NCBI GenBank assembly: GCA_030248295.1
Contig: JASANH010000770.1
Location: forward strand, 744,001 to 808,000
Origin: Mesodorylaimus sp. YZB2_4
Taxonomy: Eukaryota; Nematoda; Enoplea; Dorylaimida; Dorylaimidae
Length of the DNA stretch: 64,000 nucleotides
Direction of reading: 5' to 3'
This document shows positions 1 to 64,000 of this stretch, piece after piece. Below the pieces are notes generated by a model that saw only the letters and a list, made by a program, of their open reading frames with translations, had not been told where the DNA came from and did not search any database. The translations under genes and the position numbers were made by a program. The number at the start of each line of letters is the position of its first letter. Position 1 is the first letter of the stretch.

Positions 1-1259
1 TGCTTATGCCAAAATGACTTCAAATGTCTGCACCACAATATACTTGGATCTTTTGACTGCCAAAGCGATTGTAACCTCCTCGATTAGTTTTCAGTGAAAA
101 TCAGTTGATATGGTCTGATACGCATTGCTTTACACTATCCAAAGTTTTTTGCAGTTTCCTCATCGGGCGTGAATTTTGTCTAAAATTCACGGACACACGG
201 CTGGACGGAAGTGATATTGATAAGCAGTGATAGCAATGATATAGTAAAACAGATGATACAGATCATTAGTGCCCCTTATGAGGGGAAGGGCAAAGGGCCT
301 GTTAATAAGAGAGAAGAGAAACAAAAAATTTGAATTTTCAAAGTTTTCTGGAGCCAATGATAAGATGATAAGAGACTATTATAACTAGATAAAGTGTCCA
401 ATAAAGCCTATTATATTGTAACTCTGATATCAAACTCCGTTGCTAGCAAGAACGACGGATTCGGCTGCATTATGGAGAGTAGGTACACACGTTCCATCCA
501 AAATCTAGACAAGTCCATCCCTAGAATCGATTGATCAGTGATTAGCTGGCGAACCATGAGAGGTACTGCAAAACTAAAACACCCAGACGTACCCCATGTA
601 TATGCGACCAACATGTATTCAACTGGTCTATTTACCATTTCTCCCTAGATTTAAGAGTCAGATTAAAACTTTCGAAAAACTGTAACTTAAAGCTGCAAAA
701 ATGGACTTGTCCAGTTTTCGGGCTTGTCCCTTTAATTGTTAAAAACTATGGCAGCTGTTTAGAGTATGTCGCATTTCGGACTGAAACATTCTTCCACTAT
801 CCATAAAGGGGAGCGATTGCTAGCGGAGTGGACTGTGCCTCTACATAGAGCCCTGCCAAAGTGCCATGCAAACTTGAGATGCCAAATTTTCAAGTTTTTC
901 TGCTCTGAGATACTCGTATCATGGGACACTAAACTAATATCCGCTTGTGAACAATCGGCTTCTCTCAAATAGCGCACATTGGAAGTTTTTATGTGTATGC
1001 ATGATATTCTGAAGCAAGTGCACATCACTTTCCACCATTGCAAAATTTCGGCGAAGACTATCAATCATACAATGGCAAGCTGTGAATACACTGTGATAAG
1101 CCTTACCGTTATGAGATGCCTGTGACAAAATATGGGCAATTAGAATGAGTAACATGCCGGCAGATGTCAGTTTTTGGGAAAAACGAGCATGCGCAAAAAT
1201 GGGCGCAAATTAACCTTCGACTGATGTGATAGCTCTCATAAAAATATTTCTCCTGCTTC
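1..1259. other. 3' flank of the channel gene, no gene seen
   Basis: This stretch lies downstream of the minus-strand channel stop codon. I see only short chance reading frames with no splice-consistent coding pattern, no RNA gene and no clear repeat. The 3' untranslated region of the channel gene should occupy its right end. Confidence 0.5.
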
Positions 1260-4200
1260 TTAAAAACTAGCTTCAATGCGCTGCATGTCATTTGCGTCAT
1301 ATCGACTGAACGCTCTACGCTTTCCCAGAAGGTATGATAATAGATTGATAGCTTCGAAAATACTGAGGACAGACATGCCAGAATATAGACCAATCACGGA
1401 TGATATGTCCCACAATGCTTCGTTTATCTAAAAAATTAAATCGTTAAAAGTACCATCAACGGAGAAAGTTTCTTCCCTGACCCCATATACAGTTGTTTCA
1501 ACGTATTCCACAAATGTCAGATCCTCGAAAAAAATATCAATTTTTGAACCTTCTTGCGGCCTGAAATAAAAGATACAAATAGAGCCCGTGGAAGATATAA
1601 CACCATGCAACTACTGACCCTCCCTTGTAGGAGGAACCAGCTCCATCGCGTGAACTGTCGATCGAACTTAGCTAAAAAAGAGAGCTTGCAAATAAATAGA
1701 GTAGCGTTGACGAACAGGGAAGTCATACCTTACGATGGCGGGACCACACTGAGGTGGTGAGGACTCCATCATAAATGCTGCTTCTGCGTGAAGACATGAT
1801 CATAATTCATATAGGTCTCATTTTTAAACATCTTATCAGCTTACCTGCACGCAACAGGGCAGAAACATTTTGCGTCGCTCGTATTCACTGCGTAAAAATC
1901 ATTCACACAATCGCCTAAAAAATGTCATTTTATTGTTCAGAATTTGCATTGAAAAGATGAATGACGCACGCTGTTTCAAGTCGCAAAATTTAAGTTTCGA
2001 ATCTTTTGGTAGCGGTACTCGTGGATCTCCGCACTTGCACTTTTCGATTACGCTTTTTTGGTAGCAACTTCGTAAGCATGCCTGTGAAAGATTAAAAAAT
2101 CGTGCAAAAACTAGAAGGTTGAAAATTTAAAATCTTGTTCGCAAGAAAACACCCAGATTTTAAAAAAATTACTTCTGAAGAATAGGAAATATTTTCGTAG
2201 TTATAGACTGGCACTTGATCCGTGGTAGTTGCACATGGTTTTTCGCTAGTTGACAAGCTGTTCTCGTGAATCTGAGAAAGATATAAGACCTTCCGAGTAC
2301 TGGCCTTTAATACTGTGACCTACACAGTATCACATCTTTTTCTTACCAGACGCATGGCATATGTGCCCTTATACCCGCTCGGGAAACTGAACCCAGCCGA
2401 ATCAGGAAACACGGCCTCGTCGTGACTATGAACGACTACTCGGAGTCCCGAGGATTGAACAAAGTCGAGATATTCCTCTTGTTTTGGAGAAAGAGTTATC
2501 GATAGTCCTGCAAGAAATGGTTAAGGCAATATATACAAAACCTGTAAGTGGGGGGGGGGAGCCTTCAAGCTGGTGATGAACGTCGATTTCTGGTCACCAT
2601 AGTCATTACACATACTGCTGCGTGAAAAGATGAGTGGTTTCGAGCGGAAATAATCTGTAACACCATTCCCGATGGTGACAGGCATGCTGCTCGCATCCTC
2701 GCTTGCATGCAGAGCTGCGCGTCGCCGAAAAAACTCGCTCGCAAGTATGCTGATGCTGCGGGATCTCACAAGTATGCTGCCGCGCGCAGTAAGGCCGATT
2801 CGGCAGTTGTCTAGCCAGATTTTTTTTGAGTCAAGTACAACTTATATTTGTGTAATTTCTCACATACCGAGAACTTTCAGGTAGTGTTCGACCGGGGCCC
2901 CGACCCAGATCCCCATCCCCGTCCCCGCCCCTGAGAAAGATGTGGCGGGGATTCACCCTCGAAAACTTTCCCGCCTTTGACAGTCGAAAAGACCCACTAA
3001 ACATAGCGTCAGAATTTTGAGCCGTGTTGTGGGATGGTTACTTATAAAGAATACTGCTTTCTGCGTGGCGTGACGAGGCCTTGTGAAATGCGCACAAATT
3101 GGTCGGTAACATCAGGTCATTGCTGTTAGCTTGGGCTACCTAGCTAGCTATCTGCCGATGCTTTACTCTCCTCTGAAATAGAAAAATGTCCGAAGAGGTC
3201 CTATTTTGACAAAGTTGACAAAAATTTTTCAGGGTGCAAAATTTATTATGAAAAACTTGAGGTCCTTGATAATTCTAAGGCGCAAGATGGGATCAACATG
3301 CAATAGCTTGGCCAGGCTTTCACTGATAGTGTTCTTGTCTCTGCTAATCTGCAATAGATTTCCGGGTATGTGTGAAGGCTTCTGGTAAAAAATGCAGGGT
3401 AAACTGCATGAAGTTTTTAGAACATGTTAAGAAATTAAGATATAAGCAGACTTTGACACTCTGAAAGCTTTTTCTCATCCCCGTCCCCGAAAAAATCACC
3501 CCCGGTCGAACGCTACTTTAAGGGAAACATTTAAACGGATGAATAATTATAAATTTTGACTGAAGTACTGCAGGCCATTTCTGACTTACCATATCCAGCT
3601 CCCGCTCGAACTGCCAGCGTTTGATTGTTTTCAGCGTTGAAAGTGTAGCAGTTACCATAACTTGGATTAATGCGCAGCTTAAACGCACTGAAAGCAAGAT
3701 TCCTGACTTCAGAAAAAAAACTTCTCGTTTATTGCATCTCACCTCTCGTTGCACTTCAGACCATTGTACGTGCAGCTAACAATTAGTTCAGAAAATGAGT
3801 AACTAGCTTTTTCAGCAATCTCTGCCGGCAATGAGGCGACTATGTAAGCCAGCATATCTTCGCTGGTCGTGCTCAGAGCGTTCATATCGGACGAGATCTG
3901 CAGCAGAATCCCAATTACTCTTCGCAAAAAAGAGACAAGAGATCGCTTACATTTTGCAAGACAGCCATGATGTACTCTTCCTCTAAAATTTGAGTCGTGG
4001 TTGTTGAAATACTAGCGGCAACACTGTCTGATGGCGTCTTTGTTTCAAGCGTTGATGATATGGCTTCTCTCTTATTAGTCGGCGAAGCAGACGACTGAGA
4101 TGTTGGCTGGGCTTTTGTTTCAAAGGGAATGAGTTCTCTTGTAGTCAGCGCGAATATAACGTCTAGTGTTGCAGGGGGTCGCTGCGCTTTCTGTTGCATC

Positions 4201-7200
4201 GTATTCACATTTCCATTCGTAAAGACTGATTTTGAGCTTTCAGGAGCTTGTTCGCTTGTCGCTAGTCTTGTTTTGCTGGTTGAGTACAAGTGGGTATGTT
4301 CTTGGTGTCTTCTAATGGCTTCTGTTAAATGTTTTGTGAAGGAGCCACGATCGCTGTTTTGGCTAGATGCTGGTGGGACCTGAACTGTAGGCGCTGGTTT
4401 CTGAGATGGGAGGGAGGAAATCTTGCTTATGCCCGTAATAAAGGCTTCTTGCCAATTTTGTGTTGTTATTGTTGTTGTCACTGATGGAAATTTCGAGGTC
4501 ACAAATAATGATTTGGGGCTCTCAGCTAAATGTGAAACAGGTTTTATTCCTTCAGAATGCTGCAGCGATGATGTTTCTGTAGTAAAATAATCTTGTGTTT
4601 TTATTGGAGTAGTGTGGTACATAGATGGCAGAGTGCTCTGTGTCTTCATCGCGTTTGTGTCCACTGCATCTGTCAAAACTGGCGATAGGCTCGGTTCCGA
4701 TGTGTACTTTGTCATCCGAGACGCTAATTTTTTCCGAATTCTTCGAGTGGTTGTGGTTGTGAATAAATTCACTGCTGAAGTCTCTCTTGAGTTTGTAACA
4801 GCTACGGGCATCAACGCGGAGGATTCGGGACCAACTGTTGTGACACTAGCAAAGAAGCTGTCGAGGGTAGACGTCGTAGAAGACTCAGATCTTATTTTCT
4901 CTGACTCTGACAATGATGTGGACTGTAGTTCTGTTGTAGTGATACGTAAAACCTTGGTGCTCTCGGCTGCAGCTGTAGTGATAGTGTTTGTCAGAGGGGC
5001 AGGGCTAGAAATTTCTGCGCTCTGCTGGATGAGAGCAGCTTCTTCTTGAGTGTTTGGCCTCTGGCTGGTTTCATACATTGTAGAGTCACTTAGAAAAACA
5101 GCATTTGTTGACCTTTCCGAACTGTTTGGATTAGGCATGCTGCGCGTAGTTATCGAAGGCGCTGACAGTGGACCCGATGTGCCCCGGCGGCTCTTTCTCT
5201 TTTTTGTAGACGTAACCGCGCTAACATATGCTGAGGTGGATAGCAGATTTGTTGAAACAAGTAATTCGGATGCATTGGCCTCTAAATTTCCTGTTGGAAC
5301 AATTGCGGTCAAAGACGGGGAGGACGAAGGGATGGTGGGTGTTTTTGAAATTGAAGGAGTAAATACAGCAATTGATGAGTTTTCAGCCATTTTTGCAGTT
5401 GTGTGTGGCGTGATGGACCCAGTTACTGGAGAGATCATACTGCGCGAAGTTAGTATTGTTGCGGGAGCAGCAGATTTTGTGGTGGGTGAGATTGATGCAG
5501 TCGACAGAGATATCAAAGTTGATGATTCAGAGCTCGATGCTGCCAATGGGGGTCTTGGTGGTGCCGTACGGGGGATCAGTCTTATTCGCCTTGAAGTTTG
5601 CGCTGTTTCTTGAGGCGAGACTGTAGTTGCTGATGAGGGCGTGTTCAGCATTGAGAACTGAGAGGATGATAATGTCGTAGGCGTGGACAGTGTTTTGTAT
5701 TGAGTGGGCGAGGAAGTCGTAGGGGCAGCTGGTGTTGTGGATCGCGAGGACAGTGCGGTGAGTCGTGAGGTTGATGTTGTCAAAGATGTGGTTGGTATTA
5801 TGGACTGCAGGGTAGATGATGTCGTAGGTGTGGACAGTGTTCTGTATTGAGTGGGCGAGGAAGTCGTAGGGGCAGCTGGTGTTGTGGATCGCGAGGACAG
5901 TGCGGTGAGTCGTGAGGTTGATGTTGTCAAAGATGTGGTTGGTATTATGGACTGCAGGGTAGATGATGTCGTAGGTGTGGACAGTGTTCTGTATTGAGTG
6001 GGCGAGGAAGTCGTAGGGGCAGCTGGTGTTGTGGATCGCGAGGACAGTGCGGTGAGTCGTGAGGTTGATGTTGTCAAAGATGTGGTTAGTATTATGGACT
6101 GCAGGGTAGATGATGTCGTAGGTGTGGACAGTATTCTGTATTGAGTGGGCGAGGAAGTCGTAGGGGCAGCTGGTGTTGTGGATCGCGAGGACAGTGCAGT
6201 GAGTCGTGAGGTCGACGTTGTCAAAGATGTGGTTGGTACTATAAATTTCAGGGTAGATGATGTCGTAGGTGTGGACAGTGTTCTGTATTGAGTGGGCGAG
6301 GAAGTCGTAGGGGCAGCTGGTGTTGTGGATCGCGAGGACAGTGCAGTGAGTCGTGAGGTCGACGTTGTCAAAGATGTGGTTGGTATTATGGATTGTAGGG
6401 TAGATGATGTCGTAGGTGTGGACAGTGTTCTGTATTGAGTGGGCGAGGAAGTCGTAGGGGCAGCTGGTGTTGTGGATCGCGAGGACAGTGCAGTGAGTCG
6501 TGAGGTCGACGTTGTCAAAGATGTGGTTGGTATTATGGACTGCAGGGTAGATGATGTCGTAAATGTGGACAGTGTTCTGTATTGAGTGGGCGAGGAAGTC
6601 GTAGGGGCAGCTGGTGTTGTGGATCGCGAGGACAGTGCGGTGAGTCGTGAGGTTGATGCTGTCAAAGATGTGGTTAGTATTATGGACTGCAGGGTAGATG
6701 ATGTCGTAGGTGTGGACAGTATTCTGTATTGAGTGGGCGAGGAAGTCGTAGAGGCAGCTGGTGTTGTGGATCGCGAGGACAGTGCAGTGAGTCGTGAGGT
6801 CGACGTTGTCAAAGATGTGGTTGGTATTATGGATTGTAGGGTAGATGATGTCGTAGGTGTGGACAGTATTCTGTATTGAGTGGGCGAGGAAGTCTTAGGG
6901 GCAGCTAGTGTTGTGGATCGCAAAGTCAGTGAAGTGAATTGTGGGGTGGATGATGTCAAAAATGCTTCGAGTATTGTGTATCTTGAGGACATTGGTGTCG
7001 ATGGTGCAGCTGGTAGGATGGATCGTTGGGTAGAGGATGTGTAAGGTGGGCTGGGTATTGCGGATGGCAAGGTCGCTGCTGGTGTGGCTTTGTTCAGTAC
7101 TTTAGATTGCGAGAAAGATGACACTAAATATGTGTTTGACGATATAGGTCGTGAAGTGGGTGATGGTAAAGGAGTTGTTGGTATAATGGATCGCAGGGTA

Positions 7201-10200
7201 GATGATGTCGATTGAGTGGTTGGTAACATGGATTGCAAGGGCAATGGCGCCGTCGGCGTTAACTGGGCTGTCGATCGCAAGGTAGATGGCGTTGGAGATG
7301 CAGTTGGTGCTTCTGATCGTAGACTAGATGATGACATGGTGGGTAATCCTGATTGCAAGGAGAAAAGTGGTGTAGGAAGGGTCTGCATTGTGATTGGCAA
7401 TGTTGATGGTGCCAAAGGTGCAGTAGAGAATATTGATCGTAAAGTAGATGCTATATATGATGAACTTGATGTCACAGAGTGTAAGGTGGATGATGTCAAA
7501 GGTGCGGCTTGTATTGTTGATGTCGATGGTGAGCTTGCTGCTTTGGATGACTGGGTAGATGATGTCAAAGGGGCGTTCTGAAATGTCGCCGTAGTTATTT
7601 CAATGGGGGAAGACATAGCTGTTGAAGAGGGGCTTCGGAATGTTGAAGTCTGAGTGTTGGTGTAACTGCTACTTGAAGTCGCGGCGTCACTTGTGAATTT
7701 GGACGTAAAAAAACCACTGCTAGAAGTAGTCTCAGTCAAGTTTGTTGAACACGCCGAGGTATACTTTCTTAGGGTGGAGCTTGCTGTCGACGCAGTGGAA
7801 GAAGATGAGGCTGGCCCAGTTGTTTGAGATGTCGAATTAGAAAAACTCAATTTTATCGTTATTGGCGAGGTCGTTTTTGTCGATGTCGATGATGTTGAAC
7901 GCGTGGTCATTTTCGTCGATGTCGATGATGTTGAACGCGTGGTCATTTTCGTCGATGTCGATGATGTTGAACGCGTGGTCATTTTTGTCGATGTCGATGA
8001 TGTTGAACGCGTGGTCATTTTCGTCGATGTCGATGATGTTGAACGCGTGGTCATTTTCGTCGATGTCGATGATGTTGAGCGCGTGGTAGTTTTTGTCGAT
8101 TTTGAGGTTGATGTTGAGGATGTGGGATTGTCAAAGTCTAGAAACTTGAAACCATTTTAAAGAAGTTTCGACAGAAAAGAAAGTATTAATTTAAAATACT
8201 TTCGATTATGACATGGTCGCTAGTAAAGCAGAGAAATGGCCAAGACATGGAGCGTATGCGATGACTTCATAGAAGTCTCTTCTCCAAGGGGCTACCTTAT
8301 ACGAGCTTTTGGATCTTAAGACAGGGTTTCCGTCGGGTCGATTCGACCCAATCACTTAAAAACTGGCCGAGTAAAAAATGTGACTTGTCCAGTTGACCCT
8401 TTCTGCCGATGAAGGGCCCATTGCAGGTGTGCAGGGGGTTCGATCGGCTAAAAATAATTGTTCTTCTAAGATATCGAACTTTTATGTTTTATTAAACTGA
8501 CCGAAAATGGGGCTTCGGCGATATTGATCACCAAAAATCAATTTTTAGCGGCCGCGGTGGTGTAGCGGTTCAGATTTCGTGTCTCCATATTGCTTATGGC
8601 CGAGAGGCTGGACTCGTCCCAGGTTCGATCCGCAGTGAGGGAGGTCGTTTTGCGAACTATAAACGCTTGCTGACCTTGCACGCCAGGCTGTGGGTGACTC
8701 ACTTGGCACTATCGAGGTGCTCTAACGATAAGTGGGGAGACGGGAGCCAAACGAGTAGACAGTCTCGCCTGTCGAACATTAACAGGGTTAAAGACCCACC
8801 TGATATGGGATAAAGGGTTTTATAACCGCGCAGCTGTTATATGCTGTGACATGTTTTTAATTATGAGTAGTACTGTAGACGGTTCAGTGAGGTCAGCTCT
8901 GAGTAGTGTGAGGAGCCGTTCAGTAAACGGTTAATGACGTCTTCGTGTGCTGCAATGCGCATAAGACTCTGCTCCAACGTAGGTCGATAAAGCGACATTC
9001 ACTGGCGACGTCGATTCGAACTTCGGCGTGGAGGACTTGGGATTTTAGAATTCGGGAAACTAGGTGTTTTGGCTGAAGAGGAGCTGCTGCAGGCGATTCC
9101 ACTTGTGATCCATCATCTGGTGGAAGCAGCAGACGAGCTGAAGATCCACCAACTCTGGCTAGAAGCCAAGCCTGTGAATAAGTCAAGCAGGGGATCCGCT
9201 TCATAGTGACAGCTCTAGGAATACCAGCCAAATCAGTCAGCTTTGGGAAGTGGAAGGAGTTTGCGACTTTAGCACTTAGTTTTCAAAGAAAGAGAGTGAG
9301 TGTGGCGAGGAAAGTGACCAATGCAGTGACGTCGGCATTTGCTTCGGATGGCCCACTTGAGCTTTTCAAAAGCATAGCGAATAAATACATTACTGATATG
9401 TGGGACAAAGACAACTTGAAACAATGCACACACTTCATAAAGCGCGTCATTGATCTATACAGGGATTCTCGCAGCCGTCAGGAACGCCTGCAAACTTTGG
9501 CTCTGATAGCGCCTGTGATGTGCTATCCAAAAATCCAAAAATGTCTCCCATTGTTGACCATTTATGCCGACATCGTCGAACAAGCACGAACCCAAGTTTG
9601 TTGTTCTATACCTCATTTTGTCGCATTGTTTGCGTTGGCAACATGGTGTATTTCTTTAATTTTTCTTCGGCATTTCTCAGAGTTTACATTTACCAAAAAA
9701 AGTAAAATTGTCCTAAATTTGATTTTGCGAAATGCGGTTTTTCGTTTATTGGTCATCATAAGGTAAACCGAATTGGGCGAAATCTTTTTTGTGATGATGC
9801 CCAATGTATGCCCTTTGATCCCTGATAAGAATCATTTCCCTTCTGGTCGATTCAGTATGTTTTTTTACTTTCCAAAGTTTTTTTGCAAATTCAACTTTCG
9901 TGGTCTTTTTCGTTTTAAAAATCGTGTATAAGGAAAAAGCAGATGCCGACACGGGCATTGTAAAGTACATTCGTTTTCGTGATGTGACAGCGGTTCATCT
10001 ATCTTTGAAAATTGATTTTTGGTTTGTTTGTTTTTCTGTGGGGGGAAGCCCGTTTTGGCCATAGCGCGCGGCAAGGAGTCAAACCTTATAAGCTGGAAAG
10101 CAGCGTCCCTATGCGTGTCTCCACAGGGAGCACCTCCGCGCGAGGGCATCCTGGACTGCACACCGGCTTCCTCGAACGATCGCGGGTGGGCTTTGAATCC

Positions 10201-12212
10201 TGTCGGTGTTATACAGCCGAGGCTGTCTTCTCGTGTGGCTTCCGTCTCTCCGCTCGGAGCACCTCGGCGGTACCGGGCGAGTCACCCACGGCCGTGCATG
10301 CAAGGTAAGCGAAGGTTTATGCTTCGCGAACCGACCTCCATCACCGGGGATCGAACCCGGGACGAGTCAAGCCACTCGATCCCAAGCAATACGGAGGGCG
10401 AATTCCGAACTGCTGCACCACCGTGGCCACCAAAAATTTTTTTGGTGGTCAATATCGCCGAAGCCCCATTTTTGGTCAGTCTCATAAAACATAAAAGTTT
10501 AAAATCTTGGAAGAAAAATTTTCTTGAGCCCATCGAACTCCCGTCTGCACACCTGCAATGGGACCTCTATCGGCCGATAGGGTCAACTGGACAAGTCACA
10601 TTTTTCACTTGGCCGCCTACGGGTCGAATGTACCAGAAAGCATGTCTTAATGATCAGACTTTATGGGCTCTCTCACGTTTTTCCACGCGTACAGTTCTTT
10701 AAATTGTCTAAGTTCATGATTCCCTATGTTTATGGAAGTGTTGGGTGGCCAGTGTCAGGATAGTTCCTGGTAAACCGAGAAGTCCATCTAATGCGTTGGA
10801 GGAGTCCCCACCCCCATTTTATGTGCCAATGCATACTCGAATTCCGGAAATCTAGCGCAGGCACGAGAAATTGGGGATGGGAAAGAGACTCTACTAATGC
10901 ACTAATATAGACTTTTCGGTTTACCGGAACTATCCTGGCACCGTCTCTTTAAATAATGAGGCTACGCTATGCGTTCGTGCCGCTCAAATTTCGAAGGAAA
11001 CATGAAGCAAACATTTTGGTCTTACATTCACAAATGGTCCCGTCATCCAAGTATCGGTCCTTCCAGCTTAGGAAGCAAACATCGGAGCCGTCGAGAGCGA
11101 TAGAGACTGCTGCATTTCCGCCCCAAGAATCGCTTCCATCAAGCTTTTTCGAATTTGTGCATCTCTTGCATATTCCAGGGACATTAACTGGGCTGCTAGA
11201 CTGAGTTGTTGAATCGGCATACCAGTAATAGCCTCTGGAATCTCCTGCCATACCAATCCATACGTCATCATCATCTATAAGCTTTTTGGCCACTAATAAA
11301 TCGACGATTGCTTGACTGTCGATTCTGGCCAAGCGACTATTCTTTCCAGCAGGCGCATTCTGTGCGCAGCAGGTGTAGCAGCAAGCCCAACCGCAGCTTA
11401 TGCCTCGATCATATCTGACAAACGTCGATGGCGAAACTTGGGGGTCAAAGGCTGTTTTGGTGGTGGCAGCGTTGCAAGTGCATGATGATAAGGGAGGATT
11501 ACTACGCTTCTCTCTCGGTTTTGCTGGTTCTAATGAGAGGTGCGTTTTATTCTGAGTCGACGGCTGATCTTCATTCGCTACTTCGTTGTATGCACTGACT
11601 AATCGCGCCACGCCAGGCTGCGAGGCCAATGCAGACTTTTTGTATGGATTCATGTTGCAAAATGTGACAGCTGGGAATGGCAAACGGCTTGTCTTCAGCT
11701 AAAATGGCAAATAATCGGTTTTTTACTATAAAATTGAGGACTCTTCTTACTCTGACGATCGAAGTGGTTGTCCGCTTCTGATATTTAATTACTAGTTCGC
11801 CGACAGAAAATAGGATGACCACAATTGACGCAACGGTGATAACCCACCAGAAAATTCGACTCTTGACACCTTTTTGAGTCAAGGCATGTCCAAGCGCCTC
11901 TGCGGATGAAGCTTCTAATGGATGGCCGCTTGGAATCATGGCTGAATGCGTTAAAATCTCGGAGTACACCAAAGTTTGATCCGGATGAAAAGCCTGCAAA
12001 GTCGCAATGTATTCTTCTCGAATGTAATCCCCAAGTGCAAGAAAATTTTTGGACTCGTGACCGCTTATGATAGGGTGAATTTCGCGATAGGTCCTAATAA
12101 TTATGAGCAGCTCAGGCAGACTTCTGACAGTGTCTACTGTAACAGTCCGGCCTCGGCGAAGTCTTTTCCAGCGCCAACTGTCGCCAAAGGAATGATTACC
12201 AATACATGTCAT
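1260..12212 (-). CDS. DEG/ENaC (degenerin) channel with C-type-lectin-like and giant mucin-like extracellular insertions
   Basis: Predicted amiloride-sensitive-type cation channel subunit of 2,114 residues in the plasma membrane. Exons (minus): 12212-11751, 11698-11026, 8137-3951, 3897-3743, 3687-3590, 2507-2347, 2271-2173, 2081-1970, 1887-1845, 1783-1729, 1671-1619, 1560-1482, 1427-1260. All junctions are GT-AG and all phases agree. TM1 is at about residues 121-142, followed by LPFPAVTFCN, the family's post-TM1 signature. A C-type-lectin-like domain spans about 260-379 and a Ser/Thr-rich domain about 380-1774. The channel fold then resumes with FSELIVSCTYNGLKC, YGNCYTFN, RVVVHSHDEAVFPD, the thumb segment ACLRSCYQKSVIEKCKCGDP, CFCPVAC, and TM2 with GLYSGMS (GxS filter). 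Ordinary degenerins are about 500-900 residues. The start is the first ATG of the exon that encodes TM1; the very N-terminus is the least certain part. Family assignment is firm; gating stimulus is unknown. Confidence 0.9.
5674..6930 (-). repeat. Coding minisatellite, nine copies of a 147-bp (49-residue) unit
   Basis: Units start at 5674, 5821, 5968, 6115, 6262, 6409, 6556, 6703 and 6850, exactly 147 bp apart. Each encodes 49 residues containing SSPTQYRTLSTPTTSST and TSRLTALSSRSTTPAAP. Copies differ by a few substitutions (Ile/Thr after SPTQYR, Pro/Phe in STPTT) and the 3'-most and 5'-most units are the most divergent. The unit length keeps the reading frame, so copy-number change would lengthen the mucin domain without breaking it. 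Confidence 0.95.
7870..8098 (-). repeat. 36-bp coding tandem repeat, about six copies
   Basis: A 36-bp unit encoding the 12-residue MTTRSTSSTSTK is repeated about six times with almost no sequence divergence, at the start of the mucin exon. Near identity between copies suggests recent expansion or ongoing homogenisation. It lies about 40 nt from the exon's splice acceptor. Confidence 0.93.
8316..10650. mobile_element. 2.3-kb inverted-repeat element with tRNA-like promoter boxes in its arms
   Basis: The left arm (about 8316-8650) and the right arm (about 10290-10650) are reverse complements with scattered differences. Shared landmarks, inward from each end, are TTAAGACA, a GGGTCGAnTCGACC-like segment, CCATTGCAGGTGTGCAG, TTTTATGTTTTATnA, and GGGGCTTCGGCGATATTGA. 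Each arm then holds a tRNA-like pair: an A-box-like TGGTGTAGCGG (left) and a B-box GGTTCGATCC. The core contains an open frame at 9183-9766. The structure looks like a foldback or TIR-type transposon that captured, or was built from, a tRNA-derived SINE. No target duplication was found. Confidence 0.65.
9183..9766 (+). CDS. Unrecognised open frame inside the inverted-repeat element
   Basis: A frame of about 190 codons runs on the strand opposite the host gene. It starts after an in-frame TAA and has no good ATG near its 5' end, so it may be an exon or a broken gene. The first 120 residues look protein-like, with charged helices (KYITDMWDKDNLKQC, HFIKRVIDLYRDSRSRQERL). The last 60 are hydrophobic and AT-rich and probably read into non-coding DNA. 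I recognise no family. Its position inside an inverted-repeat element suggests a mobile-element product, but that is inference. Confidence 0.3.
11026..11380 (-). other. C-type-lectin-like domain (CTLD) encoded in channel exon 2
   Basis: Residues about 256-379 of the channel contain the run LARIDSQAIVDLL followed by DDVWIGM, then a YYWY core, SWKDRY and a terminal TICE. These are the hallmark positions of a CTLD (A-x-I-x-S-Q, V-W-I-G, W-x-D, I-C-E). The calcium/sugar-binding EPN/QPD motif is not visible and the usual WND is WKD, so carbohydrate binding is doubtful. The Cys-rich stretch before it (around SCGWACCYTCC) holds the expected N-terminal cysteines. The final codon of the domain is split across the intron: exon 2 ends GAA-T and the next exon begins AC, giving ICEY. 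Confidence 0.75.
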
Positions 12213-12954
12213 ATCGTTGTAAAAAGCCCTATAATTCGAGCTTCTCTTCTGACTCAGCGCTCCTAGTAACTAGTTATTAGTGACAAAATACATACATACA
12301 ACAATACTTTTCGTGTTCTCAGTTACCACTCTCTTCGTTAGTGTCATAGTATTGTATTGCTCGCTCTTGACGTCGAGGAGGGATATGATCCTTTGTGAAA
12401 TCGATCATATCTGCCTTCACTTCAATTAGAGACAAGTTAATTAAATTATAAGCCCTTGTCGAGAAGGGGGCACGAAACTGTTGTTGTGGACAAAAGATTG
12501 TTCTGCCTTTATCAGCAGCCAGATAAATACGCCACCGTGCGGGCGTTGTGACATTTAATAATTATAAGAAGCGACGAGTTCCCAGCTTAGACACACACAA
12601 ACACACTCACAAATAAGGCTTTTGTCAATCTTATTTGCCCATGTAAGAGCTCTTTGTACCCTATATCGAACAGATCCTCTGCTACCTGCCCAAGGGCTTT
12701 AGTGTTTGAAAAAGATCCATGAGTAGGCTGTGAAACTATTATTGGTGAGTTGCATTAGAGTTATTGTTGAAAAATTGTTGCTATCAGCTTTAAAAATTTA
12801 CGGTTTGGTAGAATAGGTTCAAAACGCCTACGTGCGAAGGCGACAAGACAGAATTCGTTTCGTTGAAATTTTTCATGTATCTTCTATCAATAGGCTTGTC
12901 TGGACCCAATGCCAGACGAGACTTATCACGAGTTTCTCCATGCTAAAGCAGCGT

Positions 12955-13725
12955 GGCACGTCAAAAGATCGCGGGAAAAAGGTCGCGCGACATAAGGTCG
13001 CAACAAAAAGATCGCAACTGTATCGTCACGACAAGAAAATCTTTTTCCATTTTACATATATTGTATTGTCATGAACGCGCAGCATAAAATGTTTCATTTA
13101 AAAAGCATATTTTAAAAGTTGTAATTATGAGCGTCACCTCGCAAATAATCCATGATATCTCTGTTACCTGCATAACAGTCAGGGCTGTGCGATAGCAGTT
13201 GCAAATTCCGGCCCATAGAGGGAATCAAAATCCGATTTAGACCTTTGCCGCTGTCACGCAATAAAAACTGTTAGCTAGCTTCGGTTTATTGAAATTCCGG
13301 AGGAATGATCAATTCTTCCAGCGATCGAGGATTTGAAAGCACATCGCCGAGTACTCCCCGTCGTGTTCTCTAAACTGTGTGTCCATGCATGGAAGCTGAC
13401 CTTGCACGCAGCTGGTAACCCAGCCGTCACTGCGCCAATAATCTGGTGAGTCGATTCCTGAGCTCCTGATGCTGTTCACCTTTGGTCGTGCGACCTTTTT
13501 ACTGCAATCTTTTGACATGGAATCTTTACCTTTCTGACTTTTTGCAAATTGCAGAGACGTCTTGCAGAGAATCGCGAACCAGCTATCAGAAAGATGCAGC
13601 TGAAGTGGTTTCAACCTGACTCAACAGCTCCATGTACAAGCACAAGTATAAATGCGCTGTCATAGTCGTTATTGGTTTTATTGCTGGCGACCTTCCCTAC
13701 CATGCGACCTTTTGACATGGAATCC
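12955..13725. repeat. Inverted and direct copies of a TCGCGCGACC / TTTTGACATGGAATC repeat
   Basis: A segment at 12957-12991 (GTCAAAAGATCGC, then AAAAAGGTCGCGCGAC) reappears in reverse complement at about 13484-13518 (GTCGTGCGACCTTTTT, then GCAATCTTTTGACATGG). The end of the latter recurs directly at about 13697-13725 (GCGACCTTTTGACATGGAATC). This looks like debris of a short inverted-repeat transposon family. Confidence 0.6.
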
Positions 13726-14877
13726 TAAAGCAGTGGATGCTTGTCAGCCATTTGGCATGATCAATGTATTGGAAATGGTTGTTGGGGCGGTCGTGATATC
13801 CTTGATATGAGAATAAAAAGCCTCTTACTCGTTTCGACGGCAAGCAAGGCATTTTATTAGAGGCGGTTAAACCATTAGATTAGTCCGCAGTCCAGCCTCG
13901 AAGGCAGTATTTGGCAACAAGTTTCTGGGCCTATTCTAATTCTTTGATATATGTCTGCAAGATGGTATCTGAAGCGCATGAACCGCAGTATAAGTCAAAC
14001 CTGACGCATGGCGAGTGAGCCCGTATCCCGTCGAATAATAACATGAGAATCTGATTTGGTGATCACATTATCCCTTGATGATGGAAGCTGTGTGTGTGTT
14101 GCAAGTACAATTCACGTCATGTTAAGCCCGAAGATCATCATGCAAAGATATGGCGAACTTACATGTTTGCGAACAGAGCAGCAGGATGTGAGATGTCGTG
14201 CATCAATTAATGTTACTTGCAATTGACTCTGGTAATATATTCACAACAACATAACAGCAAAACGAACACACACATAAAAACTTCAAAACTAATTTGTGCC
14301 AAATCACTACACCGCCTTGCAATAAAGAGAATTTTAAACTGTGGAATTTTTTTCAAAAATGATATCTTGAAATGTGTGCTAAACGCGAGTATTTATTTGT
14401 GTGATTTTCGTTTTGCTGGTCTGTTGCTGAATACTGTAAATCGCTTCAATTTCGCGGTACCTAATTTTCGGGATGCGGACATTCGGAAAATTTCGCGGGT
14501 ACTAATTTTTGCGGTTTCTGGCAGATACTCCAGACTGTGTGGGAATGTTCGATTTTTCAAGAGCACAATATCAGCTTCCGTTGTTTACCAGCTTTCCTGC
14601 ACAAAAGAGCTTCAACCATTCGATGCGTAAGGAGCCGACAGAGTGGCTCAGCGATGAAAGTCGTCTGTCAGTCACAGTTTGCTTGGCAGAGCTGGAGACC
14701 GTCGGCCTGAGTTCAACCCTAGCCGTCTGAGAGCTTGATGAAGTTCTCTTTGTGCCTTTGCTTGCCTGGCGGTGGGTGACTCTCTTTATCTATTCGGGGT
14801 CCGCAAACATGAGGTACGGCCTGGGTGTGGTCAGCCCACGGGGCAGCCACCGACACCGCGGAGTAGAGATCACGTAG

Positions 14878-15102
14878 ACTTAATTCACAGTACCGATTGG
14901 TCAATCAAAATCCGTGATGGTCGAGACAGCAAGAGTCGAGTCGGGCCCTAGTCGATGGCAAGATGAGGTCAGCTAAGTGATGCGGAAGGAGCTGTGAATG
15001 GATATACCAGGCATTCAAAGATGATTTACCCACTGACTTTTTGCGCCGTTGCTGTCTCGACCATCACGGATTTTAATTGACCGATTGGTACTGTGAATTA
15101 AG
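14878..15102. repeat. Inverted repeat, about 52-bp arms around a 120-bp spacer
   Basis: Left arm 14878-14930 and right arm 15051-15102 are near-perfect reverse complements; the single visible differences are around ATCAAAATCC versus GATTTTAATT. The outer ends read ACTTAATTCACAGTACCG and its complement. A sequence with tRNA-like B-box character (GAGTTCAACCC) lies just upstream at about 14709. The arrangement fits a miniature inverted-repeat element or a foldback copy. Confidence 0.8.
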
Positions 15103-16113
15103 TCAAGGTCCGCGTACATCGTCCCGCCCTCATTTCAAGTTACCAGCTACGTGTTTGAAAAACGAGTCGATTTCGCGGATATGTCGAGAAAATTCGCCAA
15201 GCACTGCTCTGCCTCTCGCTAGAATCGCAATTTTCTTCATGGATGCTGAGATCAGTCGCGCATAGAGCTACTTGAATTCGGTTACCTTATTGTAACCCTA
15301 TTTGGTTGATTTTACCAGGCGACACGCGAAACACGACTTCGGAATTACTCAACATCGAAATTCGATCCAAGCCCACATTACTTTCAGCCTTGGACTTTTT
15401 TATGATTTCGGAATCGTCATTCATTTGCTGACACGGTCACATGATAAGTTACAGTGCGGGACTGGATATATGCGCTGACCTCCCCAAGAAAAATACGCAA
15501 TACGCTAACAAGTACGCATACGTTTCGGAGTTCGCAATTTACGTATTACGCAATAGGCATACGCATTGCAGAGACTTTGCGTCTACGCGTACGCATTCAA
15601 ATCAAGTATTTTTACCGACCTTAATTCTGAGATTAAATTAATCGGAGCAGAATTCTTTTCCAAAACTGTATCACTATGAAAGCATCACCCGATCAGACGC
15701 ATTACAGGATTGTATGACACAAATACTGCGAGCCAGAATGTCAGACTATCCCTTATACGTCGAACAAAATCATTTGATTGCAGATGATCAACTGATGAGA
15801 TGGCCTCTCGGATCGAATATCTCAAGCATCATATCGCAATTTACTGTCGAACAGTACATGTGAACCTGCTCAGCACAAGACGCTCATAATAGTAACATGG
15901 TACATGCAAATTATAAATGATAGGTCTCTATCAGAAACTTGCTGGCTGTTTGGGTGGCGAACACACACGCCCTAATCGATGAAAGCACACACAACATACG
16001 CAATATGTGCCAACAACGAAAATGCAGTTCCGAAAAATACTTCATACACGTCATTTTATAACAAATAGAAAACCGTTGTTGAATAAAACGCCAAAGACTC
16101 ACTCATAAGTCAT

Positions 16114-19100
16114 TTAAATAGAAACCAGAATATCTTCAACATCCCATTTTTCCACAACTTCCTTTTTCGTGACACTGCCAACTTGAATCCATTCTTCTTC
16201 ATTCTGTCCATTTTCTTTACATTCCACTTCATCGCCACTCGCAAAAGATTCCGTCATTCTGTTTTCGTTTTGTGATTGAGACTCAGATTGCAACGCCGAA
16301 TTAGTGTTCAAAGACATCGATTCGACCAAATGATCATTTACAAGTGCCAGTCTTTGCGGAGTGGGACGATAGTCGGATTGGTTAACTGAAATTATAGGAT
16401 TGATAGAAAATTACAAACACACTGTGAAGATTTTTAATTGAAAAAGCCGCTAAAATATGCAGAAAGCAGCAGCTTTTAAAACACTCACAACTGCAAGCTG
16501 TGGTCATCCCGACATAAAAATTTATTGCAGACTTATTAGCTGGATCTGCTATTCTTGTCAGTTTCTCTCTTTTCCCTGCTACAGTATTAGTGGGGGGGGG
16601 GGGACAAAGACTTTCCAAAACCAGCCGCATGCAGTGTTGCCTCGCCCAAATTTAGCACAAGCCACATGCAAACAGTCAAGCAAGCCATGCACCTTCCAAA
16701 TCGTTAAATTTCGGTTCATCATCCACGACCAACATGACAGCTTTCGGTTTGTACGTGTCGAATTCGTGATCGCGAATCTGATCAGATTGATCATTGCGAT
16801 CGATATTGTGATCAGCGGATCGATTTTCACTCTGATCGGTGAAAGCGTTTTCTTTGGGATCTTCACTGCTGAAACCAATCGTTGCACAAGCAGCATGCAT
16901 CATGCTAGGGGACTCGTCAGCCATGCAAACGCCAGCGGATTCTAAATTATTGTCGTCCTTCACGCCATGCTTCTCAGCCGGTCTAGTTTTCTTGCTTTGC
17001 CAGCTTTGAGGGACGTACTCACGCGAATGCCCATTGCTGCTGCTACTGATAGCAGTTGATGACAAGTTGCTGCTGTCGCTGTGCGACGGAGATGACGAAG
17101 CCAGAGGCGAGGCTTGAATTCCAATCGGGGTATACCGAATACCAGCGGCCTCGCGTTGGACTCTGGAAGGCACATAGGAAATGAAAGTTTGAGCCATGCA
17201 AATGTGTGTGGGTCATGCCAAGTGTAAAGAAAGTATAAAAGTTGACAGAACTTCACAACACGCAGATAGACTGGTGAAGTTGGAGACCGGCGGAATCACA
17301 CTAGTTGAACCAGATTCCTGGGGTGTGGGATTGTCATGCACCGTACACCGGTGGGCAATTGTCATACAATAGATGTGTTCGACCTGGGGAGAAGGCAGTG
17401 TATCTGCCGTTGTAACCACATGCTTCATGCACGGAGCAGTAGGTGGTTGCCTTAGGGTTGATTGCTCTCAACTGTCCGCTGCACACACTACTTCAGGCGC
17501 GACAGAAACCCGTCGGGTTGATTTGCCTGCCTCCTACGACTAGGAGGCCTGTGTGGGGAGGTTTCGAGTTCGTCTTTTCTTCAGTGAAGCCCAGCCCATC
17601 ATCTTACCTCAGTTCCTCTTCCCTTCTTCTCAATTCCTCCACTTCTTGTTCAATCCTAGCTTCGATAGGCAGGAAATCGCTGCCGGATTTCTTCCTTCCA
17701 CTTATAGGACTAAACACAGGTGGGACATCGTCGAATTGGGTTTGTGGCTCCGCTTGTGGCGGATATGTTGCCACTTTGTGTCCTCCACCCGCCACCACAC
17801 TTTGAACATGCGACTGCAAGAACTTCTCGTAAGCATTTTTGGGACTATGATTTTGCAATGTATGATAACGCCCGCTGTCGATGGAGGAAAAATTATTTTC
17901 TTGCTGCAACGTTGGGTCGACGCTTGCCGATCGATGCGCTAAATTGCTGCCTTCAATGCGACTGAATCGATCCATTGAACCGGATCTGTTGCGATTAGCC
18001 GATGGAGACGTAGCCAAGCGTTCCGCGTCTAACGCAGCCTAAACAATAAGACCTGCTTGAAGAGCGCAGTGAAGCACCTAAGATTCATGAGCTGATCACA
18101 AGCTACATGTATTTTGCGCGACCTGATTCCAAGCTAAAGGACTGCCTTTCTGGTAGTTCCACCGAGCACTTGAAAAGATTATGAATTGAATTCTGATTTT
18201 TAAAAGGCCATCAGAACTGCAAGGCTTAAGTCTGAGTGTATGTCGCGGTGCACAAGGCTGAACAAAATCGTGGGCTACATATCGAACACTTTCAAAATGA
18301 GTTTTGACTTTCCCAACTTGACTTTCCATCGGAAAAAGCATGAAAATTTTCCGCTTGGTCAACAGCTTCAGAGAGCCTACCATCATCCATCTTTAAAGTA
18401 TCCTGCATCGCTCTCCAGCTACAGTGATGGGAAGAGATTTGGGCCAGGGAGAGTAAAGACCCATCTTGCTGTTTTGTGCCTTGCAAAATGTGGGCATGCA
18501 CTTTACCCCTCTTTCACCTCAGGAACATGGGTCGTACCTGCAAATGATCCACACTCTGAGCGCGTCCATTTGATCCACCTCCGATCCCGTTCCCATTCGT
18601 TCGCTCTCCCTTCCAAGTGTCCAACATATCCTCGAGACTTGGCAAACCTAACTCTGATCGACTGCGACGCAATTCCTCCTCGCGTTCTCGATATTCTCTA
18701 ATCTCTTTAGCGATGATACTCTCGCCCAACGATTTGTAGACGTTGCCAGCCTCGTCAACGAAACCTCCCACTTCGCTGCGTGGTGATGTGATTTTATTGA
18801 TCGCAGGCTGTGGCTCGTTCCATTGCGGGGTTTTCCATTGACGAGGCATGGTCGCAATTGCAGTCGGGACAACTTTCTGAGCAGCTAGTGAGACAGCCGT
18901 GCCATATCCGTCCGTCGCTGATTGACTTTGACGTCTGACGATTCGTTTTTGCCAGCCATTGCCAGCTTGGTTATGCCCGTTGTTTGTGGCGATGGTGCTA
19001 GCTACGTGGCCGTTCTTGATGTAGCGGCCTGTGGTTGCAACAAAATGCTGCTGTTGTGCGCTATGAACTAGCTGCTGCCTGAAAAAGATGGCAAAGGTGA

Positions 19101-22100
19101 TGAATAGCCCTGTCATGAAAAGGTAAGGTGGTTCCATGTCTTGGTAGACGCGAGTAATGCCACGATGTGCATGTAAAATCCGTATAAATTAGGGCTTGCC
19201 AGAGGAAAACTGAAGTCACAAGAGTAATCCCATGTAGTTTACGGCACCTCATGTTGAGTTTATCATCAACTGCACCACAAGGGTCGTGTAGACTTCATTC
19301 GGGGAGAGGCCGCACACGCCGGTCGTAGCGGGGTTCTGACGGACCTGGGTCCGAAGGGCTACTGAGCAGCTCAGACCAGAAACTCAAGACCAGTCCTCAA
19401 CCGATTCCTGCAAGCCACCACTCACTCGACCTGATCTCGTGTCTGGTCCTGACTAAGGGGAAGACCAGCTCCATGAACTGGTGCACTGATAGATGCAGAA
19501 GAGCTGGATGGAAGAGATGGAGATGGAATAAGATTACATTATCCCCTCTCATTGAGCAGGGACCTGGCGACAATGTGATTGGGTATGGTGATCAAATATT
19601 AGCGTCTTTGCCAAAACGGGAAATTGGCTAACCCAATTTAGTGGTTCAGGGATGTGGGCATTGTTTGTTGGACTCCAGCCTCTTCAGAATGACAGACTGC
19701 AGAGATTCACAAAAAAAAAACCCAACCCAAACAAAACCACCACACAAAGGGGGCCCCCCCACCCCCCACAAACCCCCCCCCCCCCCAAACACCCGCCCCC
19801 CCCCCCCCCCCCCCCCACCCAATCCTGACCTAGCCGCGACTTCTGGCACGGCAGGGTCTGGACCAAGTGTACAAGTATGCTGGGTCAAGCTATAAAGTAC
19901 AAGTCACATTCTCGAAGTAAAGAAGAATCAGCGAGCAGAAGCTGCTCTGTAACTTTAAGAATCAGCTCGCTGATAGTCAAATATTTTTAATTTGCCGCGC
20001 GCACTGATGCTCAGGTGCAAGAGCCTTATGACAGTCGAGAGGTAAACTTGGCTGGCGCAGTGAGAGGTTTGCGCGAAACGCATCTCATTGGCTTTTGCTT
20101 GCGCGGAATAATCGATATTCAAGGAGCTGTCATTATCACATTACAACATTATCACAGAGGACTGAACTCCAGTGCAAACCAGACTGTCAGACTTAAAACT
20201 TGTGCCCCTGCTAGAAAACGGGGACGCTGCAGCCAACGTAAGACCTCTGTCGAATGAATATTGCTGCCTCCGAGCCGTATGTGCAAGCCATGGAATGCAG
20301 TACGATCACAGGGCTCAGTCTGAGCAAGGTTATTTCCGGTTTGAAAACCTTAAAAAGAGTTTGAAAACTGTGCAAAAAACCTGCGAAAATCAGGAAAAAT
20401 GAGAATCTTTGAGCCAAAATCAGCGAAAACTAAAAAAATTGCATTCCAGGTTTCGTCGTGAAAATCGTGAAAATTCGGAAAAAAAAATCGTGACAAAGTC
20501 AGAGAGTAATTTTGATTTTTGTCTAGAAAACATGGAAAAATCGGGGGAAAAAGAATCTTCGAGCCGAATCAGGGAAAACTTAAAGGTTGCATTTCATTCA
20601 AATTGGAAAATTGAGAAAATTTCAATTTTTGCCTGGGGTTTGGAAAAATCATCTTACGCGCCGTGTGTGAACCTTATTAATAAAACAAGTTTATAAAGCA
20701 TTGGTAACAAATTTGTGACTTGCTTCCTGGACCCCCCTTAAGGCCCCAAAAAATTTTAGACCCCCTCTGGCCTACGCTTCTGTGTCTGTGCCCTTTATGG
20801 TGTCCCTGCGGTCTACTCAACGTTGGACGATTTCTCATGTGTCTCCCAAACGTACGAATGCGGGGATCGTGCGTGAATCGTGACCAGGATCATAGCATCG
20901 CTTACCTTCCTCCATCAGCTCCGACTCCATGCCCATTCTGTTTCTCCAACACCATGCCGGCCCCATTTGGACCAACCGAATTAGTGCGCCCATTCACTTG
21001 CTGCTTGTTCGTCAAAAAGTGATAATCGTCCAGTCCACCACCCACCACAGCCAGTTCCACTCTCACGTTCGGCGGTGGCATGTACTGCTGATATTTCTGC
21101 CTAGCTTGCCAAGGTATGTTGATCCCCAAGGCTGTCACTACTTCCGGGTGAGACAGGACATAAGCCATGAACACACGTTTCTCATTCTCCAAGACCGTAT
21201 CTGGTGTCAGACGTCCAAGCGCCACTGCGGGACTGGTAACAGGCAGTTGACGACATTCGGTCCACTGCGCCACGTTCTTTTGCATAGAACCATTTCTGTA
21301 GAGTTGGTGACCATCACTGTATCCATTACTCGAATGCCCGCTGCCAACTCGCCAATGCGCGGCGTGCGACTCTTGCGGATGACCATTGGTAGGCTGATGA
21401 TGGCCGTTGGATTTGTGATGAATTTCACCATTGACCGAATTGAGTGAGGCTGGTGTGGTTGATCGACTATGCATCCTAAAATCACCATTTTGTTGTTGGG
21501 CAGCCATTTGCTGCCACATGTGTCTGGTACGAGCCGCGTCGGCGATGGATTCATGCACGACGACGCTGGAAACGGTATCGCTGTCGATTTTGGCCTCCAT
21601 CACGTGCTGGTAGTGCGGATGATGGGCGTAGACTAGTCGAGCGTGATCACTTTTATGTTGACCAGTCGCCGAGTCTTTGACGGGTGCCTTTTTCAAATAG
21701 TCGATTGGATATGTAAATAAGGGGTCTTGTAAAGACGGCTTCCGAGGCGATTGCCAGTAAACGATCCCCTCGCCGCCCGTGCACGCTTCCCGTTCACTCG
21801 GTTCACTTTGATCTTGAACAGCGAGTAGGCAAGCCGAGAGGACCTGGAAAATATACAGCACTCGTACTGTACGCGCCTCTTTACTTTTCTATTCACTTCA
21901 TTCAAATAATCTGGGTCAACAGCACGAGCCGACACGAAAATGAACCAGACATGGACTTGTGAGTAACATGGCATCTACTGACACTCAATGTTTGCCAGCT
22001 GGCCTTTAGCTAGCTAATAGTCTTGGGCTACGTCACCCACGCTCACTTCAACCGTCCCTAACAGTCCATTCCAGACACGCTTATGGACATGACTGGACCA

Positions 22101-25100
22101 ATCTTACTTCACTTTTCAGTTCATTTCTATCAAAATATTCTAAATATTTAAGTACAACCCAGCCTTAGGTTTTTGCACATTGAGTCAGTCCCTACCTCCA
22201 AAGGTTTCCAAGTTTTGTGAATCGACTGCGGCCTGCGTGATTCTCGTTGACGCCAAACTTCGTGCTCTTCGATTCTTTGCTCCCACAAACGACGAAGTTT
22301 ACTCGTGTCTTGGAATTGAGCCGACGGTGAATCGACTTTTATTTCGGAATCGCATCCTGAAAACATATTTCAAATTATTTTCATGAAAATACAGTCGATA
22401 TTGGTCTCTATTGTTTTTGTCCAAAAAACCGCGCCAGGTCGCAGACACCCTGACGTACTCAAAGACCGAGACAGATGCCAACAGGCAGATCAGCATAAGC
22501 AAATAATCTTAGACATACAATAATCATGTCGAAAAAAAACGTCTGCTCTAAGCCACCCTCCCTGACGTGGAAATATGCGTAGGCTGAGAAGGCGAGGTCT
22601 GGCTTGGAGCAGGAGCGCAATACATTTTTTCTGGGTACAGAGTCCGAGTGAAGAGTCGTTTACACCGGCCCACTACACCCCAGGTGAATAGATGCATTGT
22701 GCGGTTTATTGTTATTGTTATGCGTGTGAATGCAGAAACGCCATGTCCGGCCCCAACGAGGTGGTAAAGGTCACCATATTTTCATAAATTATATTTTCGA
22801 TATATGCGTATGACGAGGTGACGGCAAAACGAAGAATGGGGCAATGAGCCATCAACAACCGGGCCTGCTGGATAAACGGTAGCAAAAGGCACCACTTCCA
22901 ACGGGGCTCTGCATAGTTGAGGGAGTAGTGTAGGATTGGAACTAATACAGCATAGTGGGACATGCAAAAAAATTCTCAGTCGGTATTTAGACATTGAGAA
23001 AAATGTTAACGGTCTTGCAGACGTGTGTTACCCCAAAAAATATTATTTTGACTGCTGAGCCACACGATATTTCTTTACAGAAGACGGTATCAGTCTGGGG
23101 TTTTATAAGCCTAACCCTACGATAATGGTCTCCACTTTTGAAACTAATGCAACTCCCAAAATCCTAACATACAAATATTTTAGGTACTCGTGCTGTATAT
23201 AAGTGAATAATCAGGTATCCTGGTTGGCTAGCCTTTGAAAGCGTGAGCTAAGAGTTTATATGCATGTACAGTATTGAAATAAAAAGCTGTGAGTTATATC
23301 AGAACATATGCTTTATACCTTTATGTAGAATAATCTGTATAGTGCATGATAATATACTGTATAAGTAGGAATATTTGTTACTCGTATCATATACCTGCAA
23401 TAAACATGATGCATCCAATCTGTTCATCCCTCACCACAAGTATTGCATATTTATTTTAGCCCAGGTTTAATTGAACCTCTGCCAAACTGAGTTGTAAATA
23501 TATCTAAGTAAGTTTTATCTATATTTTTATACCTTAATCTCAGCCATCTAAAAATTATATATACGCAATATACATATTAAACCAGCTGAAATTGAAATTA
23601 TCACGGGAATAATCACATCTAAATCTAGGTACGTAGTCGTATGGCCGACTTATACCAAAGAATCCATCATCAAACTAAAACTAGGTACCCTGTGAAGCTA
23701 GAGGGAACAAACAAAAATCCAAACGAGCCTAATAAAAATCAAACAATATATTAAAACTTAGCTATCCGATTTCAACTTGAGCAAAAGCAATTATATGCGA
23801 AATACGAGAATGCTACATTTCCAATACCGACAATCCGGAACAGGCTTGGTCACTTAAAATATACTTGGGATGGCTATCCTGCGCCACGCCCACTTTTGCC
23901 TCTCCAGTTACCGCTCTATGCAAGAGGCGAACCAAGACTCAAAACACAAATATAGTCGCGCAACCAGACGCCAAAAGTAAACGAATAGCGAGTAGAAGAA
24001 AGCTCGAAATGCGCCGATACCATTATGTTTGTCAGAGCAGCTGAATATACCTAGCCAATATCCGAGACCATTTGTGCATACTTGGCCAGGTATCCATTTC
24101 GCAATTTCCAACTAGCTGCCAAGCCAGGGTGCATATTGTCCAAGAAACAAGAGGAGGGTGCTCAGAGACCAACCTTCGCGCCATGGATGGATTTCCACCA
24201 CCGCCCTACGTCAACATGTGGCACGTGCATGGGCACGGCGCAGCTTGCTCATCATTTTTGAACAAAACCACGCAGACAAGCGTCATTTCCGTTTTCCAAG
24301 GGCGGTGCACCCAACAGGTGGTCAATAGGCCTAAGAGAATGACCGGGGACAAACTGGTCGCGCGTCCGTCACCTTGCAAATGCACATGAAAACAAGGTTA
24401 CGAAATCCCGCAAGTGGAAATCGAAAACCGCTCTATACACCAGTAAAACGTAGAATCAGTGAAATTGAACTCGGTCAGTAATTGGTGTCTGGCGAACACA
24501 CGCTCTGGGACACGCCACACAACGACCACTAGAACACACGTTTATTCCCCACTGACCGCCGTCCACATCTGTCATTTCTGTAAAAGAACTTGTCCCGTGA
24601 GGGATTTATTGCACAAACTGCGCCCTTGAACTTCGAGTGCCTTACATTTAGCTGTAGGCAGCACGGAGAAATTTCTCGCGCTGACATAATTCTTGAACAT
24701 AAAATTTATTTGTGCCAGGGTGACAAAAATCTATCCATTGTTATAATGGCTGACAAAAGAAGCCTCGTTTTTGTGCCTCCCACTCTTTCTGGGAAGTAGG
24801 GGACACAAAATTGGTGGGGTCTAATTCTTGTATAAGTGCGAGGCGGTCTGCTGGTCAAGTACCAGAAGGAGACGGGAGCCAATCTCGCATTTTCAGAATT
24901 TTGATGGGTGATAATGTCAAATGGGTGTCTAGTCGGCGAGCACCTCCTCGGGTGTAATAAATAGTTTTTCAGGGAGCTTGTTCGAACCAATTATATTTAC
25001 CTAATTTCGAAATGAAATCTCACACCCCAGTAAATACATTCAATAAATTCATGTTCGGAACATTTTTAGGTGGAAGAAGGGGATGGGGGCTCCAGCAATA

Positions 25101-25929
25101 TTGCTACAATTCAAAAACTCAAACGAAATCCAGGAAAAAATTCAAGTATTTTTCAGAAATGGAATCTGTTGGTCGTAACATGTGCAGCCCATCACCACAA
25201 CAAACAATGATACCTAACTGAAAGAATGTTACTTTTACAATCAGAAGCAGCCGTTTTTTCATGCAGGACATGTCTAAAATTTAGGACTACTATCAGTACG
25301 CAGGAACTCGGAAGTCCAAACATTTAGGGCGTCTTTACTGATGTGGAAGGGTCTGTAGCCAGTGCCTCCAGGCAGTAGGAGATATGAGAGACCAAAAAAC
25401 TCCGATTGGCGCAAGGCGTCACGCGACTATGCCTGCCGCTGAAACATCAACCCGAGAGCTTAACTCTCCTAGCCAGGGAAGAGTATCGATGTCCCGATCA
25501 GAGCTTATACGGTCAGTATGGCTGGACGAATATCATTTATCATTTACACAGTCACTACGGGATACAGCATTCAAATTTTGCTTTAGGAAGGCCGTTTTTT
25601 GCACTGAAAAGCTGCAAAAAAGTATAAAAATAAAAATCAACTTCAACTTCCTTCTCCTAACTCCACTATTTCAAAATTCCCTTAAAAACAATTGCCTATT
25701 TCAGATTTTACTTAATCTACTGCCAATTTTCATCAAAAAACTTACCTTTTGACGCACTGCCATTGCTGGTGTCCACAAACAACACAGATTCATTTCCAAT
25801 GATCATTTTGTCATTTGCACTTTCAGATTGCTCAATGTACTCATCAGCAAGTTGCGCTTGGAACGGATCACTTTCGAAAGCTGCACAAATTTCAACATCT
25901 GACGAATGAAACTCGGTGGAGATGGACAT
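16114..25929 (-). CDS. MISP/AKAP2-like cytoskeletal scaffold protein
   Basis: Seven exons (minus): 25929-25746, 22356-22196, 21843-20906, 19078-18538, 18038-17608, 17162-16693, 16385-16114, with GT-AG junctions and consistent phases, giving 998 residues. The protein is mostly hydrophilic, Ser/Asn/Gln-rich and probably disordered. Recognisable elements are charged helices: KLRRLWEQRIEEHEVW (about residue 80), IIAKEIREYREREEELRRSR (about 560) and RIEQEVEELRRREEELR (about 735-750). The EREEELRR pattern is typical of the C-terminal region of vertebrate AKAP2 and MISP, which bind actin and, for AKAP2, the PKA regulatory subunit. The ATG at 25929 opens exon 1 and joins exon 2 in phase 1 across a 3.4-kb intron. 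Homology rests on short charged motifs, so the family name is tentative, whereas the gene model is strong. A C-terminal acidic segment (EEEWIQVGSVTKKEVVEKWDVEDI) ends the protein. Confidence 0.7.
19709..19830. repeat. Low-complexity A/C tract with long poly-C
   Basis: A run of about 10 A followed by CCCAACCC- and CCCC-rich sequence with interruptions, inside intron 3 of the AKAP2-like gene. Homopolymer indels are likely here; the Gly-rich and Pro-rich frames over it are artefacts. Confidence 0.85.
20386..20600. repeat. Imperfect direct duplication of a GAAAA-rich unit
   Basis: The segment around 20386-20452 (GAATCTTTGAGCC, AATCAGCGAAAACT, TTGCATTCCA) recurs at about 20535-20600 (GAATCTTCGAGCCG, AATCAGGGAAAACTT, TTGCATTTCA), 145 bp downstream. 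It lies in an intron and its origin is unclear. Confidence 0.6.
22357..25745 (-). other. 3.4-kb first intron of the AKAP2-like gene
   Basis: AT-rich sequence between exon 1 and exon 2. I see no embedded gene. One short repeat at about 25428-25495, containing TGAAACATCAACC and GTATCGATG, belongs to a family also present elsewhere in the window. Regulatory elements may be here but none is recognisable. Confidence 0.55.
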
Positions 25930-26609
25930 GGTTTGAAAATTTTTAACCTGACGGTTTTGAAAACGTCAAAAAAGGAATCAAAAATCGAACCCAAGCCTGA
26001 CCTGACAAAACAGTCAGTGGCAGTCCAAAATGATGTCGGTGATAGCAACCGCAGTTACTGGCCTGCCTTTCTTGTGTCGGCCACCTCAGTCACTCAACAA
26101 CTTGACTAGCGAAATGCTCGACGACCCACTAAACCGCACTCCAGTAGTTTTCCTCGATCAAAATCTTCACTCGGCTCTCGTAAGTGACTTTTTTGTGCCA
26201 TCACAACACGGAGATGGCCGCCTAAACAACAAACAAATCACGAGTGCAGTGGTTCTGATGTCCCTAAGCTGACTGTGGTATGAGAGGGTCACTCGTTGCA
26301 TGACTTGTGTGTAAACAGAGGTCGAGCCAACTTCCTTGATTTCAAGTAGATCAACAGTCGCGAGGCCACTGTTTTGGTCAAACATCGGCCAGTCAACGAA
26401 CAGTCGTGCCATGCCAGATCAAAATCACTTTGCTCGGTGCTCGGTTCCCCATCACTTTTTTAAAATAAAAAGTTACACTGGCATAAAAAATTCTTATAAT
26501 GAAACATAAAACTTTAAAATCATGGATTTCCGCTTGAAAATCTTTTGCACGCACGTTTTTTATGTTCCGTTTCTGTAGCTTTGGTCAATTGATCAGGTGC
26601 TAAAAAATG

Positions 26610-27804
26610 TCAGATTTTCAGACAAAGTTCGACATTCCTGCTCTTATTTGTCCTGGCCTCCATCGTACCTGGGTCGGGTTGCTTCAAATCTTTGGCTTTA
26701 TTATCAGCGGAGGGATTTCCAGCCGAGTCCCTATCAGTTGGCTGTGGCTGTGGTCCATATCCATACGGACAGAATTTCTTTTTTCCTCCATTTGATTCTC
26801 CATGATGCTTGAATTTCGATGCAGCTTCCTCATAATTTTCACTGGCTCCTCCAGGCAACCCCGGTTCGCCAGCTTCTCCAACCGGCCCTGGAGGTCCATC
26901 TTCCCCCTGTGGACCAGGTGGTCCCTTTGGGCCCTATAACAAAGCAGTTACATATGTCATCGGGCAAATTTTGTCATATATTTCGCTTACTGGTAATCCA
27001 GGCATTCCAGGCTCTCCAACTGGTCCCTTGGGGCCTGGCGGACATTGTCGACATTGTCGAACACTGGTGAAGAGAGCCCAAACTGGGATGACTCCTGGTC
27101 TCCCTGGTATGCCCTTCGGACCGTTTTGACCAGGCTCTCCATCAGTGCCAGGCTCGCCCGGGGTGCCGGGATGACCAGGTGGACAGTAATACTCTAAAAA
27201 GCGGTTCTCAAAAGTGTATTCCTTTTTGAGGCTACAACTGTTTTAAACCATGTCTTATTGTTTCTGTTTTTCAGTTAGCCGTAATCTCATGATAAGCATG
27301 ATGGGATGACCCGTTGTCCAGCTAACAGCTAACACGCACGCTTTGCTGGATAACAAGCAATAAAGACAGGGCTTACTTAGCAAAAAACTTATCTCGGAGA
27401 ATCGCCCTGTACCTACCTTCAAATGATTTGCAAATCGGTTTTTTCGTTCTTCTAGGTTTTGGGATTTCTTTTTTCTGCTCCACAATTTCATCCCACGTGT
27501 CTTCGGTCATTAGCTAAAACACAAGTCTACGAAGTTGTGAACATAGTTTTGCAGTGAAAATGCTAGTCAAAATGACGAAATAAATATATTTTGGATCGAA
27601 GACTAGCTAAAAACCATCCAAAATACTTCTCTTTTCAAGAAAAACCTGATAAAGACAAACCTGAAATCTTTCAATACCAACAGACATTTCCTCCTCGATC
27701 GAAGATCCTTTATGCAAAAGCAATGGAACAGTAATGATTGTTGCCAGAACAGTGACTACACTGAACAAAATTGAAGCGGAAGCTACAACATCCGTCGGCG
27801 TCAT
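26610..27804 (-). CDS. Nematode cuticle collagen
   Basis: Structural protein of the extracellular cuticle. Exons 27804-27661, 27513-27417, 27193-26991 and 26933-26610 give 255 residues in frame. Residues 1-48 form the nematode cuticle-collagen N-terminal module: a hydrophobic segment ([21 protein letters not shown]) and an acidic [12 protein letters not shown] stretch. The next exon has the family-like MTEDTWDEI. Gly-X-Y blocks follow, interrupted by a short insert with VRQCRQC, whose cysteines probably crosslink chains. An RRTKKP basic patch lies between the membrane segment and the collagen blocks, where these proteins are normally cleaved by a subtilisin-like protease. The C-terminal non-collagenous tail (CPYGYG followed by a Lys/Asp-rich end) is longer than usual. 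The total length and short Gly-X-Y blocks fit a small cuticle collagen. Confidence 0.9.
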
Positions 27805-29781
27805 GGTCGTATTGGCTAGGATTTTAGTCCAAAATTGGACTTCTAATAAGAAAATAACGTTTACTGAAATTTACAATAAACATTCACTTGTGTCCGAGTG
27901 AAAAGAAAATTTTTAGTACAGACGTCGAAAAATTGTGTCTCTGCCTGCACAGACAGTTCCGGGCCACCGAGGAAATGCACTCGCTGAGGCAAGACACAAT
28001 CGATAGTAGGTGTGTTCCACTTTCTATTCGGGCGTTTCTTGTGCCATCCAAATAAGGAGCACTGCACGCTGGTTTCGTTTCTCTACTGTGCTAGTTATAC
28101 TGCCTACTGGGAACTTCTTATACTGACAAGACTGCGACTAGAAGTCAGAAATTGTCGGTCGCTTATTCCTGAGTGTCTGCATGGGATCTGCGGCACGATT
28201 TTCTGTGTTCTGTTCTGTGCAACCATACTTTTTAAGAGCCGCTGCAAGAGAAAATATCCTTTGGAACAGTCGCAAAGTTCCTCGCTAGACATTGACAATA
28301 TATTACAATATATTACTAGAAACCAGTGCCACCCAATAGCATGAAGTCAGATCGAAGGTATGTAGTCAGAGGCGCCCTCAAAAAGACATCGCTGAGTAGG
28401 CTCCTGCCTGCACGCTAGACCATTTCACAGGTCTCGCACTACTCAAAAATTGAACTTCCCGCTGGAGGCCGCTTATGCCAGCTTGACATATATGAAAAGT
28501 ACCTCACTCCTAAGCCTGTGCGCGTGGCTATACACTAAAGCTTCAAGGCATGTTTATAGTCTCGCGACAGCGAGAGCGACAAAATTCGAATCTGTCGCGG
28601 CGACAAGTTGATCCAAGAAGGCGTGTCTTCGAATGGCCCCGGGAATGGATTTTGATGTTTCGTTTGAATTTTCTAGGAGGATGTGCTAGTCATGTCCATA
28701 AGGTATTCGGTGAGATCAGAAAATTTTCTGGCGAATAGTAGCATTCAACTTTTTCTGTTTTATACCCATACAGAGAAAGAAGCTAACAAATGTTTGCAAA
28801 AGGCGCTGAAAAGACAGTTATTTATGCCATTTTTACTTCATGGTCCCAGCTTCGTTTCGACCATTTCGACCTAACCAGCTTCGATAACAAGAATAAATGA
28901 TAAAAAAAAACCAGCTTCGATAACATGAATTTATCAGATACATAATATACACAGCAAGAAAGACGTACCATAAATAAACAAGGCAATAAGTCAGCATGAA
29001 CGCCGAGAATGGCAGAAACTTATGTAGAAAGGTAATATCATTGCCACTAATTAGCAGAGGATAAAATGTTTGAATGGGCTGGAAGTAAAATGATAGCGCA
29101 CACAATCTTGATTTTCAAAATTCTGTTGTTTTCAAAGATGGAGGAATCTTTTCCAAAGATACTTTCATTAGTAAGAAAGATAATAAGAAAAAAATTTTTT
29201 TATCCACTATTAGTACGGCACATTTTCTTTCACCTGCAGCCGAGTCGAAACTTCTCTATTTCTACCAAATCAGCATAAACTCGAATGAATGTGATATAAG
29301 TAGCCGTAACACCACTTACCTACCCAGCAATGTCTTTTTTTGAGCGCGCTTTCGAAATACACACTTTTGACCTAATTTCATGCTCGTTAGAGGCACTGAT
29401 AGAGGTTTTTTGAGTGGGTTGTCGATGTTTATAGTAATGATGTTTGAAAAAGTTTTTGCGTAACAATGGCCGATTGTGGAGATATGCAGGCGAAACCACA
29501 TTATAAGATACGTTTGGTTATAAGACACGTTTGGTTAGACCAATTACGGGTTCAGCTGTTCCAAAGGTTTTTGCTTCAGCGGCCCTTTAAGAGCAACATC
29601 AGAGAAATTTCTTTTGTTCCAAGCCCATAATTTGTAATATCATTCAATTTGTACCAGTACAAATTGTGTACTAACAATAAGAGGGAGGGTATCTTCAGAA
29701 CTAGCATAATGTACTTGATAGCTTTGGAATCAAAATTCCTGACATAACGTTATTCCTAACTTGTGTGCTGTGTTATAGCTG
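27805..29781. other. Intergenic region between the collagen and kinase genes
   Basis: No supported gene. A reading frame of 110 codons at 28012-28344 on the plus strand has no family resemblance or splice context. The collagen promoter should lie directly above 27804. Confidence 0.5.
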
Positions 29782-32700
29782 TCACGATTGAGACAGACGT
29801 GCTCCTTGGTATTCCTCCAATGCTGCATCAATAATAGCTGAAAGCTGCTGATAGGTCAGGTAGGTGATTTTCTCTCCTAAATCGTAGACTGAATATACTG
29901 GCGACAGAAAAAACAATACGCGATCAAGTCTTACCAGCTGCGAATTCGTCCACTGCGGATAAAAGGTCGTGCAAAACAATTCTGTAATCCGAATACCCCA
30001 GATTCGAGGTAATTGGATCTGTACTTTGAGCTGCGAGCTGAAAAATAAAGGCTTCGTCAGAGGCCACTTTAGGGGTGAACCTTTCGGCTGGTTGTGCCTT
30101 TTGTTTGCCGATTTGCTCCTTCTTGGAAGCATTTTATATGGGTGAACACAGGGGCCTTCTTCCCTCATGTTCTGGCCAGGTTCTGACCCATGGCTGCTAC
30201 AGGTTCGCCAACGGGAAATGTGAAAGCAAGGCACGGCTAACAGAAGAATATGAATCTGCGTAATTCAAATTTTAGGTAACATCAGAAACTCATCACACCA
30301 CCTGCATGGGTCATTATCAGATTCGCTTTGATCACCCTGGCCTGCTCTTGCAGACAGCATTCATAAGTTACACTGACCGTCTCACCTTTGTCAGTTCAGC
30401 TCGGACTCGAATCGCATCTGACAATGGTCCAAATAGCTGTTTTCGAAATTGTTCAATCACCCGTCTTTTATGATCCACCGACCTGACTACTGGTAACTAG
30501 AATAACAAAGTTCTTTCAGTCAAAAATGTCGAATTAGAAATTTAAAATTTGGCTACCTGATCGATGACAAGCATTTTGTGCAATACAATAAAAAGATGCA
30601 GCATCGGATCTTGTGTGCCTACTGACCGCAATTTTGCTGAGTTAATGACCACACTGCTAGCTGACAATGCTGAAAAGAAGTTAAGCTATGATAACCTTGA
30701 CCTTCTTGTTGGGGACAGCTTCAAGCTGCTACACAAAATTTTCGCGATCAGCACCACAAACATGCAACAGATAGTGATAATTGGGATTGCTCACCTCTGA
30801 GAGGTTCTACCTGCTGCTTCTCCAACGTTGACGAGCTCTGAGCGCGTCTGATATTCGGCAACGTGGTCACACTGGAGACAAAGATATCTGCAAGAAAACA
30901 TCTCATAAAATCAGCAAGCTCCAGAACAAACAGTCCATCAAACCTTTTGCTCCAGCGTTGCTTTTCAAAGTTTCTGGTGCTTCCAATTTTGGAAACTCTA
31001 AAGTCGCTGATGCAATTCGTTTAGCACGATGAGATCCAGAGAGAGATCGAGCGCGAGATCGAGTCGGGATCCTGGATGGAGGCTGGATGGCCGGTAACGC
31101 TAAAATCTGTGAGTTGTATTACCGCTAAAGCTAGTCACGGCAAAACGACACCTCCTGTGTGTTCCTTATTCTTATTTGCTGATCGTCGCCTGAAATGGTG
31201 TCTGGATGATCGGCTTGCAGAATCCGTTGTTGAGGAAGCCGATGAAATTTTGACCATTTTTGCTGAACTCGATTTTCTCGCTGATTCGCTGGAATCTTGT
31301 TCTAGCTTCACCTCTGCAGCCGCTGCGGTTTGTGCATGGAAGTGAGCTGAGGTCCCAGAAGCTGATAGTGATTCAGCAGTGGTGTACGCTGATAAGGAGT
31401 GTATGTCACCTCTGGATTCGGTTGCCCTAATAACATAGCTTTTGTACCAGAAACAAGCAATAAGATTGAAACAGTGCCTCAGCAATCACAATAAGACACA
31501 CTGCTACCTTGATCGTAAAGCCATCTCCTTTTCCATACGTCTTTTGATAAAATGATGTTGCTGTCGAGCATGGTCCGCATAGCACAACAGTTTGTCAACC
31601 ATTTGTGCTGATACGCCAATCACGTCAGGCCGATCAGCCGGGTTTGGGGTCAAGCATCTAAAATTTGAGGAAAATTCAGCCTTTCTGTTCCTCAGCCCAT
31701 CGGCTAGCTATAGTAGAATTGACAGGGACAAAATGTATAAACTTTGGACGCTGATGATGGATCATACCATGTGCACACTTATGTCACAGTGCCTCGACGT
31801 CACATGTCATGTCATGTCATACTATGGTCATTGGTAATTCCCCCCGCAGTCATATTGCGCCTGCGGGTTTCAGGACAATATTTGCGGCAGCCACAAACAC
31901 TACCATAAAGTCCCGCTTGTATCCCCTTCATCCCCCTCAGTCATAGCACCAAGGTCAGTCCCTTTAAAAACCTATAGCCCCTAGTAACAAGTGAGGATCT
32001 ACAATAGTGCTACACCGTTTGCAAAAAAGCATTTCCTGACCATCGCACAAAACAAAATTCGAATTTTCCACTCCATAGCAGTTTCATTCAGATGAAAAGT
32101 CCCTCACTTCAAAGCATTCATATTTCAGAAAAGCCACCTGACAATTGAAGAAGACAACCGACGGCCACTTTTCGAATAGAAAGCGATCACTGGGAGTTAT
32201 TGCGAAAAAATCAACAAAACAAATAAATTTCTTGCAATACACAGGCTTGCACAGGCTTTGAGTTTGAAGTGAGGTACTATTCTATCTGCGTGAAACTGGC
32301 ATAGGCAGCTTATGGCGGGAAATTCAGGCTTGTGATATTGTCAATACGCCTAAGAGGAGACATCAAACATGGCTGAGCTGAGATAATGGGTCTCTTCAAC
32401 TTTTATTCCCGTAACCCCTTACTCACTTCCTGATGACGCCCCATATCTCCTCGCCATAAAGATCGCCTGTTATCGGCTCGTATTGGGCTTCAACGATCTA
32501 AGGTATCAAAACTGAGCACATGCTGGCAAGGTGGACCTAATACAAACTTACTGAACTGGCCAACTTCAACATATTCTGTGAAAAAAATGGTGGCTTTAAA
32601 GCGCACATTTCATACACGATGCATCCCAATGACCAGATGTCCACTTTTTCACCATACGGTTGATGCTGAATGATTTCTGGGCTGCAGCAACACTTATCAC

Positions 32701-35700
32701 ATGTGCGATGTTCCCTATTTCATGGACTTTTGTTACCTGCTGTATAAAATTGTGCCAACAACAGATTTCAAATAGCTGATATCCGCGCTTTTGTGTTTTG
32801 CTAATCCAAAATCAGCTAGAAACAAAAAAATAGCAGGACGTTTTGCCAGAACTCCATCAGTCCTTACTTATAATTACGTGATCATTATCAACCAGCATGA
32901 CGTTGTTCGGATTTAGGTCCCTGTGCACAATTCTTTTTTCCTTGTGAAGATATCGCAGAGCCATGACCATCTGCATATGCACCAGAATAAACTACAAATA
33001 TTTTTGGAGTCAGGACAAAAAACCTCAGCATACCTGAATTAGCACATTCCAGACTCGATCCTCGCTAAAATTCTGCTTCTTCTCTCTGACTGAATTGATA
33101 TGTTCCTTCAGTGGAGCGCCGTCGATCAGGTCCATTAAAATGTACAATTTCGCATCTTAATTTGAGAAAGGTAAGAAATAAAAATTTTGGTTTGAGAAGA
33201 AAAGGTTATATTACTCACTTTCAACAAAAATTTTCCTATATCTAACAATATTTGGATGTCTCATTTGTTGCTTGATTATTGTGATCTCATTGACAATATC
33301 TGCCGTCGAATCGGAGGCGTGGGCATTGCCAACAGCGCTGTTTCCTTTTTCAATATCCTCTGCACCATGGTCTTCTACCAGTCCACTTGAGTAGATCTAA
33401 AAAAAACTCGAATTAAAAATTGTAGGGGTCAGTTTTTTTGATGATGACTTTAAAAATAAAAATCATTTTCTCAAACGTGCGAAAAAATCGTGGACGAAAA
33501 CTCGTTAGACAGAACACGCCCCCAAAATAAAAAGAGGCCTTGTGACACCTTGAGTGGAGTCCGCTCTGGTTCTGGTTGGCTGGTCGATGGACAGATAGAC
33601 AGGCACTGTGCAGCCTTGGGATAGGCCAGCGTGGGAGATGATGTGGCGACCAAGGAAAACCCGTGTCGGCCTAGCGGGTTCAGGCGTCTGCCTCTCACGC
33701 TGGGTGATCACTTAGAGGAAAGAGTTCGACTCCCGCCGGGGTGAGAAATGATTGTCAACCATGTGTTCCTTAGCCCTCGAGTGCGCTGTATGGTGCTTGG
33801 AAATGGAGAAAGTTTGAGGCCGTTGACATTGCACCTCGGCTGCCGAGCCAGCCTGTAAGGGGTGTAGTGGTTATCCTTCCACCTAGTTCCAGCAAGTCAA
33901 TGCCGGTTACCGGTTATCAGGGTACGACGCCATCAATATGCCAGGTCGCCCGATAAAAAAAAAACCAAGGCCCAAAAAACCAGCCCCCGAAATCCGGGTA
34001 ACCCTTTTACTAATCAAAAAATCCCCCGGGGGGGAATAAAAGGGGGGTCTCCCCCCTTTTGGGGGGTGTGCCCCGTCCCCCCGCGGGGCGGGGCACTAAA
34101 AAAAAGCCAGCCGCGCCTGTCAGCTGAGGTGTCGTTCACATTGCGACTATCACCTGAGCCAGCTCAGCCCGCGGCTGGCTCGGTTTGTGGCTTGCGGTTG
34201 GCTCAGCCTGGCTGTCTCAGCTGGACTGTTCACACTCATATCGATCCGCGGCTCAGGAGCTCGGTCAGCTCGGCTGGGGAAGTTACAAGTTTTCAACTTT
34301 CCCAGCCAAGCCAGCCGACCTTGGAACAATCGTTCTGGAGTTATCAACAGGAAAGTAGCCAATTTCGATAAAAATATGGATTGTGATGAAATGATTGAAT
34401 TATTGTGAGCTTATTGTACGGTTTATCGGCTCTAGCTGCTAGGAATCTCGAGAACTACAAAGTTTAAACCAAGGAATTTAGTAAAAAAAGCGGATGGAGT
34501 GTGATGCGATTTGGCATCATTTGTGTGCTGGGGGGGGGGGGGGGAACGGGTGGGACAGATGTGTCAAATTTGGCATTTCAATCCAAAACAGGATTAGAGA
34601 AATGGTCTCGATGAAGTACGCTAGAAATAGAGTGATTCAACTTTTACAGTAGGCACGCTGATTGAATTTAGAAGCCAGCAACAACAGTAGAGTTGCTCAA
34701 CATATGCATCGATGAGGGTATTGCTAAAAATGGCAGTAGTGGAACCGACTCTAGCAAACCTGTTAACTATGTAGTTCCATTACTGTTCCTGCTCATTCTG
34801 ATCATTAAAGATAGAACTGTCGACCTGATAACCAATGCGTCTACCGAGTAAACAATATGTTAGTGTAACCAGCAGCCCTGGCGGTAGGGAGTAATCGATA
34901 CGCTCCGCTGCCTGGGACGTTAACCTCTTCGGTTGATGTTTCTAGGGCAGCTATATTCGCGAGACTTGCTTACTCCCAGTCGAAGCCTTTTACCTAAAAA
35001 CTGCGGTCTCGACTATCTCCCGCCGCTTGGGTGACCTGATTATATTAGTCAGTGCGGCAGCGCACGTGTGCGTGGTAGGTATGTCTGGGATACTAAGGAT
35101 TAGCTGATGCAATAGGTTGTGCAGGGGTCATGTACTGCTCTTTGTTCAGCCGACCGATAGCAGCTACAGAATACTATAGGTGTATTCTTTTGATTACGAC
35201 GATGATAATTCTCTGCAGTAGTCTTGCTTCTGAGGAACTTTCTGCGAGCCGAGCATCAAACTACTCAGCCGAGCCCGCCGAAAAGCAGATGGAATGTTTT
35301 GAGCAGCGTCGCGGCTTCTAATGTGAACGACCCAGCCGAGCTGAGATGACCGCAAGCCGCAAGCTGAGCTAGCCGAGGCATGCAATGTGGACGCCGCTTT
35401 TGACATGACAACCACAGGAGTTGACGTCACCCAGGCAAGTGAGATCAAGAAACTTCTCCCTTTCGCCCTGCTTTGCACGATTGACAATGGTCACAGCTGC
35501 CTGGCTCACCTCCTTCAGCGCAAAATATTGCTGGGATCCTGGAACTTGGACTTTGTAGACGCATCCAAATGCACCAGCTCCGAGGCGTTCCATAACGGCA
35601 TAGTGCTGAATGTGGAACAAGGGATCGTGGTTTTTGTTGACTGATTCAATCGATTTGCGAATGCCCGATTCCTCGCTGCTCTAAAAATCCTCTATGCTGA

Positions 35701-37807
35701 TACTGGTACGATTATCAGGTCATACAGATAAAGAGCATCTCGGTCCGAAATCAGGTACAGAAACTGTATTCGACCCGATCCTACTTTCCGAGTAGGAGTA
35801 ACGGTAGGGCCCGATGGCGGACCTGCCAGGCATATGACTTACTACCAACTGCTGAAACTGGAATACAAGCTGCTCATAGGCGTTCAAATCGGAAACGTAA
35901 TGTCCAATGTCAATAAAGCTAGCGAAAAATTCTGATGGAAATAAACGTTTAAATAGTTGCCTGTGCCGTTCCAGACTGAACATTAAACGCAGTGCTCGGA
36001 ATATTGAGCACTAAAAGCAGCAATTGGGCATTCAGTGTAAATATTGAAAATATTTAGTAGATTTACCTGCAGTGCTACAAAAGAACGTCTTTCAAGCATT
36101 TCTTCAGGACCTTTTGAGGAGACGAGAAGGAGGTTTGACAGCACGTGAACACCATTGTGACGAACCAGAAGATTGACGTTGTCATCGATTTGACACATGT
36201 TCGATAAAGTCGCACAATACCCTGCATAAAAGTGGTTCTTAACTCGACCCTCTTTGAGAAATAGGAGCCTACGAAGAGTCATACCGTGCAGTAATGAGAG
36301 GATATCATCAATCTTGTCAAAATTAGAGGTTAGATCAGGAGGATTGCTAAAAAATTTGAAGTTCCATCGTGATATTTTTTATTGCCTCCACATCTACCTC
36401 AACTCGGCCAGTAGCAAATCAGTAGCGCCTAACTGGCCAAGTTCCTGCGCACTGTCTTCATCTTCGGCCAACTGGGCCAAAGTCCAAGCCAAGTGCCACT
36501 GCAACCGAATATTCTTGGTCGGCAGTAACCTAAGAGTTGATGGAAAGTGGATTTTAGATGGGCAGAAACCTGACGAGCTTACAGCAATATTATATTTATT
36601 CCATCATAAACCTTGACTTGTTCTCTGGCTTCCGGTTCTGTACAGAGCATTCGAAGTAGACTCGCAGAAAGTCTAAAAATCCAACAGTGTAGTAGCATTC
36701 TGATTTGAAACTGGACTCCGCGCCGCTAGTCGTTCTTCCTTACTTTTGAGTAATTAGATCAGGATTTTTTAGTTGTAATAACGTCAGGTCAATAATATTT
36801 GAACTGCACAAATCTCTTTTGCAGCTGTCGAGACTGAATGTTACAAAAAGTCATGAGTGCCTTTTCCTAACCTAAATTTTGCCTAACTTACACATTGCAG
36901 CAGCTTATGAGCAATTGGGCAGCTGCCTGAACCACAACTAAATCTTTCGATGATAATAAAGGAACAACAAGCTAAAACGAATTTTGACGATTTTTAAAAA
37001 TTGAACAGTTTTTTCGCTTACGTCATGAATTCTAGCTTCAGTGACGAGCTTCTCATTCGAAGAAATGGAAAATAACTTTTGGGTTATGCCTAAAAAGTAT
37101 AAAAAAATATTGTTTAAAGAAATGACCAAGCCTCTGCCTCCTTACTCAGCAAGCCCTTCACAATTGCCGACACGGCCTGAGGACTCTTTTCTTGTTGAAA
37201 ATGCACTGCGACTGCCCTCTTCCAATTCTATGAGCAATAACTGCGTCGAAATTTAAACTTCTAGCAACAATCTCATCATAAACTCACTTCGCTTAATGCA
37301 TAATAATAATTATTTTCAAAAAAGTTTTCTTGATTTTGTTGATCCCGATATAAAATTCGAACTAATTGTATCACTGAGGCTAACCATATTTCGTCGCTTT
37401 CTTGGAGCCATTTCCTAAAATCGAAATCGTGGAAAGCTTGAATTCTTTAAATTAAAACATTTTACTGGTTGCAAAATCGATTTTGCATTAAAGCATCCAG
37501 CAACTAGAAAGAAACAGATTAAAGCAGCGATTGCGCGATGACATTGTAACCGCTTATGTACTTCTTCCCATATTTGACCAATTCCAGTGAATGAACTAAG
37601 CTGGGAGATTTGAGCACTAAAAATATGAAAAATTTAAATTTTTTATGCCATGGTGCCATTTCTTAACCACATCGAGAAAATTTGTAAATTTTTTTACCTT
37701 ACAAGATGCAATTGCCGAATCTCTGCTTCCCTTGAACGATCCGTCGACTCTAGCTGTCCTTTCAAAACCAAGACAGCATCAGCTACAGCTTCGTCGATTC
37801 CCATCAT
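29782..37807 (-). CDS. NEK10: NEK10-like protein kinase (ARM repeats plus kinase domain)
   Basis: NIMA-related kinase with the NEK10 layout: N-terminal armadillo-like repeats, kinase domain, and a basic C-terminal region. The first exon I can support is 37807-37703 ([16 protein letters not shown]). ARM exons follow at about 37600-35720 ([43 protein letters not shown]). Kinase exons: P-loop [10 protein letters not shown] with YFALKE Lys (35605-35510); [13 protein letters not shown] (33396-33219); the HRDLNPNN catalytic loop (about 33030-32871); [20 protein letters not shown] (about 32815-32738); and [18 protein letters not shown] (about 32682-32552). The C-terminal exons keep the NEK10 signatures [12 protein letters not shown] and [20 protein letters not shown] before the stop at 29782. 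In vertebrates NEK10 acts in ciliated cells and DNA-damage signalling. Catalytic residues are all present, so it is probably active. A few junctions (around 37150 and 31120) remain uncertain. Confidence 0.85.
33655..33815 (+). repeat. tRNA-derived SINE copy
   Basis: The head reads CGGCCTAGCGGGTTCAGGCG, an A-box-like region, followed by a B-box (AGTTCGACTCCC). The body reads TGTTCCTTAGCCCTCGAGTG and GCGCTGTATGGTGCTTGGAA, shared with the copies near 44400, 52700 and 60200. Confidence 0.75.
33820..35395. mobile_element. Non-autonomous DNA transposon-like repeat, copy 1
   Basis: It starts with GCCGTTGACATTGCACCTCG and ends with the near reverse complement of that sequence (rc: GGCGTCCACATTGCATGCCT). 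The interior is packed with alternating AGCTGAGC, GGCTGGCT and GTTCACATT words on both strands. A second copy at 39889-40790 is about 85-90 percent alike by eye over several hundred bases (for example CTTGGAACAATCGTTCTGG and GGAATCTCGAGAACT). No transposase frame is visible. Confidence 0.75.
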
Positions 37808-37869
37808 CAGAAATTTATTTACAAAAGATTTTTCCCTTTCGAAGACACTTCGGTTCTAGTCTAATCTTC

Positions 37870-38395
37870 CCACAGGAAAAATCGCTTATGACCTCCTAAA
37901 GCTCAATTCGCAAGGGCGCCTGGCCTTGGAGGCTCCTCAAAGAGTCGATCAATACACACCTTTTGTGTGTCAGTGCTGTCTCCAAGGTAGCAGGAAAGGG
38001 TCATTCAGGCGTAGTACGTGAATTTCATAAAGGTTTTATTGTGTGTACCTGAATGACATTCCAAGAACATGTTGAAGATATTTTTATTTGAAAAATAGTT
38101 CCTTCAAAGCAAAGTATCCAATTAGTGAACACCGACAAACAGAGTATACAGAAATAGACCTACCGAAGTTACTAAAAATGTTGAAGGAAAACTTCGAATC
38201 TAGACAGAGAACAAAACATCGAGGCTGGTGCAAAAAAGTTGAGCGAAAATGCCTATGAGGCAACTTTGAATTTGAATTTCGCGGTTTTCAGATGTTGCGC
38301 TTTTGGATTTGTTGCTTTTCACTAGACACTCCGGCGATCAAGAAAAGTCATAACAGCTAGAAAAAGACTTGGCCTAGCCTTATCTACTTTACGCT
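37870..38395. other. Gap between NEK10 and the TTR-like gene
   Basis: Nothing recognisable. This should carry the upstream region of the NEK10-like gene and the 3' untranslated region of the TTR-like gene, which lie on the same strand. Confidence 0.5.
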
Positions 38396-38981
38396 TTAGT
38401 GGCGTCGATGCGATGATCTTCGGACAGTGCTGCATGAGGGCACCAAATATTCATCGTTCACTTCGTCAGGTTGTGGCAAATGCAACTGGAATTCCCTGGT
38501 AATATTGTATTCGGTATTGATAGCAGGTTCTGGGATTTCAAAGCGGACTCGTTTTCCAGTGCCCTTGCATTTGTGGTAAATGTAGAGAACGGGTTCGATA
38601 CTGCCACCAAACAGACCATCAGCTGCGCATCCTCGAAGTTGGAAAGCCCCAGTTTTGCTGGCGTATCCATCGTCCATCCAATCGTCCGGACCTCCTGAAA
38701 ATTCAGTGGGTGCGAGAAAAATCAAAATATGGAAATATAACGCACTTACCTCGATCCTCATCAAAAAGTTTCAAAAAAACAGGCGACGAATGGCTGCCAA
38801 ACCCGCCGTCGTCGTCGTCGTGGCGGTGGCGGCTGAAATCACCAGCAAAGCTTCCTGACGATCCGCACCTGACGTGACCACGGACACTCAAGCACTCTTC
38901 GCCTCGCCCATAATAAAGAACTGTGGCCAGAATAAGAAGAATGTAGTGAGATGAAAAGACCATTTTTTGGGGTAACTGCAT
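38396..38981 (-). CDS. Nematode transthyretin-like (TTR-52-type family) secreted protein
   Basis: Two exons, 38981-38750 and 38694-38396, give 176 residues. Residues 1-30 are a signal peptide (hydrophobic SSHYILLILATVLYYG) and the mature protein begins near EECLSVRGHVRC. The family pattern is clear: VRGHVRCG, then VFLKLFDEDRGG, PDDWMDDGYASKTGAFQLRG, and IYHKCKGTGKRVRFEIPE, with cysteines at the expected strand positions. TTR-like proteins are a large nematode family of secreted transthyretin-fold proteins; known members act, for example, in apoptotic-cell recognition, but most functions are unknown. An unusual feature is a His/Asp-rich insert (RHRHDDDDGG) between the first two strands, where family members normally have a few residues. 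Another is a longer, Arg/His-rich C-terminus (RRSSHRRH). Confidence 0.9.
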
Positions 38982-41121
38982 CGAATTTCGAATACTGCTT
39001 CCTTTCGACAAATGCGTTTATAAAGAGCGAAGGGGATGGCAGATGATTGCCAACCTACGCACACAGACGAGATAACGCATGCTGATAAGACCACACAAAA
39101 TCTTACGCTGGTTGTCAACAACATTTGGTAATAACAAGGTCGTGTGCTGCGGGTGGGAGGCCTAAATACACATATCGGGTGGACTTGGATCAAAACAAGC
39201 TGGATTGGAAAACAAGACTGAATCGGTGCAGCTGAAAAACAGTAGTGTTTTTGAAAAAATTTTAAAGAATCTGATATGCATTAGCCATAATGCTGCAGGA
39301 GTCTCACTCGCAGCCTTGTTTTGCGTAGCAGTCGCCAGGTGCAAGTTTCAGCCAACCCGAAGATGTCGTGGACACTTGAAAATAATGGCCTTTCTGGTGT
39401 GGTGCCAGGTTTTCCTTCTTTTGACAAATGGCTTATCTTAGGTGGTTTCTTAGGACCACGAAAACAGAAATACTGATGAAGATAACAAAAGCGATAAAGT
39501 GATAAATTGAGTCGATTTAGTCGGTTATTGTAGTTTTCGTGTTTATATGCGATGAAACAAAAAAAACTTGAAAATGTGCATGCATTCCTGCCATGCTTGC
39601 ATTCCTTGCATGCTACCGAGCAACTACCTCGATGAGAGTGCAGCAGGCGCCACCACTGGCGTGAAACTCTGCAGATGCTTGAAGCTTTACAGATGCGTTT
39701 GTTGTTCGACACAATCTGGATTTCGCGAAAATGACCCGCCGTTTCGTTCTTGGAAAACTGTTAGGTACCTAAAACTTTTTGTGTAACTGTCAATTGTCTG
39801 TCTAGTTCTTATGCCAAAACTAGCTTTCGCCCGTACAACAAAACTATGCACAGGCAGTTTATAGCCAATAGGATTTGCCTCTCTAAAAGTGCCGTCCACA
39901 TTGCACGTCGGCTGCCAAGCCAGCCGCGAGCTGACGATGAGCCAGCCGAGCTTGTCAGCTGAGGTGTCGTTCACATTGCGAGTATCAGCTCAGCCCTCGG
40001 CTGGCTCGCTTTGTGGCTTGCGGTTGGCTCAGCTAGGCTGGCTCGCCTGAACTGTTCACATTCATCTCGGTCTGCGGCTCAGGAGCTCGGCTGAAAATTT
40101 TCAACTTTCCCAGCCGAGCCAGCTGAGCTTGGAACAATCGTTCTGGAGTTATTAACAGGAAAGTAGCCGATTTCGATAAAAAATTGATTATAATGAAATT
40201 ATTCAATTTATGTTAACTTACGGAACGTTTTATCGGCTCTAGCGGCTAGGAATCTCGAGAACTTCAAGTTTTAAACCAGGGAATTTAGAAAAAAAGCGGA
40301 TAGAGTCTGATGCGAGTCGGAATCATTTGTGTGCTAGGGAAGCGGGTGGGACAGAGGTGTCAAATTCTGCATTTTAATCCAAAACAGGATTAGAGAAATG
40401 GTCTCGAGTAAGTCCGCTAGAAATAGTGTGATTCAAGATTTGCAGAAGGCACGCTTTTTGACTTTAGAAGCCAGCAACAACATTAGAGTTGCTCAGCATA
40501 TGCATCGATAAGGGTATTACTAAGAATGGCAGTAGTGGAACCGGCTCTAGCAAACCTGTTAACTATGTAGTTCCATTACTGTTCCCTCTTATTCTGATCA
40601 TTAAAGATAGAATTGTCGAACTGATACCCCATGTGTCTACTGAGTTAAAAAATATTTTTGTTCGTGAGTGCAAGCATGCGTGGTTGGGATGTCCGTGATG
40701 CTAAGGATAAGCTGATGCAACAGGTTGCATTGGTCATGTGCTGCTCTTCGTTTAGCAGACCAATAGCAGCCATAATTCAGTTTTGCTTTCATTTTTATTC
40801 AAGTTGAAAGCAATTTAAATCAAGATGAATGCATTTTTTTTCAAGCGTGCGAAATCTTGATTTTGTCACCTGTGGTACACCGTAGCCAGGCAGTGCGCCC
40901 CACCCGCAAAAATAAGCGTCCCGTTAGGTACATTCAAACGCGCCACCAGGTGCGTTAATACAAGATTTGAAATTCGCGCGTAGCTGTGTGAAACGCTGAT
41001 ATGTATCAGCTGTGCGCGACCAACATTACAAACGTGGCATGCCCGAAAACAAAACTTCTCTGGTTGATGTAATGTCGATGATTCGTCAGTGTGGTAGACA
41101 AGGCTATTTTTAGTTAAAATT
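38982..41121. other. Intergenic region between the TTR-like and PRA1 genes
   Basis: The two genes are divergent, so this stretch holds both upstream regions. Its middle is a second copy of the GCCGTCCACATT repeat. I see no gene. Confidence 0.6.
39889..40790. mobile_element. Non-autonomous DNA transposon-like repeat, copy 2 (right end truncated)
   Basis: It begins GCCGTCCACATTGCACGTCG and follows copy 1 (33820-35395) through GGAGTTATTAACAGGAAAGTAGCC and CTTTAGAAGCCAGCAACAAC to about GACCAATAGCAGCC. The right terminal inverted repeat found in copy 1 is missing, and copy 1 also contains a 200-bp segment (about 34860-35060) absent here. Confidence 0.75.
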
Positions 41122-42304
41122 ATGGCAGAAGTGAACTTAAGCGGTCAAATTTCTAAGGAAACTTCAGTTTCATCACCGACAAGCGACAGCTCTCCATCGG
41201 TAACTTCGAGGTAGGTGCACGTGTTAAAAAATATTTTCTGTCTTCATGCTCTCTCTTTGTCCATGTGTTCTGCTCAATATTTGGTTTTCTTCATACGAAT
41301 TTTAGCTGGTTCTCGACCTCGAATTTGTTAGCCGCTGGTAATAAAGCTGCTGGAACAGCGGCCGGCGAATGGATAGCTCGTCGTCGTCAAGGCTTGAAAT
41401 CATGGCGTGAGTTCTTCAATACCAATAAATTCAAGGCTCCGTCCGGTGTGGCCACAGTTGGACGACGTCTATTAATCAATGTGGAGCAATTTCAGTCAAA
41501 TTATTTATGCGTTTTCATAATTCTGTTCATTTACTGCATGTAAGTAAGCTGGTTTTAATTCTTCTGAGACTACATAGGCCTATTGCTTTAACTTGAAACT
41601 GATATGAACAAGTTTTTTTCAACTTTTGTGTCAGGAGACAGCTGGTTAACGTGGTGTAGAGGGGGAGAAAGTGCGTACTTTGCAGTGAGCACTACGCTGT
41701 CGCAGCTTGCTACAAACTGTACCTTTTCACTGTGGAATGCTTTACACTTTGCGCCTTCATCTCCGTTCTTACCAGGAATTGATATAATTATTTTGTCCTC
41801 ATTATGCCAAGTTTTATGTTTTCAGTTTGACGTCGCCATTGCTACTAATTGCTTTGGCCGCCTGTTGCGGAGCAGTTTATTTTATCCGAGTCAAGAATAC
41901 GGAATCGAGTCGTTTGGTGATTGCTGGACGCGAAATTCCACCAGCTTATCAATACGCGGCTGTGGCTCTCCTCTCTTTTCCATTGTTCTACGCTGCCGGG
42001 GCTGGATCGACAATTTTCTGGGTGATAGGTAAATATTAATTTTTTCACTCCGAATTACGGCCTTTGACTGGTGGGACATCTGGGAATTACCTTGTTCTGC
42101 GCTGAGAACCGCAAAAAAAATCACGCCTCGATTCTTCGCTGTGTTGCTTTCCCGATGTCAGCAAAAAACCTAGTGCTGAAGCAGAATACAGTATACAAAA
42201 CTTACTTCTGCTTAGGCGCCAGCATATTCTTGATCGTACTGCACGCGCTGTTCTACGCATCGGAACCAGTTCCTGGAGCAGACTTCGTCATGGAAGAAGT
42301 ATAA
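41122..42304 (+). CDS. RABAC1: Prenylated Rab acceptor protein 1 (PRA1 family)
   Basis: Small Golgi/ER membrane protein that binds prenylated Rab GTPases and helps release them from GDI for delivery to membranes. Exons 41122-41210, 41306-41539, 41826-42028 and 42216-42304 give 204 residues with matching phases. The N-terminal 35 residues are Ser-rich. The conserved cytosolic segment EWIARRRQGLKSWREFF and NVEQFQSNYLCVF precede two hydrophobic hairpins: FIILFIYCMILTSPLLLIALAAC, and ALLSFPLFYAAGAGSTIFWV then ASIFLIVLHALFY. GREIPPAYQYA, between them, is a hallmark. The C-terminal acidic tail (GADFVMEEV) is typical. It is the only protein gene on the plus strand here. Confidence 0.93.
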
Positions 42305-42704
42305 CTTCAGGTTTTGCATAACCACAAATACGAGCCTTACTTTTTTATTGTCACAGTCTATATGACTATTGAATTTCGTATGCCAAGTTTTAGGTACTTG
42401 GTTTATTTTGATTTCTCTGTGAAGCTCATCATGTAGTGTTTCATGGACTTATATTTATTCTGCCATGGTCTGCCACACTTCTCGAGTCTCAGTAAAGATT
42501 GTTGGTGTGCTTAGTGTTTCCAGCACAGCTTGAAAATGAGTGCATAGTCGTGCAGTGTAAAGTATGTGTTGTATTACCATATCACTCGTAACCATATACC
42601 GTCGCAGCGCAGTCTCTTTCGACTGGCCGCCATGACATCGATGGAGAGCTCCCAGACACTAAACCTGCCGACGATTACGCAAAAGTTTTGAGAGCAAAAC
42701 ACGC

Positions 42705-42711
42705 CGTCCCT

Positions 42712-42751
<40 letters not shown>

Positions 42752-42768
42752 TGCGCCAAAAAGAGACC
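42705..42768 (-). pseudogene. Truncated tRNA-Asn copy
   Basis: It matches the T-arm, variable loop and anticodon arm of the tRNA-Asn at 43870-43943 almost perfectly. The D-arm is deleted: after GGTCTC it jumps to GCGCATTCGG. It cannot fold as a tRNA. Confidence 0.85.
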
Positions 42769-43869
42769 AAATGCAGGTCCACAGCCCACGGGCGCTAGCT
42801 GACGGCGGTCTAAATGAGGCTAGTGTGTTGAAGGTTCTCTACTGATACATACATCCACTGTACTGCGCGTCCTGACTGCAGTCCAGCACGCTATAGCAGC
42901 TGGTTTAGACATGGAAAAAGGTGCAACTCCAAAACATGGGGATTGACAACTCCCTGCAATTATCCCAGGGTACGGAGCACTGCGCACGCCCAACATCAGT
43001 TAGGCACTGGGTGGCCCGTTTTCACACTCATTGTCACAGTACGCCATTGCAAACGTGCCGTCAGTGTCATTGCTGCGCACTTCCTTCTTGCGCACTCTTA
43101 CAGCACAATACTCTATGCTCTCACTTCAACACCTCCGCGTTCTAAAAAGTCGGGTCAAAACTATCTGTTAATTTAACGCAAAATGGCGAACTACAGGTTA
43201 TAAACAATGAAAATCCACACACTCACTGTAGTTCGACTTCTTCCTTTACACTGCGCCTAAGATACCCCATCAAATTTTTGGAAACCTCCACTATACGATT
43301 CACACGCTTATAATAGCTATTCCCCGCCCGAGTTACAGAGCGAGATAGGGATCTAAAGCATCTTGCCAGACTTTCATCTGGAATCTCAAAGTGGTCTGCC
43401 TGCTTTTATGCAGCACTGATTCGAATCAAAGTCTCCTTCGAGACACCTTTGAACGGGGAATTGTAAACGGGCTTATAACTGACTATGTAAAAGACCAGGT
43501 GTTGCTCCAGTAACTAGCTATACAGTACCTCTTCTGTCTGCCCTGATTTTCTGTATGCCTATTCAAGCATCTACAGCACGGATACACTATTTTAAAGAAA
43601 AAATAAACAAAAAACCACTATTTCATACTGTACTGTAAAGCCTGGAAAAAGTGTGCCCGTGATCTGCAGTACAAAACACTAGGTACATGAGATTTAGATG
43701 CATTGACATAAACCTGCAAGAGGACGGGTGTAGCGAATGTCAGCTATCGTATCAGGCGCAGAAAACCAGTCAAAATAATGAAATCGAGGGGGAATTAATT
43801 AGCTCTGATCGTCCATTTCGTTATCACCAATGGTGTTTACACTGGAGCAGCGTAGTTATAAAATGATCA

Positions 43870-43876
43870 CGTCCCT

Positions 43877-43937
<61 letters not shown>

Positions 43938-43943
43938 AGAGAC
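43870..43943 (-). tRNA. trnN(GTT): tRNA-Asn (GTT)
   Basis: The 74-nt cloverleaf reads GTCTCTG as the 5' acceptor strand, pairing with CAGGGAC. It has an A-box in GGCGCAATCGGTTAGCGC, an anticodon arm TTCGGCTGTTAACCGAA with GTT, and a B-box GGTTCAAGCCC. All stems pair and there is no intron. Confidence 0.97.
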
Positions 43944-44394
43944 ACATTGTGTGCACACGGGGCATCCTTTCACCAGTCGATCCGTGTAAGCTAAACCATT
44001 AAGAAGACTTGTGTGGCAGAGGTAAGAATGCACAACCGGCAGCAGCAACTGCTGCAGCCACAGCCACGGCCGGCAGCGGCAGCAGGCATAGCATATTCGC
44101 ATGGAATAGCATGAAATGGTGGCGATGTAATACGGTATGTGCTGTAATATGCAAGACGCGGGTAAGCTCTTCAGCCCCGCAAAACAGAAAGTCACTCAGC
44201 ACTCAATCAAACGATTCGTGATAGAACACCCAATTTTCTCATCTACGAGGCCTCCACATACTGTATGTAGATGACAACATTTCAAGAATGAGTGGGTGCA
44301 TCTGTGTGATTTTCTGCGGGCGTTCTGGTAGGATGTGTGGCAGTGTAAAGTAAGAATTCCACTTTTGCAGCAGCTCATACAACGCAAGGTATCT

Positions 44395-44570
44395 CATGGC
44401 CAACGGGTTAAGGCGTCTGCCTGTCAGGCTGGGTTGGCACTTACGGGGGAGGGTTCGACTCCTGCCTCGGTAAAAAAAGATGGTCAAACTATGTATGTGT
44501 TCCTTAGCCTGCGCTGTATAGAGCTTGGACATGGATAAACTATGGCATAACATGAGGATACAGTACTCAT
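44395..44570 (+). repeat. tRNA-derived SINE copy
   Basis: The head TGGCCAACGGGTTAAGGCG and B-box GGTTCGACTCC are followed by the shared body (TGTGTTCCTTAGCC, GCGCTGTATAGAGCTTGGAC, ATGGATAAACTATGGCAT). It is the best-preserved head in the window. Confidence 0.8.
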
Positions 44571-45676
44571 AGTCAGTGCAACCATGCCGGTCAGGCACAG
44601 GAGAAGGCCAACCCAAGTCGGCGGTGTTGGAGCAAGCTAGTCTTGCGGCTATACCATCGGCTGAAACATCAACCCCGGAGGTTGATGTCCTCCAGCCAGG
44701 GGACAGCATCGATTACTCTCTCCGACTCGCCATGGCCAACCGGTAGAGGGTTGCTTGCACTTTTTGAGCTTCCTTTACCGCACTGCCTGCTTGCTGCTTG
44801 CTGCTCGTTTGCTTTCACTGATAGTTTGCCTCCTGCCCTGCGCATTGAATATAGTAGATACCTACAGTTCCTCCCTCCCTGACCACCTTACCAGCATTTT
44901 ACACCTCGCCGAATACTCCTTGGAATATTTTGCGCCGCTGAACCTACAGTACATATAAGTGTGTAGAAAGCATCTTCCACCTCGCACTGCCCTGTGTATC
45001 AACGTTAATATTTCCTCAACCACCGCTTAAAATTTTTTATACCCTTACAGTTTTAAAAGGACAGAGGCAGTGGCAGCAAGTTTTCACCGTTAGGCATATC
45101 AAATGCTTATGCTACTACTTGGGAACAGCATCTTTGTAGCCTTGCATTCATTCCATCTGCAGTATTGCAGTCTGGATTTCAATCGACTGATTGAAATCTA
45201 GCATCTAGCAAGAAAGCGCCGCCAACTTTTCAGTCGAACTTCATGTACACAATGATTGCAATTTGCTCCTATAGGTGCAATAGAAAACTCAATTCAGAAG
45301 TTTCAATCGGTCTAGCCATCTGGTTAGCCAATTGCGCGTTTTTTTTTATTTTTCCATCTGTTTTTCAGGTTTTTGTCGAACCGGATCACTGCTGACCAAA
45401 GCAACAAGGATTCTTCTCTTCACAGCTCACGACCAGATCGGATCGGATCGGATGAGTTTCGGATCTGATCATGTGAAAAAGGTACTTGTAATTTTTTTAT
45501 CAATCAATAACACATCAACTTTTTTCGAAAGGTTGCTCCTCATGATGAGCACACAGCATTTATTATCATTGTGCCATGGCACAAGCAGGGCCCCTCTCAA
45601 GGGTCAGCCACATTGCTCATCATGCATCTACTTTACAAGCTGATAATGTCAAGAAAATACACGCTGCTTACATGTA

Positions 45677-46962
45677 CGGAGGGAGTTCAAAAAGTTCGTA
45701 GCCTGACTACATTCCGCATGAGCTGCGACATTTAAATTCAGGTTTTACAATGCCACACATCTCATTAAAATCCCTACAAAAAATTACGCTGATCCATTCA
45801 TGCGCTCTTGAGATATGGTCATCTATTTGGAAGTGGGTCAGAGAAATTACAAATTTGACGAAGTTTGCGCATAAGTCTCATCAAGTTTTTAACAAAAGAA
45901 GGCTTGAAGCAGACAGAAATTAGCGATCGGATTGTCTTAGTGTATGGCAATGAGGCACCCAAATTGCCGTCAGTAAAAAAGCGGTCTGCTTTGCTCAAAC
46001 ATGGGAGAATCGATTGAAGATGATCCAAGATCTGGACGGCCAACAGAGGCGACACCTGACAACAAATGTGATGTTGTGGCAAAGTTTCTGAAAGAAGGCC
46101 TTCTAAAAAACGTTGCCTTCATAGCGTAGGAAATTAGCATTTCAGTGGGTAGCGTCGAAACAATTACAAGAGAAATTGAATTCATCCAAGGTCTGCGCGA
46201 GATGTTGTGCCAAAAGACCTGGCAAACGCGCGAAGAACTGTCAGAGTTCAAACGTCAATGGAGCTTTTTGGCAAGGATCGCGGAGGATCCAGATGATTTT
46301 TATGAAAGAACGGTCATGGATGATGAAACCAGGACTCACCACTTTGGTCTGAGTCAAAACATGAATCGATACAGTGGCTGCCAAAAGGTGCACATCCGCC
46401 AAAAAATTTCGCGTTTAGCAGTCATTGGGCGAGGTCATGGCAACAACATTTTTAAAATTGAAACGGAATGTTAGTGATTAATTATATGCCAGTCAAGACC
46501 ACAATCACTGGGCAATATTTTGCTGATGTTATCCGCCGATTGCGTGAAGAGATCAAATCGAAACGGCGCGGGATGTTGAAAAAGAAGGTGCTGCTCCTGA
46601 TTGACAATGCGCCCGTCCACAAAGCGCGCGTTGCTCAGGCTGCCATCGATCAAGGCGGATTCGAACAAATCGCTCATCCACCGTACAGTCCAGACCTGGC
46701 ACCCAGAGATTATGACATATTCGGAAAATCCAAAACAAGTTTCAGGGGACAGATTTTCGAGTGATGAGGAAGTGAAACCAGCGACTGGAGCGTTTTTTGA
46801 GGGGTGTGAGTAAAATTTCTTGTTACGGGTATGCAAGCGGTGCCCCAAAGTTTAAACTAGCGCATTGGTCTCAGGGGATGTTATCTCGATAATGAATAAG
46901 CATGGCATTGTACAGTTTCAATTAATATGTGGTCAGGCTACGAACTTTTCGAACTCCCCTCG
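45677..46962 (+). mobile_element. mariner transposon, 1,286 bp, decayed
   Basis: Terminal inverted repeats of about 33 bp (left CGGAGGGAGTTCAAAAAGTT, right reverse complement CGAGGGGAGTTCGAAAAGTT) are flanked by TA on both sides, as required for Tc1/mariner. It sits inside the hAT-like element at 45427-47310. Confidence 0.92.
46000..46764 (+). pseudogene. Broken mariner transposase
   Basis: Fragments in shifting frames are clearly mariner: ESIEDDPRSGRPTEATPD in the N-terminal DNA-binding part, then (46145-46474) a segment with RFKRQW-like and MDDETRTHHF parts. A segment at 46468-46764 has LLIDNAPVHKA and PPYSPDLAPRDYDIF, holding the second and third catalytic acids of the DD34D triad. Stops and frameshifts separate them, so the copy is inactive. 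Confidence 0.85.
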
Positions 46963-47318
46963 TATATAACCGTAACCAGAACTTCACTTTTTCTTTTTTT
47001 GACGAATATTTCCGCTTCGTTTCCACTCGTAACTAATATTTCTGTCGTCCGGCTCCAAACATTTGCAAAATCTGGAAAGGCAACCTCAACCTCGCCAACC
47101 GTAGCGTCGAACTCGACAAAACCAAAAATTGCAATTTGTTTAAAGGTGCAAAAGAAAGCTATCAAAAAAAGATTGGGAGCATCGCGCTAAATGATCAGCA
47201 GTGGTCAGAGCCTAATGATCGGATCATCCGATCCCAATTTTCGGATGGTGATTTTTTCGGATCGGATCGGATATCCGATCCAAACGGATGGCGATCCGAT
47301 CCGGCCGTGATTCACAGC

Positions 47319-47923
47319 ATTTTATTGTGGATGTGCTCTCTGTTTTTTTTATTGGTTTGTTCAGTCCTCTTTCTTTGTTTGCTTTTCCTTTCGTCCGATT
47401 TAGTGAACCGAGAGTATTTTTTCTTGTCCTCCTTCTGACTGCTTTCTTGCCACCTGCTCCAGCATCTTATCATAAATCTTGTCCAAACGGTGCAAATTCT
47501 TGTCCTTCTTCTCTTTTTACGATGGAATGTATTTTCTTCCTGGCATCTGCTCCACGTTGCTTCCTCATTGAAAAACCCATTCTGTCAAGACGCTGGTCCA
47601 TATTTACTACAGTAGGTCAAACTCTGTTGCGCCAAAACGTCGTGGACAAAATGTGTGTGACAAATTTAGTCCGTGCAAAATATCGCAAGCTGATGCAAAG
47701 TTGGGGTGTTTGGCTGTACTTTGCAAGTGAAGCCGAAAACTTAACTGCCTGCAGGAGAGAGGAAGAGAGCATATTCTTCATTTTGCCTTTTTTCTGCAAC
47801 AAACGCCGTATACAAATACACGAAAATAGTGATCACGTTTAGTAGCTCAAATAAGTGATAATATTTCTGAAAATCTTGATCTTTTTTGGGTCGGCACAAA
47901 CTGACCGCCGTCAAAGTTTTGCC
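47319..47923. other. Gap between the hAT-like element and the nitrite reductase-like gene
   Basis: Only an unsupported plus-strand frame (47288-47842) with no family match. No RNA gene or repeat is seen. The 3' untranslated region of the downstream minus-strand gene ends here. Confidence 0.5.
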
Positions 47924-49192
47924 TTACAAGCTGAAAAGTAAGCCGAGACCGAGAGTAACATAGAGGACAGAGTTCCAAAGCACGGATTCAGTAGTGGCCC
48001 CTGACTTTGGTGTATTAGTGACATGGCTGGTGCGTGGGATTGCAGCACTAGTGATCGGGCTAGCACTTGAGTCCTCTGCCCTGCCATCACTTTTTTGCTT
48101 GGCTACTTCTCCCTTCATAATCATATTCACATACTGTTTATCCGATTCTGTTCCGCAGGTGACATTCTGGCCCAGTTTGGTCGGGCAGAACACGTCCAAT
48201 CGTTCTTCCCCGTCCACCTTCAACAGTCCCGCGGCTCCCTTGAGAATCCTGAACAGGCTGTGGTCGACGAGGGTGTACGTTCCAGGGACGGGGGTTTGGA
48301 ACTCGACCACTGTCGACCCCCCTGCGGGCACTAGCGTGGTTTGGATAGCCCTGGCGGGTGGGCTGATCAGGTCGCCTTCTCGATAGACTTGGTCGAATAT
48401 GATGCCGATAATGTGAAATGACGCCGCCAAGTTGGGGCCGGCATTGCCGAAGAAGATGCGGACACGTTCGTTGGTCTTGGCCGTCAGGGGGGAAGTGACC
48501 AGGGAGTCGGCCCTGCCATTGAAGACGATGTGCGATGGTCGTTCGTCCAGGCCGTCCTCGTAAGCGGGTTTCAGCAAAGTGCTGTCGTCGCCTTTGGTGT
48601 AGAACTCGCTGCGTAGAACGTAATATTCTCGGTCAACCGTTGGCAGCCCTTCTGCAGGCTCGACCAGGATCAGGCCGTACAGCCCGTTGGCCAAGTGGTG
48701 AGGGGCGGGAGACACAGCGCAGTGATAGATGTACAGGCCAGTGGAGAGCAGCTGGAACGAGGCAACCACAGTTTCGCCTGGGCTAGCTCTCAGAACTCCC
48801 GCACCTCCTCCAGGGCCACTGACCGCGTGGAAATCGATGGTGTGGGCCACACCTGCATCCTCGGCGTTGGTAAAGATGACTTCCAGCCTGTCCCCCACTC
48901 TGGTCCGGATGATGGGGCCGGGCACGTGGTTGTCGTAGGTCCAAAACTCAAAGTCGTGGGTTGCATTGAGTTTAGCTTTGACAATGGTCGAGTTGATGCG
49001 CAGGCGAAGATGGGCCGGATATGTTCGAGTGATCGGTGGGGGTACGTTGGGAGCGTATGCTTTCGGTGCATCGAGAACGGGTAGTTCGCCACATGATGCT
49101 ATTGGCTTGGCGAATTTGGGCGTGAATAAAAGAAGCAAACCAGCCAGGACGAGCATGGTGGCCTGAAATGGACGCAAGATACTTGAGCTCAT
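47924..49192 (-). CDS. Copper nitrite reductase (NirK/AniA)-like two-domain cupredoxin, secreted and probably GPI-anchored
   Basis: Single-exon protein of 422 residues; the first ATG is at 49192. A signal peptide (TMLVLAGLLLLFTPKFA) precedes two cupredoxin domains, about 60-210 and 220-350. The family reaction is nitrite to nitric oxide. Visible ligands: AHTIDFHAVSGPGGG (first His is type 1; Asp and last His are the catalytic Asp and a type-2 His), YHCA (type-2 His, type-1 Cys), HHLANG (type-1 His), SFHIIG (catalytic His) and LVDHSLFR (third type-2 His). The axial type-1 Met of the usual NGM is Leu (NGLYGL). The tail, rich in Ser/Thr, ends in a hydrophobic VLYVTLGLGLLFSL after SGATTES, as in GPI signals. 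It is visibly GC-richer than its neighbours and lacks introns, which suggests transfer from bacteria followed by eukaryotic adaptation. NO production is inference. Confidence 0.88.
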   Translation of the reverse strand: MSSSILRPFQATMLVLAGLLLLFTPKFAKPIASCGELPVLDAPKAYAPNVPPPITRTYPAHLRLRINSTIVKAKLNATHDFEFWTYDNHVPGPIIRTRVGDRLEVIFTNAEDAGVAHTIDFHAVSGPGGGAGVLRASPGETVVASFQLLSTGLYIYHCAVSPAPHHLANGLYGLILVEPAEGLPTVDREYYVLRSEFYTKGDDSTLLKPAYEDGLDERPSHIVFNGRADSLVTSPLTAKTNERVRIFFGNAGPNLAASFHIIGIIFDQVYREGDLISPPARAIQTTLVPAGGSTVVEFQTPVPGTYTLVDHSLFRILKGAAGLLKVDGEERLDVFCPTKLGQNVTCGTESDKQYVNMIMKGEVAKQKSDGRAEDSSASPITSAAIPRTSHVTNTPKSGATTESVLWNSVLYVTLGLGLLFSL

Positions 49193-50239
49193 CGTTGCCA
49201 CTCATGCTCTTCCTCAACAGCATTTTGGAAACGGAGCGCAGGTACCTAGGTAATAAGAGTTGTATGAGGGGGCTGCGAGTGATGAGCGGTCACCTACTAG
49301 GTATAGGTCCGTGCCCGATATGAGCTACTGTGCAGTACTGTACGTTATGAAGGCGCTCGCTATCTCTACGCTGTCCCATAGTTAAACCTGACATCGGATA
49401 GAAGCCCACGATACCAAAGGGCGGTGGTCCTCGCACAATGCTGGCCGCCGTGCTTGGAGGTGTTCGCTTCGCAGTGGAGGAGACGAACTACCGACCCTGG
49501 ACAATGAAGAACTCCTTTGTCCACCTATCCAAAGGCAAGAGCAAGCCCGCAAGTAATTCAATTTCAGACAAGTTTTGTCACGGAAAGTTGAACCAGCTGT
49601 GCGGTAAGTATTGCCCAGGAACAGTAGAGTGCTCAAGAAGAGAGCCGGAAACAAAATGACCAACTCTGAGAGACGAGCAAAATAGGAGTGAAAACGGGGC
49701 CTGCTGTTGTGTGTGTTCGAGAAGGACGTAATAATCAAGGTGAATGCGAGAAAAGGCCAAACATAATTGCTGAGTAGAGACAATAAGACAAGAGGAAAAG
49801 AGGAAAATGTGACAAAGATCGGGATATCATGCGTAAAAACAAACTGAAAAGCAACTGCGGGAAAATGGGGCATGTGCAAAAATTCTGCTGTTTTTATGAT
49901 CCATCTGGCTTTCCTTGTAACTGCTATGGCAAAGAAACGCAGGCTCCGATCCCGAAAGTAGCAGGCTTTCTCAATAAATTCGTTTCTGTTAATTTTCACC
50001 CCCTCCATTTATGGGCAGCACTTCCCCCCCCCCCCCCCCCGTCACTCTTGTCCCCTCTCTGCGATAAAAAGGCGAAGAATGTGGGTAAAAACTGCTTACA
50101 GACACAGTGCTCGAGCAATCATGTATTATGTTGAAAACAGCATGGCTCTAGCCTACAGATAGCGTTGACACAGAGAGTTAACTTAGATGAATCTTTTCGG
50201 TTGTTCGAGCATAACTCAAAGAGAAGCGAAACGCAGCAG
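49193..50239. other. Upstream region of the nitrite reductase-like gene
   Basis: No supported gene. A 208-codon minus-strand frame at 49382-50008 is hydrophobic and then Arg/Ser-rich, with no recognisable family. A poly-C run at about 50025-50040 lies here. Confidence 0.45.
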
Positions 50240-50247
50240 GTTCCAAT

Positions 50248-51144
50248 TAGACCCCGGATCGGGTCAAGTCGGGTCACTTTTTTGAACGATCGGGTCAAGC
50301 GGGTCAAAATTACAGCAATTTTGCTAGTCTCTACTATAAGCACTTACAAAAACCTTTTCATAGCTGTTACTCCAGGATTTGCGGAATTTGCCGCATTCAT
50401 GCATGTGTAGACCCTTCCATTACAACGTTTTAATTCTGCGTAACTTTTAAGAATGTCAGACAAATTGCAAGATGGGACAATGACCGAATTTTCTGAGTAA
50501 TTTCTGCAAAAGGAAAGGTCCATATCTCAGAGCTCCTATTAACAGTCTTAGCAACTCTGATGAATGGGTGGGACTAGCCATAGTCTGAGAAGGACTTGAT
50601 AATCTTTGATAACAGGTCGTTGGATTATCTACAATCACATTTGATTCCTGAACTTGACAAAAAGAGTCTTGGGACCTGGCTGGAAAAGCCTGCTAGTCAG
50701 TCTGATCCCAAACCACGTAAAAATTGCACCAATAATAGTCCCCTCGACTACCATTCACGTTACCATTGCGAAACAGTTCGCTGTGTTCAAAAGTCATGAG
50801 CACCCTATATTACTCAATCAGTAGCAAAGTTCTGACGAGCTGTACTCTGGGGGGGGGGGGGGTGAAATATCTATGTATTCAGGTATTTCTATTTTGGAAG
50901 GTGTACTACGGGTGACAAGACATGAAAATTTGGGTGCGTATAATGAAATACTTCATCATTTTTGACTCAGTCGCATTTACAGCAAAGTCATCACATGTTC
51001 TGAGGATTTAAGCAAGGTTTTTATCTCAAGGAACTTCAGCTGCTAAGCGACTTCGGGTCAATCCGACCCGAAATTTCGGGTCAGGGACTTTCGGGTCGGG
51101 ACGGGGGAACCCGTCGGGTTCAACCCGACCTGATCCGGAGTCTA
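50248..51144. mobile_element. hAT-like non-autonomous element, 897 bp
   Basis: Terminal inverted repeats TAGACCCCGGATCGGGTC (left) and TAGACTCCGGATCAGGTC (right, reverse complement) are flanked by a perfect 8-bp duplication, GTTCCAAT (50240-50247 and 51145-51152). The subterminal sequence repeats CGGGTC on both ends. There is no transposase frame. The interior carries a poly-G tract (about 50851-50862). Confidence 0.93.
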
Positions 51145-51304
51145 GTTCCAATCCTGTAGACCGCGAGTTGGGGGCATATTTTGTCATCCTTTGAAAAACA
51201 CCGAGCAGCTGTAAATAAAATGGATCCGCTAAAATTTTGGTCCAAACACCAAAAAAATTTCCGCGTCTCTACATACAATATGTAACACCGAGTACAGAGT
51301 TTTT

Positions 51305-51344
51305 AGTAGAGGGAGCTCCATGATGCCATGGAGCTCTCTCTACT
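51305..51344. repeat. 18-bp hairpin with a 4-nt loop
   Basis: AGTAGAGGGAGCTCCATG is followed after ATGC by its reverse complement with one mismatch (CATGGAGCTCTCTCTACT). There is no T-run on either side and no tRNA or known small RNA context. Confidence 0.85.
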
Positions 51345-52654
51345 GAATCAATGGGTCTGCATAACTATAAATAAGTTAAAATACAACTGTAAAGAAGAGG
51401 ATTTCCTAAATTTCAATCATTTTATTAAAAGACATTTTAAATTTTATCTCCTTGGTTGGTCTGAGGGAGCCAGCCAACTGCTGTGTTGAACTCGACATAA
51501 TCGATGATTATATTTGTTGCTAGATGCAAAAGAAAGCTCTCTTTGCAAGATATCGAGCCATCTGGTCAGCTTTTCAGCAGCAGCCAGCCTAAAGTCCTGC
51601 GGTGTTATGAATTCTTGTGTGGTAAGACAGAGGGTTGGGAGAAATTCGTAGGGTTTTCCTAAACTTTCTGTTAGTTTTCAGGTTTGAGGCTTTTGGGGTT
51701 CGTGTTCACACTCTGGTCTAGAGATTTTCCCGCAAAAAGCCTGACAAAGCAGGATATTTAAAAAACTTTGATCTCTAGCGCTGACCACTGTTTTGTTGGT
51801 CTTGAATCTATGGTGGTATTTGGAAGAACAGCAGAGATTTTATCAACGCCCTACAGCGCAGTACAGAGCACCTGGGTCTTCTAACTGTAGAAATACTCCG
51901 ATTGCTAATGCTGCATTCTCGGCAGGAAACACTCAAGTGCACTTCAAGGGGAGCTGTGCACTTGTGGTTACACTGAGCCAGCAGACCTGATTACTTGACC
52001 AAGCGTTCCTGAAGCATTCGGGACAAGGGGGGGGGGGTGGACATGTCGACAAAGGACGCTAGACAGAGCGAACTGTGCAAATTAGTATCAGTATTTGATT
52101 AAAGTCGACACGCTCCCTCCACGGGATCATCGTCAGCCCGCCAAGAGGCGTTGAGGGATCAAAGTGGCACGCGAGAACCCAGAAAATCTTGACGCCTCTG
52201 CGTGTATTATTGAATGCATCTGATTTCGCCCACGCGGTTTTGCGACTTACGCCACAATTTTAAATTTGATTCCGGGCTTTGCTTTGTCAATTATTCACTG
52301 AAAGCCAGCAGAAATAAAGCCTGTGGCGAGGTTGTGAGGGATGCACCCTGTCCTGAGCCAGGCATTGGTTTCTCGGACATGGCGGGTGGACCGCGAGCAG
52401 CGAACGGAATCCAGTGAGTTACCCACGCTCTGATTTGCAAGCCCATCGAGGGACTAGTGGTTTTTGTGAACTGATCTTTGTCGCCGGGAATCTAATTCAA
52501 GCGCGCAATACTGCCATTTTAATTGCATGCAATATAGTCATATGTCGCGACTGCTTTTAACATGGTTTACTGTGGAATAAAACTCGGAAAAACTGACTCC
52601 ACTGCCTTGCGGTAGTTACTATCCCATCAGCAGTGCAGTAGTGTGTCCTATAGG

Positions 52655-52755
52655 TCCTTCATATGCCATGTCATGTCATGTCATACTTTATCCATAGCCA
52701 AGCGCCATACAGCGCACTCGACGGGTAAGGAATACATAATTGACAGCCATTTTTC
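52655..52755 (-). repeat. 3' fragment of the tRNA-derived SINE
   Basis: In reverse complement it reads ATTCCTTACCCGTCGAGTG and GCGCTGTATGGCGCTTGGCT, then ATAAAGTATGACATGACATG. The tRNA-like head is missing. The ATGACATGAC tail seems to be the family's 3' simple repeat, also visible alone at about 31803-31820. Confidence 0.7.
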
Positions 52756-53551
52756 ACCCAGGTATCTGGCCGCATGCACTGCTAGCTGATTGCGCTGCCA
52801 TGACTATTCGCAAGATACCATGGCGTTTTCCTGCAGATTGTTTGACAGGAATAGGCAAACTTAAAAATCGGCACGCTGCGGGCAAAAAAAAGGTCGGGCA
52901 CGAAAAACCATCGGTCAGCTTCTTAAAAATGTGTATTTACTCCATTTTCATCAAACAATTCCGAAATATTTTAACTTCTATCCTTCGAAACAGAAAACTG
53001 CTGTAGGCCAGCAGGCAGTCAAACTTCTCCTTGATTTTACCCTTCAAATTTTGGTGTCATATAGCATTGAACTGGAGTAAAAAAGCACTTTTTAAACTGA
53101 TTCTGACCACCGATTAATATCATATTATGCCATCGTCGAGGCGAGCTTGATCTCCGATATACGCTCGAAGGGCTTCTTTTCGCCGCCGAAAGGAAATAAT
53201 TGACGTCTGAGCTCACTGGTTGGACATTGGATGCTCGGAACAAATATTGATACCACATTGGTTCTGGCGCTTTTTGACCATCATTTTCGAGAGCATCTTC
53301 CGCTGAGTCATCAGTGGGCTGGTCCCTAAAAAGTCCACTACTTCAGCTCGACCGAAATAGTCCTCCTACTCCTACGTTTCAGCGTAGTAGCGTCATCGAG
53401 CTTCAGATCTAATTCAAATCGGAGAAAAAGAAAAGATCAGGTTTTGTTACCATTTTGGGGTGTACTAAAAGTTTTTGGCAGTTGCGCATTTGCAGGTTTC
53501 TTCTGGTTATTTTATTGCTATCTCATAGGCTATGAATTCGTCAATTTAAGA

Positions 53552-53664
53552 GGGGGCATAGCTCAGTGGCAGAGCATTCGACTGCAGAGTGCAAATAAGC
53601 ATTCCAAATATTGGACAGCTCAGCAGGTATCGAGAGGTCGCCGGTTCAACTCCGGCTGCCCCCT
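53552..53664 (+). tRNA. trnC(GCA): tRNA-Cys (GCA) with a 41-nt intron
   Basis: The acceptor strands GGGGGCA and TGCCCCC pair perfectly and the discriminator is T. The A-box is TAGCTCAGTGG and the B-box GGTTCAACTCC. The anticodon arm reads TTCGA-CTGCAG-(intron)-A-TCGAG, with GCA at 53584-53586. The intron, about 53588-53628, sits at the canonical position between bases 37 and 38. The spliced product is 72 nt. Confidence 0.95.
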
Positions 53665-54471
53665 GTTTTTTGTAGTTCGCTCAGTAACTACAGTAGTAGC
53701 CGCGAATTTTTGCGAATCCTATGAGATCTTAAAATGCACACGCGTCAAGACAGATAAAGCAATAGGACTACAATAATGTAAATGCACATGTGACGGATAG
53801 CGCAGGTGACTGTAATTGCAAAATTGTGTTTCTGTTACGCTCAAGCAAAAGCGGTTTCTTTTTGCAGAAATTGCCATATTATAATCGAGAGTGTTTCGGC
53901 TCCTGATGCTCGCTAGTTGCGCCAGATAAATGCATGAACTTAAAAGGTCTGGCAGGTCTTCGAAAAGTGCAGAATTACAGCTGAAAAAAGTAAACTACAG
54001 TAGGTGAGCCCAAGTTTTAAAAAGAAAGAACATCTTGCTTTTAATTTCTCAATGGCCAGCTGACTTTGAATCAAGATGCAGCTTTCAGAAAGCCATCAAA
54101 AATTTGATCTGGCAACTGAAGAGCCATTTTGGGGTATTTTCAAGGACCGGTATTCGGTATTTTGTGTTTCTGCTTGAGTTTTATGGCAGTATACACAAAA
54201 TTACGATGGACTCTCGAATCCTACACACAAATTCGCGCACACTTACAGTTTTCGCTACAATGTTCAAAATATTGGCCATATGCTTACGTTAAAATTTGTT
54301 TGCAATTACTTCGTCATACTTGCACATACAGAAGGAGAATGTGGATTTTATGTGGGCTTCTCATCACGCCGATTAGAAAAAAACCAGACAAACTTTTTGC
54401 TACAAAATCAAGGTTTCCACTTTAATTCAATTATAATATTAGAGCTATATAATATTATAATATATGCTTAA

Positions 54472-55078
54472 TTTAGAGACAAGACAACGAAGGAATGCAA
54501 TTTCGCTGGGCTCAACATGCATATCAACACCTACGCACTGAGCTGGAAAACAGTGCCCGCATACAGTATGCTAATATTGTACCTGATACTTACACAGTAT
54601 CCAACCCTTCCACCAATACCATAGCTTCAGAAATGAATAAAGCATTAATGAGGGCGACACAAGTCAATCTTACTACGACTTTCATGACTGATTTATTCAA
54701 ATAAACTAAATTGTGAAAAATGGATTTGAGTCTGGCAAAAGCAACCAACCTGTCTTCTCCCCCTCGCGGGCATACAATGCTCATTTTCAAATCCTGAGCA
54801 GGAACTGATTGTGAGGCGAGTTTTTTAATAAATAAGAAATTGACTAGAGCAAATTCAGCATGGTCGATTTCATTGGCGTTGCTGACCTTATTAATGATTT
54901 CCCACTTGGCAAGCAACGAGGGTTGGGCTATCGAAATTAAAGTGACTCCGGCGAAGTCGATATGGTTAATTTAGAGACAAGATAACGAAGGAATGCAATT
55001 TCGCTGGGCTCAACATGCATATCAACACCTACGCACTGACTTGTGAGCTGGAAAACAGTGCCCGCATATGCTAATATT
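54472..55078. repeat. Direct duplication of about 105 bp
   Basis: Sequence from TTTAGAGACAAGACAACGAA through GCATATCAACACCTACGCAC to GCTGGAAAACAGTGCCCGCA at about 54472-54577 is repeated at about 54970-55078 with few changes and a small insert (CTTGTG). The two copies are 498 bp apart. Confidence 0.9.
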
Positions 55079-55300
55079 TGCCGACTACCTAGAATGCAAA
55101 ACACAACATAGAACGCATTTTCAATGAATAAACACAAATGTTCTCCATAAAGGTGCAGTATTTAAATTTCCGCCAAAGCACGATTGATCTTAGGAATGAG
55201 CAATTTGTCAAAACCCCTTAAGAAAGTTGTACTGTAGATAGGAGATACTTGCACGGTAAACATCATTTTATGCCATACTGGAGCAGGTAATTTAAAACAG

Positions 55301-55410
55301 AGGGGCAGCCGGAGTTAAACTGGCGACCTCTCGACACCTGCTGTTGCATTTTCAGAAGTGTTTGATTTCTGCAGTCGAATGCTTAGCCACTGATTGTGGG
55401 CTATGCCCGC
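55301..55410 (-). pseudogene. Degenerate intron-containing tRNA-Cys copy
   Basis: It matches the tRNA-Cys at 53552 over the anticodon arm (CATTCGACTGCAG) and T-arm, and its intron ends similarly (CAGCAGGT). The acceptor stem is mismatched (GCGGGCA versus TGCCCCT) and the D-arm has an insertion, so it should not fold correctly. Confidence 0.85.
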
Positions 55411-55879
55411 CGTGTTTCACTCATATTCGGTATTCAGTTCTTGAAAAGTCGCACATGACGTCAAATTCTCATAATAGCGCGATATCAGTCAAGAAAGTGA
55501 ACCACCTGCTACAGCAATGATGCAAAAGCAACAGAGGCACGGGCAATAAAAAAACGAGTATCGCCCTCGCAAAATCTTGGAAAAGCATCCATATTTTCCT
55601 TCTTTCCGTCATCTCTTTTCTGGATAGCATTCGCCAGAAGGCAGTCATGCGCGACATTAATACCGTATTTAAGCAAATAAGCGTAGACTGCTGATCGTGA
55701 GCCTCAATGACTTCCTCGCATAAATGCGCGCGTCTTTGTTGTAAAGTGGCGAGTGTAAATGCCACCAGCCCCTAAAGTCTTACAAGTACTAGTAAGAGAT
55801 GCGAGTCGTACATTTGAGGCATATTGTAGGCTTATACTTCGTCCTAATTTTATATCAGCAGCAGTGTTTTGATAGCAGT

Positions 55880-56051
55880 GCTACCAATCTTAAGTGTATA
55901 AGTCTTAAGATACACTTAGTATACACTAAAGACACACTTTAGTATACACTCAAGATTGGTAGCTGCTACCAATCTTAAGTGTAGCTGCTACCAATCTTAA
56001 GTGTATACTAAAGCCTTAAGTGTATACTAAAGGCATACTAAAGTGTATCTT
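55880..56051. repeat. Dense cluster of interleaved direct and inverted repeats
   Basis: The words GCTACCAATCTTAAGTGTA, TTAAGTGTATACTAAAG and their complements (CACTTTAGTATACACT, CAAGATTGGTAGC) occur several times each in 170 bp. Many alternative hairpins are possible, including GATTGGTAGC-TGCTACCAATC around 55954-55974. Confidence 0.9.
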
Positions 56052-56650
56052 ATTCAAAGACCGTGTCAGTGCATTGACCACTTAAGATCTTGAATGGCAC
56101 TCAATGCTACATGCAATCTTATTCCATACCGCAAAACATCGCTACAGTTTACTTACGCGCAACCAACAGGTCCCCAAATAGCAAAACACTCATTCCAAAC
56201 AGCAGCAATACAAAAATGCCAAACACTCCTTACAATTCGCTGACTACAACTTTGCACACAGCACTTATACACTGCTGCTGAGACACGAAATAGTGTAAAG
56301 ATACAAAAGGCTCATAAAAGAGCCACACAAATTTCAAAGTGAAAGTCTTCCTACTGCAGCTAGTCGTGACGCAAAGGATTTTGACCCACGGGTCCTCCTA
56401 TCTCTAGCGCTACACTCTGCCTTTTCACACACGACATCATCAACATAAAAGCAGCGAAATCGATTTTAACCGGAAGTAACACAAAATGTATGTTTAGGCG
56501 GTGGAAAACCTGGATAATAGTTTTTCTCCTGAAAACAGGTTTTACCTTCGCCATTTCATTGCAGCAGATCAAATTTTTTTGTTGAAAGAAAGAAAAAGGA
56601 GCCACGCATAACTTTTGTAAGAAAAACTGAAAAGAACGCAAGTGGATCAG

Positions 56651-59600
56651 CTAGACATCAGATTCCCTGCCGCTGTCCCCTGCGTCGTTTGCTTTCGCAG
56701 AAATTCGAACCATAATTTCAGTATCGCTGGCCGAATGGGGCACAATGTACGTGACTGACTCCTCCACATTAATTTCTCTTGTTTTCCTATTTGCAACAAT
56801 CACATCGGCCGTCGTGTCGACTACATTCACCTGCAACTCTAATTTCTTATTTTCATTCTTTTTGTCAGAGTCGGAATTTTTCATGTGTTTCGTGTCTCCT
56901 AGCTGAGCAACTGCTGTTCGTTTTTTCTCACACTCAGCGGGTTGCTGTTGTTGACAGGTGGCAATTGTGGATTGCCTGCGAGGCGATGTCAGAGCGCGGA
57001 AAGCACGCACGGGACTCCACGCTAAATGCATGTGAGATGATCCGAAACGTTTGCTCGGTGATGCGAGGGGTTCGTGAGTTTCTTGAGGTTTTCCTTGAAT
57101 GGATAACCGATTCGATGCAGAAGGCGCGTTGATATTTGCGGCTGCTTTTTCCTTCATTTCTGCCCATTGAGACCCGTCCGTGGCCACCGTATGTCGATTG
57201 GGACTACCCCTCCTGTGCTTCCTACGACCAGTCACCACGCGCTCCAACCGATCGAATGCTTTGGACAATTTTCCGAAACGCCCGCTAGCCGTCTTTGCAT
57301 TTCCCCGTTCGAAGGATTCAGCTGCTGTCGCATTGGTTTTATCGGACCCAGGAGTATGATCAGATGTCGTGGCCATGTAGTAACTTTCGTTCATTAGGGA
57401 TCGTTGAGATCGTCGCCTGGATGATGATGGTCGCGATGAATTAGCTTCGGTTGCACTATTCGTCTTGTTGCTGCAAATTGAAGCAGTCTGCCCACTCAAG
57501 GATGAGCCTAATGGCAAACTGAAGCATTTCGATGCAGCCACACGATTCGCTGGAGGAGGCCAACGACGAGCCGTCAATGGAACGCCATGAGCAGTGAAAA
57601 TGTCGAAGACGTCGTCCTCATCCAAAGCTCCTTGTTGCTTCAGGTGATCGCTCGATTTCGATGTTTGATCGTTTGGTAAATCACCGACTTGATTTTCCTG
57701 CTCGTCTAAGTCAGTGTCCCTGATAATCAAATTACAACATTCTAGGACGCTGCTGATTGAAATTGAACCATACGCATGGCAAATATCTTCTGGACTGTTC
57801 AGATCTAAATCCACATGTACTGCTCTCCAGTCGTCCACTGATAATGGAAGCAAGTTTGGGCATCGAGCAGTGGCTGAAGTCTCAGGTTCAGGTGTGGAGG
57901 ATCGATAAGTGGTGCTATTGTTGTTTTCCGATGGTGAATGGATCTGATTTGGTTGGTCTGTGGCTTGGAGATCCGATTCCTGGAACAAGAAATGACCTGA
58001 TAACATATCCTTCTACCTAGCCTGCTTCTTCGTACCTCCATCGCAATCTCTCTTTCTATGTCCTGTTCCCCGCCTGCTGCTCGCCCACCATCACCATCGT
58101 CAACATCGTCAGCATCATGATGGACTTCATGATTCCGATGTTCTTCCACAGGCCATGGTGGCGGGTATTCTTGTGCAGGCGTTGCCAAATCATCTTCACC
58201 CATTCCCATATGGAATAGGTGCTCAGCTAGGCCCTCGTCGTCGTCGTCGTCGTGCGGTGGCACTGGCGTGTTGCCACATCCGGACAGTGACGAGACGCTG
58301 CTCTCGTCGATCATTCGCACACGATTAGCCACTGGCCACTCCGTTTCTACACCATTCACATCAGCATCCAGCAACTGGGTGATTTTTGGTTCGAATGGAC
58401 CTCGGGCAGTTTCAATTTGATTTGACCATTCATCTTCACCATCGCTACTCGAAGAAGACGGGAGAGGTTCGGTGGGCAATGGCGGTGGTAGAACTTCGTT
58501 GCACTCAACGGCTATCATTGGTGATGTTGGTGTGCTAGCCATCGATTCTGGTAACACGCGGGGTTGTCGTCTTTCAAAGCGCGGTGTTTCATTTGCGTTG
58601 TCATCCGACTCATCAAATTCATTATTTGCAATTGTTATCACTTCCTCCGCGTCTTCATCAAATGCTTGCCCATCGTCATCCAGGACTGCATTTTCGCGAA
58701 CTGTGACTGTTGTTCTTGGAGTTCCTGTCAAACACTCAAGAATTATGCACTTTCATATTTGTTTGTCATACAAACCATGTCATTTGTGCTGCTCTCAAAG
58801 CTGAATTCATAAAGCATCCATATTTTTCCGCTGCAAGGCATAGTTACTGTATCCGAACCATCTGCAAATGCGAAAAACAAGTCGCAGTGTTTAGTCAGGC
58901 GAGCTAACATGTTTTTACTGGCGCGTGTTAGCTTAGCTATAGTGCGATCAAAAGTCAGTTATTTTATTTTACGTGATTTTAATTCAGAATTGCGGACAAT
59001 CATGCAAAAATATAACGACTTCCAGTGAAAAAAACGGAAATGAAAAATCTATTCTACTAAGTACGGATATAAAGATAAAAATCAAATTCCAAATCATAGG
59101 TATCATGCGCATAAGTAAAAACGATAGTAAGATACGAGAAAAGTAGAGAAATACTAAAGTTAGAAATAAAATTTGTCAGATATTGTGAAAAAATTAAGAG
59201 ACATATCCAAAATTCAATATCAACCCTTAAAATTATAAAATTCAACTACATTCTTCAAAAAGTAAGTGGAAATAAATAGAAGAAAAAAAAGCCAAGCCAG
59301 GATACAAAAGAGCAAATTCAAACCAGAAACATACAGTTGACCATGCAAGGATAGACCAAAGTCATGATCGCAATACCTGTGCCTGCAGAAAGTTCAGTTC
59401 GGTACATATTTAGACCGCTGTTTCTAGCGGTACATGTTTTTCTGTTTTCTCTATGTGACATCCACGATAATCAGATTTATGTTCGGCACAAATGAATTTA
59501 ATGCCTAAATCTATTTTAGCTTGGCCTGCTTTTTGTAAAAAATCTATCCTACCTCCTTGGCTACTCTCAGCACCACTTTCTTCGGCTGGACTAGCACACG

Positions 59601-62092
59601 GTGATAATGGTTTCTCGCCGACCATATAGGCGACCACAGTAGCGTGATCTAATTTACCAGGCATTTCCGAAATGCGTTGCCTGACTAAACGCCTTCGTAA
59701 TCTTTGATCGCGTTGAGTTAATCGATTTTCTCCTTGATATAACTCAGGGTCTTCTAAAATTTTCCTTTTGGCCCTGTCAAACGGAAACATGTAACTGGAT
59801 TAGGTCGGGTACGAAGAAAAATACGATTAGAACAGCGAAAACGAGCATACATAGTCAATTGGGTGGCGAAATTGATGAGATTTTCGCATAGATCGCGTGC
59901 CGTTTTTGTGCCCAGATCGCCGACCGTAACCCCGTGACGAAGCAAATCTTCCATGCGTAAAAGCATTAATTCGTGACGCTGGTACGCTTCGACGTGCGGC
60001 AATTGGGCGTCGAGCTAAAATATGGAAAAACGAGAGACACAAGTGATAATTAGACATCATCTCAAGGGTCGACGGGATCGAGCACATGACTGTAACTTCT
60101 TATTTCTTAGCCTCGACCAAATTAACTTTAAGAATTAGTATCGAAGAAATAACGGTCTATAAAGTGATCTCATATCATACTTTATGTCCAAGAACAATAC
60201 AACGCACTCGAGGGCTAAATATGCACAACCATTTTTTCCCCGCAGGAGTCGAACCCTCCCCTATGAGTGTGCACCCAGCGTGAGAGGCAAGCACCCACTC
60301 GGTCACGACCCGGACGTGATGAAGTGAGAATACACAGTTATAAAATAAGAGATACACTATCTCAAGAATTAGAGTCCGCAAGAGTTCAGTTGGACGAGAC
60401 TTCAGCGCTGCCATTTTAGCCCACAGAATTCTGACAGCCAGCAAGTATGAACACAGAAGAGAAAGTGCAAAACCGTTTTAGGGTAAGGCTACCCTGCGGC
60501 ATGTGCTGCGTGTCGAAAGTATAGCCAAGGTAAGTACATTTAGAATAGCTTTAGATGCTTTTGCAAGAGCAAAGTGACTCTTTTTAAACACCAACTGGTA
60601 AAAATTATAAAAGTGAGGAAATCTTACTTTCGACGCCGCGATCTCCTCGTCCTCTTTCTTATTACTTCCATTAGCTTCTGCTTTTCGGCCACCCAAAGTA
60701 GGTGATTTAGCGCAAGTCAATCCAGCCGATGTAATTTGTCCGTTTTGTCCACCATTTGTTTGTTGTTCATTAGATTTTTTGGACGGTTGTTGTTGTTGTC
60801 CCTGCACTTCTCTGATCACACAAAATTTTCCCACTACTGGATCGAAATTATCCGAGATACCATCGGATGTGACAAAGACGATATCACCCGGATCGACTGT
60901 GGTCATTGAGCAAGTCATATTGTGCAATTCAGGATTCACACCGTCCACTGGACCCAGAGCTCCCAATGCGTCGCGCATATCACGCATCTGTTGAATGTCG
61001 TGAGATCCTGAAACAAAAACGTGATTTGTTATTTCAGTTTAATATCACCATCTGTATGTCACATACCTAAAGTCACTTCCCTGACACCATATTTCTCACT
61101 GTACACAAACGCCAATGAATCGCCGACATTGCAAGCGCACACTACCCATTGCGAATCACCATGAAGAGGTGTCACCACAACCACACACAGTGTAGTTAAT
61201 GCGCCTGTTTCTTGCAGGATCAACTGGTGACCAGAATGGAATGCGCCCAATAACGCGTGAAATATGTCCTGAAAATTTCAAACAGGTGCTCAGACAAGCA
61301 GATGTAACTTGGCGCACCAAAGCGCCTGGTGGGCCACGGCGAGCGTGGCAAATTGATCGATCTTCGCCGCCTGGAAAACGTCGACCCATCGGGTTGATGT
61401 TTCAGCCGCAGGTTACAGCTGTTGGTTACACTGGCAATCATTGCATTGCAACTAAATTACTTCGCTCGACGAGGCGGGCTCAGAACTATCGCAAATGTGA
61501 TCTACAGCACCCATGCTATGTACTGTATATTCGGCATAACTCTTACAAGTCAATGGAAGCATGATTGCCAGCAAAATTGTGCTGGTCCCTTGTAACCCAG
61601 AAAGTAACCGACACAGCCTCATAAACATCTGCAAAACTGCACGATCACAGCAAGCAGCAAACTGACTTTAATGCCGACTTACCAACGTATTCCGAACCGG
61701 CTTCTCGCTATTGTACAAGGCATCATCCAAATGTTCAACAGCTCCACGTACAGCGCATCGAGCAGCCAAACGAGACTTCTCACCCCAATTAACACCATCG
61801 GCCAATGCAAGCACGCAACTGTTTCGACGAGCACACACAGCGAAAACGTCCGCGATTGGAGTACCTGCAGTGAAAAGTTTGAAAGTTTAGAGCAAAATTT
61901 ATAATATTTAGAAATAGTTTGCAAAATATACTATACTGTCTAAAGTCCATACACAAGATATGTCACCTGCATGAACTTTAGTGAAAGGATGACACTCGTA
62001 TAACGAGGTTGACAGCCCGAATGCCCGGTCATGCCACTGCGTCCAGTCCAAATTAGTTTCGTACGCAACTGGAAACTGTTGATCATGCTCCC
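56651..62092 (-). CDS. PP2C-like phosphatase-domain protein (CG9801 type) with a long acidic, disordered tail; 5' end not found
   Basis: Exons (minus): 62092-61967, 61864-61683, 61268-61067, 61007-60628, 60014-59851, 59773-59553, 58861-58776, 58734-58036, 57979-56651; phases agree and the sum gives 1,128 residues, incomplete at the N-terminus. The first five to six exons are a PPM/PP2C fold: AFGLSTSLYECHPFTKVHAG, LALADGVNWGEKSRLAARCA (DG motif), CNVGDSLAFVYS (GD motif), DIVFVTSDGISDNFD (DG motif) and LDHATVV (final Asp). The metal-binding aspartates appear to be present, so catalysis is possible. HDIQQMRDMRDALGALGPV is characteristic of the CG9801-like subgroup. The tail has acidic runs (HDDDDDEG) and Ser-rich, probably phosphorylated stretches. 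If the donor at 59553 is not used, translation stops at 59410, giving a short form lacking the tail. The microexon at 58861-58776 and its junctions are the weakest part. Confidence 0.75.
60170..60310 (-). repeat. tRNA-derived SINE copy in an intron of the PP2C-like gene
   Basis: In reverse complement it has CTTGCCTCTCACGCTGGGTG, B-box GGTTCGACTCCTGC, then TAGCCCTCGAGTGCGTTGTA and GTTCTTGGACATAAAGTATG. Its orientation matches the host gene. Confidence 0.75.
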
Positions 62093-64000
62093 CTAAAAAG
62101 AAAAAGAGACTGTTTCCTTTCTTTGTAGCCTAATCTAAAATGGGCACTTATAGCTTAAGATGAAACTGAGTATAGCGATGATAGACCAAAGAGATAGCGC
62201 ATGTGTGCCGCGTCAGTGTTAAGCACAAGAGCATTTTTGTGATAAACTCTAAAAAATCTTTTTGGAACCTCCACAACTAGTTTTATTTTTATGCCTTAAC
62301 AAACATCCTTCCAAAAAAGGCGGTATCGGCCACTCCGCCTAGATTTATCTTTTCACATCAAAAACCTTTCTATCAGCCAATATTTGAAAAAATTGTTCAC
62401 ACAGTTTTAGTATTTACGCATTCGTCACCCAGATCTATATTTCAAACAAGCTGCATTTTTCTCGTGACTAAAGCATACAAGCATTATTCGGCAAGTATTT
62501 CCCAAAATATCTTTTCATTGTGAATGATTTTTTGTGTAATGCATCTCTAAGCGATGATTTTAAAAACTCATTTATCCCAACGAATGGACATAATGAGGCA
62601 CAATCGTAGATGTTTGCATAATGGGAAATAGGTACATTTTATGACGTCGCAGTAAAACGAGGCCGTCAAAACGATGCGACCCCCTTCCCTCATTTTATTT
62701 CATCCCCTGTGAATACGTTTCATGCAAGTGCATTCCGAATCTGTATCATTGCAAGGGGGAGCGAAGGGTGCCTGTCATTTTGCGATTTAAATTTTATCTT
62801 CTCACTAACAACGCGAGCGACAGAGAGCATTTTCGTTGATGAGGAGTCGTGTGAATTTATTTACACGAAAGTAGCCCCATCGGCTGTTTGGGTACGAGTT
62901 GGAACGAGTCGAGTCGTAAAGCAATTCGATTTAGGCTAGGTCCCTCCTTCCGCTCCTTCCTCCGACCTTCGCAAGTCGATAATCGATGAGCCTTTGGCAG
63001 CCATTGCCCATGGGTGATGATGCATGTAAAATGCGAGTCAATTACCACCGCCCCTCCCTTCCTTTGCATGAAGAGCCAATACCCCGCCCTATTTCTAATC
63101 CCCCAGGCCCTCGACATCGCATACTGGCCTGACTACTAGACTAGACAAACCGATGTCAAGAGCGTGCCGCTGCTATCGAACCCAACCCAAGAGCCATGAA
63201 TCATCATCTCTAGTTTCCTGTCTCGGCTAATAACCACCAACTGACTAAGCAACCTCACGCGAGCTTACGTTTTCGATTACGACTAATGGTCTCATTGGAC
63301 AGTTGAGGCAAAAATATTGACATGTTGCATTACACCAACCTACTCTATGTAAAACATACTTAAAGCGGAACCACGGCTCCTGTTTTTCTGATGTTATCTC
63401 AAAAAACTTAGGTATGGCTAAGTGATTTTTAAGTGTTTGCAAGAAATAAGCTTATAAAAACCTGTTTACAATCCCGACGGAGTCTTTCTAAATACCTATT
63501 TCTTTAGTTAATTCAAGGACAGTTCTCGTAAACAGGACAATGTACACACTCAGATATGGATCAGGATATGCATGCTTTGAAAATAATAGACACATTCCCT
63601 GCAAATCCACCTGCCCGCTCAAATTCAAACTTGTTTTCGTTATTGCCGCAACTTGAAGACGCGACACACGCGTCATCATCCTGGGCGTCGACCAATCCTA
63701 TCTCTATGCACTGACTCGATTGATCTCCGCTTCGCTTATCAAGCACGCTTGAACGACATTTTTAGAAAGTCGACGACAATGGCTACCTGACAACCGACTC
63801 TCGTTTGAAAAAGGATCACTCGAGCGTGATGCCAGGGTCCAATCCAGAACACGTATCTGTCTACAGACAGTAGTGGCATAGTGTACACACTGTTGGTCGA
63901 CTATTTCATGGAAAGGTACCCCAGAATAGAGCTGGGGGATAGTCACGAACAAGTACCTACTCTAAATTATTCTCCACCTACTCACCAGATATATTCACAA
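62093..64000. other. 5' region of the PP2C-like gene, incomplete
   Basis: A minus-strand candidate exon at 63710-63611 encodes CIEIGLVDAQDDDACVASSS and a Cys/Asn-rich continuation. It is open, has AG/GT borders and joins the exon at 62092 in the right phase (phase 1), so it may be an upstream exon. No other supported exon, promoter or RNA gene is visible, and the true start may lie beyond the window. Confidence 0.35.
63611..63710 (-). CDS. Possible upstream exon of the PP2C-like gene
   Basis: 100-nt segment with acceptor GAGTCAG, donor GCAG/GTGGAT and phase 1, compatible with the exon starting at 62092. The peptide is acidic, with no recognisable motif. Support is only splice-site and phase based. 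Confidence 0.35.

Follow-up and report, generated by a model that had tools for sequence, protein, structure and literature searches.

A nematode degenerin subfamily with a predicted furin-type site, lectin-like domain and mucin-like stalk in the extracellular loop of the channel

The extracellular loop of a nematode DEG/ENaC channel subunit is predicted to hold, at the place of the finger/GRIP region of ENaC, an insert that consists, in order, of a furin-type site, a lectin-like domain and a mucin-like stalk. The gene lies in the window (the whole stretch of 64,000 nucleotides that was analysed). It reads, from its sequence, as one gene in one reading frame and as a member of a family with a conserved exon structure that is predicted to be under selection. 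We are highly confident that it encodes a subunit of a lineage-expanded nematode subfamily of DEG/ENaC channels with this architecture. A first-pass annotation of the same DNA had proposed one DEG/ENaC protein with lectin-like and mucin regions in its extracellular loop, and the paralogs described below strongly support that proposal.

Gene model and channel identity

The re-derived exons describe a minus-strand gene (12212..1260) in which 13 exons encode 2,123 residues plus the stop codon. All 12 introns are GT-AG, the phases are consistent and the 2,123 codons of the window copy contain no in-frame stop. The 13 phase-consistent exons of the first-pass annotation were thereby borne out, together with its junctions 11751/11698, 11026/8137 and 3951/3897, while its length of 2,114 residues had to be corrected. 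In the product, TM1 is followed by the FPAVTFCN motif, the lectin-like domain, a Ser/Thr-rich exon of 1,395 codons, the rest of the DEG/ENaC channel and TM2. The features are:

11751..12212, minus strand: exon 1, cytosolic N-terminus and TM1 (exon model, Pfam ASC)
11787..11843, minus strand: TM1 (VITVASIVVILFSVGELVI), hydropathy peak at residues 124-142
11026..11698, minus strand: exon 2, post-TM1 strand, linker with the furin-type site and lectin-like domain, ending in phase 1
11654..11677, minus strand: FPAVTFCN post-TM1 signature (Pfam ASC match)
11504..11515, minus strand: furin-type motif REKR, directly N-terminal to the lectin-like domain (recurrence of R-x-K/R-R)
11027..11503, minus strand: putative C-type-lectin-like domain (paralog profile, hhalign); the following codon (Tyr) is finished by exon 3
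8138..11025, minus strand: intron 2, 2,888 bp, with long inverted repeats (transposon-like)
3951..8137, minus strand: exon 3, mucin-like, 1,395 full codons (frame, composition)
7865..8100, minus strand: tandem repeat, 12-codon unit x 6.6
5668..6964, minus strand: tandem repeat, 49-codon unit x 8.8
3743..3897, minus strand: exon 4, restart of the channel ectodomain (ISSDMNALS..CTYNGLKC; Pfam ASC, ENaC gamma alignment from 214)
3590..3687, minus strand: exon 5, channel ectodomain (YGNCYTFN)
2347..2507, minus strand: exon 6, channel ectodomain (91% identity to paralog C51a)
2173..2271, minus strand: exon 7, channel ectodomain
1970..2081, minus strand: exon 8, cysteine-rich part (ACLRSCYQ..CKCGDPRVPLP)
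1845..1914, minus strand: exon 9, channel ectodomain
1729..1783, minus strand: exon 10, channel ectodomain
1619..1671, minus strand: exon 11, channel ectodomain, 17 full codons
1482..1560, minus strand: exon 12, palm strand leading to TM2 (IDIFFEDLTFVEY)
1260..1427, minus strand: exon 13, TM2 and GMS filter (1371-1379), short C-terminus and stop TAA

Pfam ASC matched exons 1-2 over profile positions 3-117 (E 5.6e-17) and exons 4-13 over positions 141-453 (E 4.1e-54). Since this single match is split over the two groups of exons, the insert sits within one channel domain. With the insert removed, the channel part had ENaC gamma as its top PDB match (E 2.9e-45). Two transmembrane segments were recognised, TM1 by hydropathy and TM2 from ENaC/ASIC homology only, as it falls under the hydropathy cut-off used. 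DEG/ENaC channels feature an FPAVTFCN-type motif after TM1, a G-x-S filter and a His-Gly gating motif N-terminal to TM1. The first two are present as FPAVTFCN in exon 2 and GMS in exon 13; inspection of the window protein, the one copy inspected for it, found no HG dipeptide in the N-terminus. Across 18 exon-2 proteins the F, A, T and C of FPAVTFCN and the P before the motif are invariant.

C. elegans MEC-4 and UNC-8 are likewise described as two-TM DEG/ENaC subunits of a nematode, with a variable fingertip and connections to the matrix (PMC2943245). They differ from the subunit in the window in that their family is given there as spanning ~550-950 residues, compared with 2,123 here.

The insert in the extracellular loop

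The alignment with ENaC gamma, made with the insert omitted, stops at residue 110 and restarts at 214, which places the insert where ENaC has its finger/GRIP region. Between the NPYK motif and the insert, 16 of 22 loci carry R-x-K/R-R, the window copy among them. One locus (L011) has R-x-x-R only, and five have neither motif (L021, L025 and the broken or cut-short L012, L018 and L024). The motif did not recur within the next 150 residues in any of the 22 loci, a shorter stretch being available in L018 and L024, which end early, and it is absent from four mucin exons (window, C51b, C42, C548). The only other matches in the window protein are two, both in the cytosolic N-terminus. For comparison, ten other ASC loci were scanned, six of which have the post-TM1 motif with more than 40 residues after it; none of the six carries a furin-type motif there, three of these stretches being merely 41-59 residues long. 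The recurring, predicted furin-type site before the insert is new here and had been overlooked in the first-pass annotation.

According to a study of vertebrates, the GRIP region of ENaC is protease-sensitive, activation proceeds by two cuts in one subunit that release an inhibitory tract, GRIP domains are unique to ENaC subunits, and paired polybasic tracts are linked to the move onto land (PMC8791634). The window protein resembles ENaC gamma (SCNN1G), its best PDB match, in having a polybasic furin-type site in the finger region after NPYK. It differs in that two cleavage sites flank a short inhibitory tract in ENaC gamma (PMC8791634), whereas one recurring motif was found here, with no paired proximal and distal sites around such a tract, and this motif precedes a lectin-like domain and a giant mucin. 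Because one site recurs and no second was found, furin alone would not be expected to release the insert. We know of no ENaC with a lectin-like or mucin domain.

The first-pass annotation had named Pfam ASC and Lectin_C as the domains to search for; ASC was recovered in both halves of the channel, and Lectin_C left the window copy unmatched. Among 17 exon-2 proteins Lectin_C matched one (E 0.025), and the unrelated DUF5555 matched two with a better best value (E 0.0056). The genome-wide listing of 119 Lectin_C matches contains none that falls on an exon-2 match. When a profile of the 17 paralogs' exon 2 was compared with the PDB, all five matches up to E 10 were C-type lectins, namely CLEC2D (E 3.4e-4), CLEC2A (0.01) and three dectin-1 entries (0.012-0.024). 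An hhalign comparison with 11 canonical CTLDs from this genome gave a probability of only 5.5% (E 0.007); its score of 22.1 lay above the highest of 100 column-shuffled controls (18.8) and above that of the reversed control (11.4). Based on the family profile and this weak profile comparison, we call the exon-2 domain divergent CTLD-like. The window copy shares Leu-Ala-x-Ile, Trp-Ile-Gly and the terminal Ile-Cys-Glu-Tyr with the CTLDs of CLEC2D, CLEC2A and dectin-1, and departs from them by an extra Cys-Cys pair, a diverged C-terminal half and its embedding in a channel. An EPN or QPD calcium-sugar motif is needed for canonical sugar binding and not for the CTLD fold; neither was seen on inspection of the 17 aligned sequences. 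As, in addition, the C-terminal half is the least conserved part of the domain in the alignment, classical calcium-dependent sugar binding is not expected.

Exon 3 is free of stops in its own frame, compared with 73 and 29 stops in the other two sense frames. Its product contains 46% Ser+Thr, 8% Pro, a single Cys and five N-glycosylation sequons, and the tandem repeats (147 bp x 8.8 and 36 bp x 6.6) both have units divisible by three, i.e. whole codons. It is thus a long Ser/Thr/Pro-rich tandem-repeat region of mucin type, within which Pfam recognised no family. Differences between repeat units were synonymous in 18 of 40 cases, with ~33% expected, which is weak evidence of coding constraint. 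Among the paralogs, Ser/Thr-rich frames extend over ~75 residues (C281), 224 (C14), ~1,460 (C51b) and ~1,670 (C548). A mucin frame of 1,626 residues in C42 runs on into exon-4 channel sequence, which it probably reaches through a short intron. In C51a, the main comparison copy, the mucin is interrupted by one in-frame stop. As mucin length varies this widely and two paralogs show no lectin-like domain, the family conserves neither one tether length nor one ligand.

A paralog family in the same genome

With exon 2 as query, at least 71 matches at E 0.01 or better were found in the 145 Mb assembly, such counts being lower bounds. Of these 71 matches, 28 reach from the channel motif to the lectin-like domain (query <=10 to >=150), and 24 of the 28, the window copy counted, have no stop inside the match. 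Identity to the window copy lies between 31% and 63% in the other 23. The 24 include at least one copy, C51c, that is broken outside the match; C573 and C365 are also broken family members. The first-pass annotation had treated the gene as a single one, which does not hold given more than 20 related copies in the same genome.

The exon structure recurs throughout this family. In 17 of 20 exon-2 loci examined closely, the closing Cys-x of the lectin-like domain is immediately followed by a phase-1 donor (15 from the scan; L015 and L027 read from the bases); the three loci without it (L012, L018, L024) are broken or cut short. Boundaries of exons 1, 2 and 4-13 were considered testable where the tblastn alignment ended at most three residues from the exon end. 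Under this rule 137 of 139 boundaries in 12 paralogs have a same-phase splice dinucleotide within 12 bases, 135 of them at the exact position, and the two misses are the exon-7 donors of C51c and C14. Its recurrence in 12 paralogs indicates that the observed structure is not due to chance. At the two ends of the gene, the exon-1 donor is kept in C51a, C51b, C56, C1 and C61c (aligned), and the C-terminal RIEASF-stop is identical between the window copy and C51a; exon 11 gave no tblastn match in the paralogs. The codon across the exon 2/exon 3 junction is Tyr (Cys-Glu-Tyr) in 7/7 loci (window, C51a, C51b, C1, C61c, C14, C281), with exon-3 acceptors picked by eye for a Ser/Thr-rich frame near exon 2. 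Automated ranking placed the Tyr-join acceptor first in two loci (C51b, C281), lower in three (C1, C61c, C14) and outside the top four in C51a. Since the acceptors were picked by eye and the ranking is mixed, the Tyr join is supporting, not independent, evidence.

Both the channel and the lectin-like exons look to be under purifying selection. Between the window copy and C51a (dS ~1.1), w was 0.13 for the channel (326 codons) and 0.25 for the lectin-like domain (157 codons); the latter gave 0.15 against C51b (158 codons) and 0.13 against C51c (124 codons). These dN/dS values refer to tblastn-aligned codons only, and the C51 copies alone are quoted because most other pairs are saturated.

C86 and C56 each contain one uninterrupted frame, of 1,813 and 1,868 residues, respectively, with FPAVTFCN, NPYK, an RKKR site and a long Ser/Thr/Pro-rich stretch. 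As channel motif and mucin share a single frame in both, the fusion needs no splicing assumption. Window exon 2 matches C86 only over query positions 2-64 and C56 only over 1-69, and core patterns of the W-x-C..CC, L-A-R-I-D-like and W-I-G-L-like kinds were found in neither frame, so that the two copies appear to be without the lectin-like domain. In an unrooted FastTree of 12 loci, which left out C281 (85 aligned residues only), C56 and C86 fall into different groups (support 0.89 and 0.88), hinting that the lectin-like domain may have been lost more than once.

In the C9 degenerin (L047), a FPAVTICN frame adjoins an exon-4-like frame and leaves no space for such an insert. Giant frames at the ASC loci of C215 and C617 were considered as further insert-bearing channels and rejected, as L073 and L074 are ordinary channel pieces in which frames of at least 200 residues held no Ser/Thr-rich insert.

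Possible function and alternative readings

We consider it somewhat more likely than not that furin cleaves the protein at the N-terminal border of the insert. Furin would cut R-x-K/R-R during secretion. The two fragments, an N-terminal one with TM1 and the first palm strand and a C-terminal one with the insert, the remaining ectodomain and TM2, would stay assembled, like cleaved ENaC. Given the position of the site at this border, a single cut would convert a doubly anchored loop into an arm held C-terminally at the finger. The lectin-like domain would thus become the free outer tip of a long O-glycosylated stalk with its inner end fused to the finger; in C56 and C86 the free tip would be the end of the mucin instead. 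Mucin stalks measure 0.2-0.3 nm per residue, and the stalk, a covalent part of the pore-forming subunit, may be perhaps 280-420 nm long. If the tip or stalk attached to cuticle, matrix, mucus or a glycan, this might pull on or reorient the finger, and in this way open or modulate the sodium pore. We propose this tether mechanism tentatively, at somewhat less than an even chance, and regard the whole statement, comprising architecture, family, cleavage and tether gating, as evenly poised between right and wrong. The first-pass annotation had suggested that the insert could be a glycosylated tether or a matrix/ligand sensor, a role that would fit these findings. It is possible, if doubtful, that force or contact sensors arose in a nematode lineage when degenerins gained a cleavable grappling arm with a lectin-like tip on a mucin stalk. 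N-glycans added to delta ENaC are described as raising its shear responses in a matrix-dependent manner (PMC7958617). Such glycans resemble the proposed tether in linking the ectodomain to the matrix, and differ from it in being a few N-glycans, whereas here the predicted stalk is genetically encoded in the subunit.

The insert might instead serve proteolytic gating as in ENaC. It would then be a bulky inhibitor in the GRIP position whose effect is lifted by the cut at R-x-K/R-R, perhaps with the help of a second, non-furin protease. The lectin-like and mucin regions would then act mainly as a shield or steric brake and not as a tether. Such a role fits the location of the insert at that of the ENaC GRIP domain, and the presence of the motif in 16 of 22 loci includes two without a recognisable lectin-like domain. 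It is at odds with the four mucin exons devoid of a second furin-type site, as ENaC is described as needing double cleavage (PMC8791634), and it leaves a mucin length of 1,400-1,800 residues unexplained. We consider it unlikely.

The diversity of the family could also point to a chemosensory or recognition receptor, in which the channel is gated when the lectin-like domain captures its ligand, be it a glycan, a protein, a microbe or a host molecule, and the many diverged copies form a repertoire of specificities. The 24 stop-free exon-2 matches, with identities of the other 23 to the window copy as low as 31% and no higher than 63%, agree with such a repertoire, as does the weak conservation of the C-terminal half of the domain. 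The purifying selection on the lectin-like domain relative to three C51 copies (w 0.13-0.25) speaks against it, as do the lack of a visible canonical sugar motif and the two copies, C56 and C86, that have a mucin and no recognisable lectin-like core; this too seems an improbable reading.

Decay of the window copy, as a pseudogene of a real family, would be in keeping with the several broken members (C51c, C573, C365) and the in-frame stop in the mucin of C51a, and is very improbable for a copy that is stop-free over 2,123 codons, has only GT-AG introns and shows low w against C51a in the channel and lectin-like exons.

A long, transposon-laden intron 2 might suggest that the lectin and mucin exons are a separate gene or are skipped, leaving an ordinary degenerin, likewise a very improbable reading. 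FPAVTFCN shares one exon with the lectin-like domain, and one frame with the mucin in C56 and C86, and splice positions are kept in 12 paralogs. With exon 2 ending in phase 1 and exon 4 starting in phase 0, skipping of exon 3 alone shifts the frame, a consequence missed in the first-pass annotation; joint skipping of exons 2 and 3 keeps the frame and deletes FPAVTFCN. Simple skipping can therefore not yield a channel isoform that lacks the mucin alone, and the possibility raised in the first-pass annotation, that splicing might bypass these exons, is largely removed. Frame arithmetic, single frames and conserved splice positions together led us to reject both the separate-gene and the exon-skipping explanations.

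Little is described as known about what the extracellular tethers of mechanosensitive degenerins consist of (PMC7958617). Here a candidate tether would be encoded in the channel gene itself, with mucin frames from ~75 to ~1,800 residues and with or without a recognisable lectin-like head, so that tether length and tip would become swappable, measurable variables. More than 20 copies in one genome would amount to a natural experiment on the tethering of channels to what surrounds them. If the proposal is true, a genetically encoded gating tether differs in length among paralogs, and a DEG/ENaC protease-maturation site has arisen outside vertebrate ENaC. The furin-type site would then carry protease maturation, as described for the GRIP domain of vertebrate ENaC (PMC8791634), to an invertebrate relative. 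We found no DEG/ENaC protein with such a lectin-like and mucin architecture described in the open-licence literature, which is consistent with the first-pass annotation, in which none was known. The main text of a review of the DEG/ENaC family does not contain the words 'lectin', 'mucin' or 'furin' (PMC10148893), and a C-type lectin and a degenerin are given as separate proteins in PMC8144518.

Two observations concern the genome as a whole. Its 133 Col_cuticle_N matches mark it as that of a nematode. The exact 22-mer of the SL1 leader has no match in it, and a search with the SL1 RNA family gave none either, the controls being silent as well; these results are hints of a nematode outside the SL1-using groups.

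Broken copies and other channel genes

Exon 2, which encodes the FPAVTFCN motif and the lectin-like domain, contains stops or has lost its frame at three loci of the insert-bearing channel family (L012, L018 and L024), and the mucin of the main comparison paralog, C51a, carries one in-frame stop (oriented 2996-2998). Because of these broken loci and the stop in the C51a mucin, the data suggest birth and death of copies within this family. At least 114 ASC matches, counted by exons, were found in the genome. At several of these ASC loci (L002, L003, L005 and L007 are among the ASC loci of the genome), one stop-free frame spans almost the entire domain, whereas the window's family has 13 exons.

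Repeats within intron 2

Long inverted repeats were observed inside intron 2 of the window's channel gene:

8365-8722 and 10257-10614: inverted repeats, three arm pairs
9182-9763, + strand: internal frame, 194 residues

The three pairs of arms are 79-90% complementary, and the repeats look like a transposon of ~2.2 kb. A Pfam search of the internal frame gave no match.

Neighbouring genes and lectin cluster

47927-49201, - strand: copper-containing nitrite reductase homologue (AniA/NirK type), single ORF, 425 residues
27661-27777 of the window (C10:771661-771777): Col_cuticle_N (cuticle collagen) match
C21:899552-951984, single strand throughout: densely clustered canonical C-type lectin domain matches, including L061, L063, L064 and L066-L069

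The 425-residue ORF matched PDB entry 1kbv (E 7e-96) and contains Cu-oxidase_2/_3 domain matches. Contig C10 holds four stop-free copies of the nitrite reductase homologue, namely this ORF and three others that are 76-94% identical to it. The AniA/NirK-type genes on this contig are proposed as candidates for horizontal transfer into the nematode.
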